Source: Sulfurospirillaceae bacterium (GTDB lineage: Bacteria > Campylobacterota > Campylobacteria > Campylobacterales > Sulfurospirillaceae). Taken from it: DNA of 62,240 nt. The stretch spans positions 1 through 62,240 of the forward strand of contig JAQUVE010000002.1 in NCBI GenBank assembly GCA_028693565.1, given 5' to 3'. The notes beneath the pieces are model-generated. The model ran no database searches. It saw only the letters and a program-made list of their open reading frames with translations, and was not told the DNA's origin. Positions 1-62,240 of this stretch are shown in pieces. Position 1 is the first letter of the stretch; every line of letters begins with the position of its first letter. The position numbers were made by a program, and so were the translations under genes.

Positions 1-303
1 ATTCCGGCAAAATAAACATGCTTTCGACCTGAAAGGCCGTGACTGCCAGGCGCGGTTATCAGAACCCTGCCGATGCAGTTTTTACCATCGGTGTATTTTA
101 GATTCTGAATAAGGCGATTTAACCAGTGCATCGCGGTTGCACGTTCCATTTGCGGTTCCCGCAACCCTTTCAATGAATCGCAAAGTGCCGTGATTCGTTT
201 GATTTGCGCCTGTTCGGCCAGAATTATTTCGACATGCGAAGTGTGTGGCAAGGCTACCTCTTTGAAAAAGTTGGCAAAGCCGAGAGCAAAGGCACCGGGG
301 GCC
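1..303 (-). CDS. Foreign partial reading frame, possibly AddB/PD-(D/E)XK nuclease-like
   Basis: The minus strand from about position 302 to the window edge is open for roughly 100 codons in a frame different from the acyl-CoA synthetase next to it. The peptide begins APGAFALGFANFFKEVAL and ends near LSGRKHVYFAG. The last part resembles the 'GRxHxFVVGLD' stretch of AddB-type or PD-(D/E)XK nuclease-family proteins, but this is a weak, remembered match. Base composition is near 50% G+C, clearly higher than the rest of the window. No start or stop belongs to this fragment, and the join at about 303 falls mid-codon in the neighbouring gene. I read it as a chimeric join or a recombination scar. Confidence 0.4.
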
Positions 304-1509
304 TTCATCTTTTTTACCCAAATCTCCGCTCAATAGCCATCCATTGATGATGGTTTCATCTGTGGCATCTGGGCGATTAAGGTAACCTTGCATGACACAA
401 TCACCTTTAATCATGATTTCACCAACTTCACCTGTTTTAACTTCCATCATCTCATCGTTGACTATCTTCACAGCATACCCAGGCAATGGCAAACCAACGG
501 AAAGAGGCTTTTGCCTATCTAAACGATTCACCGACACAGCAGGTGAACATTCACTTAAGCCATATCCTTCGAGTAATTTTGCATTTTTAAACTTTGCATT
601 AAAATCAAGCAGAGCTTGTTCGCTTAATGGCGCACTTCCAGAAATAAAAATACGCACTTTATTGAACCACATAAAGTACCACGGAATCTTTGCTTTTAAC
701 AGTGCGGTATACAGCGTTGGTACACCTAAAAAAATCGTTACTTGCTTAAGAAGTGTCTGCTTTAAAACATTGGCAAATGGAAATACAGATTTGACAATCA
801 CAACGGAAGATGATGCAACCATAGGTAACAACACCATGATCGAAAGTGTAAAAGAGTGAAACATCGGCAAAAAGACAATAAATCGATCTTTTTCGGTAAT
901 TTGAAAAGACTCAGCCCCAGCTGTGGCATTAGAAAGGAAATTGCGGTAACTTAACATTGCTCCTTTAGGTTTTCCAGTGGTACCAGAAGTATAAACGATG
1001 CACGCCAAATCATCTAAAGAAGGTCTCTTTGCCAACTTTTCATAAGTTTCTTGGGAAATATCTATTTCGGTAAAACTATAATTATGCTCATCTAAATGCT
1101 CATATTTATCCGTCCACACAATCTTATCAACAGAGGTACATGTCAGCAAATCTTTGGTTTCTGAAGCATAAGCGGCAGAACAAATCAACATCTTTGCGCC
1201 ACAATCATTGAGAATATACGCAAACTCTTCTTTTTTAAGAAAGGTATTTAAAGGAACAGCAATCGCACCAATTTTTGTAATACCAAATAATGAGACAATG
1301 AACTCCTCAGAGTTGCCAACAATCATGGCAACTCTCTCTCCACTTTTAATACCACTAAATTCTAGAAATCGCGCAAAGGTATCAATATTCTGTTTTAATT
1401 TCAGATAGGTTACTTTGCGATCATCAATAAATAAAGCTATTTTCTTAGGGCTATTTTTGGCATTTGCCTCAATAGCCTCATAAAAATTCTGGTACTTGTA
1501 ATCTAACAT
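304..1509 (-). pseudogene. Long-chain acyl-CoA synthetase (AMP-forming), cut off after about 402 residues
   Basis: This is an ANL-superfamily adenylating enzyme that would activate a carboxylic acid with ATP and CoA. Visible motifs are the P-loop YTSGTTGKPKG (about residues 172-182), the GYGLSECSP motif near 316 and the SGDLGKKDE motif near 395-403. Homology stops immediately after SGDLGKKDE; the next expected region, the mobile C-terminal lid with its catalytic lysine, is absent. The frame then runs on into unrelated sequence to a stop at 82. The ATG at 1509 lies 2 bases after the stop of the FadL-type gene, so the two are probably one operon for uptake and activation of a hydrophobic acid. 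The missing lid means the copy as given is not functional, unless the join is an assembly error. Confidence 0.75.
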
Positions 1510-1511
1510 CT

Positions 1512-2735
1512 TTAGAACTTATATTTAAACGATGCAGTTATAAGATGTGCAGCCTCATCTGTAAATCTACCATAAGGTGCGGTTGTATTAGTTGCAGAGC
1601 GATTCGTTATAGTCCTTTCATCTTTATCATCGTAAAGATACGCTAGACCAATTGCCATTTGCTTATTGAGTTTATATTCAAAACCGATAGAATAGAGTTT
1701 AGCATCTGCATCGGGAAGTTCAAAGCCAAGTGTAGTTGACGGAACAGGCGTTTTATCGATGGCAAAACCAGCCATTAATGTTAAGGTATCGCTGTATTGA
1801 TGTGTAATTCCAATACGATACGCATTAACGTCTTTCCAATTTTTTGGAATTGGTCTATCGAATCCAGCCATAGCTGTTGCTGTCAAATCAACATCATAAT
1901 TAAAATCTAGATTTTTATAACTTGACCAATACGTACGTTCAAAAACAAACTCAACGGTTGTTTTATCCATTGTATAAGCTGCAGCTAACGCTAAAGAAGC
2001 TGGTAATGGAATCGTAACAGAAGCGCCACCTTTATACAAACCACCCACTAATGTAGCATCACCCTCAACGGTTAAATCTACTTTTGAGCGATACGTTGAA
2101 GACAATGTTAATTCTTTAATCGGTTTATAGCTTAATGCAAGATTGTATCCAAAATCAATCGAATCCCCTGTCAAATCTCTCTTTGCTGGAGAACCTAAAC
2201 CTGCTGCATCACTTTTTACCACACCATCGGTATAAACACCTCTAGCACCAAAACCAACAGAAAACTGATCACTAAAACGATAACTTGCTGTTGGGTTTAC
2301 TTCAATAACTTTGAGTGTAAACTCTTGTGCTGTTGCTTTAGGAAATGCTTCATCCCATCGTTTCGAAAGACCCGCAGGCGCAACAATAGAGAGACCATAG
2401 CGCCAGTTACCTACCATCGGAGAGACATAATGCATTGTAGGCATTAAAAATTCTTCAACTTTCGAATCTCCACTAAATCCAGCCATAGCAGCATCTGTAT
2501 AACTCACTTTTGGTAAGTTGATATACGTCATACCTACTTCAATTTGTGCACCATTATCTATAAAGGACATATTTGCAGGGTTATAATAACTTGCATCTGC
2601 TCCATTAACACCAGCAACATTGGCTGCACTTTTGGCAACAGCATCTAAAGATTGTTCAGGAATACGGTATCCTGAAGCAAGAAGGGTGGCAGCGCTAAGG
2701 CTGAGAAGGGTAGCTATTTTAACGGCGTTTTTCAT
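1512..2735 (-). CDS. Outer membrane protein, OmpP1/FadL/TodX family transporter
   Basis: The 407-residue protein has a signal peptide (MKNAVKIATLLSLSAATLLASG) followed directly by the FadL hatch-region signature SGYRIPEQSLDAVAKSAANVAG and NGADASYYNPANMSF. The rest shows alternating beta-strand patterns and ends in a C-terminal phenylalanine, typical of outer-membrane barrels. FadL-family proteins carry long-chain fatty acids or aromatic hydrocarbons across the outer membrane by lateral diffusion. It follows nfo by 20 bases and precedes the acyl-CoA synthetase by 2 bases, which supports hydrophobic substrate uptake coupled to CoA activation. The actual substrate cannot be read from the sequence. 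Confidence 0.9.
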   Translation of the reverse strand: MKNAVKIATLLSLSAATLLASGYRIPEQSLDAVAKSAANVAGVNGADASYYNPANMSFIDNGAQIEVGMTYINLPKVSYTDAAMAGFSGDSKVEEFLMPTMHYVSPMVGNWRYGLSIVAPAGLSKRWDEAFPKATAQEFTLKVIEVNPTASYRFSDQFSVGFGARGVYTDGVVKSDAAGLGSPAKRDLTGDSIDFGYNLALSYKPIKELTLSSTYRSKVDLTVEGDATLVGGLYKGGASVTIPLPASLALAAAYTMDKTTVEFVFERTYWSSYKNLDFNYDVDLTATAMAGFDRPIPKNWKDVNAYRIGITHQYSDTLTLMAGFAIDKTPVPSTTLGFELPDADAKLYSIGFEYKLNKQMAIGLAYLYDDKDERTITNRSATNTTAPYGRFTDEAAHLITASFKYKF

Positions 2736-2755
2736 CTATTTTCCTTAAAGGTTTT

Positions 2756-3598
2756 TTATTTGATAAGACTATAGAGTAGCGCTATCTCTTGCTCCCATAA
2801 TGACTCATCGATTGTTTCAAGTATTAACGGTATATCATTCATTCTATCATCGTTCATGATAAAACCAAATGGTTCTACACCTAATTTTCCCATGCCGATA
2901 GAATCATGCCTATCAACACGTTTGCCTAAATCTGGCTTAGAATCATTTAAATGCATACCTTTAAGATACTTAAATCCGACAATTGTATCAAATTTTTTCA
3001 TGGTTTGCCTATAACTTTCCTCGTCCCGAATATCATATCCAGCACTAAAAAGATGGCATGTATCTATGCAAATACCGACACGTTCTTTATCTATGCTATT
3101 TTCCATAAGATACGCAAGGTGTTCCATTTTGTAACCTAAGTTACTTCCTTGCCCTGCAGTATTTTCAACAACAAGTGTAATATTTTTGGTTTGAGATAAG
3201 GCTTCATTCATTCCTTGAGCTATTAATTCTAGGCAGTCTTCTTCACTTATTATTTTAAGATGACTTCCTGGATGAAAATTGAGTTTATCAAGCCCTAATT
3301 GATCACACCGCCTTATTTCATCAATAAAAGCAGTTAATGATTTGTGGCGTTGCACAGCATCATGATGTCCTAAATTGATGAGATAGCTATCATGAGGCAA
3401 AACGTATTTCGGTAAAATTTGTGCTTTTTCAAGTGCTCTCTTAAAGTGATCAATGTCTTCTTTTTCTAAGGGTTTAGCATCCCATTGACGCTGATTTTTA
3501 GTAAATAGCGCAAAGGCTTTAGCACCAATTTTTTCAGCATTCAAAGGTGCATTAAATACTCCTCCACTAGCACTCACATGAGCACCTACAAATTTCAT
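2756..3598 (-). CDS. nfo: Endonuclease IV (AP endonuclease)
   Basis: This 280-residue protein matches the usual length of bacterial Nfo. It shows the AP2 family sequence order: [11 protein letters not shown] at the N-terminus, FTKNQRQW, the metal-ligand region [42 protein letters not shown] and [11 protein letters not shown]. These contain the His, Glu and Asp residues that bind the three zinc ions. The enzyme cleaves 5' to abasic sites during base excision repair in the cytoplasm. It sits between an upstream lipoprotein gene (11 bases away) and the FadL gene on the same strand, so it is probably co-transcribed. Confidence is high. Confidence 0.97.
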
Positions 3599-3609
3599 AT
3601 ATTTCTCCT

Positions 3610-4095
3610 TTACTGTAAAGGTTTTAATTTAATAAGAACACCATTCGTATTATCTCTAAATGTTACTAAATTATCCATTACAGTATAAATAATGTGACTT
3701 TTTGGCATATTTATCTCTTGAGTAAAGCCATTTTCCGTTTTCAACAGATTTTTTTTATTGTAAATTGGTAACATATGAAGCAAATCATCAATCAGTGTTG
3801 CATAATGTTCATTATTAAAAAATAACTGATTAAATTGTGTTCTTGAGAGACATTGACCATCTACACATACATCGCTACTTACTTCAAGATTAAAGAGTAT
3901 TGCCCCTGCTGAAAAAATTTGTACATTGGTATAGGCATCACCAAAATTTATAAATCCCGTATCTGAAAGCGCCATGTGAGAATTTTTGATTGTAATAAGA
4001 TACGGTTGAGATGAACTAATCGTATGCTTTAGTGCACAACCACTCACTAAAAAGAGACAAAGTCCTAAAATCCATAATTTTTTTATGATTTGCAT
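3610..4095 (-). CDS. Small hypothetical lipoprotein
   Basis: The 161-residue protein starts with a lipoprotein signal peptide; the lipobox is LVSGC at about residues 16-20, followed by ALKHTISSS. The mature part is short and soluble-looking, with no family I recognise. Its start codon overlaps the end of the Fur-family gene by 13 bases, so the two are translationally coupled. That coupling puts the lipoprotein under the same metal-responsive promoter and hints at a role in the envelope during metal stress, but this is an inference from position only. Confidence 0.75.
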
Positions 4096-4493
4096 GCTTT
4101 ACACGTACCTTTTAAAACAATGCTTTTCACATCACCCTCAACATCATTCATTGAAATATCCATACATTTAATTTCATGGCATACATCACAAATAAAATGC
4201 GCATGAATATGACTTGAGAGTTCAAAATACCATTTGCGATCATCAGATTCAAACTTATGAATCATCCCAGATGTTTCAAAAATAGCAATATTACGATAAA
4301 ACGTTGCCTTATCCATCGTCAAACTCATTTTTGCTTTGATTTGATCATAATTCAAAGGTCCCTTTGCTTCTTTAAGCACCGTGATAATTGCTAATCTTGC
4401 GTGTGTGTGTTTTATCCCATGCTCAGCAAACAGTGTCTTAATGTGTTCGTGCATTAAAGCCTCGTTTTTTAAAATAGTGCTAATAGTATCCAA
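4083..4493 (-). CDS. Fur-family metalloregulator, probably Zur-like
   Basis: The 136-residue protein has the Fur layout: an N-terminal winged helix (about residues 15-90; THARLAIITVLKEA, DKATFYRNIAIFETSGMIHKF) and a C-terminal dimerisation domain with HIHAHFICDVCHEIKC and a final CKAC pair. These give two CxxC motifs for the structural zinc site. It is divergently transcribed from znuACB across a 60-80 base spacer that carries repeated 12-base sequences, so zinc-responsive repression of zinc uptake is the natural reading. Fur, PerR and Zur are hard to separate by sequence; context is the main reason for Zur. It overlaps the lipoprotein gene downstream. Confidence 0.85.
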   Translation of the reverse strand: MDTISTILKNEALMHEHIKTLFAEHGIKHTHARLAIITVLKEAKGPLNYDQIKAKMSLTMDKATFYRNIAIFETSGMIHKFESDDRKWYFELSSHIHAHFICDVCHEIKCMDISMNDVEGDVKSIVLKGTCKACKS

Positions 4494-4500
4494 ATTTATA

Positions 4501-4562
4501 TTAAGTTACAACTAAGTTGCAATGCATTATGATTTCAATCAAATTATGCGACTAAGTTGCAA
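4501..4562. promoter_or_regulatory. Candidate Zur operator region with direct repeats
   Basis: The spacer between the Fur-family gene and znuA holds an exact 12-base direct repeat, ACTAAGTTGCAA, at 4511-4522 and 4551-4562. A third, diverged copy (TTAAGTTACAA) lies at 4501-4511. The two exact copies are 40 bases apart. Their place in a divergent regulator/transporter promoter region suggests binding sites for the regulator. The motif does not match the gamma-proteobacterial Zur box as I know it. Confidence 0.5.
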
Positions 4563-4574
4563 AAAGGAACACCT

Positions 4575-5444
4575 GTGAAGTACTTATTTTTATTCTTTAT
4601 GCTATTTTTTACGTCATTTGTCTACGCACAACCCAACGTTACTGTTAGCATCGCTCCTCAAAAATATTTCGTTGAACAGATTGCTAAAAATCTCGTTCAT
4701 ATTAATGTTATGGTAAGTGCGGGTTCAAGCCCACACACGTATGAGCCAAAACCTCAGCAAATGAAGGACATTAGCACTTCGGATATCTATTTTACAATTG
4801 GTGATGGTTTTGAAAAGGCGTGGCTTCCTAAATTCAAAAGCATTAACCCTAAAATGATTTTTGCAGATACCTCGGTAGGTATTACTAAAATAGCGATGGC
4901 CGAGCATCATCATGAGGGAAATAATAAAAATGCGCATCACGACGACGATGATGACGATGGTGGACTAGACCCGCATATTTGGCTTGACCCTCTTCTTGTC
5001 AAAATACAAGCTAAAACCATTCTTGAAACATTAAGCCGCGTTTATCCTTCACATGTTAAAGAATTTGAAGCCAATTATGCTACTTTTCTCGTTTCACTTG
5101 ATACCCTTGATACCAATATCAAAACAATGTTAGAGCCTATAAAACATCGCTCTTTTATCGTGTTTCACCCCTCTTTTGGCTATTTTGCAAAACGCTATGG
5201 CTTGGAACAAGTTGCGATTGAAGTGAGTGGCAAAGAGCCTAAGCCTGCTGAGCTTGCCCATATTATCAAAGAAGCCAAAGAAGAAAATGCAAAAATTGTC
5301 TTTGTTTCGCCTCAATTTTCACAAAAAAGCGCCAAAAGTATTGCAACACAAATTAACGGAAAAGTTGAAATCATTGACCCCCTTGAATATTCATGGGAAA
5401 ACAATTTAATGAAAATTGCCAAACTTTTCCAATCGGTATTATGA
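4575..5444 (+). CDS. znuA: Zinc ABC transporter, periplasmic zinc-binding protein
   Basis: This cluster A-I substrate-binding protein (TroA/ZnuA fold) delivers zinc to the ZnuBC transporter. I choose the GTG at 4575 because AAAAAGGAAC lies just upstream and the protein then begins directly with a signal peptide (MKYLFLFFMLFFTSFVYA). Zinc-site regions are visible: SSPHTYEPKPQQ, LDPHIWLDP, VFHPSFGYFAKRYG and the final acidic IIDPLEYSW. A His/Asp-rich loop (EHHHEG then HHDDDDDDGG) between them is the charged flexible loop typical of zinc-specific members rather than manganese ones. znuC starts 12 bases downstream. Confidence 0.93.
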   Translation: MKYLFLFFMLFFTSFVYAQPNVTVSIAPQKYFVEQIAKNLVHINVMVSAGSSPHTYEPKPQQMKDISTSDIYFTIGDGFEKAWLPKFKSINPKMIFADTSVGITKIAMAEHHHEGNNKNAHHDDDDDDGGLDPHIWLDPLLVKIQAKTILETLSRVYPSHVKEFEANYATFLVSLDTLDTNIKTMLEPIKHRSFIVFHPSFGYFAKRYGLEQVAIEVSGKEPKPAELAHIIKEAKEENAKIVFVSPQFSQKSAKSIATQINGKVEIIDPLEYSWENNLMKIAKLFQSVL

Positions 5445-5456
5445 TATAATTGCTGT

Positions 5457-6224
5457 ATGCAAAATGACATTATTTTAAAAGATTTATCGTTCAATTATGA
5501 GGGTACGCCCGTACTTGAAAATATTAACCTTCATTACTCTAAAAAAGATTTTCTCGCCATCATTGGGCCAAATGGTGGGGGGAAAAGCACTCTTTTGAAA
5601 CTTATGATAGGCATTTTAAAACCGCAGCACGGCTCAGTTACACTTTTTGGGAAAAGCCCTGGTCAAGTCAGTGAACGTATTTCTTACGTCCCGCAAAATA
5701 CTTTTACAACAAAAGGTTTCCCCATTCAAGTACTTGACATCGTTTTGATGGGGAGGCTTTCTAAGACAAAATCCTTTTCATTTTATTCTAAAAATGATAA
5801 AGCAATGGCACTTAAAATGCTTGAAAAAGTGGGTATGGAAACCTTTGCACATCATAAGATTAATGCACTCTCTGGAGGACAAAGGCAACGTGTTTTTATT
5901 GCGCGTGCCCTTGCAAGTGAAGCCGAAATTTTATTTTTAGATGAACCTACCGCAAGTATTGATACGGCTGGACAGATAGATATTTTTAAACTTCTAAAAC
6001 AGCTTAATGAGTCGATTGGCATTATTATCATTAGTCATGATATCAATGTTGCTATGAATTACGCCACTAAAGTTGCCCACGTCAATAAAACACTCTATTT
6101 GCACGATGTAGGGAATGCAAAAAACTTTGCTATTTTTGATACAAAAGAGACCCCTGTTCATATCTGTCCTATTGAGCTGATTACGGCAACACGCTGCACA
6201 CACCTTCATCCAAAGCAGTCTTAA
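5457..6224 (+). CDS. znuC: Zinc ABC transporter, ATP-binding protein
   Basis: The 255-residue ABC ATPase shows Walker A GPNGGGKST, Q-loop YVPQNT, signature LSGGQRQRV, Walker B EILFLDEPTAS and the switch histidine in IIISHDINV. The C-terminal tail of about 35 residues (HDVGNAKNF through CTHLHPKQS) ends with Cys and His residues, which may sense zinc; that is an inference. It lies between znuA and znuB, and its TAA overlaps the znuB ATG by one base. A TATAAT sequence directly after the znuA stop (5445-5450) could be a weak internal promoter. Confidence 0.94.
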   Translation: MQNDIILKDLSFNYEGTPVLENINLHYSKKDFLAIIGPNGGGKSTLLKLMIGILKPQHGSVTLFGKSPGQVSERISYVPQNTFTTKGFPIQVLDIVLMGRLSKTKSFSFYSKNDKAMALKMLEKVGMETFAHHKINALSGGQRQRVFIARALASEAEILFLDEPTASIDTAGQIDIFKLLKQLNESIGIIIISHDINVAMNYATKVAHVNKTLYLHDVGNAKNFAIFDTKETPVHICPIELITATRCTHLHPKQS

Positions 6225-7027
6225 TGGAAATCTTACAATTTAGTTTTATGCAGAATGCTCTAATCGCTTCACTACTCATTAGTATTATTTGTGGGCTTAT
6301 TGGTGCATTAGTAGTAATTAACCGCATGGTATTTATCGCAGGCGGAATCGCCCATGGCTCTTATGGCGGTATAGGAATAGCGCTATTTTTTGGCTTTGCA
6401 CCAATGCTTGGCGCTTCTTTATTTGCGCTTTTTTTAGGTATCATTTTAGCCTATATTACCCATCGCAATGCTAATAGGCTTGATGCTCTTGTAGGTGCAC
6501 TATGGGCATTTGGCATGGCTTTAGGTATTATTTTAACCGATCTTACACCTGGGTACAATGTCGATTTGATGAGTTATCTCTTTGGTGCTATTTTATCCGT
6601 ATCAACTGAAGACCTCTATGCTATGAGCGCTATTTTAGTATTGGTATGTGGATTTGTGCTTTTATTTTACAAGCAACTCTTAGCCATGAGCTTCGATGCA
6701 GAATTTGCCAAACTTAGAGGTATCAATGTAACCTTACTCTATTTTGCGTTAGTGCTGATTATCTCATTGGGTGTTGTGATTACGATTCGAGCAGTAGGGC
6801 TTATCTTAGTGATAGCGTTACTTACAATTCCTCCGTACATTGCAGAAAAATTTACTAACTCATTATGGGAAATGATGATCGCCTCAACTATTCTTGCAGC
6901 CTTTTTTTGCCTAAGTGGTCTTTTTTTATCTTATACTTTTAATCTTAGCAGCGGAGCCTCTATTATTTTAGTAGCAACTCTTGCATTTTGTCTCCAACTA
7001 CTTGTTGAAAAAGTTAAACGTTTTTAA
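6224..7027 (+). CDS. znuB: Zinc ABC transporter, membrane permease
   Basis: The 267-residue integral membrane protein has about eight hydrophobic segments and ABC-3 family landmarks: GLIGALVVINRMVFIAGGIAHGSYGGIG near the N-terminus and RGINVTLLYFALV in the second half. It forms the inner-membrane channel for zinc with ZnuC. The start codon overlaps the znuC stop by one base, so translation is coupled. It converges with the DMT-family gene, overlapping its last four bases. Confidence 0.93.
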   Translation: MEILQFSFMQNALIASLLISIICGLIGALVVINRMVFIAGGIAHGSYGGIGIALFFGFAPMLGASLFALFLGIILAYITHRNANRLDALVGALWAFGMALGIILTDLTPGYNVDLMSYLFGAILSVSTEDLYAMSAILVLVCGFVLLFYKQLLAMSFDAEFAKLRGINVTLLYFALVLIISLGVVITIRAVGLILVIALLTIPPYIAEKFTNSLWEMMIASTILAAFFCLSGLFLSYTFNLSSGASIILVATLAFCLQLLVEKVKRF

Positions 7028-7920
7028 AGAGCGCGCCTACGATAAACTATTGCAAAATATGAACCAAGTTCAGCTAAAAGCATTCCACCCACAATCAAAC
7101 ATGCTCCACACAACTGTGAAAAACTCAAGACTTCATTAGCAAAAAGATACCCAAACACGCCTGCACTCACTGGCTCCATGGTAAAAATAATAGCTGTTTT
7201 AGCTGCCGTTGTAAAACGTTGCATCGCTGTTTGTACCCAAAATGCAAAAATGGTAGCAAATACAACCGTAATCGCAATGGCATTGACAAACATACTATTA
7301 ATTACAGGTGGAACAATAGTGCCTTCAAGGACAACGCCACCCAGCATAGAGCAAAAAGCCACTGTTAAAAACTGAATTGTAACCAACAAATAGATATTAT
7401 ATTTTTTTGAAAGAGGATCAGTAAATGCAATATGAAGTGCAAACATCACTGCACAAATAAGTGCATATAATTCGCCTAACGAAAGACCAATTTCACTATT
7501 AAGTGTTAAAAAATAGAGTCCTAATGAAGCAATTACTGCTCCTAAGAGCGAAAAAATAGAAGCTTTATGTTTAAAAAAAATATACGATGCAAAAGGCACA
7601 ATAATCACATTCAATCCTGTGATAAAACCTACGGTTGATGAGAATGTATATTTTAAACCAAATGTCTGAAAAGCATATCCCAAAAACATAAAGAGCCCAA
7701 GTAAGACTCCTGCTACTGCAACTTTTTTGGTCAAAAACCGTAACTGTTTATACGAGATTATTCCCATTAACAGACCTGCGAGTAAAAAACGCCAAAATAA
7801 AAATGTATAGACAGGTGTCACATTCACAGCAGCTTGTACAATAAAAAATGTACTTCCCCATGCAACGGCTACCAACAACAATAAAAAATCTGCGCCAAAC
7901 TCTTTAAATTTTGAATGCAT
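7024..7920 (-). CDS. DMT superfamily (EamA) transporter
   Basis: The 298-residue protein has ten predicted membrane helices arranged as two EamA repeats (about residues 8-137 and 148-290). The repeat hallmarks are visible: AVAWGSTFFIVQAAV with FWRFLLAGLLM in the first half, and EPVSAGVFGYLFANEVLS with GACLIVGGMLLAEL in the second. Members export amino acids or other metabolites; the substrate is unknown here. It is a single gene with its own upstream region and converges on znuB with a 4-base overlap. Confidence 0.88.
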   Translation of the reverse strand: MHSKFKEFGADFLLLLVAVAWGSTFFIVQAAVNVTPVYTFLFWRFLLAGLLMGIISYKQLRFLTKKVAVAGVLLGLFMFLGYAFQTFGLKYTFSSTVGFITGLNVIIVPFASYIFFKHKASIFSLLGAVIASLGLYFLTLNSEIGLSLGELYALICAVMFALHIAFTDPLSKKYNIYLLVTIQFLTVAFCSMLGGVVLEGTIVPPVINSMFVNAIAITVVFATIFAFWVQTAMQRFTTAAKTAIIFTMEPVSAGVFGYLFANEVLSFSQLCGACLIVGGMLLAELGSYFAIVYRRRAL

Positions 7921-8049
7921 TATAAACCATACCTTGACCTATTTTATAAAAACCTTGAATTTTAGCACAATGCTGTCTTAAATTATAGAGTAATATATAA
8001 AAAAAGTAATTTTTGTATACTTTTATTTATCTAAAATGAAATAAAATGG

Positions 8050-8055
8050 TATAAT
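8050..8055 (+). promoter_or_regulatory. -10 promoter element for the cytochrome c pair
   Basis: A perfect TATAAT sits about 60 bases before the ATG of the small cytochrome c gene. The upstream stretch is very AT-rich, as is usual for vegetative promoters in this phylum, which often lack a clear -35 box. Confidence 0.55.
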
Positions 8056-8115
8056 TAAATTTTAGTAAAAAAATTTTATACAATTTTAATGATTGATAAA
8101 GAGAAAGGTATTGCG

Positions 8116-8433
8116 ATGAATAAAAAAATAGCACTTCTCGTTGTGACACTCCTGTTTTTTGCAGCATCATCTTATGCTGAAGATATCAAAAAAGGTGAAA
8201 TTGTTTTCAAAAGATGCAAAGGTTGCCATGGTCCAGATGGTACACATAAAGCTTTTGGGAAAAGTGGTATTATCGCTGGACAATCTATTCAAGATTTAAG
8301 GGATAGCCTAGCTTTTTATAAAGAGAGTGATTTTCAAGCGCATAGTTCCACTGCCGTTATGGCAAAACAAGTGAGAAAACTAAGCGACGAAGATGTATTA
8401 AACGTTACAGCATATATTTCTACATTAAAATAA
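8116..8433 (+). CDS. Small periplasmic cytochrome c
   Basis: The 105-residue protein from the ATG at 8116 (AAAGG 9 bases upstream) starts with a signal peptide, MNKKIALLVVTLLFFAASSYA, and carries one haem-binding motif CKGCH in FKRCKGCHG. A C-terminal methionine, in VMAKQV, is a likely distal ligand. The ending DEDVLNVTAYISTLK is the same as in the c553 at 36.2 kb in style, so this is a class I c553-type electron carrier of the periplasm. A longer frame from 8089 is possible but puts nine extra residues before the signal peptide. It is followed after 23 bases by a cytochrome-like gene without a haem motif. Confidence 0.88.
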   Translation: MNKKIALLVVTLLFFAASSYAEDIKKGEIVFKRCKGCHGPDGTHKAFGKSGIIAGQSIQDLRDSLAFYKESDFQAHSSTAVMAKQVRKLSDEDVLNVTAYISTLK

Positions 8434-8456
8434 ACTTTTCTACCAAAGGGTTCACA

Positions 8457-8777
8457 ATGAAAAGAGTACTCCTTACTCTTACTGTTAGTATTCTAACACT
8501 TACATTATTTACAACCAATCTTCAAGCAAGTACTGTCAGAGGCAAAATTTTTTATGCAAAAACGCTTCGGGTACCTTGTGGCTTTACTGGCGATGTTATG
8601 GGAAAAAAATATACTATGCGTGAGTGGAGAACTTTATACGAAACAAATAAACTCAATGATGCTGTCAAAGCCATCTGCCCAAAAGCCCCCTCTATCGAAT
8701 CCGATAAAGATTTACTGAATTTATTTCATTTTTTAAATTCCTTTGCGAGCGATAGTGGAAATGTCCCCTCTTGTTAA
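8457..8777 (+). CDS. Exported cytochrome-like protein lacking a haem motif
   Basis: The 106-residue protein has a signal peptide ending near LQAST. The mature part starts RGKIFYAKTLRVPCGFTGD, a place where a class I cytochrome would show CxxCH, but only one cysteine is present there. Two other cysteines lie in AICPKA and at the very C-terminus (VPSC). The overall length and helical end (DLLNLFHFLNSFAS) fit a small cytochrome fold without haem. It sits 23 bases after a true cytochrome c and is probably co-transcribed. Function is unknown; a redox partner or chaperone role would be a guess. Confidence 0.65.
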   Translation: MKRVLLTLTVSILTLTLFTTNLQASTVRGKIFYAKTLRVPCGFTGDVMGKKYTMREWRTLYETNKLNDAVKAICPKAPSIESDKDLLNLFHFLNSFASDSGNVPSC

Positions 8778-8889
8778 GCTTGTTTTTTATGTAAGATTTT
8801 TATCCCAATAAGAGCTACAGAAAACTTTATCTTACTTTTATATTGAATTGCTACAATTATGGCTTATGTCATTATTTTGAAAGGTTCCA

Positions 8890-9630
8890 ATGGGACAAGC
8901 CCTTATACGTATGGAGAATGTTGAAAAATACTATGGTGATTTTCATGTTCTTAAAAATATTAATTTTTCAGTTCACGAAGGTGAAATAGTTGTTATTTGT
9001 GGCCCTAGTGGTAGTGGTAAGTCAACACTCATTCGCTGTATCAATAAACTAGAAGAGATTGATAGTGGTGAAATTATTGTTGATAATTACGATCTCTACA
9101 GCAAGAAAACTAATATCAATCAAGTTCGTGCTGAAACAGGTATGCTTTTTCAACATTTTAATCTTTTCCCCCATTTAACTATTTTAGAAAATATTACCAT
9201 TGCTCAGCGCAAAGTAAAAAATATCTCCAAACATGATGCAAACGAAGAGGCACTAAAATTACTTGAGAAAGTAGGACTTGCTCATAAAGCCGAAGGCTAT
9301 CCAAATGAGTTAAGTGGTGGACAAAAACAACGTGTTGCAATCGCTCGAACATTAGCAATGAAGCCTAAGGTCATTTTATTTGATGAACCAACTTCAGCAC
9401 TGGATCCTGAGATGATTGGCGGTGTTTTAGATGTTATGCGCGATCTTGCTCATGAAAATTATACCATTGTATGCGTTACGCATGAAATGGGCTTTGCTAA
9501 AGAAGTATGTAATCGCGTTGTTTTTATGGATGAAGGGGTTATCATTGAAGAATCGACTCCTGAAGAATTTTTTACAAATCCTTCATCTGAACGTGCTCAA
9601 AAGTTTTTACAAGAAGTTTTAACACATTAA
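8890..9630 (+). CDS. Polar amino acid ABC transporter, ATP-binding protein
   Basis: The 246-residue ATPase is close to GlnQ/PEB1-type proteins: Walker [11 protein letters not shown]-loop [13 protein letters not shown], signature [19 protein letters not shown], Walker [18 protein letters not shown] and switch histidine in VTHEMGFA. It energises amino acid uptake at the inner membrane together with the binding protein and permease that follow at 21 and 3 bases' distance. C. jejuni has a related set, PaqPQ. Substrate specificity cannot be fixed from sequence. Confidence 0.92.
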
Positions 9631-9651
9631 AAAATCCCATAAGGAGTCTCT

Positions 9652-10452
9652 ATGAAGAAGTTTTTAGCAGTATTACTTGTAATGCTAGGTCTTAATGTCA
9701 TGGCTGATGATATCAGTTTGTGGCAAAAATCCACCCTTAATTCAATCGTTCAAAAGGGTGTTTTAACCATTGGTTTAGAACCTGGTTATATGCCATTTGA
9801 AATGAAAGACAAACAAGGAAATATCATCGGTTTTGACGTTGATATGGCAAACGCAATGGCAAAAGCTATGGGCGTCAAACTCCAACTTGTGCCTACCGCT
9901 TGGGATGGAATTATCGCAGGTTTGATAACAGGCAAATATGACATTATTATGTCAGGTATGACCATCACTCAAGAGAGAAATCTTAAAATCAATTTTGCTG
10001 ACCCTTATATTAGCGTTGGACAAACAATTCTTGCATCTAAAAAGCACGCAGGCAAAAAATGGAGCGACCTAGACAAGCCTGAATATACTATTGTTACCAA
10101 AATCGGTGTTACAGGTGAGATTGCAACACGTAAAATGTTTAAAAAAGCTAAAATTAGAACTTTTGAAACAGAAGCTGACGCAGCACAAGAAGTTCTTAAT
10201 GGTAACGCAGATGGTCTTGTTTATGATAAACCATACAATGCAATCTTCTTTGCAGAAAAAGGTGCGGGTAAATTGGTTCATATGAGTGAAGAATTAACTT
10301 ATGAACCTCTAGGCTGGGCTATTAGAAAAGGTGACCCTGATTTTACCAACTGGCTCAATAACTTCCTCAATCAAGCAAAACATGATGGTACCTATCAAAA
10401 AATTTATGATAGATGGTTCAATGATACTGCTTGGCAAAAAAAGGTAATGTAA
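9652..10452 (+). CDS. Amino acid ABC transporter, periplasmic binding protein
   Basis: The 266-residue family 3 solute-binding protein has a signal peptide (MKKFLAVLLVMLGLNVMA). The two-lobe hallmark segments are present: LTIGLEPGYMPFEMKDKQGNI, GFDVDMANAMA, WDGIIAGLITGKYDIIMSGMTIT and a final LGWAIRKGDPDF. GFDVDMANAMAKAMG is the usual family signature. It should bind a polar amino acid such as glutamine or glutamate. A clear ribosome site (AAGGAG) precedes the ATG. Confidence 0.92.
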   Translation: MKKFLAVLLVMLGLNVMADDISLWQKSTLNSIVQKGVLTIGLEPGYMPFEMKDKQGNIIGFDVDMANAMAKAMGVKLQLVPTAWDGIIAGLITGKYDIIMSGMTITQERNLKINFADPYISVGQTILASKKHAGKKWSDLDKPEYTIVTKIGVTGEIATRKMFKKAKIRTFETEADAAQEVLNGNADGLVYDKPYNAIFFAEKGAGKLVHMSEELTYEPLGWAIRKGDPDFTNWLNNFLNQAKHDGTYQKIYDRWFNDTAWQKKVM

Positions 10453-10455
10453 TCC

Positions 10456-11421
10456 GTGGCAAAAGAAAAATTACATCTTTTGCAAAATAAAGCATTTGGT
10501 CACGCTGTGGCCATTGCTTTTTATATTGCACTCGGTTATGCGCTTTTTATTGCAGCTTCGCATATGAATTATATTTGGAAATGGACCAGCGTTCCAAAAT
10601 ACTTTGCATATGAGAAGACTGAAACCCTTAGCGCACCTATTGATGGAACAATCAAAATAAGAGATTTATCCATTATTGTTATGGGTTCAGATGATAGTAA
10701 AGAAGTCATATTAGAAAAAGATTATAAGCCGAATGTGAAAGATGGTGATAGTGTCTATGAAAATGACATCATTGCTAAAAAAACTTACTGGCACCGTGGC
10801 CCTTTACTTGATGGCTTGATTGTTACACTGCAAATCTCTGGTATGGCTGCCATTTTAGCTTTTTCCATAGGGGCCATCTTAGCCTTTATGAGAATTTCAA
10901 ATTATCAGTTTCTCAAAGATATCGCAACGGTTTATATCGCTATTATCAGAGGAACGCCTCTTTTAGTACAGATTTTTATTTTTTATTTTATTATTGCTAC
11001 TATTTTTGAACTAGAACGCTTTTTAGCAGGAGCTCTCTCTTTAGGTATATTCTTTGGAGCGTATATCGCAGAAGTTTTGCGTGGAGCCATTCAATCTATT
11101 GATAAAGGGCAGTATGAAGCAGCTAAATCTTTAGGGATGAATTATGTTCAAACAATGATCTATATTATTATGCCTCAAGCACTCAAGCGAGCATTACCAA
11201 CACTCGTTGGTGAAATGATTGCTTTAGTTAAAGATTCTTCGCTAGTATCGGTTATTTCTATCACTGATTTAACAAAAGTGGGGCGTGAAATTGTAGCAAA
11301 TACTTTTTCACCCTTTGAAACATGGTTAATTATTGCAGCTATGTATTTTTCAATCACCTTCTTACTATCACTTCTTGGACATAAAATCGAATCTAAAATG
11401 AAAAAACAAGGCGGTATGTAG
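10456..11421 (+). CDS. Amino acid ABC transporter, permease with N-terminal extension
   Basis: The GTG-started, 321-residue permease belongs to the HisM/GlnP class; the coupling-loop region is EAAKSLGMNYVQTMIYIIMPQALKRALP. It has an extra N-terminal part of about 110 residues: one membrane helix (about 15-35) and a soluble stretch (TETLSAPIDGTIKIRDLS and VKDGDSVYENDIIAKK) before the normal transmembrane domain starts at LDGLIVTLQISG. The extension is longer than in standard family members (about 220 residues) and seems to be periplasmic. The stop codon lies inside a terminator hairpin. Confidence 0.9.
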   Translation: MAKEKLHLLQNKAFGHAVAIAFYIALGYALFIAASHMNYIWKWTSVPKYFAYEKTETLSAPIDGTIKIRDLSIIVMGSDDSKEVILEKDYKPNVKDGDSVYENDIIAKKTYWHRGPLLDGLIVTLQISGMAAILAFSIGAILAFMRISNYQFLKDIATVYIAIIRGTPLLVQIFIFYFIIATIFELERFLAGALSLGIFFGAYIAEVLRGAIQSIDKGQYEAAKSLGMNYVQTMIYIIMPQALKRALPTLVGEMIALVKDSSLVSVISITDLTKVGREIVANTFSPFETWLIIAAMYFSITFLLSLLGHKIESKMKKQGGM

Positions 11422-11444
11422 GAGAGCGGCTCGCTCTCCTACAT
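11416..11444. terminator. Bidirectional terminator hairpin
   Basis: A perfect 13-bp inverted repeat (ATGTAGGAGAGCG, three-base loop, CGCTCTCCTACAT) lies between the convergent permease and PilZ genes. It includes the permease stop codon. U-tracts are weak on both sides. Confidence 0.75.
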
Positions 11445-11450
11445 ATTACT

Positions 11451-12587
11451 TTAAACGATATACTCTCTTAATTCATCTTCTAAATTTTGTATAATCTCTT
11501 TTTCACGTAACAAAATATACTCTGCGATTTTATCAATCATCTCATTTGCTGGAAAAATTTGCATACAATAACGATAAGAGTCTTTGTACTCAATAATATT
11601 AATAACCTCTGATTCAACAATTATTTTATCGCCTTGCCGCCCAGAAATAGAATTGAGATCAAACTCAACCATCACTTTTGCGCCTCGAAAAATACCATTA
11701 TTTTCATGGCTTACGACACCTAGTCCCTTCATGGAAAGGTCATACAATCTACCACTAGTTTGTATATCACCAAATTGGTGTAAATAGACATTTGCAACAA
11801 TATCTGGGTGAACTCTAATATAGGCTCTTTGCATTGCTGGCATATTAAGAAGATAAATGAAATTGTGTAGTGTCACTGTATTATTTGTAAAGTCATTAAA
11901 TAGAATATCTGCTTTGATATGTTTAGTGAAGTACTCATTTTTTATGATATAGGCATGCCCATCCAATTTCATAGCAATTTCTTGCAACCTATCAATGCTA
12001 AAAGTAACTGTTTCTGCTTCAACATGAAGGATAGGGGCATCATAGCTGATAGGAACACCTTGATATAAATTAAGAAAACGTACCGCTTTCTTATCTTGTT
12101 GCATTTTTTTAAAAATATCAATAATGTTATTATTACTATGTAAAGCAACACTCGAATCGCTGGCAAAATCAGCTATTTGGAAAGTCGTTTTTTCTGTTAT
12201 TTCGTTTTCAAAAAGTTGAATAAAACGTGTGATACAGCTCATTAGAATTTCAATTTGAGGTGCAAATTGATGAACTTTTGCAAAGCTAAGGTAATTCTCA
12301 AGCAAATAGAACATACTCCGGTTGATTAAAAAGCCAACCATTAATCCATCTTGCTGCATTTTGATAAAAAGAGTATCTTTAAGCTCTTCCCAATGAGCAC
12401 CATATCTTAAAACATTGTGGTAAATGGCACTTGCAATAACTTTTTTTTCATCAGAGGGGAGAGAACAATGATAACTAGAGCAAAGAGCTATAAAATAATC
12501 AACAAATTTTGGTTCAAACTCTTCTAAAAAAAGTGCTGATTTACTCAAAAAAGCTTTTTCTTCGCTTTTGAAAATTTTATTTGACAT
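11451..12587 (-). CDS. PilZ-domain protein (c-di-GMP effector)
   Basis: The 378-residue cytoplasmic protein has a helical N-terminal half with no family I recognise. It has a C-terminal PilZ domain at about residues 255-360. The c-di-GMP motif is intact: RAYIR (the RxxxR element) followed by DLSMKGLGV (the D/NxSxxG element). PilZ proteins pass c-di-GMP levels on to motility, attachment or enzyme activity. An HD-GYP protein, the class that degrades c-di-GMP, lies at 24-26 kb. The gene is followed on the same strand by nothing and preceded by the kinase gene at 34 bases. Confidence 0.85.
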   Translation of the reverse strand: MSNKIFKSEEKAFLSKSALFLEEFEPKFVDYFIALCSSYHCSLPSDEKKVIASAIYHNVLRYGAHWEELKDTLFIKMQQDGLMVGFLINRSMFYLLENYLSFAKVHQFAPQIEILMSCITRFIQLFENEITEKTTFQIADFASDSSVALHSNNNIIDIFKKMQQDKKAVRFLNLYQGVPISYDAPILHVEAETVTFSIDRLQEIAMKLDGHAYIIKNEYFTKHIKADILFNDFTNNTVTLHNFIYLLNMPAMQRAYIRVHPDIVANVYLHQFGDIQTSGRLYDLSMKGLGVVSHENNGIFRGAKVMVEFDLNSISGRQGDKIIVESEVINIIEYKDSYRYCMQIFPANEMIDKIAEYILLREKEIIQNLEDELREYIV

Positions 12588-12621
12588 CTTAATATTTCCA
12601 TTATCAATTTGACCTATTATA

Positions 12622-13476
12622 TCATCTTTTATGCAAGAGGTTTGACAAATCTAAAATAACCTCTGTTCCAACCATTTGTTGCGAATTGATCTTCAAACCA
12701 ATTTTAAAATCATCACAATAGGCTTTAACAATGCTTAGTCCTATACCAAAACCTTCTTTATTGGTATCAATTTGATAATAACGATCAAACACTAAAAATA
12801 ATTCTGATTCATTCATCCCAATGCCATGATCTTTAATGATCAATTGATTACCTTCTTGTGATATATGGATAGATTGATTATTCCGATTGTATTTAAGAGC
12901 ATTACTCAGTAAATTTGAAATAACTTTTGCAAAGCCGTGTTTGTCAGCAAAGAGTTCGCCGTGCAAATGGCCTGCCTCAATAACAGTATCTTTTGCGATA
13001 TCTTGGCATTTATCAATCGCTTGATTAATAACATCATTTAAATCAAAAATTTCCTTGAGTTCTTCCCTAATTTCACGTTTTATATAATAGTCAATTTCTT
13101 TATAAAGTTGATGCAAATCATCACTGGCTAGGGCAATACGCTCAAGCCTTTTTAGATTTTTTTCTCCTTTTTCTTCAAGTGAAAGCATCTGTAAATTTGC
13201 TTTGATAACCGATAGTGGAATATTAAGCTCATGCAAGGTGTCTTTGAGTAAGAAATCCAATAGCCGATTAGTCTTAAATAAAGGAGTAAGCGCATAAGAA
13301 GCAATAAAATATCCGATTAAAATAGAAAATAGGACTCCTGCGATAAAAAGTACAGGAAGTGGAATTATCTGCGAAATTGCACTCCAAGTTAAACTAAAAA
13401 TAACAATAAATAAGCCTATTGATGATGAAAAAAGAACGATTGCTCGTATAAGAATTGCCCTGTCTTTATGCCTCAA
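12622..13476 (-). CDS. Sensor histidine kinase without a large sensor domain
   Basis: The kinase has two adjacent transmembrane helices (AIVLFSSSIGLFIVIFSL and PVLFIAGVLFSILIGYFIA) with only a short periplasmic link, then the H-box KDTLHELNIPLSVIKANL, the N-box NLLSNALKYN, the G1 box IKDHGIGM and the G2 box GFGIGLSIVKAYC. I place the start at the TTG at 13476, overlapping the regulator stop by about 10 bases. An ATG at 13581 would need a 116-base overlap with the regulator. The lack of a sensor domain suggests sensing inside the membrane or through a partner. Confidence 0.85.
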   Translation of the reverse strand: MRHKDRAILIRAIVLFSSSIGLFIVIFSLTWSAISQIIPLPVLFIAGVLFSILIGYFIASYALTPLFKTNRLLDFLLKDTLHELNIPLSVIKANLQMLSLEEKGEKNLKRLERIALASDDLHQLYKEIDYYIKREIREELKEIFDLNDVINQAIDKCQDIAKDTVIEAGHLHGELFADKHGFAKVISNLLSNALKYNRNNQSIHISQEGNQLIIKDHGIGMNESELFLVFDRYYQIDTNKEGFGIGLSIVKAYCDDFKIGLKINSQQMVGTEVILDLSNLLHKR

Positions 13477-14134
13477 AGCGGTATCCGATACTTCTAATAT
13501 TAAAAATTGAATCTTTCCCAAAAATCTTTTTGAGATTATTGATATAGACCCGAATGGAGCCTTCATTAATCTCCTCACCACTACTCCACAACGTATCTTT
13601 GATCATCTCTTTGGTTACAACTTTTCCTCGATTGCGAACTAAAAGACTCAGTAGCTCAAAATCTTTTAGATTGATATCCATCTCTTGATCACAATGGTAC
13701 AGCCGTTTGCGAGAAAGATTTAAATAGTAATTATCATCAATGATAATTTTAGTGTCTGTTAACTCTTTTGAACGTGAGAGAATGGCTTTAATGCGAAAAA
13801 GTAACTCTTGCAAATCAAATGGTTTTTTCACATAATCATCACCTCCCGTCATGAAACCCTTTGCAACACTCTCTTTATCATTGAGTGATGTTACAAAAAT
13901 AGTAGGTGTTGTATCATTGGCACTGCGTAATTCTTTCAGTAAATCAAAGCCATTAATATCCGAGACTTTAACATCCAATAGATATAAATCAAATTTTTCT
14001 TGATAACACTTTTGCAATGCCTCTTTGCCACTTTCGCATAAGATACATTCGTATCCATGACCTGACAAAAAATCTTCTAATGTATTTAAAAGCAATACAT
14101 TATCCTCTAAAATTAAAATCTTATACATCATCAT
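13466..14134 (-). CDS. OmpR-family response regulator
   Basis: The 222-residue regulator has a receiver domain ([15 protein letters not shown] with acidic pocket, [13 protein letters not shown] with the phosphoacceptor Asp, [16 protein letters not shown] with the conserved Lys) and a C-terminal winged helix ([22 protein letters not shown] and [13 protein letters not shown]). Its partner is the overlapping kinase gene. The start overlaps the pyrC stop by 4 bases, so regulator, kinase and pyrC may share a transcript. The pair resembles the one at 34-35.8 kb and may be a paralogue of it. Confidence 0.9.
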
Positions 14135-15129
14135 TTAAGACTCCATGCTAATTGTTCACCTGCAAACATAGGAATAACATCACCATAACTGTGAGGCACA
14201 TCGTAAGGAATTTTTACTAACGAAATCTCTTTAAAAGGCGGTTTATAGCCATAAATTGTTTGTGCATTGTTACTCACAAATGCTTGTAAGTTTGCTAACA
14301 TATGATGTTTATGAAAAAGTTCGGTTAAAGCTTGTAAAGCAATTGGTGCCGTAAATACACCAGCAGCACATCCACAGCACTCTTTTTTATGTACAGGATG
14401 AGGAGCCGAGTCACTACCAAACATCACTTTTGGATGTGCCTTTAAACTTACTTGCAATAGCGCTTCTCTGTCTTCGTATCGTTTGGCAATGGGCTTACAA
14501 AAAAGATGTGGTTTAAGCATTCCACCAGCTACATCATCAAGCGTAATCAACAGATGATGTAATGTAATAGTGGCATAAAGATTTTCATATTTATCCAAAA
14601 GTGCTACGCTCTCTTTAGTCGTAATATGCTCCATCACAATTTTTAACCGAGGAAAGGCACTCGCTAAACTTTCATAAATTGAACAAAACTCTTTTTCTCT
14701 ATCCATTACAAAACCATTGGTTTCACCATGCACGCATAAAATGAGACCTAAATCACTCATGACTTCTAAAACAGGGCGCAATGTCTCAATGTCCATACTT
14801 GCAACTCCCCCTTCTGAATTAGTTGTAATACCAGATGGATACAGTTTTAAAGCTTTTATGTATAAAGAAGCTTCTTCTAAAAAAGCTCGAGTATAATCAC
14901 TTTTAAAAAATAGTGTCATGAGCGGTTCAAATATCATTTCTCCCATCGCCTCAAGAATACGCCCATGATAAGCTTTAAGTGCTTCTATAGTAGTAATAGG
15001 AGGAACCAGATTAGGCATAACGATGGCAGCAGAAAAGCTCTGTGCACTTAGTGGGGCAACACATTTTAGCATCGCTTCATCACGCAGATGTACATGCATA
15101 TCCATGGGAGATAAAAGCGTATGGGTCAT
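14131..15129 (-). CDS. pyrC: Dihydroorotase
   Basis: The 332-residue protein is a class II dihydroorotase, which closes carbamoyl-aspartate to dihydroorotate in pyrimidine synthesis. Zinc-site landmarks are MDMHVHLRD at the N-terminus, KLYPSGIT (carbamylated Lys), [21 protein letters not shown] and [14 protein letters not shown]. Length matches the PyrC family. It is the first gene of a likely run with the two-component system. In C. jejuni, pyrC lies close to the eptC-dgkA pair, which here is 27 kb away. Confidence 0.95.
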
Positions 15130-15192
15130 AAGTAAACCTTTTTTAGTTTAATTATACGATAAAATTACACAAGCAAACAATAAAGGAATAAA

Positions 15193-16212
15193 ATGCAGTA
15201 CCGTTATATTGGCAAAACTGGCTTAAGGGTTACACCTATTTGTATGGGAACGATGAGTTTTGGGAGCTGGAGTAGTAAAGAAGAGTCTTTTAAGATTTTA
15301 GATACCGCCTATGATAGAGGGATTAATTTTTTTGATACTGCCGAAATATACCCCATTCCTCCCCGCGCAGAATATGCAGGTGAGACAGAAAAGATTGTCG
15401 GTGAATGGCTAAAAACAAAACCTCGTGATAGTATTATCCTTGCATCCAAAGTTGCTGGTGCAGCCAATGGATGGTTTGCTCCACCCATTCGTCATGGCTT
15501 AACTGCTATAGATCATTTTCATATCCAAAAAGCTATTGAAGGTAGCTTGAAGCGATTGGGAACGGACTATCTGGATTTGTATCAAGTGCATTGGCCTGAT
15601 GAACTTGTTCCCAAAGAGGAGTCTCAGAAAGCCTTAGACAACCTTATAAAACAAGGGAAAGTAAGGTATATTGGAACATCTAATGACACTGCATATGGGC
15701 TTACAAAATCCAACACCATTGCAGGATATGAAAAACTTGCACGTTTTGAATCCATCCAAAATAATTTTTCACTGCTCAATCCTCGTTTTTTAGATGAGCT
15801 TGCCAACGTTTGTCGCAAAGAAAAAGTGTCACTTCTACCTTATTCACCCATTGGAGGAGGTGTTCTTAGCGGTAAATATAATCAAAATTTTATTGACCAA
15901 AAAACTCGTTTTGGTGAATATATGTATGCCAGTGAATCCCGCCAAAGAGCAATGTACCATCGTTTTGTCAACGATAAAACATTGGCGGCAACAGGAAAAT
16001 ACCTTGAAATTTCCAAAAAATATGGCATGAGTCCCGTTACTCTTGCCGTTGCGTGGAGTATGCATTTTGATTTTGTCGCTTCAACTATCATTGGAGCACG
16101 TTACGCCTCACAACTAGAAGAGAGTTTTAAAGCTTTAGAAACAACACTTTCTCAAGAGCTTTTAGCTGAGTGTACTAAAGTGCAACACGAAATTTTATAC
16201 CCGATGGGTTAA
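15193..16212 (+). CDS. Aldo/keto reductase
   Basis: The 339-residue protein starts MQYRYIGKTGLRVTPICMGTMSFG, which is the typical AKR opening. It shows INFFDTAEIYP (Asp and Tyr of the tetrad), IILASKVAG (Lys), LDLYQVHWPD (His) and a C-terminal NADPH-binding part ASTIIGARYASQLEES. These enzymes reduce aldehydes or ketones with NADPH in the cytoplasm. The substrate is not predictable. The last 18 bases overlap the convergent cyclase gene. Confidence 0.9.
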   Translation: MQYRYIGKTGLRVTPICMGTMSFGSWSSKEESFKILDTAYDRGINFFDTAEIYPIPPRAEYAGETEKIVGEWLKTKPRDSIILASKVAGAANGWFAPPIRHGLTAIDHFHIQKAIEGSLKRLGTDYLDLYQVHWPDELVPKEESQKALDNLIKQGKVRYIGTSNDTAYGLTKSNTIAGYEKLARFESIQNNFSLLNPRFLDELANVCRKEKVSLLPYSPIGGGVLSGKYNQNFIDQKTRFGEYMYASESRQRAMYHRFVNDKTLAATGKYLEISKKYGMSPVTLAVAWSMHFDFVASTIIGARYASQLEESFKALETTLSQELLAECTKVQHEILYPMG

Positions 16213-17493
16213 CCCATAAAAAGTTATTTTTTCTTCCTTGCCCTTTAATGCCATTGATGAAAGATAAGTAAAACGTTCTTTTAAAGCCCCCTCTAATTGT
16301 AAAAAGCATGCCTCGCTGATAATAAGCGAGGTATGATGCTCTTTACACTGTGCTTCAAGTCTCGCGGTAGTATTAACAGTATCTCCAATTAAAGTATAGT
16401 CTTTGCGCTCCCCTCCAATATCACCTAAAATCACTTCTCCACAATGAATACCTATACCAATACCATCCATAGTAGGTAACTTCCGCGAAGCTAATGCAAG
16501 ATTAATATGCTCTTTAGCCTCAATCATATGCAAAGCTGATTTGACGGCACTGTTAACATTATTCTGAATACTTTGACCATTATCAAAATAACCGAGTAAA
16601 GCATCACCAATAAATTTATTGATGGTGCCAAAGTGCGCTTTAAGCGTTTGATACCATATGCTATAGTAATAATTTAGCATGGCTACAACATCGCTGGGAT
16701 CTGATTTTTCACTCAGTGTTGTAAAGTTACGAATATCCGCATATAACAATACTGTTTGAATACGAACTGAGTGCTCTCCAAGTTCATTTTGAACTAATTT
16801 ATCACGAGTTTCTTCCCCAATATAACGTACTAATAGACTATCTATCTTTTGATTGAGGATCAAAATCTTAATTCTACTATAGGCTATCGTCAAAGAGAGA
16901 AAGAGCCCGCCTAAGATAATGTACACATGAGCAGGATCATCTAAAAACTCTCCAAAACCATCAAGAAGGCGACTGATCAAAACCTCTTCTTTGGCATATA
17001 CTGCTGTAATTTTACCCAAAGCTAACTCTTCATCCAGTTTGAGTTTTAAATCAAAAAAGAAATAGATAAAAATAAAAATTAAAATATTGATATTTGAAAC
17101 TAAAAATTCGACACTATAACGTACCCCCTGACGTGTCGTTATATGCCCAACATATTGCAAATAAGCCAATACTATCGTAGAGATCCAGAAAAAAAGATGC
17201 CCGATATTAAGCAATGAGTGCAGCCCATCTTCCCGCAATTCAAAAAGCATATAAACCAAAAGTGAAAGAAAAGAAAGAAATATTCGAGGAACTATCTTAT
17301 GCCCATAATACACTAAAGCACTTGTTTGAACAATAAGCGCTACTAGTAAAATCACATGACCAATATTGAGCCAAAATGATTCTTTAGCGCTAAATTGCAT
17401 AAAAAGATAAAAGAGTGCATATTGGCCCGAGTAAAGAGCTATTTCATTAAAAAAACGAATACTAAAAGGCTGATGTTGGCTTGCCTGTGTCAT
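16195..17493 (-). CDS. Membrane class III adenylate/guanylate cyclase
   Basis: The 432-residue protein has about seven hydrophobic segments in residues 1-220, including a short non-hydrophobic stretch (about 150-190), then a class III cyclase domain (about 240-425). Metal-binding Asp residues are in LLYADIRNFT and NKFIGDALLGYF. The Lys in NKFIGD and the region LIGDTVNTTARLEAQC favour ATP over GTP. It would make cyclic AMP from the inner face of the membrane. No HAMP domain is obvious. A cAMP-binding regulator is not seen in this window. Confidence 0.87.
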   Translation of the reverse strand: MTQASQHQPFSIRFFNEIALYSGQYALFYLFMQFSAKESFWLNIGHVILLVALIVQTSALVYYGHKIVPRIFLSFLSLLVYMLFELREDGLHSLLNIGHLFFWISTIVLAYLQYVGHITTRQGVRYSVEFLVSNINILIFIFIYFFFDLKLKLDEELALGKITAVYAKEEVLISRLLDGFGEFLDDPAHVYIILGGLFLSLTIAYSRIKILILNQKIDSLLVRYIGEETRDKLVQNELGEHSVRIQTVLLYADIRNFTTLSEKSDPSDVVAMLNYYYSIWYQTLKAHFGTINKFIGDALLGYFDNGQSIQNNVNSAVKSALHMIEAKEHINLALASRKLPTMDGIGIGIHCGEVILGDIGGERKDYTLIGDTVNTTARLEAQCKEHHTSLIISEACFLQLEGALKERFTYLSSMALKGKEEKITFYGLTHRV

Positions 17494-17586
17494 ACTCTTA
17501 CCTTATAAAATCGTGTTAAGATATTATAGCTAAGAGTAGAATAATCTTTACGTATTAGGTATGGAAGCCAACATACAAAGAGATTT

Positions 17587-18768
17587 TTATACTTTAGATT
17601 TTACAAATTCAGGGTAGCCTTCAAGTCCACACTCTTCAAGGTCAAGCCCTACATATTCGTGCTCTTCATCACTTCTAAGTCCCACTGCTTTTTTGATAAT
17701 CATAAATAATACATAAGAAAGAGGAAAAGTAAATAAACCTGTAAGAACAATGCCTTTAAGTTGTGTTAACAATGAAAAATCGGCAAACAATGCCACGGCT
17801 ATTGTACCCCACACACCATTGACTAAATGTACGGATAGCGCACCAACAGGGTCATCAATTTGAAGCTTATCAAACATAGGAATAGCAAAAACGACTAAAA
17901 CTCCACCAATAGCACCAATGACAATTGGCTCCCAAAGACCTACAACATCAGCACCAGCGGTAATAGCAACAAGTCCTCCTAATGCACCATTTAATATCAT
18001 CGTGATATCGAGCTTTTTATACTGAAAATAGACAATAAAGGCAGCACTTATAGCGCCGGCAAGTCCTGCAGTATTGGTATTGACGATAATAAGACCGACT
18101 AAATCTGCCGCATCTTTTGTAGCGATATGAAAAGCACTTCCACCATTAAAACCAAACCAGCCTATCCATAACAACATTCCTCCAAGCGTCACTAACGGAA
18201 TATTTGAAGCAGGGATTGCTCTTACTTGCCCTTCTTTACCGTATCTGCCTCTTCTTGCGCCCAAAACCAATATACCTGCTAACAGTGCCCATCCACCAAC
18301 AGAATAGATAACTGTTGAGCCTGCCAAGTCATGAACCTCTTTTAGAAACCCTCCACCCCAGATGGCATTTCCAACCATTGGATAGATAAAACCACTCATT
18401 AATGCTGCAAAAATCATGAAAGGAATAATACGAATACGCTCACTCACGCCTCCGCTCATAATTGAAACTGTTTTACCAACAAATGCCATTTGAAAAAAGA
18501 AATAAGCATAAAGACTATAGCCATCGGCAACTACACCGCTTAGAAAAAAACCATTACCTCCAAACATAACATTAAAGCCCCATAGTAAAAAAATAAATGA
18601 GGTAATAGCATAAAGCATGACATTGCCCGTAAGAACTGCAACGACATTCTTAGTACGCACGAGACCCGCTTCAAGCATTGCAAAACCTGGAACCATTAAG
18701 ATAATTAAAACAGAAGCAAACAGAAGGAAAAATGTATCTATGACATAAGGAAGGGTAAGAGTATCCAT
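17587..18768 (-). CDS. amtB: Ammonium transporter
   Basis: The 393-residue Amt/Mep/Rh protein has about eleven membrane helices and the usual family stretches: MLEAGLVRTKNVVAVLTGN, WALLAGILVLG, GWFGFNGGSAF and the twin-histidine region (ALSVHLVNGVWGTIAV). It moves ammonium into the cell. It lies 97 bases after glnK on the same strand, the classic arrangement in which GlnK blocks the channel when nitrogen is plentiful. Here glnK comes first, the reverse of some bacteria but the same operon logic as E. coli. Confidence 0.95.
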   Translation of the reverse strand: MDTLTLPYVIDTFFLLFASVLIILMVPGFAMLEAGLVRTKNVVAVLTGNVMLYAITSFIFLLWGFNVMFGGNGFFLSGVVADGYSLYAYFFFQMAFVGKTVSIMSGGVSERIRIIPFMIFAALMSGFIYPMVGNAIWGGGFLKEVHDLAGSTVIYSVGGWALLAGILVLGARRGRYGKEGQVRAIPASNIPLVTLGGMLLWIGWFGFNGGSAFHIATKDAADLVGLIIVNTNTAGLAGAISAAFIVYFQYKKLDITMILNGALGGLVAITAGADVVGLWEPIVIGAIGGVLVVFAIPMFDKLQIDDPVGALSVHLVNGVWGTIAVALFADFSLLTQLKGIVLTGLFTFPLSYVLFMIIKKAVGLRSDEEHEYVGLDLEECGLEGYPEFVKSKV

Positions 18769-18865
18769 AAGATATAGCCTTTGTAGAAATGTTTAAATGC
18801 GAGGAACAATTCTACAAAAAAAGGAAGAAGAATAGTGATTAAAAAATAATCACTATTCTTAAAGT

Positions 18866-19213
<348 letters not shown>

Positions 19214-19247
19214 TCAAATTTTCATCTTATCGCTATTCTATCTTAAA

Positions 19248-19766
19248 TTATTTTAAATATGCTTTGAGTATCACTTGTTTTGTCACAGGAGTATCACGTC
19301 CCGATGTGGGTGTGTTTTCGATTTTACGCACAACATCCATACCTTCTATGACTTCACCAAAAATTGTGTGTCTTCCATTTAACCAAGGTGTAGGAACCGT
19401 TGTGATAAAAAATTGACTACCATTAGTATTTCGACCTGCATTAGCCATTGCTAAAATGCCTGCTTTATCAAATGTTACATTTGGTTTAAACTCATCTTCA
19501 AACGCTTTACCATAAATAGACTCACCACCACGACCCGTTCCTGTTGGATCGCCACCTTGAATCATAAAGTTTTTTATCACCCGATGAAACACAATGCCAT
19601 CATAATATCCCTTCTTCACTAAACTTGTAAAATTTTCACATGCCTTAGGCGCAATATCGGGTTTTAATGCAAAAACAATTTTCCCTTGAGTTGTTTCAAA
19701 AACAACTTCAGCTCCCATTAGTAAACTCCATACACCTATAACCATTAAAAGGAAAAATTTTTTCAT
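19248..19766 (-). CDS. Cyclophilin-type peptidyl-prolyl isomerase, exported
   Basis: The 172-residue protein has a short signal peptide ([19 protein letters not shown]), then a full cyclophilin domain: [33 protein letters not shown] with the catalytic Arg, [17 protein letters not shown], and [12 protein letters not shown]. It should act as a proline isomerase in the periplasm. It begins three bases after the stop of the response regulator, so it may be the last gene of that sensor operon. Confidence 0.9.
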
Positions 19767-19769
19767 CCA

Positions 19770-20429
19770 CTACTCTCCGATAAGTTTAGTATTTTTAAAA
19801 CGATACATTTTGTTTTTAACTTTCTCTAAAATACCTACTTTGAGAAGTTGCTGAAACATGTGAACCACCGTTGGTTTACTCACACCGATGTTGTCTATAA
19901 TCTCTTGGTAAGAACCATTAAAAATTTTATCATCATCTAAGTGGTTAATGATATAGCGTAAAATTTCGATCTTTTTCCCACCAATCAATGCCGCCAACCC
20001 TTCAATAATAAAAGAACATCCTTGCAACTCTTTATTATGTAATTTTGGAAGCATAATCGTGTACATATTACTAATAAGGTCTTTGATATTGACTGGCTTC
20101 ATGATAAAACCATCTACTTTAAGTGCTATCGCATCCATTAAATGATCTGTTTCCGTAAATGCTGTCGTGATGATCGTAGGGATGTGCATATTGTATTCAT
20201 TTTTAAGTTTTTTAAGCATTTCTATGCCATTCATACCCGGCATTAAAATATCGGTTACAATAATGTCAATATGATTTTCGAGTGCTATCTTAATCCCCTC
20301 TTCCCCATTAGAAGCAAGATAAACCTCTTTAACAAAGTCTTTTAAAATCATTTGCGTTTGCATTTGCACTGATTTTTCATCTTCAACATAGAGCACGACA
20401 CAATCTTTAAGACTATTAAAATCCATCAT
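19770..20429 (-). CDS. Response regulator with a RepL-like winged helix
   Basis: From the ATG at 20429 (MMDFNSLKD) the protein has a receiver domain (VLYVEDEKSVQMQ, IIVTDILMPGMNG with the phosphoacceptor Asp, IITTAFTE, FIMKPVN). A C-terminal part of about 75 residues follows (IEILRYIINHLDDD, SYQEIIDNIGVSKPTVVHMF, LEKVKNKMYRFKN). The latter looks like a small winged-helix domain of the RepL or IclR kind and not like OmpR, NarL or NtrC outputs. The start overlaps the kinase stop by 14 bases. It is the output of the three-gene sensor operon. Confidence 0.8.
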   Translation of the reverse strand: MMDFNSLKDCVVLYVEDEKSVQMQTQMILKDFVKEVYLASNGEEGIKIALENHIDIIVTDILMPGMNGIEMLKKLKNEYNMHIPTIITTAFTETDHLMDAIALKVDGFIMKPVNIKDLISNMYTIMLPKLHNKELQGCSFIIEGLAALIGGKKIEILRYIINHLDDDKIFNGSYQEIIDNIGVSKPTVVHMFQQLLKVGILEKVKNKMYRFKNTKLIGE

Positions 20430-22032
20430 CTTTTTTCTCCTTTTTTTCAAGCGGTACAACAATGGTTACCATGGCGCATCGTGGGTAATGTTTTCCATCG
20501 TGAAAGGTATATGCAACATTCATTGCGCTAATGCTTCCTTTCATCTGTTTTTCGATAATCTGTTTTGACATATGAAGCCCAATCCCCGTCCCCGAAGCTT
20601 TATGCTTCGTTGTAAAATAAGGCTCAAATATCCTATCTTGCACTGCTTCACTAAAACCTCCTCCATTATCAATAACATTAATAATAGCATTGGCACCTTC
20701 TTGGCTGACTACCACTTCAATTTCTCTTTCATTCAATATATTTTCTTCTAGAGCATCTTTTGCATTCGAGAATAAATTCATAATTACTTGCGAAAACTCA
20801 TTGGGATAACCACTAATAGAAACATCATTGTCACATTTTAAAAAAATCGATATATGCTCTTTTTCATAATAATCTCTTACCAATTTAATGCTACACGCAA
20901 TTGTATGCTGAACACTAAATATCTCTTCATCTTTATTGGGTTTGAAAAAATTTCTAAAATCATCTATCGTATGTGACATTAAAGACGCCAATTCAATGCC
21001 TTCTTCAACTTGCTTATCAATAAACTCATCACTTAATGGTAACCCCGCCATACGCTTCATTTGAAAACTTTGAATTACTAGCACCATTGCATTAAGAGGT
21101 TGTCGCCATTGATGGGCGATATTACCTATCATTTCACCCATGGAAGCAAGCCTACTTTGACGGAACATAATTTGATCTTTTTGACGACTCTGTTCAACCT
21201 CATGCATGACTTTAAGTTCCAAATCATGGTTGAGCGCTTGTAACTCTTTCGTTTTTTCATCGACCATTTTTTCCAAACGTCCATGGAGTAAACGAATATT
21301 TTGCAACAATACAATAGCTAAAAGTGCAGCAAATGCAATCGTACCAAGCGTAGCCACAACAATCCATTCAAAGGTATTGTTATATACAAGCTCCGTACGT
21401 GAAAATCCTTTTTTAGCACCCTCTAAATTAAGATTGATCAAACCTGTAATGTCAATATTGATAGAATAAACACTAGGGTAAAGTTCATTTTGCAACGTAT
21501 CATAAGCCTCTTTAGTTCGGGATGTTTCAAAATGGTTGAACATTTTAAACAAAATGCTATCTATTGTATAAATTTTTGTCCCAATGCGTTCAAGCATTGC
21601 CTCTTCTTCGCTAATGATTTTAGGGGCGGTTTGATGTACTAAGCCCCATGATTTAGCCAATTTTATTAACCAATCACTATCATCAATTCCTAAACTACTA
21701 CGATACTCTTCAAGCTCTATTTTGATTAAATCTTGCGCTAGTTCAATAACCGTTTTACCCGCCTTAACACTAATAGAGCCTTTTTCAATATCACGAATCG
21801 TATCCAAGATATTGACTGTGTAAATATCTTTTAGATTTTCAAGTCGAATTGTTGGTAGCATTCGTTTCGTATACAAAATATCAAAATTGTTTTTAATACG
21901 ATTAATACTCATATGGGCAAAGCTACCAATAAATAGCATCCCAACGACCATAATTAAAAATAAAAGGGTCGTTTTTTTGGTGATAGTCATTTCATCCATG
22001 CTACCCATAAAAGCTACTATACGATTAGTCAT
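20416..22032 (-). CDS. Sensor histidine kinase with four-helix-bundle periplasmic domain
   Basis: From the ATG at 22032 (MTNRIVAFMGSMDEM) the kinase has a transmembrane helix at about 20-42. A periplasmic helical domain of about 190 residues follows, and then a second helix (WIVVATLGTIAFAALLAIVLL). A coiled-coil linker (HGRLEKMVDEKTKELQALNHDL) leads to the H-box SRLASMGEMIGNIAHQWRQPLN. N, G1 and G2 boxes are NLFSNAKDALE, VIDNGGGF and GTGIGLHMSK. The HQWRQPLN type is common in Campylobacterota. It overlaps the binding-protein gene by 8 bases and the regulator gene by 14. Confidence 0.88.
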   Translation of the reverse strand: MTNRIVAFMGSMDEMTITKKTTLLFLIMVVGMLFIGSFAHMSINRIKNNFDILYTKRMLPTIRLENLKDIYTVNILDTIRDIEKGSISVKAGKTVIELAQDLIKIELEEYRSSLGIDDSDWLIKLAKSWGLVHQTAPKIISEEEAMLERIGTKIYTIDSILFKMFNHFETSRTKEAYDTLQNELYPSVYSINIDITGLINLNLEGAKKGFSRTELVYNNTFEWIVVATLGTIAFAALLAIVLLQNIRLLHGRLEKMVDEKTKELQALNHDLELKVMHEVEQSRQKDQIMFRQSRLASMGEMIGNIAHQWRQPLNAMVLVIQSFQMKRMAGLPLSDEFIDKQVEEGIELASLMSHTIDDFRNFFKPNKDEEIFSVQHTIACSIKLVRDYYEKEHISIFLKCDNDVSISGYPNEFSQVIMNLFSNAKDALEENILNEREIEVVVSQEGANAIINVIDNGGGFSEAVQDRIFEPYFTTKHKASGTGIGLHMSKQIIEKQMKGSISAMNVAYTFHDGKHYPRCAMVTIVVPLEKKEKKDDGF

Positions 22033-23185
22033 CGCTATACCCAACTGAAAAAAAGTCTTCCAATACATACTCACTCAAATGCACACGATGTAAACATTTA
22101 CAACGCTCGTCTCTATTTTTCGAGACTGCTGACTCATCTAATGTCTGAGAAAATTTCCTTTGTGCTTGGATAAACTCTTCTTTTGTAAAATCTTTACCAA
22201 CTGTTTTAAACACTTCAGTAATCATACGCGCGGCAAAATAGCCTTCCAATGAAACATGGCTTAATGCTTCATTAGGATAATATTTTTGCATCAAAAGACG
22301 GTAATTCTCTACCTCATCAACATCTGATGTCCATGGTGATGGTACTACTTGTGAAAAAGTTATCCCTTTGCCATTGCCCCCTAACGTTTGAATAAGTGGC
22401 ATTGGCTCAACAAATGAAAAAAGTCCAAATTTAATATCTTTCCTAATTTTATTACTTTTGCGAGCTCTTTTAATAAACTCCGCTACAGGTGCTGTTGAGC
22501 CTATCATCAAAATCACATCAGGATTACATAATTCTATTTCATATAGCGCATTACCAACGGAGAGAGTATTACGTTTGTAACTACCTTCTCCTGCAACCAC
22601 TAGATTTCGTCGTTCCAATGCATTTTTAATCCCCTTTAATCCAGCTCTACCATACGTATCATTTTGATAAAATACAGCAATACGCTTATAGCTTAACTCT
22701 TCCGTATAGTGCTTCACTAATTTTTCAATCTCATCTAGATCGCCTGCTCTAGCATTTAATACAATCGGATTGGGAGGATTACGTAAAAAATCTGCTCCTG
22801 AATAAGCACCTACGAAAGGGATTCGATTTTTATTGGCAATGGGGAAAACAGCTTCTGCTATAGGTGTGCCAATGATACCAAACAGAGCAAATACCTTATC
22901 GTTACGTATCAATTCTTTGACATTTTCAATGGCAATTTTTGGCTCGTATCGGTCATCTTTGGCAATTATCTCAATTTTGCGTCCATAGACACCGCCGTGT
23001 TCATTGAGGTTTTGAAAGTAGATATGAGCACCAAGCAAAAACTCTTTGCCAACACTCGTGAGCCCTCCGCTGAAAGGCCCGCTCATCCCCAAATGTATCA
23101 CATCTCCTTTGAATTTGGTTTGAGAGAAGTAATAAGGCAGTAATAAAATAATAATAACAACAAAAACGCCAAAAATTCTGCGCAT
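22025..23185 (-). CDS. Periplasmic Leu/Ile/Val-type binding protein, first part of a sensor operon
   Basis: The 386-residue family 6 binding protein begins with a membrane-targeting segment (MRRIFGVFVVIIILLLPYYF), then HLGMSGPFSGGLTSVGKEFLLGAHIYFQ and NEHGGVYGRKIEIIAKDDRYEP, the typical LivJ-like opening. No ABC permease or ATPase gene is nearby. The gene instead overlaps a histidine kinase, so I infer that it presents a ligand to that kinase and does not take part in transport. The C-terminal part is unusually rich in charged residues and two cysteines (ERCKC). Confidence 0.85.
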   Translation of the reverse strand: MRRIFGVFVVIIILLLPYYFSQTKFKGDVIHLGMSGPFSGGLTSVGKEFLLGAHIYFQNLNEHGGVYGRKIEIIAKDDRYEPKIAIENVKELIRNDKVFALFGIIGTPIAEAVFPIANKNRIPFVGAYSGADFLRNPPNPIVLNARAGDLDEIEKLVKHYTEELSYKRIAVFYQNDTYGRAGLKGIKNALERRNLVVAGEGSYKRNTLSVGNALYEIELCNPDVILMIGSTAPVAEFIKRARKSNKIRKDIKFGLFSFVEPMPLIQTLGGNGKGITFSQVVPSPWTSDVDEVENYRLLMQKYYPNEALSHVSLEGYFAARMITEVFKTVGKDFTKEEFIQAQRKFSQTLDESAVSKNRDERCKCLHRVHLSEYVLEDFFSVGYSDD

Positions 23186-23217
23186 ATCCTCATCTTTCGC
23201 ACGTAATTTAAAAAAGG

Positions 23218-23223
23218 TATAAT
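23218..23223 (+). promoter_or_regulatory. -10 promoter element before the methyltransferase gene
   Basis: A perfect TATAAT lies about 75 bases upstream of the methyltransferase ATG, in the divergent spacer with the binding-protein gene. Confidence 0.45.
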
Positions 23224-23297
23224 AACAAGAATTTTTTATAATAATACTTAATTTAGTAAAGAAATCTTAACAAAAATGATTTTTTTAGACCAAAAGG

Positions 23298-23972
23298 ATG
23301 CTTAAACAAATGTTTTGCCCTATATGTAAGCAACCCACTACTCTTTTCTTTCATGAAAGCTTACACAAACGCTTTACTTACTGTGGCTATTGTGAAAATA
23401 TTAGCCTAGAAAAGACTTTTTTATTAACCAAGCAAGAAGAAAAAGAAAAATATGACCAACATCAAAACTCTCTTGAAAATCTGGGTTACGTAGCAATGTT
23501 TGAAGGTTTTTTAGATTTTTTTTGGGGTGAGCTTACATGTCAACATTTTCTCGGACTTGATTTTGGCTCAGGGCCAACACCCGTTTTGAGCGAATTAATG
23601 CGAAGAAGAGGCGCAAGCGTTGATTGCTATGATAAGTTTTATCAACCTAACCCAATTTATACCAATAAACTATATGATTTTATCACCTCAACTGAGGTAT
23701 TTGAACATCTTGAAAATCCACTAGAAACACTTAGGTTACTGTCCTCGCATCTCAAACCAAATGGACTCATTGCGATAATGACGCTTTTTCACCATAACGA
23801 TAAAGAACACTTTAAAAAATGGTGGTATCCTAGAGATTTGACACATATCACATTTTATACACCAAAAACGCTAGAAATAATGGGAGAAATGTGTGGATTA
23901 AGTCTACTTAAAACAGATCATAAAAGAATTTTAGTTTTAAAAAAGTGTAGCGATGCACCCTCGCTACACTAA
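23298..23972 (+). CDS. Class I methyltransferase with N-terminal zinc ribbon
   Basis: The 224-residue protein starts with a four-cysteine zinc-ribbon pattern (CPICK then CGYCE). It is followed by a SAM-dependent methyltransferase fold: the glycine motif FLGLDFGSGPTPVL, the acidic VDCYDKFY, and YDFITSTEVFEHLENP. The region FHHNDKEHFKKWWYPRDLTHITFYTPKT matches the methyltransf_23-type proteins that use such a zinc ribbon. The substrate is unknown. It is a single gene transcribed toward the exported Tyr/Arg-rich gene. Confidence 0.83.
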   Translation: MLKQMFCPICKQPTTLFFHESLHKRFTYCGYCENISLEKTFLLTKQEEKEKYDQHQNSLENLGYVAMFEGFLDFFWGELTCQHFLGLDFGSGPTPVLSELMRRRGASVDCYDKFYQPNPIYTNKLYDFITSTEVFEHLENPLETLRLLSSHLKPNGLIAIMTLFHHNDKEHFKKWWYPRDLTHITFYTPKTLEIMGEMCGLSLLKTDHKRILVLKKCSDAPSLH

Positions 23973-23976
23973 GATA

Positions 23977-24291
23977 TTATCGGTAATGTCGATCAAACCT
24001 ATCATCATAACGGTAGTAGTCCCTATGGTGATGACGATATTCTGGCCTTTCAATCACTACAACTCTTGGTCGTTCATAATAAGGTTCTCTATACACAACT
24101 CTTGGACGTGTTTCATAATATACAGGTGACTCGACATAACGTGTAGTATTGTTACTTAATAGGTTTCCAAGCAAGATGATAGCCCCAGCACCTAATAGTG
24201 CACCTTGTTCCCTATCTCCCATAGCGTGAGCACTGCTCACACCACTGAGAACTAAAAAGATTGAAACAAATATCATTTTAACTGTTTTCAT
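23977..24291 (-). CDS. Small exported Tyr/Arg-rich protein
   Basis: The start is set at 24291 because AAGGAG lies 8 bases upstream, giving a 104-residue protein with signal peptide MKTVKMIFVSIFLVLSGVSSAHA. A glycine-rich hydrophobic stretch (GALLGAGAIILLGNLLSNN) follows, then a low-complexity tail of Tyr, Arg, Pro and His (VYREPYYERPRVVVIERPEY, HHHRDYYRYDDRFDRHYR). Proteins of this shape are common small envelope proteins of unknown role. The repeated charged and aromatic residues could bind metal or polysaccharide, which is a guess. Confidence 0.75.
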   Translation of the reverse strand: MKTVKMIFVSIFLVLSGVSSAHAMGDREQGALLGAGAIILLGNLLSNNTTRYVESPVYYETRPRVVYREPYYERPRVVVIERPEYRHHHRDYYRYDDRFDRHYR

Positions 24292-24349
24292 TAGGAATCT
24301 CCTTATGTTTTGTGACATCCTAACGTATAATTGTGAAGTATTTGTGAAC

Positions 24350-25936
24350 TTAATCTCGCAGACTCTCTCTTACCTCTAAAAAAACGTTCAAATGTTCAAA
24401 AAAAAGATCGACCAACTTAGGATCAAACTGTCGTCCTCTCTCTTCTTTAAACAATGCAAAGATTTTTGCATCTTCCCAAGCAGGCTTGTAAATCCGTGCG
24501 CTTCCTAGTGCATCAAAGACATCAGCTAACGCCGTAATACGACCATAGATATGAATCTCTTCTCCACGCTTTTTATCAGGATACCCATTGCCATCATAAC
24601 GCTCATGATGCTCTTTAGCCACAATAGCCGCCATTTTCAACAGGGGCCTTTGTGAATGTTTCAACATATCATATCCTAGCATGGAGTGTGTATTCATTAT
24701 CTCACGTTCTTCATCAGTAAACCTTCCTGGCTTATTTAAAACACTATCAGGAATACCAATTTTCCCAATATCATGCATTGGAGAAGCTAGTTTTAGCATA
24801 TACGCTTCTTGTTCATCAAGCCCATAATACAAAGCAAGCATTTTCGAATACTCTGCTACTCTTTTTACATGATTTCCTGTCTCTTTAGACCTCATTTCCC
24901 CAATCGATCCCATGGTAAATAGAACTTCTCGTTGCGTATCTTCTATCTCTTTATTAAGCGTATTTACTTCTTGCAAGCCTTCTTCTATCTTAATCTCAAC
25001 TTCATCCATCGTAAGTGATACATTACGAGAAACTTTAATAGCAAGAAACACAATAAATAGAATCGTAACTATTCCGACAAAAAGTTGAATAAGACGCATT
25101 TGATCAATGAAGCCACTTGATAAAGCAAAAATCGTTTTTTCTAATGCTACACTAAGCTTCTTGTTATTGTCTAGAACATTTGATGCTTGTAGTGTTGTTT
25201 CACTCTCAATGTTTTTTATTTCTTCAATTTTAATTGCTTTTTCGGCAATTATTTGAACAATTTCTTTGTAATGAAGGAGTCTTGTAAGTATCTCTTGTTC
25301 ATTTTGTGCTGTCAAAATAAGTTTATTAATAGATACTAGCCATTTATCTAAGGTAGGCTGATTGGCGTGCTGATAAAGCATCTCTTTACTATAATATCGA
25401 AGGTCGCTTAATGCCTTAATCTGTTCAATGTAATTGTTTTTTAAAATATACTGTTGGATATCAACTCTTGCACTATTTTCTTGAGAATAAAGCATATTAA
25501 ATACGTCAATATATTTTAATTTCTCCCGTTCTAATTGAAATATATTATCATAGATTGATTCTATATGATGTTCATTTGCATAAAGTTCATTGAGATACTT
25601 TTTGATGGTGGTATCTTCTTGAATATTAAGAACTATTCTATTAAAAAAATAAAGCTTTTTGGGTTGCAGTAAAGTTGTGCGAAGCTCTTCAAAATGTTTT
25701 TCATATGCGGCAAATTCGGTATGCAACTGCTCTAATTTTTCACTATCAGGACTAAGTGTACTCTCACTAATGATGTCATTCATTCCTTCTTGCATCAAAA
25801 GTATCGTCGAAATATTCTCTCTAAAACTGTTATTTTCTTTGATTTGATACGTGATAATAACACTAATAAGCCCTAAGAAAAGTAACATAACTATAATTAG
25901 GACAAAACTCAATTTTACTCTTGCTCGAATATTCAT
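24350..25936 (-). CDS. HD-GYP phosphodiesterase with periplasmic sensor
   Basis: The 528-residue protein has an N-terminal helix (LSFVLIIVMLLFLGLISVIITY), a long helical periplasmic region to about residue 275, a second helix (RLIQLFVGIVTILFIVFLAI) and a cytoplasmic HD-GYP domain. Motifs are GNHVKRVAEYSKML, MHDIGKIGIPDSVLNKPG and KEHHERYDGNGYPDKKRGEEI, so both the HD pair and the GYP triplet are intact. HD-GYP enzymes break down c-di-GMP. Together with the PilZ gene at 11.5 kb it supports c-di-GMP control in this organism. It does not overlap its neighbours. Confidence 0.92.
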   Translation of the reverse strand: MNIRARVKLSFVLIIVMLLFLGLISVIITYQIKENNSFRENISTILLMQEGMNDIISESTLSPDSEKLEQLHTEFAAYEKHFEELRTTLLQPKKLYFFNRIVLNIQEDTTIKKYLNELYANEHHIESIYDNIFQLEREKLKYIDVFNMLYSQENSARVDIQQYILKNNYIEQIKALSDLRYYSKEMLYQHANQPTLDKWLVSINKLILTAQNEQEILTRLLHYKEIVQIIAEKAIKIEEIKNIESETTLQASNVLDNNKKLSVALEKTIFALSSGFIDQMRLIQLFVGIVTILFIVFLAIKVSRNVSLTMDEVEIKIEEGLQEVNTLNKEIEDTQREVLFTMGSIGEMRSKETGNHVKRVAEYSKMLALYYGLDEQEAYMLKLASPMHDIGKIGIPDSVLNKPGRFTDEEREIMNTHSMLGYDMLKHSQRPLLKMAAIVAKEHHERYDGNGYPDKKRGEEIHIYGRITALADVFDALGSARIYKPAWEDAKIFALFKEERGRQFDPKLVDLFFEHLNVFLEVRESLRD

Positions 25937-25972
25937 AAAGGACCTTTTTTATCAAACGATAAGGCTATTTTA

Positions 25973-27157
25973 TCATAGTCTTTGTACCCATTTCCAATAA
26001 AATCCAACTAAAATAAACAATCCCCCTAATAAACACGTAATCATCCATAGTGCCATGCCCCATTCAAACAGTGCCCCTATGGCAAATGAAGTGAGTGTTC
26101 CAACTCCCATAAAAACCATATCATTATAGGCAAGAACTCTACCATAGTATGATTCATCGGTTGCATACTGTATGAGCGTATAGGTGTAAGACCAGATAGT
26201 GGTTGCAAATAAACCACATAAAAAAATACCTATAAAACTCAGATAAAAATCAAATTGCAAAATCCCCCATAGCATGATCGATAAACCTTGAACAATAAAA
26301 ATTGTAAAAAGTGTTTTTGGATTTATTTTGGAGCTTAAAAAGAGCTGCCCAAACACCAAAGAGATGGCACGTGCCGCATTAATAAACCCTATAATTAACG
26401 AAACAGACAATAACGATTTGTATTGATAATCAGCCAATAATGCAACCAAAACATCATAGGCCGTCAACCCAACACTCGCATGAAGCAAGATAAGATGCAT
26501 AATTTTTGGATTTTTCCGTAGATACAAAAATCCACTTCCTATCATTTCAAATACCTTTGTATGCGCATGGGTGATTAGGGTAGGTATGCGAAGCCCTACA
26601 AGAAGCCAAAAGCCGATAAGATAAATCACCATATCGACAACAAAAGCACTCGTCGTCCCAAAATAGTGGATATAAAAGCCAGCAATAGCCATACCTAAAG
26701 CATAAGATACTGACCAAATAATCGAATGAATTTCATTGGCCATTTTTAAATCTTCATCGCCTAAAAATTTAGGCAATAAGGACATTTCCGTTTGAAAATA
26801 GATACTCCCAGCCCCCATTCGAATGAAAACCAATGCTAATAATATCCAAAGTCCACTGAGCGACGTAATAAAGATAAGCCCCAATACCGTAACGATTTCA
26901 ATCAATGTTAGCGTTAACATTAATTTTTTCGTAGGAACCATATCGATCAAAACCCCACTAAAGGGCGCTAATACCATTGAAGGTAAAAAAGTAAATGCTG
27001 CTGCCGTACTAAGCGCCCAAGCGGGGGCTCCTAAATTAATCAATAACGTAAAAATACCCATATGACTAAACCACGCACCAAAATAACAGAGAAGTTGAAT
27101 AAAACTCAATCTTAACAATGTTTTATTTTGGGTTAATAATATTATATACTTTCTCAT
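25973..27157 (-). CDS. Major facilitator superfamily transporter
   Basis: The 394-residue protein has twelve hydrophobic segments. It resembles the MFS_3/enterobactin-exporter type: FTFLPSMVLAPFSGVLIDMVPTKKLM (the motif A region) and FIRMGAGSIYFQTEMSLLPKFLGDEDL. Such proteins export small molecules. Substrate is unknown. The gene stands alone between the HD-GYP gene and the chemoreceptor pseudogene, divergent from the latter. Confidence 0.88.
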   Translation of the reverse strand: MRKYIILLTQNKTLLRLSFIQLLCYFGAWFSHMGIFTLLINLGAPAWALSTAAAFTFLPSMVLAPFSGVLIDMVPTKKLMLTLTLIEIVTVLGLIFITSLSGLWILLALVFIRMGAGSIYFQTEMSLLPKFLGDEDLKMANEIHSIIWSVSYALGMAIAGFYIHYFGTTSAFVVDMVIYLIGFWLLVGLRIPTLITHAHTKVFEMIGSGFLYLRKNPKIMHLILLHASVGLTAYDVLVALLADYQYKSLLSVSLIIGFINAARAISLVFGQLFLSSKINPKTLFTIFIVQGLSIMLWGILQFDFYLSFIGIFLCGLFATTIWSYTYTLIQYATDESYYGRVLAYNDMVFMGVGTLTSFAIGALFEWGMALWMITCLLGGLFILVGFYWKWVQRL

Positions 27158-27308
27158 TCACACTCCACAGATAATACACAAGAGGATTGTACAATTTTTT
27201 ATCAAAGAAAATCTGTGAAGATTGTGTTAAAATTAAGAATGTGTTTACTAGCTTGCAAAAGCGCGATACAAAACAGACTTCAGTAGAAGTATAAAAAAGG
27301 AGAGTACC

Positions 27309-29000
27309 ATGAAAATATCAACACGAATTCTCATTTCATTGGTCATATCATTATTGATTTTAGGGGGAGCTATTATTGGCGTCTCTTACAGCAATACCAA
27401 AACCAATACCGCTATGTTTTTAGACGAACATAAAAAAAGTGCCTATGCATTTTATGAAAATGAGTTAAAAACCATTATGGATGTAGCACTTTAAACTGCT
27501 AAATCAATTTACGAAGAAGAAAAAGCCAAAGGGTCAACCGATGCGCAAATTCAAGCAGCTATCTTTGGAAAATTTGATGAGATGCATTTTTTTGACGATA
27601 AAAGTGGCTACATCTTTATCTATCAATATGATGGAACCAATGTTTTAATGCCTAGCAACCCATCCTTACAAGGAAAAAATTTAATAGGCCTTAAAGATGC
27701 CAATGGTGTTCTCCTTATTAAAGAGCTTATCGAAAAAGCAAAAAATGGTGGAGGTATCGTAAGGTATATGTTCCCCAAAGTAAAAGATGGTAAAGCTCTG
27801 CCAAAATTTTCTTATGCACTCTCTTTTGCTCCTTATAATTGGATGATGGGAACAGGTGTTTATGTGGACAATGTTGATAAGGAAGTTGCTCAACTGCAAC
27901 AATTAATTGATGAAAGTGTGACCAAACAAGTTTTTGTCTTTATTTTGATTTCATTAGCGTTGATTGTTCTAAGTATTCTTTTGACTTTAGTTTTAATTAA
28001 ACGAAATATTTCAACACCTCTTAACAATCTAATTATACGAGCCGATAACCTTTCTAGTGGGGATGGTGATTTAACACGTAAACTTGAAGTTGTAGGAGAA
28101 GATGAGATTGCCCTTGCAAGTATAAGCATTAATCGCTTTATTGAAAAAATTCGTCTTTTAATTGGCGAAGCCAAAAACCTTTCCAATGAAAATTCGTCTA
28201 TTTCCCATGAACTCTCTTCAACCTCACTTGAAGTTGGGCGTTCAGTTGAAACATCTATGAGGATTGTTGGTGACACCACCTATCAAGCAAATACACTTAA
28301 AAATGAGATGAGTGAAGGTATTGTTGAGGCTAAAGATGGGAAAAATGAACTACTCAAAGCAAACCAATATCTCAAAGAGGCCAATAATGCTATTTTGGCT
28401 TTGACTCATGATATTCAAAAAAGTGCTACCACTGAAATCGAACTTGCCCACAGGATTCAACAACTCAGTCATGATGCAGGACAAGTTAAAGAGGTGCTTG
28501 TTGTCATTGGTGACATCGCTGATCAAACCAATCTTTTAGCCCTTAATGCCGCCATCGAAGCTGCACGTGCAGGTGAGCATGGACGAGGTTTTGCCGTTGT
28601 TGCAGATGAAGTACGAAAACTTGCAGAACGCACACAAAAGAGTCTTCAAGAGATTAATGCAACCATTAACGTCATTGTCCAAGCCATTGTGGATAGTAGA
28701 GAGCAGATGACAGCAAACTCACAAAAAGTAGAATCTCTAGCCACTACAGCGAATAGCGTTGAAAAGAAAATCAATGATATGGCAATGGTTATGGATAGCG
28801 CTACCAATGTTTCTGATAAAACAGTCAATAATTATCTTAAAACCGGAGAAGATATTGAGCTTATTATTCAAGATGTTGCCAAGATCAATGACATCTCATC
28901 TCAAAATGCGAGAAGTGTTGAAGAGATTGCAAGTGCTGCAGAACATTTAAGTAAAATGACAGAGATACTCAACCTCAAACTTTCTGAGTTTAGAACATGA
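27309..29000 (+). pseudogene. Methyl-accepting chemotaxis protein gene broken by an in-frame TAA
   Basis: Two open segments, 27309-27494 and 27495-29000, are in the same frame and split only by a TAA at 27492-27494 (MDVAL, stop, [13 protein letters not shown]). The joined product of about 563 residues would be a normal receptor: N-terminal helix, single Cache (sCache) domain with [24 protein letters not shown], second helix near 200-220, HAMP, and signalling domain with the hairpin tip [43 protein letters not shown] (given in parts of the family consensus). A CAA-to-TAA change explains the stop; the ribosome site AAAGGAG before 27309 is intact. A sequencing error is the alternative. Confidence 0.85.
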
Positions 29001-29011
29001 TGGAGTAGACA

Positions 29012-29614
29012 TTGAGTGAATTTTCGATTATATCAACCGCCATTTTATTACTGTTTGTGATTGATCCTTTTGGGGCGGTTCCTGTGATACTTTCAATCCT
29101 TAAAGATGTGGATATCGCACGTAGAAGAGTCATCATTATCCGCGAAATGATCTTTGGACTTGGTATTTTGATGCTTTTCCTCTTTGGAGGAGATCTCTTT
29201 TTGAATGTTTTTCATCTTGAAACAGAATCCGTACGGATAGCTGGAGCAGTCATCTTTTTTGTTATTGGCATTAAGATGATTTTTCCAGGACATGAAGGTA
29301 GTAGTGGACTTTATGGCTCTTCAAAAGAGCCTTTCATGGTTCCCATTGCGATGCCTCTTATCGCAGGACCTTCTACACTAGCAACCCTTTTAGTGTTGGG
29401 TAAAGCTCATACCGATTCATTAGAAAAGCTTTTTATAGCTCTTATTTTAGCGTGGCTAATCTCTGCACTTATTATGTATCTTTCTCCAATACTCTACAAA
29501 CTTCTTCGCGACAAAGGACTCTCAGCTCTCGAACGACTGATGGGAATGCTTCTTTTAATGATGTCTGTACAAATGTTCATTGATGGTATCCGAGGTATTA
29601 TTCATACATTTTAG
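29012..29614 (+). CDS. MarC-family membrane protein
   Basis: The 200-residue protein begins with a TTG (GGAG 10 bases upstream) and shows the family pattern: FVIDPFGAVPVILSILKDV, six hydrophobic segments, PIAMPLIAGPSTLATLLVLG and RLMGMLLLMMSVQMFIDGIRG. MarC-family members are inner membrane proteins with no firmly established substrate. It starts 11 bases after the chemoreceptor pseudogene and may be expressed from its promoter. Confidence 0.88.
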   Translation: MSEFSIISTAILLLFVIDPFGAVPVILSILKDVDIARRRVIIIREMIFGLGILMLFLFGGDLFLNVFHLETESVRIAGAVIFFVIGIKMIFPGHEGSSGLYGSSKEPFMVPIAMPLIAGPSTLATLLVLGKAHTDSLEKLFIALILAWLISALIMYLSPILYKLLRDKGLSALERLMGMLLLMMSVQMFIDGIRGIIHTF

Positions 29615-29635
29615 CTTACTATGTCAAAAATTGTG

Positions 29636-30223
29636 TTATTTCACTAGCTCCTGATACACATGTTTAAAATGCTGTACTTTAGGTGACACTACGAACGTAC
29701 AATACCCTTGGTTTGGATTATTTCTAAAATAATCTTGATGGTATGCTTCTGCTGTGTAAAAAGTTTTTAAAGGTTTTAATTCTGTCACAATCGGGTTTAT
29801 AAATTTAGAAGAAAATGTTTTAATAGAACTTTCTGCTTTCTCTTTTTGCTCTTCTGAGTGATAAAAAATAACAGAACGATACTGTGTCCCTATATCATTT
29901 CCTTGTCGATTAAGTGTTGTAGGGTCATGAATAAGCCAAAAAATTTTTAATAATGCCTCGTAAGAGATAATCTTAGGGTCAAACATAATTTGCACAACCT
30001 CAGCGTGCCCTGTTGCTCCACTGCATACTTGCTCGTAAGTTGGATTTTTAATTTCTCCCCCTGCATACCCATTTACCACGTCTAAAACACCTCGCGTCTC
30101 TTCAAATACAGCCTCCAAGCACCAAAAACATCCACCACCAAACGTTGCAACTTCTTTTTCCATCATTTTGTCCTTAGCAAACAAGCTTAAAATCAAGCAA
30201 GAGATCAATAGTATTATTTTCAT
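29636..30223 (-). CDS. msrA: Peptide methionine sulfoxide reductase A, exported
   Basis: The 195-residue protein has an N-terminal signal peptide (MKIILLISCLILSLFA) and the MsrA catalytic motif GGGCFWCLEAVF. Further family stretches are VVNGYAGG, GATGHAEVVQI, FWLIHDPTTLNRQGNDIGTQYRS and EAYHQDYFRNNPNQGYC. It repairs oxidised methionine S-sulfoxides in proteins; the signal peptide puts the activity in the periplasm, where no NADPH-thioredoxin system is present, so a membrane electron donor is needed. No such donor gene lies beside it. Confidence 0.95.
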   Translation of the reverse strand: MKIILLISCLILSLFAKDKMMEKEVATFGGGCFWCLEAVFEETRGVLDVVNGYAGGEIKNPTYEQVCSGATGHAEVVQIMFDPKIISYEALLKIFWLIHDPTTLNRQGNDIGTQYRSVIFYHSEEQKEKAESSIKTFSSKFINPIVTELKPLKTFYTAEAYHQDYFRNNPNQGYCTFVVSPKVQHFKHVYQELVK

Positions 30224-30285
30224 TGTTATCCCTTTACAGTTCTTTGTAATAAGACCTCTATTATAACACCCTATCGTAAATATGT

Positions 30286-30291
30286 TATAAT
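30286..30291 (+). promoter_or_regulatory. -10 promoter element for the mla operon
   Basis: A perfect TATAAT ends at 30291, placing transcription start near 30298 and leaving a leader of only about 15 bases with GAGGGTGG as ribosome site. It rules out the in-frame ATG at 30290, which would lie inside the promoter. Confidence 0.65.
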
Positions 30292-30313
30292 GCGCTCAAA
30301 AAGAGGGTGGATG

Positions 30314-31447
30314 ATGCAAAATACGCCTTTTCTTCATATCGCTCAAACCAATAGTACCACTTTTGATATAACTCTTTGCGGTATTTGGACCCGTGATAGT
30401 ATTGCTACCATTGATAAAATCCTCAAACCCCTTACTGGTAAGCCACATTCTCTTTTTCGATTTAATTTTACTGCGATTGAAGATTTTGATACCCATGGTA
30501 TTATGCTGATTTTGCATACTATCAAACGTTTAGAAAGCCTTACTTGTACAGTTGAAAGGATTGGGCAAAGCGTACACTTTTCTAAATTATTGACAATCTG
30601 TGAAGCACATTTTCCCAATGAACCCATTATTGTTAAAAACCATTTTTTTCTTCTTGATTATCTTGAAAATACGGGTAAAACAGTTATTGAAGGTTATAAA
30701 ACACTCACTTCTTTTTTCTCTTTTACAGGAGAACTAGCTCACGCCGTTGCAGAGGTTTTATTCAAGCCTGCCAGAATTCGTATCAAAGCTATGCTATATC
30801 ATATTGAACATAGTGGGGCGAGTGCTATTCCTATTATCTTTTTAACTTCTTTTTTAATTGGTATTGTTATCGCCTATCAAGGTGCTACGCAACTAGAGAA
30901 ATTTGGTGCCAATATCTTTATTGTCGAAATGGTTACCATCTCAGCACTTCGTGAACTTGCTCCACTTTTAACAGCTATTGTCGTTGCAGGTAGAAGTTCT
31001 TCTGCATACACTGCACAAATTGGCGTTATGAAGATTACGGACGAAGTAGATGCCATGAGTGCCATGGGATTTTCACCATGGGATTTTTTAGTCATTCCCC
31101 GCCTTTTTGCCTTAATCATCGCGTTACCTCTTTTGGTTTTGTTTGCTGATATTATCTCTGTTTTTGGAGGAATGGTTATTGCCACAACAAAATTAGATGT
31201 TAGCTTTACTGAATTTATTGATCGCATTGCTGAAACTGTTGCACTCAAACATTTTATTATTGGTCTTGTAAAAGCGCCTATTTTTGGAGCCATCATTGCA
31301 ACGATTGGCTGTTTCCGAGGTTTTCAAATTGATAGTAGTACAGAAAGTGTCGGTAAATACACCACGATTAGTGTAGTCAATGCCATCTTTTGGGTTATAG
31401 CCATGGATGCAATTATCTCTGTATTTCTCACTGAGCTTGGACTATGA
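30314..31447 (+). CDS. mlaE: MlaE permease with fused N-terminal STAS domain
   Basis: The protein of about 377 residues has two parts. Residues 1-100 form a STAS/MlaB-like domain (TFDITLCGIWTRDSI, RFNFTAIEDFDTHGIMLILHTIKRL). Residues 120-377 form the MlaE permease with SGASAIPIIFLTSFLIGIVIAYQGA, ELAPLLTAIVVAGRSSSAYTAQIG and DEVDAMSAMGFSPWDFLVIPR. The Mla system moves phospholipids between inner and outer membrane and keeps the outer leaflet asymmetric. In E. coli, MlaB is a separate protein; here it appears fused. C. jejuni Cj1646 is the likely orthologue. I start at 30314 (30311 is equally possible). Confidence 0.9.
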   Translation: MQNTPFLHIAQTNSTTFDITLCGIWTRDSIATIDKILKPLTGKPHSLFRFNFTAIEDFDTHGIMLILHTIKRLESLTCTVERIGQSVHFSKLLTICEAHFPNEPIIVKNHFFLLDYLENTGKTVIEGYKTLTSFFSFTGELAHAVAEVLFKPARIRIKAMLYHIEHSGASAIPIIFLTSFLIGIVIAYQGATQLEKFGANIFIVEMVTISALRELAPLLTAIVVAGRSSSAYTAQIGVMKITDEVDAMSAMGFSPWDFLVIPRLFALIIALPLLVLFADIISVFGGMVIATTKLDVSFTEFIDRIAETVALKHFIIGLVKAPIFGAIIATIGCFRGFQIDSSTESVGKYTTISVVNAIFWVIAMDAIISVFLTELGL

Positions 31448-32172
31448 GTATTTTAATTGAGGCTAAAAAAGTTGTCACAAGTTTTGGAAAAAATATCATT
31501 CATGATGGGATTAGCTTCGCGATTCAAAAAGGTGAAATTTTTGGTCTTTTAGGCGGTAGTGGTAGTGGTAAAACCACCTTACTGCGTGAAATGATACTCT
31601 TACAAAAAGTAACCCAAGGAGAGATGAATGTCTTGGGTCATAACGTGAGTGAACTCTCTTCTTCTGAAGCATGGGCACTTCGCCAAAAATGGGGCGTACT
31701 CTTCCAATTTGGAGCACTTTTCACCTCACTAACTATTTTAGAAAACGTTACTATTGCGCTTAAAGAATATACCGATATTCCCGATTATCTTATTGAAGAA
31801 TCAGCGCGTATGAAACTCTCTTTGGTAGGCCTTCCACCTAAGGTAACTACAATGTTTCCTTCTGAACTTAGCGGTGGTATGAAAAAAAGAGCAGGTCTTG
31901 CGCGTGCTTTAGCACTTGATCCTAAGCTTTTATTTTTGGACGAACCAACCTCAGGACTCGATCCTCATAGTGCACGTGGTTTTGATGAGCTTATTTTAAA
32001 TTTACGTGAAACGTTAGGCATAACTGTTGTAATGGTGACCCATGATAAAGACACAATTGAGCATGTTTTGGATAGATTTATCATCTTAGGCAATAAAAAA
32101 ATACTTTTTGATGGCACCATGAATATGCTGCGTCAAACCAGTGATGCATCACTGAAAACCTTTTTAAATTGA
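31444..32172 (+). CDS. mlaF: Mla phospholipid ABC transporter, ATP-binding protein
   Basis: The 242-residue ATPase has Walker A LLGGSGSGKTT, Q-loop VLFQFGALFTSLTILENV, signature ELSGGMKKRAGLARAL and Walker B LLFLDEPTSGLDPHSARG; the SGGMKKR signature is specific for the MlaF/Ttg2A branch. It overlaps the mlaE stop by 4 bases and is followed by mlaD after 7 bases. It drives phospholipid movement through MlaE. The orthologue in C. jejuni is Cj1647. Confidence 0.93.
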   Translation: MSILIEAKKVVTSFGKNIIHDGISFAIQKGEIFGLLGGSGSGKTTLLREMILLQKVTQGEMNVLGHNVSELSSSEAWALRQKWGVLFQFGALFTSLTILENVTIALKEYTDIPDYLIEESARMKLSLVGLPPKVTTMFPSELSGGMKKRAGLARALALDPKLLFLDEPTSGLDPHSARGFDELILNLRETLGITVVMVTHDKDTIEHVLDRFIILGNKKILFDGTMNMLRQTSDASLKTFLN

Positions 32173-32179
32173 GGAACAC

Positions 32180-33154
32180 ATGGAAAATAGACTGAGTTAT
32201 ATACTTGTAGGTATTTTTATTTTTACACTTGCCATTGCAGGTGCACTAGCAACATTATGGCTGGGGCACTACTCTAATGAAGGAGTTTTTAAATTTTATA
32301 AAGTCAATACCAAAGAGTCCGTTGCTGGGCTTAACAACAAAGCTCCTGTGAAACTCAAAGGTGTTGAAATTGGTGAGGTCAGAAATATTGCTATCAACCC
32401 TCAAAATGCTGAGGAAGTCATGGTTCTTATTCGAGTACAAGACAATGCTCCCATAAAGGAAGACACCTATGCTTTGATTGAAGCACAAGGCATTACAGGG
32501 CTAAGTTATATTGAACTAAGAGGAGGAAGTAATGAGAGTGCTGCGCTTAAAACAGGTACAAAAGTAGAAGAATATGGCATCATACCCTCTCGTCCTTCTA
32601 CTTTTTCAAGACTCGATAAAACACTAACTTCTGTAAGTGCTAAAGCCGAAGAAATTTTTGCACGAGCTGAACAAATTCTCAGTGAAAAAAACCTTAAAAA
32701 TTTTGAACTTATTTTAGAAAATAGCGCTAAAATATCAGAATCAACGAGCAAAACATTAGCTAATATTGAAGCACAAAAGAAACAAATCAATATCATTTTA
32801 AATGAAGCTATCAAATTTGAAAAATCTGCCATTGAGGCCACTAATAGTATCAAAGCTATGTCAAGCTCCTTTACTAACGCTATTGATAACACAGGTGTTG
32901 ACACGATGAATAAAATGCGAGAAGCGGCTCAAAACATAACGACTGTAATGCAAAAACTTGATACAAAAATTCAAAAAGGAACTTTTGATTTGGATATTCT
33001 CGTCAAAGAAAATCTCTTACCAGCACAAAGCGCTTTAGATGAATTACGTATCTTAACGATTGATACAAAAGAGTTAATTAATAACATTAAAGATAGTCCT
33101 AGTGACCTACTTTTTAAAGCAGAAACGATCAATCCTGCTCCTAATGAAAAATAA
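32180..33154 (+). CDS. mlaD: MCE-domain phospholipid-binding protein MlaD
   Basis: The 324-residue protein has an N-terminal membrane helix (YILVGIFIFTLAIAGALATLWL), an MCE domain (about residues 35-120: KESVAGLNNKAPVKLKGVEIGEVRNIAI, AQGITGLSYIELRGG) and a long helical/coiled-coil tail of about 180 residues. MCE proteins form hexameric rings in the periplasm that carry lipids. The E. coli MlaD is about 183 residues, so the tail is a clear extension; in longer MCE proteins such a tail forms a channel or needle. It may take over part of the role of the periplasmic shuttle MlaC, which is missing here. Confidence 0.9.
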   Translation: MENRLSYILVGIFIFTLAIAGALATLWLGHYSNEGVFKFYKVNTKESVAGLNNKAPVKLKGVEIGEVRNIAINPQNAEEVMVLIRVQDNAPIKEDTYALIEAQGITGLSYIELRGGSNESAALKTGTKVEEYGIIPSRPSTFSRLDKTLTSVSAKAEEIFARAEQILSEKNLKNFELILENSAKISESTSKTLANIEAQKKQINIILNEAIKFEKSAIEATNSIKAMSSSFTNAIDNTGVDTMNKMREAAQNITTVMQKLDTKIQKGTFDLDILVKENLLPAQSALDELRILTIDTKELINNIKDSPSDLLFKAETINPAPNEK

Positions 33155-33163
33155 GGATAACAC

Positions 33164-33769
33164 ATGAAGCACATACTTTCCCTTTTCGCCTCACTTTTCA
33201 TCATCCTGATGATGAGTGGTTGTAGTACTAAAGATGTACAACTCAAGCCTTTTACTTATACGCTTGAACCGGCATTGACGCTAGAGCGTTTTTCAAACCA
33301 TAATGATGACGTTCTCAAAGTTTCACGCATTGAGAGTTATAGTGGCCTTAACTCTAGGGCAATCTTCTATTTAAAAGATGGCGCTATGCAGCCTTATAAG
33401 TATGGTGTTTGGAGTGAAACTCCTTCTTTAAAACTTCAATACCTTATCACTGAAGCTCTGCAAGATCAAAACCATTTTAATGCTGTAGTTCTTGGCAATT
33501 CACTTGCCTCAAGTAATCTTGTTTTAGAATCTATTCTTCAAAATTTTGAAGAAGTCTTTAGAAAAGATGGCTCGTCTTATGCTCATGTCAGCATACGTTT
33601 TAGGGTGATTGACATGCACTCATCCGAAGTTATTGCGAGCGCAAAATTCTCTTCTAAAAAAGATGTTATCAATTTAAATGGTGCAGAAGGAGCTGTTGAA
33701 GCGTTTAATATTGCAAGTAAAGAAGTCATCAGAGATTTATCTTTATGGATCAATAAAGTAAGACCTTGA
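33164..33769 (+). CDS. ABC-type transport auxiliary lipoprotein (PqiC/LetA-associated type)
   Basis: The 201-residue protein has a lipobox (LMMSGCSTKD), followed by YTLEPALTLERFSNHNDDVLKVSRIESYSGLNSRAIFYLKDG and an alternating hydrophobic pattern. This matches the outer-membrane lipoprotein family found with MCE transporters (PqiC and ABC_trans_aux). It would anchor the MlaD-type tunnel at the outer membrane. The orthologue in C. jejuni is Cj1649. It starts 9 bases after mlaD. Confidence 0.85.
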   Translation: MKHILSLFASLFIILMMSGCSTKDVQLKPFTYTLEPALTLERFSNHNDDVLKVSRIESYSGLNSRAIFYLKDGAMQPYKYGVWSETPSLKLQYLITEALQDQNHFNAVVLGNSLASSNLVLESILQNFEEVFRKDGSSYAHVSIRFRVIDMHSSEVIASAKFSSKKDVINLNGAEGAVEAFNIASKEVIRDLSLWINKVRP

Positions 33770-33770
33770 T

Positions 33771-33998
33771 ATGTTCAAATTATTTTTAATATTGCTTCTA
33801 TTCTGTAGCCTTCTCTTTGCTAAAACTGACTACAGTGATATGAGCACGGAAGAACTTTTAGCCTTAATAGGATATGTAAATAGTGAAAATGAACCCAACC
33901 TTTTGATGGAACTTGATAAGCGAGTTGTTCACATGAGTGATGAAGAAAAGCGTGTTTATCTTGAGTTTAAGGAAGCTCAAAAGCATGCAGAAAAATAA
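33771..33998 (+). CDS. Small exported protein, DUF1104-like
   Basis: The 75-residue protein has a signal peptide (MFKLFLILLLFCSLLFA) and then a short helical domain KTDYSDMSTEELLALIGYVN ending in EFKEAQKHAEK. The pattern of 'MSTEELLALIG' is like DUF1104 proteins of Campylobacter and Helicobacter; I am working from memory. It starts one base after the lipoprotein gene and overlaps the response regulator start by 14 bases. Its role is unknown; a periplasmic modulator of the neighbouring kinase is a reasonable guess. Confidence 0.72.
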   Translation: MFKLFLILLLFCSLLFAKTDYSDMSTEELLALIGYVNSENEPNLLMELDKRVVHMSDEEKRVYLEFKEAQKHAEK

Positions 33999-34659
33999 TA
34001 TATTATTGCTTGAAGATGATATCAACTTAAGCGAAACTGTATGCGAATTTTTAGACTCAAAAGGCTATAGAGTCACAGCTGTTTATGATGGAATTGAAGC
34101 AGAAGATAAGATGTTTGAACATCAATTTGACCTTTTTTTATTAGATGTCAATGTACCAGGAATCAACGGTTTTGAACTTTTGCAAAAAATTCGCCATGAA
34201 GGTAACACCACGCCTGCAATTTTTTTAACATCGCTGAATGCTATTGAGGATTTAGAGCACGGTTATCAAAGTGGATGCGATGATTATTTGCGTAAACCTT
34301 TTGCACTTAAAGAGCTTATTTTTCGTATTGAATCTTTGCTAAAACGAGAATTTTTCCATGCAAATGAACCAAGACTTACCTTGGCACCTCATATTACCTA
34401 CGATACACTAACCCATGAGCTTTTTATTGATACTACAAAAGTACAACTTCAAAACAAAGAGGCAAAATTACTCAAACTATTTTTACAGAAAAAAAATGAA
34501 ATTATCTTACATGAGACGATTATGGCACAGTTATGGGAGTATGACGAGCAAGGTAGTGATGATGCTTTACGTACTTACATCAAAAATTTACGAAAAATTA
34601 TAGGGAAAGATTGCATTGTTAGCATTAAAAAATTGGGATATAAATTTACGATGGAGTGA
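33985..34659 (+). CDS. OmpR-family response regulator
   Basis: From the ATG at 33985 (AAGGA 11 bases upstream) the protein of 224 residues has the receiver domain (NILLLEDDINLSE, LFLLDVNVPGING with the Asp, FLTSLNA, LRKPFALKEL) and a winged helix (QNKEAKLLKLFLQKKNEIILHETI, DDALRTYIKNLRKIIGKDCIVS). It is similar to the regulator at 13.5-14.1 kb. It forms a pair with the kinase that overlaps its end by 44 bases. Confidence 0.88.
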   Translation: MQKNNILLLEDDINLSETVCEFLDSKGYRVTAVYDGIEAEDKMFEHQFDLFLLDVNVPGINGFELLQKIRHEGNTTPAIFLTSLNAIEDLEHGYQSGCDDYLRKPFALKELIFRIESLLKREFFHANEPRLTLAPHITYDTLTHELFIDTTKVQLQNKEAKLLKLFLQKKNEIILHETIMAQLWEYDEQGSDDALRTYIKNLRKIIGKDCIVSIKKLGYKFTME

Positions 34660-35803
34660 AAAAAAAACACTTCTTTCTTTTTTGCTCCTCTACTCCTTTT
34701 TGACACTGTTAATTTTAGTCTTTGTAGCCTTTTTATACTATGGTCTACAACGCGATCTTATGCTACAAAGTAAACGTGAAGCACTTTCAAATCTTACAAA
34801 TGAACAAATCGCAAAACTTAAAAATCTCCATATAAACTTTGCAAAAGAGCAAATCTATCCTAGAGATGATCGCTTCAACTCCGCTATTTATGATAGTAGC
34901 TTTAAAGAGATATTTTCGACACTTAATTCAAAAAATGTCAATTTATACGAAGATATTTACCTTAAAGAGGGAAAAATATACTTTATTAAAGAGCTTGAAT
35001 CTTACTACTTAGGCGCTCGATATATTGCGATTGAGGTCAATGAACCACCTTTTTGGAGTAAAAAAGTCTATGAAGAACTTGGGCTTTATGGGGCTATTCT
35101 TTTTTTAATCTTGACATTTATTGGATACTTTTTATTAAATATTATATTACAACCTATGAAAAATGCTATTGCTTTACTGGATCGCTTTATTAAAGATACA
35201 ACTCATGAGCTCAATACCCCTATTAATGCGATATTATCCAATATTGAGATGATTGAGCTAGATGCGCTAGATGAAAATTTGGCACGAAAAATTAAACGAA
35301 TCAATATTGGAGCTAAAACTATTTCACATTTATATGAAGATTTAACCTACTTGATACTCTCTCACAGTGCCCTCTCTTTTGATGAAGATGTTGAATTAAA
35401 ACCGTTAATTGAAGAACGAATTGAGTACTTTTCGCTTATTGTAGAATCCAAAAAAATAACCCTTAGTGCAGAGCTTCATAAAGCTATTTTTCTTCACATT
35501 GACCGTAAAAAAATGACAAAGCTTTTTGATAATATTCTTTCCAATGCCATTAAATATAATAAAATCAATGGATCAATTCACATTGTCCTTCAAGAAGGCT
35601 GTCTAGAAATAAGCGATAGCGGCAAAGGCATTGAAGAAGAAAAAATCGCACATATGTTTGAGCGCTATACACGTTTTGATAAAACTGTTGGTGGCTTTGG
35701 TATTGGCCTTAATATTGTTGCTTTTATTGCTAAAGAGTATCATTTATTAATTACAATTCATTCTAAAATCAATGAAGGAACGAAGGTCACAATTTCATGG
35801 TAA
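34616..35803 (+). CDS. Sensor histidine kinase
   Basis: The 395-residue kinase starts at a TTG (34616) inside the regulator's last codons; I see no better start in frame. A transmembrane helix (SFLLLYSFLTLLILVFVAFLYYG) is followed by a periplasmic domain of about 100 residues, a second helix (LGLYGAILFLILTFIGYFLLN), then H-box IKDTTHELNTPINAILSNI, N-box NILSNAIKYN, G1 ISDSGKGI and G2 GGFGIGLNIVAFI. The periplasmic domain is small and of no known family. The stop overlaps the next gene by 7 bases. Confidence 0.86.
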   Translation: MLALKNWDINLRWSEKKTLLSFLLLYSFLTLLILVFVAFLYYGLQRDLMLQSKREALSNLTNEQIAKLKNLHINFAKEQIYPRDDRFNSAIYDSSFKEIFSTLNSKNVNLYEDIYLKEGKIYFIKELESYYLGARYIAIEVNEPPFWSKKVYEELGLYGAILFLILTFIGYFLLNIILQPMKNAIALLDRFIKDTTHELNTPINAILSNIEMIELDALDENLARKIKRINIGAKTISHLYEDLTYLILSHSALSFDEDVELKPLIEERIEYFSLIVESKKITLSAELHKAIFLHIDRKKMTKLFDNILSNAIKYNKINGSIHIVLQEGCLEISDSGKGIEEEKIAHMFERYTRFDKTVGGFGIGLNIVAFIAKEYHLLITIHSKINEGTKVTISW

Positions 35804-36129
35804 AACAACTTTTTGTACTATTTTTACTCACTGGTGTTTTGTCTGCACAAACGATTTATGAAAAAAATTGCCTCCCTTGCCATAAAGGAATGGCTGTTAA
35901 AATCGATAAATTTTTTTACCGCTACTTGCTAAAATATAGCAGTGAACAAGAGGTCAAAAAAGCAATGATAGCATACCTACAAAACCCTAATGTAAAAGAT
36001 ACCATTCTCGTTGATGGACTTATTAACCGCTTTGGAGTTAAGAAAAAAACAACGCTAACACCTCAAGAGCTACAAGAAGCTATTGATAGTTATTGGCAAG
36101 AATATAATGTTTTTGATAAACTAAAATAA
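35797..36129 (+). CDS. Small exported cytochrome c
   Basis: The 110-residue protein has a signal peptide (MVKQLFVLFLLTGVLSA) and one haem motif CLPCH in EKNCLPCHKGMAV. The rest is helical and charged, with no clear Met ligand. It is translationally coupled to the kinase (7-base overlap), which is unusual for a cytochrome and suggests that it could report redox state to the kinase, or simply be regulated with it. It is followed by a separate c553 gene with its own promoter. Confidence 0.82.
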   Translation: MVKQLFVLFLLTGVLSAQTIYEKNCLPCHKGMAVKIDKFFYRYLLKYSSEQEVKKAMIAYLQNPNVKDTILVDGLINRFGVKKKTTLTPQELQEAIDSYWQEYNVFDKLK

Positions 36130-36183
36130 ATATTGTGTATAAAAATTACTTTTTTCTTTCACAATAAATTCACATTTTTTATA

Positions 36184-36189
36184 TATAAT
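36184..36189 (+). promoter_or_regulatory. -10 promoter element for cytochrome c553
   Basis: A perfect TATAAT in an AT-rich stretch lies about 28 bases before the ATG at 36218; AAGGGG follows as ribosome site. Confidence 0.55.
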
Positions 36190-36217
36190 AATGCAATAAA
36201 TTTGATAAGGGGATAAA

Positions 36218-36514
36218 ATGAAGAAGTTATTAGTTTTGGCAGCGGTTGTTTGTGCAACCTCTATTTTCGCAGCGGATGGCGCAAGCCTTTTTAAAACATG
36301 TGCGACTTGTCATGGGGCAAAAGCAGAAAAAGCGGCACTTAACAAATCTCAAATTATCGCGGGCTGGAGTGCTGATAAAATTACAGCAGCTCTTAATGGT
36401 TACAAAGCTGGTACATATGGTGGTGCATTAAAAATGACAATGGTTGGGCAAGTAAAAGCACTTGATGATGAAAAAATCAAAGCATTAGCGACTTACATTT
36501 CTACTTTAAAGTAA
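36218..36514 (+). CDS. Cytochrome c553
   Basis: The 98-residue protein has a signal peptide (MKKLLVLAAVVCATSIFA), the haem motif CATCH in FKTCATCHGAKAEKAAL, the methionine ligand in KMTMVGQV, and the C-terminal helix DEKIKALATYISTLK. This is the standard Campylobacterota c553, the soluble electron donor from the bc1 complex to terminal oxidases and periplasmic reductases. It could supply electrons to the haem c domain of the bd-type oxidase at 39.6 kb. Confidence 0.93.
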   Translation: MKKLLVLAAVVCATSIFAADGASLFKTCATCHGAKAEKAALNKSQIIAGWSADKITAALNGYKAGTYGGALKMTMVGQVKALDDEKIKALATYISTLK

Positions 36515-36529
36515 TACCTCAACGCTAAG

Positions 36530-36550
36530 AGAGGAGAGAGTCTCTCCTCT
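36530..36550. terminator. Terminator hairpin between convergent genes
   Basis: A GA-rich inverted repeat (AGAGGAGAGA, one base, TCTCTCCTCT) lies between c553 and malate synthase G, followed on the plus strand by TCTTCTTAAA. It probably stops transcription from both sides. Confidence 0.6.
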
Positions 36551-36555
36551 TCTTC

Positions 36556-44895: not shown

Positions 44896-45184
44896 ACCAA
44901 TTTTTAGCCAAATACCATTTGACAATCGCTACCGTTGAATAATCCATCTCTCGTTGAGCATAGGGTATAGAAGCGATGCGCATCTTAGAACTCACTATAC
45001 CACTCACTAAAGTTAGAAATAGAAAAAAAGCAATCCCTACCCATATGTCATAGAAATAGCCTATCCATAAACCACACACTATAGGAAAGAAAGTTAGTGC
45101 AGCATATATGAGATACATCAAAACTTTGCACCACCTACCATAAAGGGTTGGTGTTACTTCAATAAAGGGTGGAAATTCATCCAT
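44888..45184 (-). CDS. Small two-helix membrane protein
   Basis: The 98-residue protein has two hydrophobic helices (VLMYLIYAALTFFPIVCGLWIGYFY and GIAFFLFLTLVSGIVSS in outline) with short polar ends. I know no family for it. It starts one base after the YajQ-type gene stop and is therefore likely co-transcribed with that conserved block. Confidence 0.65.
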   Translation of the reverse strand: MDEFPPFIEVTPTLYGRWCKVLMYLIYAALTFFPIVCGLWIGYFYDIWVGIAFFLFLTLVSGIVSSKMRIASIPYAQREMDYSTVAIVKWYLAKNWCM

Positions 45185-45185
45185 T

Positions 45186-45683
45186 TTATTTTAAATTGGT
45201 AAAGTTAACAGGAAAGTCAAATTCACACGCGCGAATTGCTTTGATACTCTCTTGTAAATCATCGATTGACTTGCCTTCAACCCTTACTACATCACCACGA
45301 ATAGATGCTTGAACTTTTAGCTTTAATTCTTTAATTTCTTTAACAATTTTTTTGGCATCATCACTTGAGATGGCATCCACAATGGCAATTGTCAGGCGTG
45401 TCTTATTCCCACCTGCTGTTTCTCTCTTATGCTCTTTAAGTGCTTTGGATGAGATACCTCGTTTAATGACTTCGGAAACCAATGCTTCATACATTGCATC
45501 CGCTTTACTATCTGAAGTGCTAAGAAATGTCACCGTTTTCGCTTTTTCGTTGTGTTCAAACTCACACGTAATGCCTTTAAAGTCCCATCTGTTAGTGATA
45601 ATTTTTTTAGCTTGTTCGTAAGCATCTTTAAATTTTTGTTTATCGATTTCCGCGCTAATATCAAATGTATGCTCTTTTGCCAT
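45186..45683 (-). CDS. YajQ-family nucleotide-binding protein
   Basis: The 165-residue protein is a full YajQ homologue: MAKEHTFDISAEIDKQKFKDAYEQAKKII with RWDFKG, KTVTFLSTSDSKADAMYEAL, KKIVKEIKELKLKVQASIRGDVVRVEGKSIDDLQ. YajQ proteins have two RNP-like folds and bind nucleotides, in some bacteria c-di-GMP. In C. jejuni the homologue is Cj0374, next to the same neighbours as here. Confidence 0.92.
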   Translation of the reverse strand: MAKEHTFDISAEIDKQKFKDAYEQAKKIITNRWDFKGITCEFEHNEKAKTVTFLSTSDSKADAMYEALVSEVIKRGISSKALKEHKRETAGGNKTRLTIAIVDAISSDDAKKIVKEIKELKLKVQASIRGDVVRVEGKSIDDLQESIKAIRACEFDFPVNFTNLK

Positions 45684-45699
45684 TATCTTTCTCCTTTAC

Positions 45700-46632
45700 T
45701 TATTGTCCTAAAAAATCTTTAATATTTTCACCTACTAAACGTACCAACTCTGCGCGTGCTTCTTTACTTGCCCAAGCTACATGAGGCGTAATACACAACC
45801 TCTCTGGATGTTTAACGTGTAACAAAGGATGATTAGCTTGCATAGGCTCAATAGCCAATACATCAAATCCTGCATAGATTCCGTGTACATCAATGGCTTT
45901 AACCAATGCATCTTCATCTACGATGCCTCCTCGCCCAAGATTTAAAAGTAAAGCACCTTGTTTCATCAGATGTAACTGCTCTTCGCCAATCAGCCCTTTT
46001 GTCTTATCATTAAGAGGAGCGTGAATGGAAACAATGTCACTTTGGGTCATTATCTGTTCTAAGCTTACTTTTTCATAATGACGATCATTGTTAGCACCAC
46101 TTGCTGAAAAATAAATCACTTTGGCACCAAAAGCAGAAGCAATTTTTGCGACTTCTTTACCAATTGTACCTAGCCCTATGATTCCCCACGTTTTATCCTT
46201 TATTTCGCTAAATGGACGGTCAATGTGAGTAAAAATTTGACTTTTAACCCACTCTCCTGATTTAACATAATGATCATAATAAGCACTCTGCCCTATTAGG
46301 TACAACGCTAACGTAAAAGTTGTTTGTGCTACAGAAGCTGTTGAGTACCCCGCCACATTTTTAACCGTAATGCCTTTACTTTTAGCATACTCTAAATCAA
46401 CATTATTCATCCCTGTTGCAGTCACGCAAATTAAGCCTAAGTTAGGGCATTCATCCATAATTTTTTTTGAAATAACCACTTTATTGGTTAAAATAATTTT
46501 TGCATCTCCAATATGCTCTACACACTGTTCTGGCGAAGTTGTATCAAATGCCTCAAACGTTCCAAACTGCTTAAACACACTTAAGTCAACATCATCACCT
46601 AACGTTTTAGCATCTAAAAGTACAATTTTCAT
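45700..46632 (-). CDS. D-2-hydroxyacid dehydrogenase
   Basis: The 310-residue protein has the Rossmann motif GIIGLGTIGKEVAKIA, the catalytic Arg in LLNLGRGGIVDEDAL, the Glu in VLAIEPMQ and the His in TPHVAWASKEA. It should reduce or oxidise a 2-hydroxy/2-keto acid such as hydroxypyruvate or glycerate with NADH. The orthologue is C. jejuni Cj0373. It sits between YajQ and the glutathionylspermidine-synthase-like gene, one base after the latter's stop. Confidence 0.9.
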   Translation of the reverse strand: MKIVLLDAKTLGDDVDLSVFKQFGTFEAFDTTSPEQCVEHIGDAKIILTNKVVISKKIMDECPNLGLICVTATGMNNVDLEYAKSKGITVKNVAGYSTASVAQTTFTLALYLIGQSAYYDHYVKSGEWVKSQIFTHIDRPFSEIKDKTWGIIGLGTIGKEVAKIASAFGAKVIYFSASGANNDRHYEKVSLEQIMTQSDIVSIHAPLNDKTKGLIGEEQLHLMKQGALLLNLGRGGIVDEDALVKAIDVHGIYAGFDVLAIEPMQANHPLLHVKHPERLCITPHVAWASKEARAELVRLVGENIKDFLGQ

Positions 46633-46633
46633 T

Positions 46634-47815
46634 TTAGTCCTTTATCCTATGTCCTACAAATTTCGAAAAGTTTTCCATAATTAATCCACCACGTCTAAAC
46701 CCAAGTCCACACCCTTCATAAGCAAAAAAGACCCCTGCTTGATAGGAATTACCATGCGCATCTTTTGGAAGTTCTGCGTATGCCTGATAGATAGGTAAAA
46801 AATTAGTGTATTCCCCGTCAACTTTAGCTAATACTTCTTTGTTTACATCGTATATAATAGTATTTGCTCCTTCTCTTCCAAAAGCTCTTTTTTCAACCTG
46901 TTTTTGCCCTTTGAGTGGTTCAAAAGCAGTCTCAAGAAGTAATGGATGTTTAGGAAATAAATCCCATAAAATTTTCATAAATGCTTTACTCTGAAATATA
47001 AGCGTATAGGCTGGATTTAAAATAATAGCCTTTTGCTCGGCGATAATTTCATCTAAGAGTAGCGCTAAGTCACCCTCTTCTATCGCTATGGACTCCCATG
47101 GAACAAGCTTGAACCAAAATTCAAAATTTTCTTCCCCTTTAAAAATACCTTCACCCCCGCTAAAAGAGACTTCATCTACATATGAAAAATCGGTATGAAA
47201 TCCTGCCTCATTAGCGGCTGACTGCAGTAATCGAGTCGTGTTTTCATCTTCAATATTACCTCTTATGGAAGAAAAGAGGATTTTCCATCCATCATAATAG
47301 TTCTTAAATTCGCTGGTATCCCCACCCAAAACAACGAGTCGTTTGAAGTTCTCTTTTAATGCTTCCATAAGTACATTAAATTGTTTTGCTTCATCCATAC
47401 CATTGACTTTAAGCATCGCCCATTGCACAATAGCAGTCTCATATAAAGACGTCGGTGTATCTGCATTAAATTCTATCAATTTAATAGGCTTTCCATCTAC
47501 GCCACCTGCAAAATCAAATCGTCCGTACAAATGCCAATGCACCTCATTTTCCCAAGAATTTTTAATAAGATTGACAAGGTTAAAAGGAATGTTAAGTTCA
47601 TGGAATAAATCATGATCAATAACATATTGAGCGCCTTCAACAAACATGTCATATAGCGTATTAGCCGCTTGATAATACGCTTCTGCTTCATCCGAGTCTA
47701 TCACAACTAACTCATCGGCCACATAAGAAGTATTGTCACTATCCGTATGCCAATAAAATCCAATTGATTCTAAAAATTTGGGAGTTAGGGGTTTTATTTT
47801 TTCTAATTGCAACAT
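46634..47815 (-). CDS. Glutathionylspermidine synthase-like ATP-grasp enzyme
   Basis: The 393-residue protein matches the synthetase domain of Gsp enzymes without an amidase domain (YgiC type): IGFYWHTDSDNTSYVADELVVI, HLYGRFDFAGGVDGKPIKLIEFNADTPTSLYETAIVQW (in parts), and VEKRAFGREGANTI. Whether it makes glutathionylspermidine is doubtful, because most Campylobacterota lack glutathione; a related peptide ligation is more likely. C. jejuni Cj0372 is the orthologue. The UPF0323 lipoprotein gene is 3 bases upstream, like ygiB before ygiC in E. coli. Confidence 0.88.
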   Translation of the reverse strand: MLQLEKIKPLTPKFLESIGFYWHTDSDNTSYVADELVVIDSDEAEAYYQAANTLYDMFVEGAQYVIDHDLFHELNIPFNLVNLIKNSWENEVHWHLYGRFDFAGGVDGKPIKLIEFNADTPTSLYETAIVQWAMLKVNGMDEAKQFNVLMEALKENFKRLVVLGGDTSEFKNYYDGWKILFSSIRGNIEDENTTRLLQSAANEAGFHTDFSYVDEVSFSGGEGIFKGEENFEFWFKLVPWESIAIEEGDLALLLDEIIAEQKAIILNPAYTLIFQSKAFMKILWDLFPKHPLLLETAFEPLKGQKQVEKRAFGREGANTIIYDVNKEVLAKVDGEYTNFLPIYQAYAELPKDAHGNSYQAGVFFAYEGCGLGFRRGGLIMENFSKFVGHRIKD

Positions 47816-47818
47816 AAA

Positions 47819-48445
47819 TTAACTTCCAAAACTTGATTTATAACTTGATGTGCTGGTGCTTCCGCTAGAAGTTCCACTGCTTTTTGAACCAAAAAAGCCA
47901 CTACTTTTAGTCGTACTACTTGAACTCCCGCTTGCCATAGGTTTATTGAAGCTACTGGTACTGCGACTGTATGCTTGGGGGCTTTTGTAACTTGCCGCTC
48001 GTTGATTTTGAAAGTTTTGATTGTTAAACAATTTACCACCAATCCAACTACCAATCATCGCTCCTGCTATACTTGAGAGTAAAATCCCTCCTAATCCCAT
48101 GGAACCTGAACTCATTTGTGGATTGGTCAAAGCAGAGGTATTGTTGTCTATCTTTTTTGCTTCTTCTTTCACTAACGCATCAATCTCTGTTTGGCTTAAA
48201 ATTCGCTCACTGCCATCAGGGGAACGTACAATAACACGTGTGGTCGAGCTTGGATACTCTTCGGCAATCTTATATTCACCTGACGCCATCTCATCAACAA
48301 TCACTAACGCACCTTGTGTTTTTGCTGCATCCACTAAGGCATTTTTATTGTCATCTTTCTGTTCGCAACCTTGCATCCCTGCAATCACCATGACACCAAT
48401 ACCACCTGCGATCATATAATCTGAAATTTTACGAATATAATGCAT
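47819..48445 (-). CDS. UPF0323 family lipoprotein
   Basis: The 208-residue protein matches UPF0323 (C. jejuni Cj0371, H. pylori HP0232). It has a lipobox-like VMVIAGMQGCEQ, a conserved middle part (IVDEMASGEYKIAEEYPSSTTRVIVRSPDGSERIL, given in part) and a glycine-rich hydrophobic segment (GLGGILLSSIAGAMIGSWIGG). A Ser/Lys/Gly-rich low-complexity tail follows. The tail of about 60 residues is probably unstructured. Always found before the Gsp-like gene, it may form a functional pair with it. Confidence 0.9.
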   Translation of the reverse strand: MHYIRKISDYMIAGGIGVMVIAGMQGCEQKDDNKNALVDAAKTQGALVIVDEMASGEYKIAEEYPSSTTRVIVRSPDGSERILSQTEIDALVKEEAKKIDNNTSALTNPQMSSGSMGLGGILLSSIAGAMIGSWIGGKLFNNQNFQNQRAASYKSPQAYSRSTSSFNKPMASGSSSSTTKSSGFFGSKSSGTSSGSTSTSSYKSSFGS

Positions 48446-48448
48446 TAT

Positions 48449-49162
48449 TTATTTTCCCAATATCTCTTTTAATTTTTTACCTTTTTTGATAAAAATTTTT
48501 CCATTTTTATCTATGACATCCGAATCAATGCCTACTTTTTTTTCTAACTCATCACTAATGCTCTGTTTTTCTTTTTTTGAAAAACCTTTTTGTTTCAAAT
48601 AACTCCGTAAATCTCTCCAATCACGATAAGATTCAAACATCGTTTCCACAACAGTATTTTCTTCCTCTTCTTCCAATACATCAGCATCTTCATAGAAAAA
48701 TGGTGAGGATGACGCATGTGAAGATTCGTCTTGACTATGAGATTTGGTTGCTGTGTGAATTTCAGGAGTTTGATGTGCAATTTGCCTATTTGCTAAGGAC
48801 AAAATAGTTTTTAACTGTTCATCTCTTTCTTTGTAAATTGCTTCAATTCTCTCTTTGGATTCAATTAATAAACGCTCTTTATCATTAATCAGCCGATCCT
48901 TATCCGCTTCAAGCTGTAAATTTTTGAGTTTAACTTCTTCTAATTGTGCTTTTAAAAGTTCTACATAAGCATGATCAATTCCTGCCTCCGCTTTATTGCG
49001 AACAGTATTATGCTCACGTGTCTGCCCTTTACTCATCAAAATGTATTTGACACCACCTTCCACAACACTTTGCAAACTTCCTCTGCGTAAACGGTTATAG
49101 ATAGCCTCTTTACTCACACCTAATAACTTAGCGGCTTCAAGCACAGTTAGCTTTTTATCCAT
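48449..49162 (-). CDS. Coiled-coil DNA-binding protein with MerR/excisionase-type helix-turn-helix
   Basis: The 237-residue protein starts with a helix-turn-helix (KKLTVLEAAKLLGVSKEAIYNRLRRGSLQS), followed by a coiled coil of about 70 residues (VELLKAQLEEVKLKNLQLEADKD). After an acidic linker comes a C-terminal basic domain (LRSYLKQKGFSKKEKQSISDELEKKVG, FIKKGKKLKEIL). It lies between rpsU and the UPF0323 gene, where C. jejuni has no gene. Function is unknown; the shape suggests a nucleoid-type or regulatory DNA-binding protein. Confidence 0.75.
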   Translation of the reverse strand: MDKKLTVLEAAKLLGVSKEAIYNRLRRGSLQSVVEGGVKYILMSKGQTREHNTVRNKAEAGIDHAYVELLKAQLEEVKLKNLQLEADKDRLINDKERLLIESKERIEAIYKERDEQLKTILSLANRQIAHQTPEIHTATKSHSQDESSHASSSPFFYEDADVLEEEEENTVVETMFESYRDWRDLRSYLKQKGFSKKEKQSISDELEKKVGIDSDVIDKNGKIFIKKGKKLKEILGK

Positions 49163-49299
49163 CGTTAAACCCTTTTTAGAAATAATAGTAAGAAGATTTT
49201 ATACAATTACGTTATCACTGTTATGTTATCACAGCTTTAATTAGTTTTGATTGATAATAAGTTAATTTTAGAAAGAAATTTATGACAATGAGGTGTTTG

Positions 49300-49336
49300 G
49301 AAAAAAATCGAAGCTGAAAATAAATTTTCAGCTTCG
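49300..49336 (-). terminator. Terminator of rpsU
   Basis: A 13-bp stem, CGAAGCTGAAAAT with ATTTTCAGCTTCG, is followed on the minus strand by a run of seven T. It ends the rpsU transcript just after its stop codon. Confidence 0.8.
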
Positions 49337-49342
49337 CGTGCG

Positions 49343-49555
49343 TTAGAGTCGTGATTCGTATCTTCTAAGCATATAAAGTCTTTTAAGTTGTTTTTTGCGA
49401 GCACTAATTTTATCTTTTTTACGTTTTTCAGTAGCCGTTTCATAGAAACGTCTTGCACGTACTTCAGTTACAACTAGATTTCTATCAACTTGTTTTTTGA
49501 ACTTTCTATAAGCTTCGTCAAATGAATCATTAGGGTGAACTTTAATCCCTGGCAT
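49343..49555 (-). CDS. rpsU: Ribosomal protein S21
   Basis: The 70-residue protein is a complete bS21 ([39 protein letters not shown] in outline) with the basic C-terminal tail [20 protein letters not shown]. It joins the 30S subunit and helps mRNA binding. A single-gene unit with its own terminator; in C. jejuni (Cj0370) it is also next to the UPF0323 block. It is divergent from the resolvase-like gene, and the 18-bp palindrome lies in their shared promoter region. Confidence 0.95.
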
Positions 49556-49654
49556 ACTCTTCCACCACCTTTCTGATTGATTTAGGTGAGGATTATATCG
49601 AATAACTTTTATATGTAAGCTTAAATAAAGTAATTATCCTTCCATGACGACAAA

Positions 49655-49697
49655 AAGTATACAGATATTGACTTTGTTCGTCAATATCTGTATACTT
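49655..49697. repeat. 18-bp perfect inverted repeat upstream of the resolvase-like gene
   Basis: AAGTATACAGATATTGAC (49655-49672) is repeated in exact inverted form at 49680-49697, with a seven-base spacer TTTGTTC. Each arm holds the palindrome GTATAC. No T-run follows, so it is not a standard terminator. It lies 32 bases before the ATG of the resolvase-like gene and about 100 bases from rpsU, in a divergent promoter region, as an operator or recombination-site relic would. Confidence 0.7.
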
Positions 49698-49729
49698 CCA
49701 TCATCGAAATGATAAAAAGGTGACATTTC

Positions 49730-50425
49730 ATGACAATCACACTTCTAAAAAATAAGATTGATGATCCTACAATCACTGTTCAACAAAAGCATATTCTTAA
49801 GTATGCACATCAACATAATCTTTTAATTGATACAACAGAGATAGAAAACTCTGACCCTTCTTTAGAACTTGAAGAGCGAAAAGAGTTTAAAGGTTTTTTA
49901 CGCTCTCTCGAAGAAAACGATAATATTATTATCTATGATCTTTTTACATTCTCAGAAAATGTGGAAGAGTTAGTAAAAGTTTTTGAATGTTTACTAACAC
50001 GTTCAATTACAGTTTATATTGCCAATACAAATACAATTCTTAACACAAATACCAAACCTATTGTCTTGTTAGAGCTTCTTTCTAAACAACAAGATATTAC
50101 AAACAATATGGATATTGAAAAAACACAAGGAAGACCAAAAGGTCGAATGTCCAAATCAAAATTTGATATTTATCGTCCCCAAGTGATAGAATTTCTTGAA
50201 AGAGGTATGTCGGTTAGTACTATTGCTAAAGAATTAGCAGTCAGTCGTACTTCCTTAAAAGATTATGTCAATTCTCGAGGATTAAAAGATTTGGTAAGAG
50301 CAAAACTCTCTCTTTTAAAATCCAATAAAAAAGAGATTATCATTAAAAAAGATCGTACTCCTAAAGAGTGCTCTCTAATAAAAGACCCTGACACAAAACC
50401 AGAAGGAATAACACATGAATTGTAA
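49730..50425 (+). CDS. Serine-recombinase-like DNA-binding protein lacking catalytic residues
   Basis: The 231-residue protein aligns by pattern with resolvases. It has TVQQKHILKYAHQHNLLID for 'QxxxLxxYAxxxG', then RKEFKGFLRSLEENDNIIIYDLFTFSEN for 'RPxxxxLLxxLxxGDxLVVxxLDRLSRN', and a C-terminal HTH (GRPKGRMSKSKFDIYRPQVIEFL, MSVSTIAKELAVSRTSLKDYV). The catalytic Ser of 'VST' and the Arg of 'RLSR' are both gone. It is probably a transcription factor derived from a recombinase. Its end overlaps the ccoG start by 11 bases, tying it to cbb3 oxidase assembly. Confidence 0.8.
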   Translation: MTITLLKNKIDDPTITVQQKHILKYAHQHNLLIDTTEIENSDPSLELEERKEFKGFLRSLEENDNIIIYDLFTFSENVEELVKVFECLLTRSITVYIANTNTILNTNTKPIVLLELLSKQQDITNNMDIEKTQGRPKGRMSKSKFDIYRPQVIEFLERGMSVSTIAKELAVSRTSLKDYVNSRGLKDLVRAKLSLLKSNKKEIIIKKDRTPKECSLIKDPDTKPEGITHEL

Positions 50426-51785
50426 TCTTAACACAACTCAGCAAACCACTTTCTATAGGATGAAGCGCTATATTGTATTTAGTATTATTACTTTTATTGC
50501 TATCATCTTGCCTTATATAACAGTTGAAGGTAAGCATTTCTTTTTGCTTAGCTTTGACAAAAAACAGTTACACCTTTTATTTACGACTTTTGACATGCAA
50601 GAACTTTACTTGATGCCATTTATATTGATCCTCTTCTTTTTAGGTATCTTTTTTATGACGACATTAGGAGGAAGAGTGTGGTGTGGATGGTCATGTCCTC
50701 AAACGATTTACCGCATTATTTATCGCGATTTGATTCAAACATATCTATTGAAAATTCGTAGAAGTATTCACAATAAACAAAAAGAGCCAGAAAACAATCA
50801 ATTTTTCAAAAAAATTGTTGGTTTCCTGTTATGGTCTGCACTTGCTTTCTTAGCTGCTTCAAACTTTATTTGGTATTTTGTTCCACCAGAAGATTTTTTT
50901 GTTTATCTTAAAGATCCTATAGAACATAGTGTTATGTATGGATTTATGATCGGTTTAGCATCATTTTTAATTTATGATATTACAACACTAAAAGAAGATT
51001 TTTGTGTTTATATATGTCCCTACGCAAGAGTTCAATCCGTTTTATTTGATGAAAATACGTTGCAAACCATTTATGATGAAAAAAGAGGTGGACAAATCTA
51101 TAATGATGCTGGTGTCAAAATGGGTAGTAAGCCTCCACTTGAAAGTGATGACTGCACAGGATGTGAAGCATGTGTTAGAGTTTGCCCTACCCATATTGAT
51201 ATTCGCAAAGGTATGCAACTTGAATGTATCAACTGTCTTGAATGTGCCGATGCGTGTACACCCGTTATGGCAAAACTTGGGAAAAAATCTCTTATTACAT
51301 GGACTAGCTCCAATGAGATTGAAAGAGGCGTACCAACGAAATATATAAGATTTCGTACAATTGCTTATGGTATTGCACTTTCTATAGCATTAATTGGTCT
51401 CTTTCTCATGGGAAGTACAAAAGAATATATGCTACTTAATATTAATCGTACAAGTCAGCTCTATACCATCCAAGATGATGGTAAAACTGTTGAAAATGTT
51501 TATACTTTCTTGTTTCAAAATACTGACTCAAAAGATCACATTTACTACTTTGATATTTCAAATAATGATATCAAGATTCAAAAACCAACTGAGCCTTTCC
51601 AGCTTAAAGCAGGGGCTAAAATGAAAAAAGTTGTTATTTTGTCATCATTGCCTAAAACTCTGAAAGAAGAGGGTGAAGACCTTCCTATTCTTATTAAAGC
51701 TTATGCTACCGATGATAAAGAAAAAATCTTTGTTACTCGTAAAACGATCTTTATCTTTCCTAAAAAAAGCGACTTCGCTAAATAA
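50415..51785 (+). CDS. ccoG: Cytochrome c oxidase accessory protein CcoG (RdxA/FixG)
   Basis: The 456-residue membrane protein has several helices and the typical GGRVWCGWSCPQTIYRII and KEDFCVYICPYARVQSVLFD. Two [4Fe-4S] clusters of the type CTGCEACVRVCPTHID and CINCLECADACTPVM are present, and a C-terminal immunoglobulin-like domain in the periplasm. CcoG helps copper reduction for cbb3 oxidase assembly. The ccoNOQP genes are not in this window. In C. jejuni, Cj0369c lies next to rpsU as here, but the resolvase-like gene is an addition I cannot confirm there. Confidence 0.93.
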   Translation: MNCNLNTTQQTTFYRMKRYIVFSIITFIAIILPYITVEGKHFFLLSFDKKQLHLLFTTFDMQELYLMPFILILFFLGIFFMTTLGGRVWCGWSCPQTIYRIIYRDLIQTYLLKIRRSIHNKQKEPENNQFFKKIVGFLLWSALAFLAASNFIWYFVPPEDFFVYLKDPIEHSVMYGFMIGLASFLIYDITTLKEDFCVYICPYARVQSVLFDENTLQTIYDEKRGGQIYNDAGVKMGSKPPLESDDCTGCEACVRVCPTHIDIRKGMQLECINCLECADACTPVMAKLGKKSLITWTSSNEIERGVPTKYIRFRTIAYGIALSIALIGLFLMGSTKEYMLLNINRTSQLYTIQDDGKTVENVYTFLFQNTDSKDHIYYFDISNNDIKIQKPTEPFQLKAGAKMKKVVILSSLPKTLKEEGEDLPILIKAYATDDKEKIFVTRKTIFIFPKKSDFAK

Positions 51786-51793
51786 CGTACATC

Positions 51794-52300
51794 ATGAATT
51801 TTATTAGCTACTATGTTTGGAGAGGTTATCTTCTCCAAACATATAGCATAAGCTATCACCATTTTCAAAAAAAACATAGTAGCTTTGTTTATCAATATAT
51901 TTATTTTTTTCTTATATTGCTTTCTTTCTATGGGTGTAATACTACTATAAGCTCTAAAAAATTTAACCAAGATTTTGTGCTCGAAAGTCCATCCACTTTA
52001 TATGTAGACAATATGCTACCCTATGAATCTATTGCAACTCTTTTTTATCGCTATGGATTGAGTATAAACCAAACTTCAACTATACATATCAATATAACAA
52101 CAAATTCTCAACAACAACATTGTTCGCTTGCAAGTTCTTCTATTGCAAAAGAAAATTTTGTACGTATATCGATTGTTGAAGATAACGAAGAAATGTATCG
52201 TATTCAATGTAATAAACAAGAAGATATTACTATTAGGGATATTGAAGAGCTTATTAAAAAATTATGTAAAGATGTTAAAAAGAAGAATGACAAAGGGTAA
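51794..52300 (+). CDS. Hypothetical protein with late signal-like segment
   Basis: The 168-residue frame has no better start than the ATG at 51794, 8 bases after ccoG, although no good ribosome site precedes it. A hydrophobic stretch appears only at about residues 33-47 (YQYIYFFLILLSFYGC) and ends in a possible lipid-attachment cysteine, so the first 30 residues may be untranslated. The rest (SSKKFNQDFVLESPSTLYVDN, NITTNSQQQHCSLASSS) matches no family I know. A 12-bp hairpin (51812-51843) lies within the first codons. Confidence 0.5.
   Translation: MNFISYYVWRGYLLQTYSISYHHFQKKHSSFVYQYIYFFLILLSFYGCNTTISSKKFNQDFVLESPSTLYVDNMLPYESIATLFYRYGLSINQTSTIHINITTNSQQQHCSLASSSIAKENFVRISIVEDNEEMYRIQCNKQEDITIRDIEELIKKLCKDVKKKNDKG
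51812..51843 (+). terminator. Hairpin after ccoG
   Basis: TATGTTTGGAGA and TCTCCAAACATA form a perfect 12-bp stem with an eight-base loop (GGTTATCT). No T-run follows. It may end or slow the ccoG transcript and then lies at the start of the next reading frame. Confidence 0.45.
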
Positions 52301-52313
52301 GCCCTTTGTCATT
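52286..52313. terminator. Bidirectional terminator after rplT
   Basis: AATGACAAAGGG and CCCTTTGTCATT form a perfect 12-bp stem with loop TAAG between the convergent rplT and hypothetical gene, followed by T-rich sequence on the minus strand. Confidence 0.8.
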
Positions 52314-52333
52314 GTGTAGCGTAATCGTCTATA

Positions 52334-52687
52334 TTAAAGTGCGGCTTTCGCTTGTTTAACAACTACGGTAAACGCTTCAGGGTCATTCATAGCCATATCA
52401 GCAAGGATTTTTCTATCTAAGTTAATATTCGCTTTGTTTAAAGCATTAATGAAACGAGAATAACTAATATCATTTAGTCTGCAAGCAGCATTGATTCTTG
52501 TAATCCAAAGTCTTCTAAAATCTCTTTTTTTCTGTCTTCTATCTCTAAATGCATAAACGAGACTTCTTTCTAACTGCTCTTTTGCTTTTCTAAAGTGTTT
52601 TCTTCTTCCACTAAAGAAACCTCTCGCCATTTTTAAAATTTTCTTATGACGTCTTCTTCGGACGATACCTGTTTTTACTCTTGCCAT
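52334..52687 (-). CDS. rplT: Ribosomal protein L20
   Basis: The 117-residue protein is a full bL20 ([24 protein letters not shown], then [25 protein letters not shown]). It joins early 50S assembly and in many bacteria represses translation of its own operon. It is the last gene of thrS-infC-rpmI-rplT. The 109-base spacer upstream holds hairpins described separately. Confidence 0.97.
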
Positions 52688-52718
52688 TGTGTCTCCTTGA
52701 CCAATAATAATGTCGGTG

Positions 52719-52749
52719 TCCCTAATGGGAACTTGCCCTCGTTTGAGGG
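52719..52749 (-). promoter_or_regulatory. Hairpin pair in the rpmI-rplT spacer
   Basis: In the minus-strand transcript CCCTC (52745-52749), loop AAAC, GAGGG (52736-52740) forms one hairpin, and TCCC, loop ATTA, GGGA (52719-52730) forms a second. The segment GGGAACTTGCCCTC (52727-52740, plus strand) resembles GGGGAATTACCCCTC in the infC-rpmI spacer. It may be an L20 or L35 autoregulation site. Confidence 0.45.
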
Positions 52750-52796
52750 GAACATTGCAACTTAATATAAATGACTTGCGTCAAAAACTTCTTGAA

Positions 52797-52991
52797 TTAA
52801 GCCTTACAAAGCATTAATTTAACTGATTTCTCATCACGAGCATCTACCACTTTAGCCACTTTCAACCCACGCATTCTTTTTGTAGGTTTTTTAGTAAGAA
52901 TATGACTTCTAAAAGCTGCGCCTCTTCGAATTTTGTTCTTACTGCTTCTAAAACGTTTAGCTGCACCGCGTACCGTTTTCATTTTCGGCAT
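52797..52991 (-). CDS. rpmI: Ribosomal protein L35
   Basis: The 64-residue protein is a complete bL35 ([21 protein letters not shown], then [22 protein letters not shown]). The gene is preceded by AAAGGAG and sits between infC and rplT as in most bacteria. The spacers on both sides are over 100 bases long, which is unusual for this compact genome and fits RNA-based control. Confidence 0.95.
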
Positions 52992-53022
52992 GCTGTCTCC
53001 TTTAGTATACGTCTATTTTTCA

Positions 53023-53053
53023 AGGGGAATTACCCCTCTGAAGAATAGAGGGG
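53023..53053 (-). promoter_or_regulatory. Mutually exclusive hairpins in the infC-rpmI spacer
   Basis: On the plus strand AGGGG (53023-53027), CCCCTCT (53033-53039) and AGAGGGG (53047-53053) lie in a row. In the minus-strand transcript the central block can pair with either neighbour, so two hairpins compete. This is a switch-like arrangement, about 30-60 bases before the rpmI start. Confidence 0.5.
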
Positions 53054-53104
53054 CTTATTGTATCTAATTTTTTCTTAGATTGGATTAAAACGAAGAAAAA
53101 TATG

Positions 53105-53620
53105 CTATTTTTTAGGAGTCACCAGCATATTTATATATCTTCCTTCTAACTTAGGAGTTTTTTCACGTTCTGCTATATCCTCCAAAAGTGGCCACAAGTT
53201 CTCTAATACTTGCTCACCCGCTTCTGGAGTAGACATCTCTCGACCGCGCAAGAAAACTCTAAAGCGAACATGTTTTCCTTCTTCAAGGAATTCTCTAGCA
53301 TGTTTTACTTTATAGTTTATATCATTCTGAGCGATTTTAACCGAAAGTTTAATCTCTTTGATTTCGATTATTTTTTGATTCTTTTTCGCTTCTTTCTGCT
53401 TCTTTTCTTGCTGGTATTTAAATTTACCATAATTCATTATCTTACAAACTGGAGGGTTTGCATCAGGGGCAATCAATACTAAATCAAGTCCAAGTTCATC
53501 TGCTTTTGCAAGAGCTTCTTTTCTAGATATGATACCATATTGGGTTCCATCATCACCGATACATCGTACTTCGTTCGCTCTGATATCTTCATTAAGCATT
53601 ACGTCTTTGTCTTTACTCAA
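53105..53620 (-). CDS. infC: Translation initiation factor IF-3
   Basis: The 171-residue protein contains the IF3 N-domain ([29 protein letters not shown]), the linker rich in Lys ([17 protein letters not shown]) and the C-domain ([23 protein letters not shown]). The proposed start is the TTG at 53620, overlapping the thrS stop by four bases; infC often has a rare start used for autoregulation. An ATG at 53599 would also work. It acts in start-site selection on the 30S subunit. Confidence 0.95.
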
Positions 53621-55434
53621 AAGTGTACCTCACTAAGTTTCTCCTTTAATTTTAATAATAATGCGTCTTTTGTTAGATTATACTGTGTTCTTTCTCTTCT
53701 ATCCCTTACAGCGACACTTTTTTGCTCAACTTCTGCATCTCCGAGAACTAAAATCATCGGAACACGCATTGTTTCTGCATTTCTAATGCGCTTATTAAGG
53801 CTTTCATTTTTGGAAGAAATCTCCACATCAATGCCCTCGCCCATTAACTCGTTTGCCAGTTCTTTTGCATATGCTAAATGAGCATCCCCAATAGGCACAA
53901 TAACCACTTGCGTAGGAGCTATAAAAAATGGAAATTCTCCAGCAGTATGCTCAATCAAAATTCCAATAAATCGTTCAAATGAGCCTAAAATTGCACGATG
54001 TAACATAACTGGACGGGCGTGTTCATTATTGGCATCAACATAAGAGATGTCAAAGCGTTCAGGTAAATTAAAATCTACTTGAATAGTACCACATTGCCAT
54101 TTTCGCTTTAAAGCATCGGTAATTTTAATATCAATTTTAGGGCCATAAAATGCTCCACCACCTTCATCAATACCATAGTGAATACCATTTTCATCCAGTG
54201 CATTTTTAAGCCCTTCTGTTGCAGCTATCCAATAGGCTTCATCACCAATAGATTTTGCGGGTCTGGTTGAAATTTCCATATCATATTTGAATCCGAATGT
54301 TTTCATAATAGAATCGACAAAACTTAAAATTTCTATAACATTTTCTTTAATTTGATCAGGTGTACAGAAAATATGTGCATCATCTTGGGTAAATTCACGC
54401 ACTCTGAAGAGTCCATGAAGTACTCCACTTTTTTCATGGCGGTGAACAACACCATATTCAAAAAACTTAAGCGGCAAATCACGGTAACTTCTTACTTCAC
54501 TTTGGAACACTTTGATATGTCCTAAACAGTTCATTGGTTTAATGCCGTATTCTGCTTCATCAATGACCGTGAAATACATATTTTCGCCGTAGTTCTGGTA
54601 GTGTCCACTTACTTTCCAAGCATCTGATTTTAAAATCTCAGGTCCGCGAACAGGTTGATAACCACGTTTACGGTGTGCCGTAAATAGTAATTTTTCCAGC
54701 TTAGAACGAAGTCTTCCGCCATTTGGTAACCAGATAGGAAGTCCCGCACCAACTTCATCATCAAAGGTAAAAAGTTTAAGTTCATTACCAATTTTACGGT
54801 GGTCGCGCTTCTTAGCCTCTTCGATCATAGTCACATAATCTTTGAGACTCTCTTTATCTGCAAAAGCTATACCATAGATACGTGTTAACATTTCACGTTT
54901 TTCATCACCACCTAAATAAGCACCTGCTACTTTAGTCAATTTAAAAAATCGTAAATACCTTGTATTAGGTACATGAGGTCCTCGACATAAATCTTCAAAA
55001 TCGCCTTGTTTATAAACAGAGACTTCACCTTCTGGAATGCGTAAAAGTACTTCTTGTTTCAAGTCATCATGTGCAAAACGTTTACTAACTTCTGTTTTAG
55101 TAGTTGTTATTTTCTCTATTGGAAGTTTTGCGTTGGCAAGTTCTGCCATCTTTTTCTCGATCTCTTTAAGATCATCATCACCTATTTTTTCACCCACACG
55201 AAAATCATAGTAAAAACCATCTTCAATCACAGGTCCAACAAAAAACTGTGCATCTTTATACAATGCTTTAATTGCTTGTGCCATCAAATGTGCACATGAA
55301 TGTCGAATGACTTCGAGCGATTCTTTAGAATTGTTAAAAAGTACAGTATTGTCATACGTGAGAGAGGAGGCAGTTGCAGTTTGCGTATCGATGATAAGAT
55401 TGCCATCTTTATAGGCTATCACTTCATTCATCAT
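53617..55434 (-). CDS. thrS: Threonyl-tRNA synthetase
   Basis: The 605-residue enzyme has the editing domain with [15 protein letters not shown], the class II core with [38 protein letters not shown] (zinc Cys in MNCLGH), [26 protein letters not shown] and the anticodon-binding domain. It lacks the N-terminal TGS domain of about 60-70 residues found in E. coli ThrRS, as its first helix reaches the editing domain at residue 45. It charges tRNA-Thr. MM at the start gives ATG choices at 55434 and 55431. Confidence 0.96.
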
Positions 55435-55487
55435 GGTAGTATCCTTTTACTTGTATGAACTTCCAAACCAACGGAAGAACAAAAAAA

Positions 55488-55563
55488 TGGTGGTCGCGAG
55501 AGGGTTCGAACCTCCGACCACTACCTTGTCGAGGTAGTGCTCTACCAACTGAGCTACGCGGCC
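55488..55563 (-). tRNA. tRNA-Val (anticodon GAC) with a C-A mismatch in the acceptor stem
   Basis: The minus strand folds into a complete 76-base cloverleaf with encoded CCA: acceptor GGCCGCG with CGCGACC, D-arm GCTC/GAGC, anticodon stem CTACC/GGTAG with loop TCGACAA (anticodon GAC), T-arm GGAGG/CCTCT with TTCGAAC. All arms pair, except that base 3 of the acceptor (C, position 55561) faces A70. A T in that place would complete the stem. The gene lies between thrS and lspA. Confidence 0.95.
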
Positions 55564-55643
55564 ACACAAATTAAGAGCTGAGATTATACCAAAAAAAATG
55601 AAAAAATCAATGATTTTCTTATTTTTCCGTTTAAATTGGGCTT

Positions 55644-56090
55644 TTATGCCGCCTTTTCTTTTGTCCATGAGAGGTAAAGTATCAATACAACACCACAATC
55701 TATCATCACATCCGCAAAATTAAAGACCGCAAATTCAAACCCATAGTGCCAAAAGAAATAATCCACAACACCGCCATGAATAAAGCGATCATACACATTA
55801 CTAAGGCCTGCTCCCATAATAATACCTGCTGGTAAACTGTATTTTTGGAAACTCTCTTTATGACGCAGTAAGTATAAAAAAATACTCATAATCATGATAA
55901 GCTGTATGTATTTTAGATGTCCTTCTAAAAAAGCAAACATTGAAAAAGCAACGCCTTTATTAAAGGTAAGAATTAGTGAAAAAAAATCACCATACCACCG
56001 AAAGCCTTCTAAAAAAAGTGTTTTAATACTTTGATCTATAAAAAAAACACCCAATAGTGCACTCAGAAAAGTAATGAGTGTTTTATTCAT
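55644..56090 (-). CDS. lspA: Lipoprotein signal peptidase
   Basis: The 148-residue membrane protein has four helices and the family motifs: [10 protein letters not shown] with the first Asp region, [35 protein letters not shown] with the catalytic Asn/Asp, and [19 protein letters not shown] with the second catalytic Asp. It removes signal peptides from lipoproteins such as those at 3.6, 33.2 and 47.8 kb. Its start overlaps the glmM stop by 8 bases. Confidence 0.95.
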
Positions 56091-57426
56091 TCAAAGCACT
56101 TTTTAAAAGTTTTACAACTCTTTCCATTTTCTCTTCTAAAATTTTTTCCTCTTTACCTTCCAGTAAAATACGCAATAGATTTTCTGTTCCAGAATAGCGA
56201 ATTAAAACTCGAATATGTTTTGCTTCTATCTCCTGAATGAGCTCTTGATAGCCTTTAATGTCTTCGAGTGGAATTTTATTTTCAACTTTGAGATTTTGCT
56301 GCAATTGAGGATAAAGTTCAAAAGGATTAAAAAGTTGACTCACTTTTTGCTTTTCTGTGAGCAAACAATGCATCACAGCAAGGGCTGCTACTAACGCATC
56401 ACCCGTTTTAGCAAAATCGGAAAGAATAATATGTCCACTTTGCTCCCCTCCATAGTTAATTCTCTCCTTGTATAAGCACTCCAATACATTCTTGTCACCT
56501 ACATCACAACGGTATGTTTTTATGCCATAGTGCGTCAAATAGTCTTCTAACGCTTGGTTACTCATAACAGTAACACATACAGCATTGTTAGTGAGTGCAT
56601 TTTTATTTTTTAAAAAACTTGCGAGCTTACCTAAGAGTTTATCCCCATGCACAGGATTGCCTTTTTCATCCACAACCACAAGCCTATCGGCATCACCATC
56701 AAAAGCAAAACCAATATCAGCGCGAAGGCGCCTAACTTCTTCGCCTAATTCCTCAGGGTGCAAAGCGCCACAGTTAAGATTGATATTGCTACCATTAGGT
56801 TCATTATTAATAATAATAACATCTGCCCCTAACTCATTAAAAATAGTAGGCGCAACTTTGTATGCTGCTCCATTAGCCGTGTCGAGAACAATGCGTAAGC
56901 CTTTAAGCGTAAGATTTTTGGGTAATGAATTTTTAATCTGAACAATATACCTTCCAATAACATCATCAATTCGTTTTGAACGCCCAATATCAAATTCAGT
57001 TTTTTGATTTTTTTCAATTAAATCATCATCAAAATAAATTTTTTCTATCTCTGCTTCTTCAGTTTCTCCAAGTTTGTTACCAAAAGAGTCAAAAAATTTA
57101 ATACCATTATCGAAGTACGGATTGTGTGATGCACTAATCATTATTCCTGCATCACAACGCATGTCTTCTGTTAAAAATGCAATGGCCGGTGTAGGCATCG
57201 GCCCAATTTGTCTCACATCATACCCTACTGCCGTTAAGCCTGAAACAATAGCATTTTCTATCATATACCCGCTACGTCTGGTGTCTTTGCCTACTAAAAT
57301 TTTATTAGTAATGGAGTTTTTGCGAAAATAAATCCCTGCAGCCATAGCTAAACGCATTGCCATAAAAGCACTCAATTTTTTACCAGCTTTACCACGAACA
57401 CCATCTGTTCCAAAAAGTTTCATCAT
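56083..57426 (-). CDS. glmM: Phosphoglucosamine mutase
   Basis: The 447-residue protein shows [16 protein letters not shown] at the start, the active-site serine loop [19 protein letters not shown], the metal loop [16 protein letters not shown], the sugar-binding loop [14 protein letters not shown] and the phosphate-binding end [12 protein letters not shown]. It converts glucosamine-6-phosphate to glucosamine-1-phosphate for cell wall and lipopolysaccharide precursors. ATG choices at 57426 and 57423. The pair glmM-lspA is common in Campylobacterota. Confidence 0.96.
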
Positions 57427-57514
57427 TTTTCCTAATCCCTAAACTTGTGAAGAAATTGTAACAAAACTTTGTTAATTCTTTACATGCAAAAGCTTACCCT
57501 ATCATAATTCTAGG

Positions 57515-57520
57515 TATAAT
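57515..57520 (+). promoter_or_regulatory. -10 promoter element before the DUF6394/K+ channel pair
   Basis: A perfect TATAAT in AT-rich sequence lies 34 bases before the ATG at 57554; AAGGGAA is the ribosome site. Confidence 0.55.
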
Positions 57521-57553
57521 TATCACTACTATCAATCAAACAAGGGAAACACT

Positions 57554-57931
57554 ATGAATTTAGACAAAGTCATTTCAGGGTTTTTTATCATTCTTGCTAT
57601 GACATTAAACTTTGGTTTTTTCTATGGAGATATCGCTTCTTTAGAACTACACAGTAAATATGAGCTTTTTGCTGCCCTGATTGTCAATATTATTGCTACA
57701 ACCCTTAAAATTGGAGATAAAACCCAATTAGGATCAGTACTTCTTGCAACCAGCTTAGTCGCTGATATTCAATTGATTGCAGCAGCTTTTGTATGGACAA
57801 TTGCAGGTTATGCATATGTTGTCAATAAAGAAATCGCTTCTATTATTATTAGTCTTAGTGGAGGAGCTCTTTTAGCCAACATCACTAGTGTTTTCCTTTA
57901 TGTAGGTGACACTCTTAAGTCAAAAAGATAA
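57554..57931 (+). CDS. Small four-helix membrane protein (DUF6394-like)
   Basis: The 125-residue protein has four hydrophobic segments: VISGFFIILAMTLNFGFFYGDI, KYELFAALIVNIIATTLKIG, LGSVLLATSLVADIQLIAAAFVWTIAG (in outline) and IASIIISLSGGALLANITSVFL. It resembles DUF6394 proteins of this phylum; I recall the name but cannot check it. It starts the operon with the channel gene 6 bases on, so it may be a partner or regulator of the channel. Confidence 0.75.
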   Translation: MNLDKVISGFFIILAMTLNFGFFYGDIASLELHSKYELFAALIVNIIATTLKIGDKTQLGSVLLATSLVADIQLIAAAFVWTIAGYAYVVNKEIASIIISLSGGALLANITSVFLYVGDTLKSKR

Positions 57932-57937
57932 TTAGCT

Positions 57938-59644
57938 GTGAAACATAGCTCATTGTGGATTGTATTACAGCGTATGAGAGCTCCTTTCTTGGTGCTTATT
58001 GTCACGTATACTATCTCTATCGTGGGTTTATTAGTCATTGATGGTGTTGACAACAATGGTAACATATATCATATGTCCATTTTTGATGCTTTCTATTTTA
58101 TTTCGTATACAGCAACAACGATTGGCTTTGGGGAATCACCTTTTACGTTTACTTATGCACAGCGTATTTGGGTATCTATCTCTATCTATTTTAGTGTTAT
58201 TGGTTGGCTTTATAGTATTGGAACTATTATTACTCTATTGCAAGATAAACTTTTTTTACAAGAAGTAGAAAAAGCAAAATTTTTAAGGCATATCAAATAC
58301 CTCAAAGAAAAGTACCTTCTTATTTTAGGGTACAATGCTATTACTAGCGAAATTATCAAAAAAGCTAATGAGAATGGTTTGCGCGCTGTTGTGATTGAAA
58401 AAGATGAGCAAAAAAGAGAAAAACTTTTATTGGAAAATTTCACCCCACCTGTGTATTGTCTTAATGAGGATGTTCATAATCCTAAAGCATTAGAAATGGC
58501 TGGGATAAAATCTATATATTGTAAAGCCATTATCAGTCTTTTTCAAAATGATGCACTCAATCTTAGAATAGCCCTAACTTCAAAAGTTTTAAATCCAAAT
58601 ATAACTATGGCCATTAAATCGACTACCAAAAATCAAACCGAAAATTTGGAAGATTTAGGGGTGCAAATTATTGAAAATCCTTTTGAAATTATCGCTGAAC
58701 AAATTAATTTAGCGATTAATGCACCCCATTCTTTACGCCTTATACGATGGATTTATGGCCTTTGTAATCTTTACGATCCACTGCGAACTCTACCTAAAGG
58801 GAAATATATTGTTTGTGGCTATGGACGTATGGGAGAGAGTATTTATGAGACCCTTAAAGAAAATCAATTTGAAATTGCTTTCATCGAAATTGATAGTACA
58901 AAAGCAAAACGATTGTCTCTTAGCGAAGGGAATAGCATTCATATCGGAGATGGCGATGATAAAGCGATGCTCACTGGCTTAGGTATCAAAGAGTGCGTAG
59001 CTATTATCGCTGGGACAGATGATGACACCACTAATCTTTCTATCTTATCAACTGCTAAAAAATTAAATCCTAATATTATCACTATCGCGCGCGAGAATGA
59101 AATAGAAGATTTCTCAATTTTTGAAAATTCTTCTATTCATACTATTTTTATTCCAGCAAAAACCCTAATTAATAAAACTGTTAATGCTATCATGAATCCC
59201 GTAGTGGACATTTTTATTAAAAATATTACTGCTTTTGGAGAGCAAAATGTTATTGCAATTACAAAAAAACTCCTTGAAATTGATTTACACCCTATTCTTT
59301 TTACACTCAAAGTGGACGAAATACAAGCCCCTGTTCTTTTGGAGCATCTTTTTAATGAACAAATTCCTCTTTCGCTCCTCAAAACTTCATTAAAAAATAG
59401 AAAAGGATCTAACAATCTTATCGCTTTAATGCGTATTCGCCAAAAAGAGATCGATTTCCTTCCTCACTGGGAAAGTCCTATTCAACAACATGATCTCTTT
59501 TTATTTGCAGGCGATGAAAATGCACAAGATCACCTTGAGTATATTGTCAGCAACATTCATGAATTCTATTACGCTTTTTATGGTCAAGAAAAAAGTTTTT
59601 TGGCACCTTTTCTTAAAAAAGCGCCTCAAAAACAATCATCTTAA
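57938..59644 (+). CDS. Potassium channel with TrkA-N (RCK) domains
   Basis: The GTG-started, 568-residue protein has a two-helix pore domain at residues 15-110 with the filter region TATTIGFGESPF. Two RCK-type NAD-binding domains follow: LLILGYNAITSEIIKKANENGLRAVVIE and YIVCGYGRMGESIYETLKENQFEIAFIEID. TrkA-C-like parts come at the end. The filter is TIGFG and not TVGYG, a conservative variant. It should act as a ligand-gated K+ channel in the inner membrane. Confidence 0.88.
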   Translation: MKHSSLWIVLQRMRAPFLVLIVTYTISIVGLLVIDGVDNNGNIYHMSIFDAFYFISYTATTIGFGESPFTFTYAQRIWVSISIYFSVIGWLYSIGTIITLLQDKLFLQEVEKAKFLRHIKYLKEKYLLILGYNAITSEIIKKANENGLRAVVIEKDEQKREKLLLENFTPPVYCLNEDVHNPKALEMAGIKSIYCKAIISLFQNDALNLRIALTSKVLNPNITMAIKSTTKNQTENLEDLGVQIIENPFEIIAEQINLAINAPHSLRLIRWIYGLCNLYDPLRTLPKGKYIVCGYGRMGESIYETLKENQFEIAFIEIDSTKAKRLSLSEGNSIHIGDGDDKAMLTGLGIKECVAIIAGTDDDTTNLSILSTAKKLNPNIITIARENEIEDFSIFENSSIHTIFIPAKTLINKTVNAIMNPVVDIFIKNITAFGEQNVIAITKKLLEIDLHPILFTLKVDEIQAPVLLEHLFNEQIPLSLLKTSLKNRKGSNNLIALMRIRQKEIDFLPHWESPIQQHDLFLFAGDENAQDHLEYIVSNIHEFYYAFYGQEKSFLAPFLKKAPQKQSS

Positions 59645-59718
59645 GCTAAAAACATCTTTATAATGCCTTTTTATTTTAAAATGTGCTTAAAATAAGTTTT
59701 GTTTAATCTTAATTTTTA

Positions 59719-59724
59719 TATAAT
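59719..59724 (+). promoter_or_regulatory. -10 promoter element for rpsT
   Basis: A perfect TATAAT lies 33 bases before the rpsT start at 59757. Confidence 0.5.
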
Positions 59725-59756
59725 CTACGCCTAAATTTAAATTGAAAGGCTTATCT

Positions 59757-60032
59757 ATGGCAAATCACAAGTCAGCAGAAAAGCGTATTAGACAAACAAA
59801 AAAACGCACAGAAAGAAATAGATTTTATAAAACTAGAATCAAAAATCTTACAAGAGCGGTAAAAGAAGCAGTTGAAGCAGGTGACGCGGCAGCCGCTGAG
59901 TTGGCATTGAAAAATGTAAACAAAAACTTCCACTCTTATTCAAGCAAAGGTATTTTAACAAAAAATACAGCTGCAAGACGTGTTAGTAGATTGTCTAAAT
60001 TGGTCCATACGCTAGGTAATGTTGCTGCTTAA
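59757..60032 (+). CDS. rpsT: Ribosomal protein S20
   Basis: The 91-residue protein starts at the ATG at 59757 ([22 protein letters not shown]) with GAAAGG before it. It is the usual bS20: a three-helix protein with a basic first half and the conserved [22 protein letters not shown] end. It belongs to the 30S subunit. prfA follows 29 bases later, an arrangement conserved in this phylum. Confidence 0.96.
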
Positions 60033-60061
60033 GTGCGGCAACACTCCTCTTTTCCTCTTAC

Positions 60062-61129
60062 ATGTTAAAAGATAAACTTCTCCCTTTTGTAGAACGCTAC
60101 AATGAATTAACAACACTTTTAAGCCATCCACAAATTGCGGATGACATTAAAAAAATGACAGCACTTTCTAAAGAGCAATCCTCGTTAGAAAAAATCAAAG
60201 ATAAAGCACAAGAATATCTTTCAACATTGAAAAATATTGAAGAGAATAAACTTTTGCTTGACGATGAAGAGCTGGGCGACCTTGCTAAGGAAGATCTTAA
60301 AGAGCTTGAGCTTCGTAAAGCCGAGCTTGAAGAAGAAATAAAAGTTTTACTGCTTCCGACAGACCCTAATGATGATAGAAATATCTTTTTAGAAATTCGC
60401 GCAGGAACTGGTGGCGATGAAGCGGCTATTTTTTCAGCGGACCTTTTTAAAGCTTATCTTCGTTATGCTGAAAATCGCGGATGGAAAGTAGAAGTTATCT
60501 CTTTAAGTGAGGGCGTATTAAATGGTTATAAAGAAGTTATCGCTCTTATTAAAGGGCAGGGTGCTTTTTCACGCCTTAAATACGAAGGTGGAGTACACCG
60601 TGTACAACGTGTTCCACTTACAGAATCTCAAGGCAGAGTTCACACTTCAGCAGTTACAGTAGCTGTTATGCCTGAAGTTGATGATGTGGAAATTGAGATT
60701 AATGCTAATGACTTGAAAATTGATGTTATGCGCTCAAGTGGCAATGGCGGACAATCTGTTAATACAACTGATAGCGCTGTGCGAATCACCCATTTACCAA
60801 CAGGTCTTGTTGTTGTTAACCAAGATGGAAAATCTCAACACAAAAACAAAGATGCAGCGATGAAAATCCTCAAAGCAAAATTGTATGATTTAGAACTTCA
60901 AGAGCGTAATGCCAAAGAAAGCGAAGCAAGAAAAATGCAAGTTGGTTCAGGTGATCGTAGTGCACGTATTCGTACCTATAACTATCCACAAAATCGTATC
61001 ACTGATCATAGAGTAGGGTTAACACTTTACCGATTAGATGCTATTATGGAAGGCGGATTATTTGATGAAGTAATTGAACCTATTATTGCTCATTCACAAT
61101 CGGAATTGATGAAAGAAGCCAACCTTTAA
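60062..61129 (+). CDS. prfA: Peptide chain release factor 1
   Basis: The 355-residue protein has the RF1 layout. It has an N-terminal helical domain, [28 protein letters not shown], the codon-reading tripeptide region [20 protein letters not shown], and the GGQ loop in [22 protein letters not shown]. The tripeptide reads PLT, where the common versions are PAT, PVT or PET. It ends translation at UAA and UAG. The length is standard. Confidence 0.96.
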
Positions 61130-61131
61130 TT

Positions 61132-61878
61132 TTATTGATCGTAGATTTGTAAGTTATTCTGTTCTATCATCTCCCGAATCATTTTAATATATTCTGTTTT
61201 CAGTTCAGAATAATTAATCATTGTTTTAGCCGCTTCCATGCCTGTATACTTTTTATTTTCCAAATGTGCTTTGAGTCTTTTTACTCTAAATGCTTCATAA
61301 GCTTCATGGCTATTTAAATTAAGCATATAAGCATTAACAGATTTTTGAATCGAAGAAAAAACACGAATCATATGTGTTTTACCAAATGCTCTATTTTGAG
61401 GCATTAGACCTACGCCAGAATAAGTCCAATGTCCAAAAAGATTATTGGCTTCTCTAGCAAATCGACTTTTCCCCCACCCACTTTCAAGTGCTCCTTGCGC
61501 CAGTGCTAAAGAGGTAGGAACAATATCTATGCGCTTAAAAAACTCATCTCTATCAAAAAGATTTTCAACACCGTATTTATTACGAAGGGCTATGAGATAA
61601 CCTACATTTTGATAATTGAGTCCTCTAAAGGCATCTGGCATTGCTTTAGCAAAAAAGTTTGTAATAAAGACTCTGTCTTTTTGAATATCAGCATTCCCTC
61701 TATCTACAAAAACTTTAAGCTCCCGCATAAAAGCTTCTTTTTGTTGCGCACTGTCTTCGATTTGATAATATGAGGCAGAAAAACCTGTCGTAGCAAACAA
61801 CACACTCTTTATTCCCACGAATATTAACAAAGCGATAAAAAGGACATTTGAGCGCTTCACGAGCTTGAATACTCCCAT
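61132..61878 (-). CDS. Exported Bax-like glucosaminidase
   Basis: The 248-residue protein has an N-terminal hydrophobic segment (VLFIALLIFVGIKSVLFA) and a glucosaminidase domain: VPTSLALAQGALESGWGKSRFAREANNLFGHW with the catalytic Glu in ALESGWG. Bax-type proteins cleave peptidoglycan glycan strands in the periplasm. It overlaps the dapF end by 22 bases on the same strand, so the two genes are coupled, a link between wall breakdown and diaminopimelate synthesis that may be only incidental. Confidence 0.87.
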   Translation of the reverse strand: MGVFKLVKRSNVLFIALLIFVGIKSVLFATTGFSASYYQIEDSAQQKEAFMRELKVFVDRGNADIQKDRVFITNFFAKAMPDAFRGLNYQNVGYLIALRNKYGVENLFDRDEFFKRIDIVPTSLALAQGALESGWGKSRFAREANNLFGHWTYSGVGLMPQNRAFGKTHMIRVFSSIQKSVNAYMLNLNSHEAYEAFRVKRLKAHLENKKYTGMEAAKTMINYSELKTEYIKMIREMIEQNNLQIYDQ

Positions 61879-62240
61879 GAAACATCAAAAGTATGTTGTA
61901 CACTTCCTTTAAAAAACAACCTCCCATTATCAATTCTAAGCGATAATTCTTCTTGGCTAGTTGGATATACACAAACGTTTTCATCGGCTAATTTTTGCAA
62001 CCATGCTCCATAAAAAGCGGCTGCCATACCCGTACCACATGCTAACGTTTCATCCTCTACACCACGCTCATATGTTCTTACATATAAGGCTTTATCATGA
62101 ACCGAAACAAAATTCACATTGGCATTATGCTTGTAGCGCATTTGCCGTGCAATCGTTTTATCAAACAAAGCAACATCATTTACAAAAGTTACTAAATGGG
62201 GAACACCCGTATCGTAAAAATGCCATGTAAGACCATTTTC
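61857..62240 (-). CDS. dapF: Diaminopimelate epimerase, partial at window edge
   Basis: The frame runs off the window at 62240, starting ENGLTWHFYDTGVPHLVTFV, so the N-terminal half is missing. The visible 127 residues hold YDTGVPHLV, the 'VNFVSV' and YERGVEDETLACGTGMAAAFYGAWL with the second catalytic cysteine (CGTG). DapF makes meso-diaminopimelate for peptidoglycan and the last step to lysine. The first catalytic Cys lies outside the window. The C-terminal end overlaps the glucosaminidase gene. Confidence 0.93.
   Translation of the reverse strand, partial: ENGLTWHFYDTGVPHLVTFVNDVALFDKTIARQMRYKHNANVNFVSVHDKALYVRTYERGVEDETLACGTGMAAAFYGAWLQKLADENVCVYPTSQEELSLRIDNGRLFFKGSVQHTFDVSWEYSSS

Follow-up and report, generated by a model that had tools for sequence, protein, structure and literature searches.

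A serine-recombinase-like protein without catalytic residues as a probable local regulator of ccoG transcription in Campylobacterales

Background

In Campylobacterales, sequence comparison revealed a family of serine-recombinase-like proteins (SRL) that has lost the catalytic residues of its superfamily, is kept under purifying selection, is mostly encoded directly upstream of ccoG and is accompanied by a 39-bp putative operator, which lies over its own promoter and is lost together with SRL. We consider it quite probable that SRL acts as a non-recombining transcription factor which, as a dimer on this operator, autoregulates and most likely represses the SRL-ccoG operon, the operator having been co-opted at cyd and other respiratory promoters in other families. 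SRL would thus probably act locally on the transcription of ccoG, the product of which is described as a cupric reductase for cbb3 oxidase assembly (PMC8267372).

The gene under study is located on a contig of a Sulfurospirillaceae bacterium (JAQUVE010000002.1), of which a stretch of 62,240 nucleotides (the window) was analysed. An initial annotation of this DNA had described a catalytically dead serine recombinase, preceded by an 18-bp palindrome and coupled to ccoG, and had suggested that the protein binds this palindrome and controls cbb3 oxidase maturation and perhaps rpsU.

Methods

Alignment A1 comprised 70 of the 83 SRL loci; near-duplicates (L019, L023, L025, L077), incomplete or broken genes (L047, L055, L059) and six proteins of family f9 were left out. 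An intact serine recombinase paralog from the same genome (L002, MLIGYARVS...LDRLGR) served as yardstick for the catalytic columns. L047 and L055 (no upstream sequence or a gap) were excluded from the 73 ccoG-linked loci used for operator counts. The set of loci without SRL consisted of ccoG loci from genomes with no SRL match in the 298-genome search, excluding L244, which has no upstream sequence. The checks that are independent of the training of the operator model are these SRL-less loci, locus L251, the sites in trans and the Markov controls.

Results

SRL keeps the resolvase fold and has lost its catalytic residues

The SRL gene (49730..50425, + strand) encodes a protein of 231 amino acids and is preceded by a conserved leader GATAAAAAGGTGACATTT that includes the ribosome-binding site (49711..49728, +); the start at 49640 given earlier falls in intergenic DNA. 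Downstream lies ccoG (50415..51785, +), encoding a cupric reductase homologue for cbb3 oxidase assembly (TIGR02745 CcoG, 494.6 bits), which, as had been noted, overlaps SRL, the overlap being 11 nt, and upstream rpsU is divergently oriented (49343..49555, -). Two genes from SRL, the window contains a gene for an excisionase/MerR-like HTH protein (48449-49162, -; TIGR01764 at 23.5 bits, below cutoff), which is also present near rpsU in most f1 loci.

The SRL family belongs to the serine recombinase superfamily by descent. The window protein matches Pfam Resolvase with 31.7 bits (cutoff 23.3) and HTH_7 with 22.5 bits, slightly below the cutoff of 23.8, its HTH spanning residues 151-181; among the aligned SRLs, PF00239 was matched in 69/70 and HTH_7 in 42/70 at E 0.001. 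Its predicted structure (mean pLDDT 82.8) has helices at 144-157, 162-169 and 173-182, forming the C-terminal HTH, and gave Tn3 resolvase as top Foldseek match (E 3.3e-7), with the resolvases of Tn3 and gamma-delta both near the top of its structural matches and a VIA-align superposition on 2gm5_C of Z 14.0 (rmsd 2.6, 116 aligned). The resolvase fold and the HTH of the initial annotation are confirmed.

To judge from the alignment, SRL is dead as an enzyme throughout the aligned family. Read from the alignment rows, the nucleophile column holds Ser in none of the 70 SRLs, and the Arg-68 column (gamma-delta numbering) holds Arg in none, Thr, Val and others being found instead. At the Arg-71 position the window SRL has Glu, on which two alignments agree. 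The reported loss of Ser and key Arg is real in the window protein and, as far as Ser and Arg-68 are concerned, extends to all aligned relatives. The Arg-8 column is Lys or Arg in 69/70 (Lys in the window SRL).

Six genomes of family f9 (L097-L100, L102, L103) carry a distinct SRL-like protein, away from ccoG and with another upstream motif, near TAACATTWYGTATAA; L101 gave no SRL match. These f9 proteins have Asn in the Ser column (6/6) and Val in the Arg-68 column, retain Arg-71, and are missing most of the residues that are invariant in the recognition helix, as well as the operator.

SRL is linked to ccoG and is under purifying selection

A protein search found SRL in 44/60 relatives and in 145/298 Campylobacterales genomes, the weakest matches of the latter (~E 1e-9 to 1e-13) being f8/f9 proteins and not close SRLs; a search for ccoG in these 298 genomes was positive in 256. 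The coupling of the two genes seen in the window holds widely: among the loci read in Campylobacterales, ccoG lies directly downstream of SRL on the same strand in 74/83. The exceptions are six f9 and two f18 loci, where SRL is unlinked, and L077, which is cut by a contig end. One of the 74 linked loci, L082, has after SRL a gene matching ccoG at only 31%, while a 61% match is located elsewhere in that genome.

SRL is under purifying selection, with dN/dS values of 0.021-0.269 in 10/11 pairs and one pair not computable, and the SRL tree follows the families, which suits vertical inheritance. Several genomes (G054, G071, G097, G121, G039, G111, G195) have two or three near-identical ccoG copies; those in G195 are spaced 111,017 bases and may be an assembly artefact. 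At the second ccoG copies L210-L214, an operator of at least 18 bits was found at 0/5.

A 39-bp inverted repeat overlaps the SRL promoter

Upstream of SRL, the window contains a 39-bp putative operator TGACGACAAAAAGTATACAGATATTGACTTTGTTCGTCA (49645..49683, +; 28.2 bits), composed of two inverted half-sites, TGACGACAAAA on the left (49645..49655, +) and TGACGAACAAA on the right (49673..49683, - strand). The predicted SRL-ccoG promoter, TTGACT - 17 nt - TATACT (49668..49696, +), has its -35 box within this operator, and its hexamers are near consensus (10/12 matches). In the alignment of upstream regions TGACGAWAAAA, TTGACTTT, CGTCAA and the -10 box are conserved, giving as consensus the inverted repeat TGACGAWAAAA-N17-TTTTWTCGTCA laid over the -35 box; at SRL promoters generally, the -35 box and some of the spacer fall within the operator.

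In the 260 nt before the gene, 68/73 ccoG-linked SRL promoters have an operator scoring 18 bits or more with a half-site model that was trained on the very promoters it then counts, while 0/730 Markov-simulated upstream regions reached this score. A conserved, sequence-specific element upstream of the gene, as had been anticipated, thus exists in the form of this inverted repeat. Its span is 38-40 bp at 66 of the 68 loci and 50 bp, one helical turn more, at the other two; a single locus among the 68 has its top-scoring site as far as 206 nt from the start codon. L035, L059, L067, L072 and L074 are the five loci below 18 bits. Both arms are altered symmetrically (TGGCG...CGCCA) in L039, L050 and L076, and f17 has an additional 39-bp site close to the start codon of SRL; in G069 and G052 the two sites are 52 bp apart.

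Within the window, only the site at 49645-49683 reaches 12 bits or more, and in the 2.78-Mb genome the pattern occurs at one place, the SRL promoter, with up to three mismatches. The proposed search for further sites, for example at ccoN, therefore came out negative at this threshold. Nine non-SRL loci of the genus, read as second sites for TTGACTTNNNNCGTCAA, all apparently lie within coding sequence.

The operator is lost together with SRL

Where SRL is missing, the operator appears to be missing as well: it was found at 0/17 SRL-less ccoG loci, including L243, L249 and L250, where rpsU adjoins ccoG. In L059 (G024), stop codons break SRL into two parts, and no operator is left upstream of it. 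Conversely, L251, which lies outside the training set and has rpsU, SRL and ccoG in the order of the window, carries an operator of 18.7 bits. By these sequence comparisons, the operator is co-lost with SRL.

The 18-bp palindrome is exact and its outer arms are lineage-specific

The inverted repeat upstream of SRL, with exact 18-bp arms and a 7-nt spacer, is indeed present (49655..49697; arms 49655-49672 and 49680-49697). Of the perfect inverted repeats of this type it is the longest in the window, ahead of two with 14-bp arms, and no inverted repeat with arms of at least 14 bp occurred in 10 Markov-simulated windows; it is far beyond chance in the window. The 39-bp operator is centred 12 bp to the left of it and the two overlap. 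The palindrome also creates a mirror-image promoter-like site, TTGACG - 17 - TATACT (49656..49684, -), which faces rpsU.

Conservation of the palindrome held only in part. Its core, TTGAC-N7-GTCAA, lies inside the promoter and is conserved, whereas the outer arms vary: their complementarity over 62 loci was 5.06/13 in true pairing against 5.03 when permuted, the outer 13 positions pair perfectly in the window only, and the nearest relative (L012) matches at 4/13. The palindrome was accordingly rejected as the conserved site. Partly similar arms with the same centre occur in L038, L039 and L067. Template-switch repair can produce perfect repeats from imperfect ones, and the palindrome likely arose in this way.

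Control of rpsU by SRL found no support, since rpsU has a promoter-like site of its own nearer its start (49619-49592), is next to SRL only in f1, among the loci read, and in one f14 genome, and neighbours ccoG without SRL or operator in three genomes.

Operator-like sites in trans

In the two SRL-bearing genomes of f18, the operator is found at the SRL promoter (2/2), though SRL is unlinked to ccoG there, and also at the cytochrome bd operon (2/2), where by eye it overlaps the -35 box and spacer with TATAAT right after it, like at the SRL promoter. Among the 13 f17 genomes searched, operators were found at cyd promoters in three (g71; G213, G282, G302) and at an FAD oxidoreductase gene in four; an operator-like site precedes a gene for an uncharacterised membrane protein of ~65 amino acids and the M48 peptidase gene behind it in 6/13 (L196 2413-2451, L197 2278-2316, L198 2261-2299, L199 2397-2435, L207 2141-2179, L209 2255-2293). 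These other f17 sites have, by eye, a -10-like hexamer close after the operator and a weaker -35 box. In 30 other genomes, one of nine cyd loci (L218) scores above 18 bits, its site being placed differently relative to the -10 box, and a cydA search of the window's own genome gave no match; a general role at cyd is therefore disfavoured.

Next to these, an inverted repeat ACGTAAAAACAT...ATGTTTTTACGT that resembles the SRL half-site precedes a molybdopterin oxidoreductase gene in 6/20 genomes of genus g1 (e.g. L202 2226-2264, L203 2159-2197, L206 2234-2272). As no -10 box directly follows it in L202, it is possibly the site of another regulator.

Two nearly invariant cysteines

Cys87 (codon 49988..49990, +) and Cys214 in the C-terminal tail (codon 50369..50371, +) are present in 68/70 aligned SRLs. 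The two without them are the f18 pair, the genes of which are unlinked to ccoG and the proteins of which stop after the HTH. L251, ccoG-linked, keeps the first Cys and lacks Cys214, so the association of cysteines with linkage is not absolute. The near-invariance of both residues hints at redox or copper/metal sensing; given the description of CcoG as a cupric reductase, copper or thiol redox is a fair guess as signal, but no more.

Discussion

We propose that SRL derives from a serine recombinase that, with the loss of catalysis, turned into a dedicated transcription factor. An SRL dimer would bind the two inverted TGACGAWAAAA half-sites that lie across the -35 box and spacer of the SRL promoter, and this binding would autoregulate, most likely repress, the SRL-ccoG operon and as such set the supply of CcoG cupric reductase available for assembling cbb3 oxidase; in other families, this operator may have been recruited to cytochrome bd promoters and to a small number of further respiratory ones. 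We infer SRL itself as the operator binder, as well as repression and signalling through Cys87 and Cys214. The earlier reading as a regulator thus stands with respect to catalytic loss in relatives, a conserved site and coupling to ccoG, and falls with respect to the 18-bp palindrome as the site and to rpsU. A wider extension, in which recombinase-derived factors throughout the order sense thiol redox or copper via Cys87 and Cys214 and set terminal-oxidase biogenesis (mostly cbb3 via ccoG; in some lineages, genes for cytochrome bd and for other electron transfer), is put forward as a tentative possibility.

Several alternatives have to be weighed against repression by SRL. Activation, by SRL bound beside or over the -35 box and recruiting RNA polymerase when signalled, would be favoured by the second f17 site near the start of SRL, but we regard it as unlikely, because the operator runs across the -35 box into the spacer at SRL promoters, and likewise at the f18 cyd promoters, and because near-consensus hexamers at the window promoter need no activator. 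It is more doubtful still that a different regulator binds the operator while SRL merely shares an operon with ccoG. The operator is absent at 17/17 SRL-less ccoG loci and where SRL is broken, is present in f18 where SRL does not adjoin ccoG, and is single in its own genome at up to three mismatches.

A function of the 18-bp palindrome itself, be it as an operator, as a hairpin or as a bidirectional promoter for rpsU, might be read from its perfect arms, its face-to-face promoter-like sites and the partly similar arms of three other loci; the poor match in L012 and the pairing at permuted level over 62 loci make this very improbable, and the palindrome lies upstream of the predicted start site and is thus not transcribed from the SRL promoter. 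That SRL is still a recombinase, with an unorthodox catalysis on the palindrome, would agree with its resolvase fold and a palindromic site and is nevertheless hardly credible, with Ser and Arg-68 missing in 70/70 aligned SRLs and a single site in the genome at up to three mismatches. SRL as a non-recombining, most likely repressing regulator of its own operon is hence the reading we prefer.

Automatic annotation would name such genes 'recombinase', masking a likely oxidase regulator in many Campylobacterota, and the defined 39-bp operator makes its regulon directly testable. Self-repressing resolvases are already known; a chromosomal, vertically kept family with catalysis gone and the regulatory half alive, and with a tie to the assembly of respiratory enzymes, was absent from the literature searched. 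No title or abstract describing a recombinase-derived oxidase-assembly regulator came up, and the main text of a review of Campylobacterota respiratory regulation (PMC6682613) does not contain the words recombinase, resolvase, invertase or ccoG. Phage relatives of SRL were searched for and none was found, while plasmid relatives, among the 15 of 52 records listed, are 23-31% identical.

The nearest known parallel is the TnpR of Tn3/gamma-delta, which is described as binding res sites that hold promoters, thereby autoregulating and controlling tnpR and tnpA (PMC7157771). As far as that description goes, SRL resembles TnpR at res in its resolvase N-domain with HTH and in sites overlapping promoters, and inverted half-sites over the own promoter were found at 68/73 loci; unlike TnpR, SRL has neither catalytic residues nor a transposon, and its 39-bp site lies at a chromosomal metabolic operon. 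By eye, the stretch from the catalytic domain to the GRPKG motif also looks shorter in SRL than in active members. Among invertases of the Hin/Gin/Mpi type, SRL matches PHROG 125 'DNA invertase' and reaches 47.8 bits with the NCBIfam Mpi model, far below its cutoff of 272; unlike these enzymes it lacks the nucleophile, and a single operator copy in its own genome leaves no site pair for inversion. TldR proteins descended from dead TnpB nucleases. They are described as RNA-guided transcription factors of phages and, as far as described, are like SRL in being a mobile-element enzyme turned transcription factor, whereas they come from another enzyme family, and SRL is chromosomal and would rely on protein-DNA recognition only.
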